DNA of 11,292 nt from a bacterium (GTDB lineage Bacteria > UBA9089 > JASEGY01): positions 1 through 11,292 of the forward strand of contig JASEGY010000074.1 of NCBI GenBank assembly GCA_030019105.1, read 5' to 3'. Of the stretch, positions 1 through 11,292 are shown in pieces. Under the pieces are notes generated by a model that did not search any database, had not been told where the DNA came from, and saw only the letters and a program-made list of their open reading frames with translations. Made by a program: the position numbers and the translations under genes. Positions within the stretch are counted from its first letter, which is position 1. Each line of letters starts with the position of its first letter.

Positions 1-88
1 GAAGCCCAGTAAAATCAAGCATAAATCATAAAAGTCCCAATTTCAAAACGGTCTCGTCCGGCTCCCTCCGCCTTCTCTAAAAAATGAC

Positions 89-117
89 TTGACAAATCTG
101 AAAAATTATGTTATTCT
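89..117 (+). promoter_or_regulatory. Sigma70-type promoter for a short transcript
   Basis: TTGACA at 89-94 is a perfect -35 box. A 17-base spacer leads to TATTCT at 112-117 as the -10 box, so transcription should begin near 125. No open reading frame follows; a strong intrinsic terminator lies about 60 bases on. The promoter therefore appears to serve a short non-coding transcript. Seen directly: boxes and spacing. Inferred: activity. Confidence 0.55.
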
Positions 118-124
118 AAATATA

Positions 125-223
125 GGTTGTCAGCCAATGGAAGTCTTGAGATGGTCGTATCGGACCACAAAGGCGCCGTTTAAAGCAAGAGGTGACTTAA
201 AATGAGATCCCTCTTGCTTTTTT
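125..223 (+). ncRNA. Candidate small RNA of about 100 nt, family unknown
   Basis: This stretch lies between a good promoter (89-117) and a strong terminator (182-223) and has no protein-coding potential. It can form a small hairpin at its 5' end (GGTT/AGCC), a second one (TGGTC/GACCA, about 153-168), and the terminator stem. It contains the self-complementary GGCGCC. I compared it from memory with SRP RNA, 6S RNA and the c-di-GMP, fluoride, THF, ZTP and preQ1 riboswitches and found no convincing match. It may be a free-standing small RNA or an attenuated leader. A riboswitch is less likely because the next gene, hisH, has its own promoter beyond the terminator. Confidence 0.4.
182..223 (+). 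terminator. Intrinsic terminator of the candidate small RNA
   Basis: A perfect 11-bp stem pairs AAAGCAAGAGG (182-192) with CCTCTTGCTTT (210-220) around a 17-base loop, and the second arm runs into six T residues (218-223). The A-rich start of the first arm means it could also end transcription coming from the other strand. Confidence 0.75.
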
Positions 224-234
224 AATGCCTGAAT

Positions 235-332
235 GTAACTACTCAGGTCGTTTAGATTGTAGGCTGTTAGGCAGGAACCGAATTATGATCACGCATGATT
301 TTCTCCTACAGCCTATCCACCTGAGTAGTTAC
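235..332. repeat. Palindromic element 1 (98 bp), GTAANYRYTCAGGT family
   Basis: The ends are a perfect 14-bp inverted repeat: GTAACTACTCAGGT at 235-248 and its complement at 319-332. A further inner pairing (TAGGCTGT with ACAGCCTA) makes most of the unit a long hairpin. The ends match those of two other elements here (1959-2041 and 10952-11096). There is no coding capacity, so it resembles a MITE or other non-autonomous element. I see no clean target duplication around this copy, so it may be old. It ends 14 bases before the -35 box of hisH. Confidence 0.65.
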
Positions 333-345
333 CTCAATTTTTAAA

Positions 346-374
346 TTGACCAATGTCTGGCCTTATGCTATAAT
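346..374 (+). promoter_or_regulatory. Near-consensus promoter for hisH
   Basis: TTGACC (346-351), a 17-base spacer, and a perfect TATAAT (369-374). The predicted start point near 380-383 coincides with the hisH ATG at 383, which leaves essentially no 5' leader. The bases between the -10 box and the ATG contain no Shine-Dalgarno sequence. Confidence 0.75.
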
Positions 375-382
375 TAACGCCT

Positions 383-1057
383 ATGATTGCTATCATTGAT
401 TACGGAATGGGAAACTTGCGAAGTGTGCAGAAGGCCTTTGAACATCTGGGCTACGAAGCCAGGATTACTCATGCACCAGCCGAGATTGTTTCGGCCAATG
501 CCTGTGTCCTCCCAGGAGTAGGCGCCTTCAGGGATGCCATTAAGCGTCTGAATCAAACCGGGCTTGATGAGGTTATTCGAGAGACAATTGCAGAGGGAAA
601 GCCCTTTCTGGGTATCTGCTTGGGCATGCAGCTTCTCTTTTCTCGAAGTTATGAGTACGGGGAATATGAAGGGCTTGGTATCATTGAGGGAACGATAGAT
701 AAATTCCCGCCGCCGCTTCGGGTGCCTCACATTGGTTGGAACACGGTTACAGAATCCGGAATGCGGAAGGCGGAATGCGGATTAAATACAGATGCCCCCA
801 CGAGGGGGGAGAATCCCCTCTTTTCCGGTATACCGGCTAATTCCTATTTCTACTTTGTCCATTCCTACTACGTCCAACCATCTAAGGAGGACGTTACCGC
901 TGCTACAACGGAGTACGGCTTTGAATTTACTTCTATGATTCGGCGGGATAATCTTTTTGCCACCCAGTTCCACCCGGAAAAGAGCCAGCAAACGGGATTA
1001 GTAATGCTCAGAAACTTTGCTCAACTGGCAGAAAAAGCGACCTTCCCGAAAGCTTGA
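383..1057 (+). CDS. hisH: Imidazole glycerol phosphate synthase, glutaminase subunit HisH
   Basis: HisH is the class I glutamine amidotransferase that, with HisF, feeds ammonia into imidazole glycerol phosphate synthesis in histidine biosynthesis. The 224-residue product starts with the family N-terminus ([11 protein letters not shown]) and has the nucleophile Cys79 in GICLGMQ and the His197/Glu199 pair in QFHPEKSQ, completing the triad. The start is fixed by this N-terminus although no ribosome site precedes it. The gene is alone: no hisA, hisF or hisB adjoins it. Two oddities: residues about 124-134 are encoded by a GGAATGCGG-type repeat in a loop between GWN (118-120) and NPLF (144-147), and the last residues and stop codon lie within a palindromic repeat shared with 2771-2847. 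Both are at positions that should tolerate change, so the enzyme is probably active. Confidence 0.95.
752..783. repeat. Heptamer-type repeat inside hisH
   Basis: The bases are iterations of GGAATGCGG/GGAAGGCGG, the same simple unit (complement of ATTCCGC) found in intergenic DNA at 6044-6126 and 8355-8406. Here the tract is in frame and encodes roughly GMRKAECGL, which has no place in the usual HisH sequence between GWN and NPLF. It looks like a repeat inserted into a surface loop without breaking the frame. Confidence 0.55.
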
Positions 1058-1112
1058 AGCTTTCGGGAAGGTAAGATGGTAAGTCTCACTGGCCGAAATG
1101 ATGAAACATCGC
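1036..1112. repeat. 77-bp palindromic repeat, copy 1
   Basis: A perfect 16-bp inverted repeat (ACCTTCCCGAAAGCTT and its complement, 1040-1072) with a single central G is followed by about 40 bases shared with the copy at 2771-2847. I count about five substitutions and two single-base indels between the copies. The hisH stop codon (1055-1057) lies at the centre of the palindrome. It sits between convergent hisH and the cyclophilin gene and could act as a bidirectional transcript end, though there is no T tract. Confidence 0.75.
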
Positions 1113-1125
1113 TCCTAATTCGTTA

Positions 1126-1944
1126 TTACTCAGGCGAAGTAGTGATATAAACCTTCTTCATCACCGCTGGTTGAAGTGGGTTGTCTCTGGGGTCACGAGG
1201 CAGATTAACGATCTGGTCAGCCACTTCCATCCCTTCCACTACTTCTCCAAAAGCTGTATACTGTCCATCAAGAAATCGGGCCGGTGCGACACAGATGAAA
1301 AACTGAGAACCGGCCGAGTTCGGGTCGTTGCTTCTGGCCATGGAAAGGGTTCCTTTTAAGTGAGGCCGGGAATTAAATTCAGCTTTAATAGAATATCCCG
1401 GCCCACCTGCGCCATCGTTTGCCCGGTTCTCATCTTTGCTTAAAGGATCTCCGCCCTGGATCATAAATCCGGGAATAACCCGGTGAAAGGTCGTGCCATC
1501 GTAGAATCCTTCCTTAGCTAATTTTTTAAAGTTAGCTACATGGCCAGGGGCATCTTCCTCAAAGAAGCGGAGGACAATTTTACCCCACTTGGTCTCGATA
1601 ACGGCTAAGTCCTCTGTTTTGAGTTTCGAGTTCGGGGTACTCAGTGCCAGGCCGGCTCGGTCTGGCGGGTCGTCGGGTTTTGAGTTTACTTGTATTTTCT
1701 CTTCCTTACTCACAGCTTGTTTCCCAGTAGTTCCTTCCTCAATTGGCGGAGTCTCTTCCCGAGCAACCTCTTTAGTTTCTTCCAGGATAGTCTCTTCGGT
1801 TTCCTCCGTGACAGCAGGCTGTTTTTCTTCTACTACCGGCGCGGTCTCCTCTGAAACAGCCTTTTCAGCCTGTTGCTGGCTTCCACAACCCCAAAGGCCA
1901 AATATCAGGATTGCCATCAAAAAATAAGGTGACTTCTTGATCAT
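1126..1944 (-). CDS. Lipoprotein peptidyl-prolyl cis-trans isomerase (cyclophilin type)
   Basis: Cyclophilins isomerise proline peptide bonds during protein folding. The 272-residue product begins with a signal peptide ending in a lipobox-like LWGC (Cys20), so it should be lipid-anchored outside the cytoplasmic membrane. A Glu/Thr-rich linker (about 25-90) follows, then a cyclophilin domain (about 113-268) with FHRVIPGFMIQGGDP (153-167, catalytic Arg155), GSQFFI (212-217) and LDGQYTAFGEV (225-235). The usual Trp/His near the last motif is Tyr, which is common in bacterial members. The start at 1944 has a strong site (GAAAGGAG, 1951-1958). The linker residues about 101-110 (LSTPNSKLKT) appear to come from a simple repeat. 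A palindromic element is inserted immediately upstream of the ribosome site. Confidence 0.93.
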   Translation of the reverse strand: MIKKSPYFLMAILIFGLWGCGSQQQAEKAVSEETAPVVEEKQPAVTEETEETILEETKEVAREETPPIEEGTTGKQAVSKEEKIQVNSKPDDPPDRAGLALSTPNSKLKTEDLAVIETKWGKIVLRFFEEDAPGHVANFKKLAKEGFYDGTTFHRVIPGFMIQGGDPLSKDENRANDGAGGPGYSIKAEFNSRPHLKGTLSMARSNDPNSAGSQFFICVAPARFLDGQYTAFGEVVEGMEVADQIVNLPRDPRDNPLQPAVMKKVYITTSPE

Positions 1945-1950
1945 CTCTTT

Positions 1951-2049
1951 CTCCTTTCGTAAGCGTTCAGGGTGTAATGAAGGAAAAAGGGGAAAGACGG
2001 TTACCTTTTTCCTTATTTACACTACCTACCTGAACGGTTACCTCCTTTC
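1951..2049. repeat. 8-bp target duplication flanking element 2
   Basis: CTCCTTTC occurs at 1951-1958 and again at 2042-2049, exactly abutting the two ends of the 1959-2041 element. On the minus strand it reads GAAAGGAG, the Shine-Dalgarno sequence of the cyclophilin gene. Exact flanking direct repeats are the footprint of transpositional insertion. Confidence 0.75.
1959..2041. mobile_element. MITE-like element 2 (83 bp), GTAANYRYTCAGGT family
   Basis: The left end GTAAGCGTTCAGG (1959-1971) and right end CCTGAACGGTTAC (2029-2041) are inverted repeats with one mismatch. Inside them, GTGTAA and AAGGAAAAAGG pair with matching sequence on the other side, so the unit is nearly all hairpin. It is flanked by a perfect 8-bp direct repeat. 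It encodes nothing and would depend on a transposase supplied elsewhere. It lies in the 5' untranslated region of the cyclophilin gene. Confidence 0.75.
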
Positions 2050-2070
2050 TACTGGCGAGTAGTAATTGGG

Positions 2071-2099
2071 GGTTGGTAATTAGAAATTAATTACCAGCC
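2071..2099. repeat. Short hairpin GGTTGGTAATTA
   Basis: A 12-bp stem (2071-2082 with 2088-2099, one G-T pair) encloses a five-base loop. It is followed by a tract with repeated CCAGTTACC-like units (about 2100-2123). A similar string, GGGTGGTAATTAGGAA, occurs near 2907-2922. This is repeat-derived DNA with no gene. Confidence 0.5.
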
Positions 2100-2125
2100 A
2101 CCGTTCACCAGTTACCAGTTGCCAA

Positions 2126-2264
2126 GCAGTCTGTCGGAGTGAAATAGAGAATCCCAATGTTCACGGCATCTTGTTGTAGTTGCAGAGCTTGCTCTGCCAA
2201 AACGTCGAGCAAGCTCGACCACTACAAAATTGCGCACAGATAGATTTTCTCTCCGACAGACTGC
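2126..2264. repeat. Palindromic element (139 bp) with nested paired hairpins
   Basis: The outer ends GCAGTCTGTCGGAG (2126-2139) and CTCCGACAGACTGC (2251-2264) are a perfect 14-bp inverted repeat. Inside, TTGTAGT (2174-2180) pairs with ACTACAA (2221-2227). These enclose two hairpins, GCAGAG-CTTG-CTCTGC (2182-2197) and GTCGAG-CAAG-CTCGAC (2204-2219), whose loops are complementary. The element ends three bases from the stop codon of the aspartic protease gene and may form the 3' end of that transcript. Confidence 0.7.
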
Positions 2265-2267
2265 AAG

Positions 2268-2684
2268 CTAATACAGGTCCAAAACTAATTTATCCGGATG
2301 CTCTGGATTTGGGATTAATCTCTGGTTCTTCAGGTCAAGCTGAAAATCGAGTCTTTCTAACGGTAATTGTCCCACTAAGGCTGGTGTCTCCTCGGGAACT
2401 TCCATCACATCGAATTGTGCAGAACGATCCCTGATGGTTAATGTTGCCACACCATATATCTTCCTTAAGACCTTTCCGTTAGCAGTATTGGCAGGCATCT
2501 CATTTACAAAAGTCAGTCCCAGCTTTTCAACTGTACTCTTTGGTAGACAAAGTAATGTTGCCCCACTGTCAATTATCGCTTCTACTTCTGCTTTTCTGAC
2601 CCTGTCTTCCGAAATAAGACCTTCTTTGACTTTAACCTCATCAACAAAATTAGTTACAGTAATTTTTTCGGTTATCTTACCCAT
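2268..2684 (-). CDS. Small retropepsin-like (clan AA) aspartic protease family protein
   Basis: The 138-residue product has the catalytic motif IIDSGAT (Asp39, 37-43) followed by LLCLP, and later LVGQLPLERLDFQLD (103-117), the pattern of short bacterial retropepsin-like proteins. Such proteins carry one DSG/DTG motif per chain and are thought to act as dimers; substrates are unknown. No signal peptide or membrane segment is visible, so it is probably cytoplasmic. The start at 2684 is preceded by a modest AGGTG about ten bases upstream. Both sides carry hairpin repeats, so it is probably its own transcription unit or the distal end of the run from 3231. Confidence 0.8.
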   Translation of the reverse strand: MGKITEKITVTNFVDEVKVKEGLISEDRVRKAEVEAIIDSGATLLCLPKSTVEKLGLTFVNEMPANTANGKVLRKIYGVATLTIRDRSAQFDVMEVPEETPALVGQLPLERLDFQLDLKNQRLIPNPEHPDKLVLDLY

Positions 2685-2750
2685 CTACCGCACCTGCCTT
2701 CGTTCAAGATATATAGCTGAACCGACTGTCCTCACTCCGAATCCAGGCCT

Positions 2751-2847
2751 TGTTCATCGTTTGGGCCAATAGCGCACCTTCCCGAAAGCTTGAAGCTTTC
2801 GGGAAGGTAAGGTTGCAAGTCTTACTGGCCGAAACGATGAACATCGC
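2751..2847. repeat. 77-bp palindromic repeat, copy 2, with an added outer arm
   Basis: Bases 2771-2847 repeat the sequence at 1036-1112, including the perfect 33-base palindrome (2776-2808). This copy also has an outer arm: TGTTCATCGTTTGGGCCA (2751-2768) pairs with 2826-2843 with one mismatch. The whole is thus a long interrupted hairpin. It is the more complete copy; at copy 1 the outer left arm position is occupied by hisH coding sequence. It lies between two minus-strand genes. Confidence 0.75.
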
Positions 2848-2895
2848 CCGAATCCAGCGCTGCAGGGTGGATGAGACACTAAGAAACCGCCAGGG

Positions 2896-3231
2896 TTATG
2901 GGCCGGGGGTGGTAATTAGGAACCGGACGATAGCGAAGACGGCCCCGATAATGATACCGGTTTGGACTAATAACAGGCCGACGACCCATTTGATGATTTC
3001 TGTTTTGGTTTCGGCGATTTCGCGCCTTACTTTCTCTATCTCCAGTTTCAGATCGCCTATGGCCAGGTTCAGATCGCCCTTGGTGGACAGTTCTTTCAGG
3101 TGCTCTTCCTGAAAAGTGTTGAATGCCTTAGATAGCGCTCTGGCGTGTGCCTTAGCTTGAGCTTCCGGAACCCCGGTGGACTGGAGTTCTTCAACGAATT
3201 CAAGAGCGTCAAACGTAGCGGCGTAAGACAT
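2896..3231 (-). CDS. Small coiled-coil protein with a C-terminal membrane segment (DUF1640-like)
   Basis: The 111-residue product starts MSYAATFDALEFVEELQSTG and continues with a charged heptad-like region (about 40-79) and then a hydrophobic segment (about 81-107), ending after a few residues. This order (FV..L...GVPEAQA near the N-terminus, coiled coil, one terminal membrane helix) is that of the DUF1640/CCDC90-like proteins, whose bacterial role is unknown. AAGGGG about eight bases before the ATG supports the start. The last residues (TTPGP) overlap a GGTGGTAATTAGG string resembling the repeat at 2071, so the C-terminus may be partly repeat-derived. It is anchored in the inner membrane by inference. 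Confidence 0.7.
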   Translation of the reverse strand: MSYAATFDALEFVEELQSTGVPEAQAKAHARALSKAFNTFQEEHLKELSTKGDLNLAIGDLKLEIEKVRREIAETKTEIIKWVVGLLLVQTGIIIGAVFAIVRFLITTPGP

Positions 3232-3257
3232 AATTCATCCCCTTTCACGATAGGTAT

Positions 3258-3320
3258 CTTCTCAATAGAAACCAGGTTTTCTTGAAGAAACCTGGTTTCT
3301 TGCTCGCAAGTATTGAGAAG
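3258..3320. repeat. Hairpin repeat between fhs and the downstream gene
   Basis: An outer 10-bp stem (CTTCTCAATA 3258-3267, TATTGAGAAG 3311-3320) encloses a 13-bp hairpin (AGAAACCAGGTTT 3267-3279 with 3288-3300) and a small CTTGC/GCAAG hairpin. It lies in the 115-bp gap after the fhs stop codon and may protect or end the fhs transcript. It has no T tract on either strand. Confidence 0.65.
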
Positions 3321-3346
3321 ACAGGTCAGTCAGCCTTCTGTTCTAT

Positions 3347-5107
3347 CTAAAAGAGCCCTGTCACCTCTCCTGTATCCGTATCCACATCCACCCTTCTGTA
3401 TGCCGGGTCAGAAGCCGTTCCCGGCATCAGACTGATAGTCCCTGTGCAGGGGCAGAGGAATTTTGCGCCGGCAAATATTAAGACATCACGCACCGGCAAA
3501 ATCCAACCACTGGGCACGCCTTTCATGGCCGGGTCATGGGTAAGGCTTAAGTGGGTCTTGACCATCATGGTAGCAAAATCCTGCATAGCAGGATCATTCT
3601 CGAACGCCCTGGCTTTGGCTTCTGCCTCAGGTGTCCAGGAGACCCCGTCTGCGCCGTATATCTCTCTGGCAATCAGGTCAACTCTCTGTCGAAGCGGCAT
3701 CTCCAATGGATAGAGGAATTTGAAATCAACCTTCTCGTTACAGGCATCAATGACTGTATCGGCCAGTTCAAGGGCGCCTTCTCCACCCTTCAGCCAATGT
3801 TCAGAGAGGGCACAACGGGTTCCTGTCTCCTCAACGAACCGGCGAACCAGAGCAATCTCTTCCTTAGTATCCGTATGGAAGCTATTGATACAGACGACAG
3901 GCACGGCCCCTGATTTCTTCACGTTATTTATATGATGCAATAGATTTAGAATTCCTTTCTCAAGTAATCCCAGATTCTCCTCGGTGTATTCGGTTGCCAG
4001 GGGCCGGCCGGCAACTACCTGAGGTCCGCCGCCGTGCATCTTCAAGGCCCTTATGGTTGCAACGACTACAACGACATTAGGCACAAGTCCACTGACGCGG
4101 GATTTCACATTCCAGAATTTCTCAAAGCCTATATCTGCCCCGAATCCACTCTCTGTTACATGGTAGTCAAACATCTTTAAGCCGATGCGGTCACCGATGA
4201 TGGATGATTGCCCCACGGCAATATTGGCAAACGGGCCGGCATGTACCATAACCGGTTGATATTCCGCGGTTGACATCAAGGTGGGATTGATGGCATTTCT
4301 CATCCAGGCGCACATGGCGCCGCCGACTTCTAAATCACCGGTGGTTACAGGCTTTCCACCCTTGTCGTAGGCTACGATGATTTTATCCAAACGCTCGCGC
4401 AAGTCTTTTAAATCTCGAGCAATAGAAAGAATGGCCATAATCTCGGAACTGACGGTAATCCCAAACTTTGAGGCCATCATGAAGCCGTCATTTTTGCCGC
4501 CAATGCCAATAATGATGTGGCGTAAGGCCTGAGCACAGAAGTCAATGACCCAACCCATTTCTACCCTTTTGGGGTCAATGTCTAATCGTCTCAGGTTGCG
4601 GGTGGCAAGCACTTCATCTGAGTAGTTCGCCTCATGCTGCATCCTGGCAGTCATAGCGACCATAGCGAGATTGTGCGCATTATTGATGCCGTCAATATCA
4701 CCGGTTAATCCTAAGGAAAATTCAGTCATAGGAATGAGCAGGGCATTACCGCCGCCCGCTGCCGTGCCTTTGATATTCATAGTCGGACCACCGGAAGGCT
4801 GGCGGATACATGCCCCTACATTCTTCCCCCTTTTGCCTAAGCCTTCTGTCAGACCCAAAGTAGTGGTAGTTTTTCCTTCCCCCAATGGCGTGGGAGTAAT
4901 GGCCGTAACATCGATATATTTGCCATCTGGGTTATCTTTGAGCCGGTCGATAATCTTTAAAAAATCAAGCTTGCATATCCTTCCATACTGAATGATTTCA
5001 TCCTTTTTAAGCCCTAATTTCTCTCCCCATTCTTCCGGCATTGGCATATTTTTCTCCGCCTCCTGGGCAATCTGCCAATCCTTGAGTTTTGTTGCATCAT
5101 AAGCCAT
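3347..5107 (-). CDS. fhs: Formate--tetrahydrofolate ligase
   Basis: Fhs makes 10-formyl-tetrahydrofolate from formate, ATP and tetrahydrofolate, the entry step of the methyl branch of the Wood-Ljungdahl pathway. The 586-residue protein has the P-loop TPLGEGKT (73-80), the family's second signature ([11 protein letters not shown]) and the C-terminal [10 protein letters not shown]...VTGLF. The first signature differs from the classical clostridial form: [10 protein letters not shown] (112-121) replaces the usual IKG-AAGGGY, preceded by [10 protein letters not shown]. It is also somewhat longer than the roughly 556-560 residues of classical enzymes. This points to a distinct subfamily, not a broken gene. 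The ATG at 5107 follows AAAGGAGG. It lies 23 bases after the RelE-like toxin gene and is the last pathway gene of the run. Confidence 0.95.
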
Positions 5108-5130
5108 ATTTTGTAACCTCCTTTAAATTG

Positions 5131-5394
5131 TTATCCTCCAATTCTGTAAACTTCTCTGCGATGCCCTACCACTACAACCATTACCTTCGACTGGTCGTCG
5201 TCGATTTCATAGATGGCTCGATAACTTCCAACCCTGATTCTCCACGCGTTTCTTCCCCTGAGTTTCCTCACACCTGCTGGACGCGGATCACTACGCAGTT
5301 TACGGATTGCTTCTCCAAGATGGTTTTGGTGCGGTTGAGGAATTCTGGCGAGAGCTTGTTGTGCGGACCTCTCGATGAGAATCTCGTAGTTCAC
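5131..5394 (-). CDS. RelE/ParE-family toxin
   Basis: The 87-residue product matches the RelE/StbE type: an N-terminal strand (YEILIERSAQQALARIP), then KLRGRNAWRIRVGSYRAIYEI (44-64) and VVGHRREVYR (75-84) at the C-terminus. RelE members cleave mRNA on the ribosome, while ParE members poison gyrase; Arg-rich WRIRVGSYR and HRREVYR favour a RelE-like mRNA interferase, but this is inference. The start is a GTG whose last two bases overlap the TGA of the antitoxin gene (shared GTGA), a typical translationally coupled pair. fhs begins 23 bases downstream. Confidence 0.88.
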   Translation of the reverse strand: MNYEILIERSAQQALARIPQPHQNHLGEAIRKLRSDPRPAGVRKLRGRNAWRIRVGSYRAIYEIDDDQSKVMVVVVGHRREVYRIGG

Positions 5395-5597
5395 GGGATA
5401 TTGCCCTCACGGATTTCTCTCACTGCATCCTCAAAGGGCAAGGGATCAGAAGGGGAAGCCTTCGCCTGGTCGTATGCTTTAACATCAGCGAGTTCTTCCA
5501 TCTCCTCCACGATCTTTTGCCATTCTTCATACGAGAGCAAGACTGCCTTACGATTCTGATGTTTGTCGACAACGAATTCAGGATGAACAACGGCCAT
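5391..5597 (-). CDS. Phd/YefM-type antitoxin
   Basis: The 68-residue product (MAVVHPEFVVDKHQNRKAVL...) has the strand-helix pattern FVVD....KAVLLSYEEWQKIVEEMEEL of short Phd/YefM-like antitoxins, with an acidic C-terminal tail expected to wrap the toxin. I chose the ATG at 5597 over one at 5639 because GGAGG lies six bases before it, and the longer start would overlap the upstream gene's stop codon. It overlaps the toxin gene by four bases. These antitoxins usually repress their own promoter, but no separate promoter is evident in the 13-base gap upstream. Confidence 0.85.
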   Translation of the reverse strand: MAVVHPEFVVDKHQNRKAVLLSYEEWQKIVEEMEELADVKAYDQAKASPSDPLPFEDAVREIREGNIP

Positions 5598-5610
5598 TTT
5601 ACACCTCCGC

Positions 5611-6027
5611 TTACCGATAACTATGCTCTCGCTCAACAAAGCGGGGTATATCTTCCCCTCTTTCAGCTACTGTCCTGGCTTCAATTTTATCTCCCGGATT
5701 TAATCCTATGGCAGGAAGAAAGATAAGGCTAACCGTTTCCTGGGCATTTACCTCTATCTTATTATAATCTCCGTCAACCGGGATAGCAATAGTAATATTA
5801 TCAATACCATAGAGCGCGGCCTTTTCCCGGGCGATCTCTTTGGCCATAGGTTCGTCAGGCAAAAGGGCCGCTCCGGCGATGGCCGCTTCATCTACCGCTT
5901 TAACAAGCCTCTTTCGGGCCTTGTACCGAAGCCCAAAATCTACACCTGTAATGATCAAACCAATGACGACCGCCAGGGTCAGGATATTGATAAACGAAGC
6001 CCCCCCCTGGTTTCTGAAAGATTTCAT
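5611..6027 (-). CDS. Short TadE/TadG-like membrane protein
   Basis: The 138-residue product has a short polar N-terminus, a membrane helix (about 10-29) and then DFGLRYKARKRLVKAVDEAAIAGA (30-53). That matches the N-terminal region of TadG/TadE-like Flp pilus proteins (polar-GA-helix-D-G-R-LQ-A-D-A-ALAGA). Full TadG proteins are much longer, so this is a short or stand-alone form. I chose the ATG at 6027 because GGAGG lies eight bases upstream. An open frame continues to 6174, but that extension is only the translation of a heptamer repeat and acsB antisense. No other pilus gene is present. Its place between acsB and an antitoxin gene is unexplained. Confidence 0.7.
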   Translation of the reverse strand: MKSFRNQGGASFINILTLAVVIGLIITGVDFGLRYKARKRLVKAVDEAAIAGAALLPDEPMAKEIAREKAALYGIDNITIAIPVDGDYNKIEVNAQETVSLIFLPAIGLNPGDKIEARTVAERGEDIPRFVEREHSYR

Positions 6028-6043
6028 CCAAACCACCTCCCTT

Positions 6044-6126
6044 CGATTTCGGATTTGGGATTTCGGATTGCGGATTGAATATCTTTTATTCCGCATTCCG
6101 CATTCCGCAATCCGCATTCCGCATTC
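6044..6126. repeat. Heptamer-repeat hairpin after acsB
   Basis: One arm (6044-6080) holds CGGATTT/CGGATTG units. The other (6087-6126) holds five ATTCCGC-type units with one AATCCGC variant, so the two arms pair into an imperfect long hairpin around a CTTTT loop. It begins immediately at the acsB stop codon and fills the gap to the next ribosome site. The same unit occurs at 8355-8406 and inside hisH at 752-783. It may stabilise the 3' end of an upstream mRNA segment. Confidence 0.75.
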
Positions 6127-8336
6127 TATATCATCGGTTCCATTTCCATCGCCGGATGGCCTACGGCCGTGCAATGTTCCATTATTTCTTCTTCCGTTAT
6201 CCCTACTGTCTCATCGGCAATCATATCAACGAATCCTGAGATACCTTCTTCCTCAGCCCGCGCCTCAAGCATAGAGCGGAGTTCTTCTTTCAGCCTCTTA
6301 GGCATCCAGGTAATTCGTTTGAAACCGCCTTCGGCTGAAATATATTTTCTGCTTCCAATATAGTATTTGGAATGCCCGATAAACCCCGGTGTTTGCTGGC
6401 CGCCGCCTACAGAACCGGCCAGAGAGGAGAACTTCATCCCGGAGGGGGTCATATCGGCGTGGTCCCGATCAACAATCATGACACCATTACTCAGCGGCAG
6501 GATGGCTGAAATGCACTCAAAACACCCGCAAGAAGTCATCGGGTCTTCCATCATGGAATAGGCGCTCATTCGCTCGATCTTTCGATGAGAGGCATTGTGG
6601 ATAAATTCGTTCACCTTATCCCACTGCCCCTTGATCGGATCGATACAATTACCTTTCTCAATAGGCTGATTGGGTCCCGTTGCATTGATTTTGTTGGCCG
6701 CCTTGGTATCGAGCCAGTTGTATGCCCCGCATAGCCCTGACCGCTCCGGGGTAACTATGCAGATGTGATCCGGGGCAAAGGATTGACAAAGGCTGCAGGA
6801 ATAAAATATATCAACCGCCTCGTCAGTTAGTCCGGCAATCCTGATATCACGTTCGTGATAGGTCTTTCGGGCTGTCTCCCTGAGTTCTCTTGCCTTTTCT
6901 TCATCGGTATAAATGGTAACCTGGACCTTATCCAGGATACTTGAAAACTCAGCCTGTATCCTGGCGTGGAGAATGGTTCCAATGTGGCGCATCCTGAACC
7001 CGGTCTCGTAGGCCGCCTTAGATATACGTATCCAGTTAATATCCCGTTGCCCGATATGCAGGATACCGCTGGCTGAATTTACCATTTCATGGATATGCCG
7101 CTCGATAATAGGTTCAAAATCCGGCTGCATCCTGGCCCCGGCCACTTCCACCCAGATACCGAGGGCCAGGCTTCCTCCGGCTTCAATATCGTCCAGGTCC
7201 GGGCCGACTACTTCCACCTTGCCATCCTCTACTTCAGAAACAGGTTTGGTGGTGACATATTCAAAAGAAGGCTTACCGGTTCGCATATCATTTATTTCAG
7301 CATACATATCTTCTTTGCGGACCCGCTCTCCTTCAAAGGCCGGACCATAAGCCACCGGGATATCTATCTTAGTCGTGACTACCTTCAGACCCCGCACCTG
7401 AAGGGCCTTCTCGACCATTTCATCAAACCCTACGCCTGAAACAACGTGTTCATACATACAGACTCCAGTGGGCAGTATCTGTGGTATGGGGGTATAAGAA
7501 ATAGTTGGAAATCCATAGTTAATGGCCCCGGCGGCCGTGGCATACCACTCGTCGGAAACTTCGCCTAAGGCCAGGACAAAGGCAAAGATGCGGTGTTTAT
7601 TGTAGATCAAATTCCTTCTGAAGTCGCCTGGTTGAACCCCGCCAAAGGCCATCGCCGCCCGTGAGGCGAATCCCAGGGCAAAGACAGCCGAATAGATGTC
7701 TTTGCCGAAAGGGATCAATCTTGTCTCCCAACCTAACTGGACACCCTCGTCCCTTAACTGTTCGGCCATTGAAACTCCATTATTATCGGCATGCAGAAAG
7801 ACGTAGAGGGTTTTTTCCTGCAGCTCCTTAGCCAGCTTAACGGCTGTTTTGGAATCCGGGCATGCCCCCGCACAAGCCGCAAACCCGGGGGCTGTGCCGT
7901 CAACAAACTCAATTCCCCTCTCCCGCATGATCTTATCATCCGCTGCCCCCAGCCAGAGGTGGTCTTCATCCGGAGCTGAGGCGATAAAGTAGGGGATGGG
8001 GTCCTCTAAATATTTTAGCGCTTCGATTATTTCCTCGGCAAAGAGGGTGGCCATGCCGGCATCTAAGGTATGGCCAAGGTAAGGCAAATGGATATGCTGG
8101 GCCGGAACCGGCGGGAGTAAATTTTTCGTCCGTTCCAGGACCGGCTCCATATCACCCAGGGTCTTGATGGCGACGCCGGTCATGGCATAGATGATAGGCA
8201 GATAGTAACCTGTATTAGGGAATTCAACTTCACAGTCCCTTCCCTTTTCATCAATAGCCGTCTTAAGTCTCTCTTCAGCTTTAGCTGCAATTGAATGCGC
8301 CCCACGAATAGCGGCTGAGGCAATTATTTTTGACAT
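6126..8336 (-). CDS. acsB: Acetyl-CoA synthase (CODH/ACS complex, bacterial single-chain type)
   Basis: AcsB assembles acetyl-CoA from CO, a corrinoid-bound methyl group and CoA at the Ni-containing A-cluster. The 736-residue protein is close to the length of the Moorella enzyme. The A-cluster ligands are visible: Cys514, Cys517, Cys526 and Cys536 for the [4Fe-4S] part and Cys603-Gly-Cys605 for the distal Ni. The spacing (3, 9, 10, 67, 2) equals that of the Moorella residues 506/509/518/528/595/597. The N-terminal CODH-binding domain is retained (about 1-310), unlike the shorter archaeal beta subunit. The ATG at 8336 follows GAGGAGG. It is separated from the upstream antitoxin gene by a heptamer repeat and followed directly by a repeat hairpin. 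It should form the bifunctional complex with the cooS product at 8971-10929. Confidence 0.97.
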   Translation of the reverse strand: MSKIIASAAIRGAHSIAAKAEERLKTAIDEKGRDCEVEFPNTGYYLPIIYAMTGVAIKTLGDMEPVLERTKNLLPPVPAQHIHLPYLGHTLDAGMATLFAEEIIEALKYLEDPIPYFIASAPDEDHLWLGAADDKIMRERGIEFVDGTAPGFAACAGACPDSKTAVKLAKELQEKTLYVFLHADNNGVSMAEQLRDEGVQLGWETRLIPFGKDIYSAVFALGFASRAAMAFGGVQPGDFRRNLIYNKHRIFAFVLALGEVSDEWYATAAGAINYGFPTISYTPIPQILPTGVCMYEHVVSGVGFDEMVEKALQVRGLKVVTTKIDIPVAYGPAFEGERVRKEDMYAEINDMRTGKPSFEYVTTKPVSEVEDGKVEVVGPDLDDIEAGGSLALGIWVEVAGARMQPDFEPIIERHIHEMVNSASGILHIGQRDINWIRISKAAYETGFRMRHIGTILHARIQAEFSSILDKVQVTIYTDEEKARELRETARKTYHERDIRIAGLTDEAVDIFYSCSLCQSFAPDHICIVTPERSGLCGAYNWLDTKAANKINATGPNQPIEKGNCIDPIKGQWDKVNEFIHNASHRKIERMSAYSMMEDPMTSCGCFECISAILPLSNGVMIVDRDHADMTPSGMKFSSLAGSVGGGQQTPGFIGHSKYYIGSRKYISAEGGFKRITWMPKRLKEELRSMLEARAEEEGISGFVDMIADETVGITEEEIMEHCTAVGHPAMEMEPMI

Positions 8337-8354
8337 ACCAACCTCCTCTTCTTA

Positions 8355-8406
8355 TTTCGGATTGCGGATTGCGGATTGCGGATTGAAAAAAAATATTCAG
8401 ATCCGC
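8355..8406. repeat. Heptamer-repeat tract before acsB
   Basis: Four tandem CGGATTG units (about 8358-8385) are followed by an A-run and ATCCGCAATTCC, which can pair back to them. The far end overlaps the last codons and stop of the CopG-type antitoxin gene (ELRI, stop at 8397-8399). The tract lies between that stop and the acsB ribosome site, in the run's transcribed spacer. Confidence 0.65.
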
Positions 8407-8693
8407 AATTCCTTTTTCTCTCTTTGTACCCCTTCAATAATCCACTCCTGAAACAAAGTTAAATAATCTACCCTCTTTGATGTGGCAATTTCACGAAGGG
8501 TTATTAATTGATCCGAATCGAGTTTTATTTTTATAGAGGGAATCTCCTCCCGCCGTTCTTTAATTGTTTTAACCAGGGAAGGAGCGATTTCAACCTCTAT
8601 CTCTTCGGTATCATCGATATAATCCATGAAATTATGGGTAGCCCAGAACTTTGCTTCTTCATTTTCAGATTTGAATTGGGGTATTTGAGCCAT
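8397..8693 (-). CDS. CopG-type antitoxin partner of a BrnT toxin
   Basis: The 98-residue product has FKSENEEAKFWATHNFMDYID (7-27), the hallmark of the CopG_antitoxin family (SE-EE--FW-THD--DY), then IKIKLDSDQL (54-63), a ribbon strand of ribbon-helix-helix type, and helices to the C-terminus. It should bind DNA as a dimer, repress its own operon and neutralise the toxin encoded just upstream. I chose the ATG at 8693, preceded by GAAGGAAG at proper distance. An ATG at 8717 overlaps the toxin gene and has no site. The last four codons (ELRI) lie in a heptamer repeat, so its C-terminus may have been altered by the repeat. The toxin-first gene order matches brnT-brnA. Confidence 0.85.
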   Translation of the reverse strand: MAQIPQFKSENEEAKFWATHNFMDYIDDTEEIEVEIAPSLVKTIKERREEIPSIKIKLDSDQLITLREIATSKRVDYLTLFQEWIIEGVQREKKELRI

Positions 8694-8698
8694 AGTTA

Positions 8699-8962
8699 TT
8701 ACTTCCTTCGAAACCATCTCTTTTCGGTTTTATCCATATCTCTGGCGGTAATTACCCTGGTTTTCCCTTCTCTTTTCCCAGCAAAGACAACAAATAAATG
8801 TCGTCCGGCATCAGTAACACCTAAAGCATACATTTTGCCTTCCTTGCCTCTCCGGAAACGAGCCCGGTTGACAAACACCTCTTCAACTTCCGCAGTTGTT
8901 ACCTTATGACAAGCTATGTGGTCTTCATTTTTCTCATCCCACTCAAACTTTATAACCCGCAT
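8699..8962 (-). CDS. brnT: BrnT-family toxin
   Basis: The 87-residue product follows the BrnT pattern: KFEWDEKNEDHIACHKVT (5-22), EVEEVF (25-30), YALGVTDAGRHLFVVF (45-60) and RVITARDMDKTEKRWFRR (69-86). BrnT proteins are RelE-fold ribonucleases that block translation. The gene begins eight bases after the cooS stop codon without a clear ribosome site, so it is probably translated by coupling to cooS. It ends five bases before the antitoxin start. That makes the toxin level dependent on the cooS message. Confidence 0.9.
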   Translation of the reverse strand: MRVIKFEWDEKNEDHIACHKVTTAEVEEVFVNRARFRRGKEGKMYALGVTDAGRHLFVVFAGKREGKTRVITARDMDKTEKRWFRRK

Positions 8963-8970
8963 AAGCCCAT

Positions 8971-10929
8971 TCAGAACTTCAGCTCCCGTCTCATCTCCAT
9001 GTCATAAAGCACCCGTTCTTGAGGCTTATCGATGCCTAATGCCTTTCGCGCTTTGTTAATACGGTCAAGCATCAGGGCGGCCATCTTATGGGGGTCCGGT
9101 TCAAAGGCCCATTTACCACCGGTTATTTTGTCGTGCTCTTCAAAAAGAAAGTCGCTTACTCCCTTGCTTCCGGTAACCGGAAAGGTAACCCCAAAGACGA
9201 CATAGACCCCAGAAGCGACGAAATATTGGCCAATGGCAATGGCCTTTTCACTCATCCATTCCGGGGCGCAGCCGACTACCGGGAGGTCGGAGATGTCATT
9301 GCCCAAGCCACCTTCCTTGACCATCTCAGTGGCGGCGATAAGCAGCCTGGAATTATCGACACAGGAGCCACAGTGAAGAACCGGAGGGATACCTACTGTT
9401 TCGCAGACTTCTCTTAAGCCCGGACCGGCATATTTGAGGGCTGCTTCAGGGATGAGCAATCCTTCCTTGGCACAGGCTATAGCCGAACAGCCCGTCTGCA
9501 GGACAAGGACATCATTAGCGATCAGTTCTTTGACCACTTCGGTATGTATCTTGTCATGGGGGACCTTGGGATTGTTGCAACCAACTACTCCGGCTACTCC
9601 TCTGATACGGCCGTTAATAATATTGTCGTTCAGGGGACGGTAGGAAGACCGGAAGCTTCCACCCAGCATGTAATTTACGGTCTCGTGAGAGAATCCGGCC
9701 ACCAGGTCCATTTCCTCTTTAGGTATATTAACCGACTTCCGTTTGGGGAAATTCTTAATAGCTCGTCTAACAATATCTTTAGATACTTCCAGGGCGTGAT
9801 GTGGATGAAATTCAAAGTGGCTTGTTCCTGACATCCTGGCTTTTTCAGCCGTAGTAATGATCTCGGTATGATAGCATTTAGCTACGCTGGGTAAGGACTG
9901 CATGACACATTGGACGTCAACGACCATCGCTTCCACCGCGCCGGTGAGGATGGCTAATTCCTGCTGAAGAAAATTGCCGGCAATGGGAACACCTTGCCTC
10001 ATCAGGATTTCGTTAGCGGTACAACAGATACCGGCCAGATTTATTCCTTTGGCCCCCACTTTTTTAGCCAGGTCAAGGAGCTCAGGATCGCGTGAGGCCA
10101 CCACGATCATCTCTGAGAGCAAGGGTTCATGGCCGTGAACAATGATATTCACCTCATCCTCTTTAAGAACGCCTAAATTTACCTTGCTTCTTAAAGGTAT
10201 AGGGGTGCCAAACATAATATCCTGAAGTTCAGTGGCGATCATGGAACCACCCCAGCCATCAGCCAGGGCATTCCTTGAACCGTGAAGGAGGATATTCCGG
10301 TAGTCCTGATCAACACCGATAGAGGTGCGATGCATGGTTTCGACCACTTCTCTGTCTATTCCCCTCGGTGTTATGCCATGTTCGGCCCAGATCCGCTGCC
10401 GTTTCTCCGGCGCCCTCTTGACGAAGGCAAGTTCTCCTTCCTGTTTCCCAAATTCCTTGATTAACACCTCTCCAACTTCCCGGGCGATCTGGTATTTATC
10501 TTTATTATCAGTTGATATGTCAAGAACCCCTGCAATCGTCCGGAGCTTGACCTCATCCTTAATATCGTATCCGGGTATCTCTTTTTTTGCAGCGGCGAGA
10601 AAAGTCTGCGCCACTTCTCGTCCGTGATCGGAATGGGCAGACGCTCCAGCGGCAATCATTCGGGCAAAATTCCTGGCCGAAATAGTTCCCACTGTGGCCC
10701 CGCAGACACCCCTTTTTGATCCAAGTTCCTGTTCCTCCTCGGTTACCTCACCTTTGAAGGTTAGCCGACATGGCCCCATGGCGCAGTTTCGACAACAGGT
10801 ACCTGAAACCCCAAAGGGGCAAGGCTTGATTTCCTGAGACCGGCTAAAGGCAGTGGATACTCCTTCCTGTTCTGCCTTAGCTATCATCGATTCACTGGCC
10901 GAACATACAGTCAAACATTTTTCTGCCAT
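8971..10929 (-). CDS. cooS: Ni-containing anaerobic CO dehydrogenase catalytic subunit
   Basis: This enzyme interconverts CO2 and CO, and with AcsB supplies the carbonyl of acetyl-CoA. The 652-residue protein has the D/B-cluster cysteines (Cys37, Cys45, Cys46, Cys49, Cys54, Cys76). All C-cluster ligands are present: His267 in HGHEP, Cys303 in GICC, Cys341, Cys451 in GCNN, Cys481 in TGCSA and Cys523 in GSCVDNSR. His99 and His102 of the proton-relay AHSDHGR are present too. Compared with CODH-II of Carboxydothermus as I recall it, about eight residues are inserted before Cys76. The ATG at 10929 follows AAGGAGG. Proximity to acsB and the C-terminal MRRELKF-type tail suggest the AcsA-type subunit of a CODH/ACS complex. 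It is the first gene of the run. Confidence 0.96.
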   Translation of the reverse strand: MAEKCLTVCSASESMIAKAEQEGVSTAFSRSQEIKPCPFGVSGTCCRNCAMGPCRLTFKGEVTEEEQELGSKRGVCGATVGTISARNFARMIAAGASAHSDHGREVAQTFLAAAKKEIPGYDIKDEVKLRTIAGVLDISTDNKDKYQIAREVGEVLIKEFGKQEGELAFVKRAPEKRQRIWAEHGITPRGIDREVVETMHRTSIGVDQDYRNILLHGSRNALADGWGGSMIATELQDIMFGTPIPLRSKVNLGVLKEDEVNIIVHGHEPLLSEMIVVASRDPELLDLAKKVGAKGINLAGICCTANEILMRQGVPIAGNFLQQELAILTGAVEAMVVDVQCVMQSLPSVAKCYHTEIITTAEKARMSGTSHFEFHPHHALEVSKDIVRRAIKNFPKRKSVNIPKEEMDLVAGFSHETVNYMLGGSFRSSYRPLNDNIINGRIRGVAGVVGCNNPKVPHDKIHTEVVKELIANDVLVLQTGCSAIACAKEGLLIPEAALKYAGPGLREVCETVGIPPVLHCGSCVDNSRLLIAATEMVKEGGLGNDISDLPVVGCAPEWMSEKAIAIGQYFVASGVYVVFGVTFPVTGSKGVSDFLFEEHDKITGGKWAFEPDPHKMAALMLDRINKARKALGIDKPQERVLYDMEMRRELKF

Positions 10930-10951
10930 AAATCCTCCTTAAATATTTTAG

Positions 10952-11096
10952 GTAAGCATTCAGGTATCAGGTTTTAGGTATCAGCTTTTAAAAGAGTTAG
11001 CGCATTTTATACGGAAAAGCAAGCAGAATCGTAATATTCTCTACTAGCCCGACTCCCTGACTGCTGACACCTGACACCTGACACCTGAATGTTTAC
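10952..11096. repeat. Palindromic element 3 (145 bp), GTAANYRYTCAGGT family
   Basis: The ends GTAAGCATTCAGGT (10952-10965) and ACCTGAATGTTTAC (11083-11096) form an inverted repeat with one mismatch and match the family seen at 235-332 and 1959-2041. Inside are GTATCAG direct repeats on the left and three tandem CTGACAC units on the right, which also pair with each other. No exact target duplication is visible. It lies 22 bases upstream of the cooS start codon, so it forms part of the cooS leader or promoter region. Confidence 0.65.
11006..11034 (-). promoter_or_regulatory. Weak candidate promoter for cooS
   Basis: On the minus strand TATAAA (11006-11011) lies 17 bases after TTACGA (11029-11034). 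The -10 box is good and the -35 box poor. It is inside palindromic element 3, and no better promoter is visible between cooS and the window end. The true promoter may lie beyond 11292. Confidence 0.25.
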
Positions 11097-11121
11097 AAAT
11101 TAAGTCCCTTGGTCACAGAGA

Positions 11122-11292
11122 TTTCCAAAGTAGGTTACAGAAGGGCAAAATTGGCCTTTTGATTTCTGGACACTTTCCGGAATGTTAGGCTGACTTGGCC
11201 GGTGTGCCCTGTAATGCGCTCACCACAAAGTGTCCAGAAAGTGTCCAGGAATCAAAGGAGGCAAAAATACCCCTTTTGAGGCACTTTGGAAA
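11122..11292. repeat. Interrupted inverted repeat with AAAGTGTCCAG sites, reaching the window end
   Basis: The outer 10 bases TTTCCAAAGT (11122-11131) pair with the last 10 bases of the window, and an inner 19-bp arm (11158-11176) pairs with 11238-11256 with one mismatch. Equal lengths of unmatched sequence lie between. The right arm is preceded by a direct duplicate, so AAAGTGTCCAG occurs twice in tandem (11227-11248). No gene is visible. It could be the ends of a non-autonomous element or a set of operator sites. The right boundary is cut by the window. Confidence 0.5.

What the first reader, a model, noticed from the sequence alone, without database searches (positions are those of the whole stretch)
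1951..2049. A MITE-like insertion whose target duplication regenerated a Shine-Dalgarno sequence
The 83-bp element at 1959-2041 is flanked by an exact 8-bp direct repeat. On the coding strand of the cyclophilin gene that repeat is GAAAGGAG, the gene's ribosome site. The element landed in the ribosome site, but duplication on insertion left an intact copy at normal distance from the ATG and an orphan copy upstream. Insertion can thus change the leader (now a long hairpin) while keeping translation, which may change expression without loss of the gene.
Basis: seen in the sequence. Interest (0 to 1): 0.75.

Follow-up and report, generated by a model that had tools for sequence, protein, structure and literature searches.

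The report
Small transposon inside a ribosome-binding site
A short non-coding transposon landed exactly in the ribosome-binding site of a protein-folding gene, and the 8-base duplication made on insertion left a working-looking copy next to the gene; a related genome shows the uninterrupted site, and a survey of sister insertions suggests that such hits happen about as often as chance predicts.

Summary
Confirmed. An 83-bp palindromic element (1959-2041) sits between exact 8-bp repeats that read GAAAGGAG, the Shine-Dalgarno (SD) of the cyclophilin gene 1126-1944(-). The same-genus genome G001 carries the predicted empty site with one GAAAGGAG.

Its end motif occurs 150 times in the window's genome and 515 times in G001, with 0 reversed-motif hits in each. 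In 1.90 Mb I found 85 elements flanked by 8-bp repeats matching at 7 or 8 positions. Ends and repeat length resemble the single-ORF (ISBst12) group of IS66 insertion sequences. Two relatives carry an IS66 transposase gene between such ends; the window's genome shows none.

The SD hit is not unique. In 5 of 85 elements the duplication overlaps an SD-like motif (cyclophilin, gyrA-type, KhpA-type, UPF0102 and zinc-ribbon genes), against 5.6 expected if insertions fall evenly in their gaps. So no targeting and no visible avoidance of SDs, on five cases. Between SD and start codon none was seen (0 of 79, 3.1 expected). Folding predicts that the SD stays open. Effects on expression are untested.

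The parts
1959..2041 (.). 83-bp MITE-like element (non-coding, near-palindromic)
   Evidence: inverted ends and hairpin, z -7.0; absent at the orthologous site in G001; its arms recur elsewhere in the genome with other interiors
1951..1958 (-). gene-proximal 8-bp target duplication, GAAAGGAG: the presumed SD in use
   Evidence: ends 6 nt before the ATG; single copy in G001
2042..2049 (-). orphan upstream copy of GAAAGGAG
   Evidence: exact repeat of 1951-1958
1959..1971 (+). terminal inverted repeat GTAAGCGTTCAGG
2029..2041 (-). terminal inverted repeat GTAACCGTTCAGG; with the next 7 nt (GTAACCGTTCAGGTAGGTAG) identical to one end of the IS66-type element in G013
1997..2005 (-). end-like GGTAACCGT in the hairpin loop (possible cryptic third end)
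   Evidence: direct repeat D1; a 43-bp half element starting at the matching point and flanked by AGATAATG repeats is seen in C396
1126..1944 (-). cyclophilin-type peptidyl-prolyl isomerase gene downstream of the element
2050..2125 (-). original upstream leader, mostly conserved in G001, displaced by 91 bp

Best explanation
The element is a non-autonomous miniature element of an IS66-type (ISBst12-group-like) family. A transposase acting in trans cut the target with an 8-bp stagger that happened to span the SD of the cyclophilin gene (shown: the duplication and an empty site; inferred: the transposase and the cut). Gap repair duplicated the eight bases, so an intact SD stayed 6 nt from the ATG while the old leader was pushed 91 bp upstream (shown). 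If transcription starts upstream, the transcript carries a hairpin that ends directly at the SD. Folding predicts that the SD stays single-stranded, so translation is probably preserved (inferred). Such SD hits arise at about the general rate of intergenic insertion and are tolerated because an 8-bp duplication is long enough to rebuild an SD (inferred).
For: Empty site in G001 with a single GAAAGGAG, gapless across the junction. 85 elements with 8-bp duplications, controls near zero. End motif 150 times in G000 and 515 in G001, 0 reversed-motif hits in each; at least one hit in 16 of 19 genomes of the phylum, several with only one or two. IS66 transposase genes between the same kind of ends in two relatives: G006:C299, 1505 bp, open 468-aa frame, ends GTAACCGTTCACA; G013:C277, 1563 bp, frame with two stops, one end sharing 20 nt with the window element (G013 pieces match NF033517 and PF03050). 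The published single-ORF IS66 element ISDge4 has ends GTGACTACTCAGCA and GTAACTGCTCAGCA and an 8-bp repeat (PMC12898284, passages). Duplication over an SD-like motif: 5 observed, 5.6 expected. SD mean unpaired probability 0.73-0.85 filled, 0.50-0.56 flank-joined.
Against: No IS66 transposase was found in the window's genome or in G001. None of the four two-ended transposase-bearing copies that I examined (L309-L312) shows an 8-bp duplication, and two of them have related but different ends (GTAACTACTCAGG, GTAACTATTCAGC). 222 of 307 end pairs have no good duplication; many may be cross-pairs of neighbouring elements or old copies, which I did not sort. Only one empty relative was alignable and examined. 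No expression data.
Confidence: 0.93

Rival explanations
1. The family actively targets ribosome-binding sites or the zone just upstream of start codons, using the duplication to stay harmless.
For: Against uniform intergenic positions, insertions 9-21 nt from a facing start codon are in excess: 8 observed, mean 2.74, 0.8% of 1000 draws reach 8.
Against: Compared with each insertion's own gap: 8 observed and 6.35 expected near starts, 8 observed and 6.19 expected near stop ends, in 75 gaps. Duplication over an SD-like motif: 5 observed, 5.6 expected. Duplications are AT-rich in the middle, not SD-like. In same-direction gaps of up to 600 bp the insertions lean to the stop side (median relative position 0.74, 50 gaps), not the start side.
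Confidence: 0.06
2. The hairpin is a regulatory leader (attenuator, riboswitch or terminator) native to the cyclophilin gene, and the flanking repeat is incidental.
For: Strong hairpin directly before the SD.
Against: Absent from the same gene in G001; the arms occur at other places of the genome; no Rfam match at gathering scores; no terminator-like site in 1850-2750.
Confidence: 0.03
3. Ancestral presence with precise loss in G001 (element plus one repeat copy excised).
For: Only one filled and one empty genome are in hand.
Against: Loss of the element with exactly one 8-bp copy is expected to be rarer than insertion (general knowledge). The upstream regions of more distant relatives were not examined for this.
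Confidence: 0.04

Closest known systems
IS66 family, ISBst12 group (ISDge4 of Deinococcus geothermalis, PMC12898284, passages read)
   Same: Ends of the kind GTAAC..TCAG, 8-bp repeat, single transposase gene in the autonomous form; two genomes of this phylum carry such a gene between ends of the window's kind.
   Different: The window element is 83 bp with no gene; its ends are GTAACCGTTCAGG, not GTAACTGCTCAGCA; no transposase was found in its own genome.
Bacterial MITEs such as MITEAba12 (PMC6382973, passages read)
   Same: Short, gene-free, inverted ends shared with an IS, target duplications.
   Different: MITEAba12 is 111-114 bp, with 9-bp duplications (8 bp in one subgroup); the 85 elements here run from 33 to 487 bp with very different interiors.
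BOX and RUP repeats of pneumococcus, with ERIC and Correia elements as cited there (PMC3049150, passages read)
   Same: Interspersed repeats that can enter transcripts and alter expression.
   Different: Different hosts; the passages read do not describe a duplicated SD. Ends were not compared by a tool.

Membership tests
MITE | terminal inverted repeats | tested here: met
   13 nt, 92% complementary
MITE | target-site duplication and an empty site in a relative | tested here: met
   8/8 repeat; empty site in G001
MITE | no transposase gene inside | tested here: met
   83 bp is too short for one
MITE | many copies in the genome | tested here: met
   150 exact end motifs, 0 reversed; 24 elements with 8-bp duplications in the 0.48 Mb of G000 examined, which were chosen because they hold ends
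MITE | ends shared with an autonomous element | tested here: met
   IS66-type elements in G013 (broken frame) and G006 (open frame); none found in the same genome
IS66 family, ISBst12 group (as parent) | IS66 transposase gene, single ORF, between the ends | tested here: met
   G006:C299: 468-aa frame, PF03050 E 4.5e-39, 1505 bp end to end
IS66 family, ISBst12 group (as parent) | 8-bp duplication at the transposase-bearing copies | tested here: not met
   0 of the 4 two-ended copies L309-L312 has it; the miniature copies do
IS66 family, ISBst12 group (as parent) | the transposase moves these ends | not testable with these tools
   needs a mobility assay

The most novel reading that the evidence does not exclude
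An 8-bp stagger works as a built-in safety device: because it is as long as an SD, insertion into a ribosome-binding site rebuilds the site. A family with this stagger can therefore fill operons and housekeeping genes (gyrA-type, KhpA-type, cyclophilin) with leader hairpins at the neutral intergenic rate, and only the few bases between SD and start codon, where rebuilding fails, stay free of insertions (0 of 79 facing starts, 3.1 expected).
Probability: 0.3. Interest if true: 0.6.

Novelty: new member of a known kind. Interest (0 to 1): 0.42.

Why it matters
It is a clean natural experiment, filled site against empty site in one genus, for how a mobile element can enter a ribosome-binding site without destroying it. 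The family is dense enough (hundreds of end motifs per genome in several members of this phylum) to test statistically whether duplication length buffers transposons against harm in gene leaders.

Tried and rejected
SD targeting: suggested by a first test against uniform intergenic positions, rejected after conditioning on each gap. Regulatory RNA: no Rfam match at gathering scores, no promoter- or terminator-like site in 1850-2750. Transposase in the window's genome: none by PF03050 or NF033517. A MAFFT alignment of filled and empty sites misaligned the left flank and was replaced by a pairwise alignment of the joined flanks.

Further empty sites: the KhpA-type query found nothing in G000, which shows nothing by itself for so short a query. 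The UPF0102 (yraN-like) gene in G000 has no element directly before it, but its upstream DNA does not look alignable (by eye). The gyrA-type gene in G000 keeps a single GAGGAGTTATAATT before its ATG but has a different element end 49 nt upstream: supporting, not a clean empty site. The L058 comparison is thus the one clean empty site. A second SD lead, L027 (C440), has GAAAGGAG directly after an element end, but I saw no matching repeat at its other end in the sequence printed, and it is not among the 85.

The genome-contig scan did not name the organism. Literature on a rebuilt SD: none found with the phrases (open-licence library only; the single hits of 54 and 63 do not describe it in the passages read). 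Searches for IS66-derived MITEs were seen as listings, with passages read from PMC12898284, PMC8024623 and PMC3281130. The original ISBst12, IS679 and IS66 survey papers were not seen.

Full report
What is there. The window holds an 83-bp near-palindromic element at 1959-2041 between exact 8-bp repeats CTCCTTTC at 1951-1958 and 2042-2049. On the coding strand of the downstream cyclophilin-type gene (1126-1944, minus; PF00160) the repeat is GAAAGGAG, and the proximal copy stands in the order GAAAGGAG-AAAGAG-ATG. The element folds strongly as RNA (-32.3 kcal/mol, z -7.0) and as DNA (z -8.0). The finding's coordinates and letters are right.

Empty site. The same-genus genome G001 encodes the same cyclophilin (72% identical). 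Its upstream DNA reads TTCTCCTTTCTACTGGCGAGTAGTAATTGGGGG, with one CTCCTTTC and no element. Joining the window's flanks at the duplication gives a predicted empty site that aligns to G001 without a gap across the junction; the local score is 202 for the filled sequence and 250.5 for the joined one. It passes. Upstream regions of more distant relatives were not examined for it.

Family. The two arms recur in the window's genome with other interiors, and the end motif is very abundant. GTAASCGTTCASS without mismatch occurs 150 times in G000 (78+72) and 515 times in G001 (268+247), with 0 reversed-motif hits in each; 16 of 19 genomes of the phylum have at least one, from 1 up to 720 in G013. The fetched sequence analysed is 1.90 Mb: G001 1.10 Mb (contigs C1-C30, nearly whole or their first 20 kb, not chosen by content), G000 0.48 Mb (chosen because they hold ends; part of all end-bearing contigs) and G013 0.32 Mb (five large contigs in part, others chosen for transposase matches). 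Of 307 opposed end pairs 28-600 bp apart, 65 carry an 8/8 flanking repeat and 20 carry 7/8; ten shifted controls gave 0-1 and 0-2. These 85 elements (54 G001, 24 G000, 7 G013) run from 33 to 487 bp. Their duplications are AT-rich in the middle.

Motor. No IS66 transposase domain was found in G000 or G001. In two relatives an IS66 transposase gene lies between the same kind of ends: G006:C299, 1505 bp, one open 468-aa frame (PF03050 E 4.5e-39), ends GTAACCGTTCACA; and G013:C277, 1563 bp, frame with a TAA and a TAG, one end sharing 20 nt with the window element. Pieces of the G013 gene match NF033517 and PF03050. Two more two-ended copies (G009:C86, G007:C31) have related ends, GTAACTACTCAGG and GTAACTATTCAGC. 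The published single-ORF IS66 element ISDge4 has ends GTGACTACTCAGCA and GTAACTGCTCAGCA and an 8-bp repeat (PMC12898284, passages); two other IS66 elements are listed with the value 8 in a column that I read as repeat length in PMC3281130 (passages; the column heads were not shown). Against this, 0 of the 4 transposase-bearing copies examined shows an 8-bp duplication.

Is the SD hit special? With a home-made gene caller, 8 of 85 insertions lie 9-21 nt from a facing start codon. Uniform intergenic placement gives 2.74 on average, but that control is inflated by long gaps and uncalled genes. Conditioned on each insertion's own gap (75 gaps), 6.35 are expected near starts, and near stop ends 8 are seen against 6.19. 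Duplications that overlap an SD-like motif number 5 of 85 (83 facing starts), against 5.6 expected. The five are the window's cyclophilin; a gyrA-type gene (GATCCAGG|AG); a KhpA-type gene (AGAGGGAT); a UPF0102 gene (CATGAGGT, duplication 7/8); and a zinc-ribbon gene whose SD need not depend on the duplication because AAGGA follows it (families by Pfam). So SD insertion happens at about the chance rate and is not visibly purged. With five cases the power is low.

Departures from even placement. In 50 same-direction gaps of up to 600 bp the insertions are not uniform: the median relative position is 0.74 towards the stop side (KS p 8e-5), and 11 of 50 lie beyond the gap on the stop side. The duplication covers the upstream gene's stop codon in 11 of 75 facing stop ends, 5.4 expected (P 0.02), and in 4 more the called stop lies in the element's own GTAA end. 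At start codons the 0-7 nt zone has 0 of 79, 3.1 expected (P 0.05). These tests were made after seeing the data, and the start calls are rough. The pattern fits the idea that insertions are tolerated where the duplication rebuilds a signal (SD, stop codon) and lost where it cannot (between SD and ATG). It also shows that even placement within gaps is only an approximation, which touches the 5.6 expected above.

Consequence. With 10-60 nt of upstream leader, the SD in the filled leader is predicted mostly unpaired (0.73-0.85), not worse than in the flank-joined leader (0.50-0.56). Translation is therefore probably kept. Whether the hairpin changes mRNA stability or level is open. No promoter- or terminator-like site was found in 1850-2750.

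Verdict. Observation and interpretation hold. The element is a new member of a known kind, a MITE with IS66/ISBst12-type ends. The rebuilt SD is real, recurrent and about as frequent as chance predicts, a by-product of an 8-bp duplication. No report of it was found in the searches, which cover open-licence papers only.

Noticed in passing
window 2126-2264: A second insertion in the same intergenic region: 139 bp, 19-nt inverted ends GCAGTCTGTCGGAG.., absent in G001, though the joined flanks leave a 10-nt gap beside the junction. In the fetched G000 sequence three further copies are identical over 139 of 139 and one over 138, so it spread recently; flanks suggest a 2-bp duplication (TA, GA, TA, AA) in four of five copies.
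   Followed up: partly
window 2170-2232: The inner part of that element (TTGTAGTTGCAGAGCTTGCTC.. hairpin) also occurs apart from it on 13 other contigs of the fetched G000 sequence, at 88-96% identity, as if one repeat were nested in another.
   Followed up: no
G000, G001, G013 elements: Stop codons are hit more than expected: the duplication covers a stop codon in 11 of 75 facing stop ends (5.4 expected), and in 4 more the called stop is the TAA of the element's own GTAA end.
   Followed up: partly
L003 (G000:C396) 1501-1543: A 43-bp half element, from a cryptic inner end (GTTCCC) to the normal end, is flanked by 8-bp repeats AGATAATG, which suggests that inner ends can be used for transposition.
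   Followed up: no
G000:C278 1539-1876 (L294): An element with a 7/8 duplication sits 27 nt before a ribosomal protein S10 gene (PF00338) and 2 nt from the stop of the gene before it: elements enter housekeeping operons.
   Followed up: partly
phylum-wide (G013, G018, G001): End-motif counts differ from 0 to 720 between 19 genomes of one phylum: bursts in some lineages, near absence in others.
   Followed up: no
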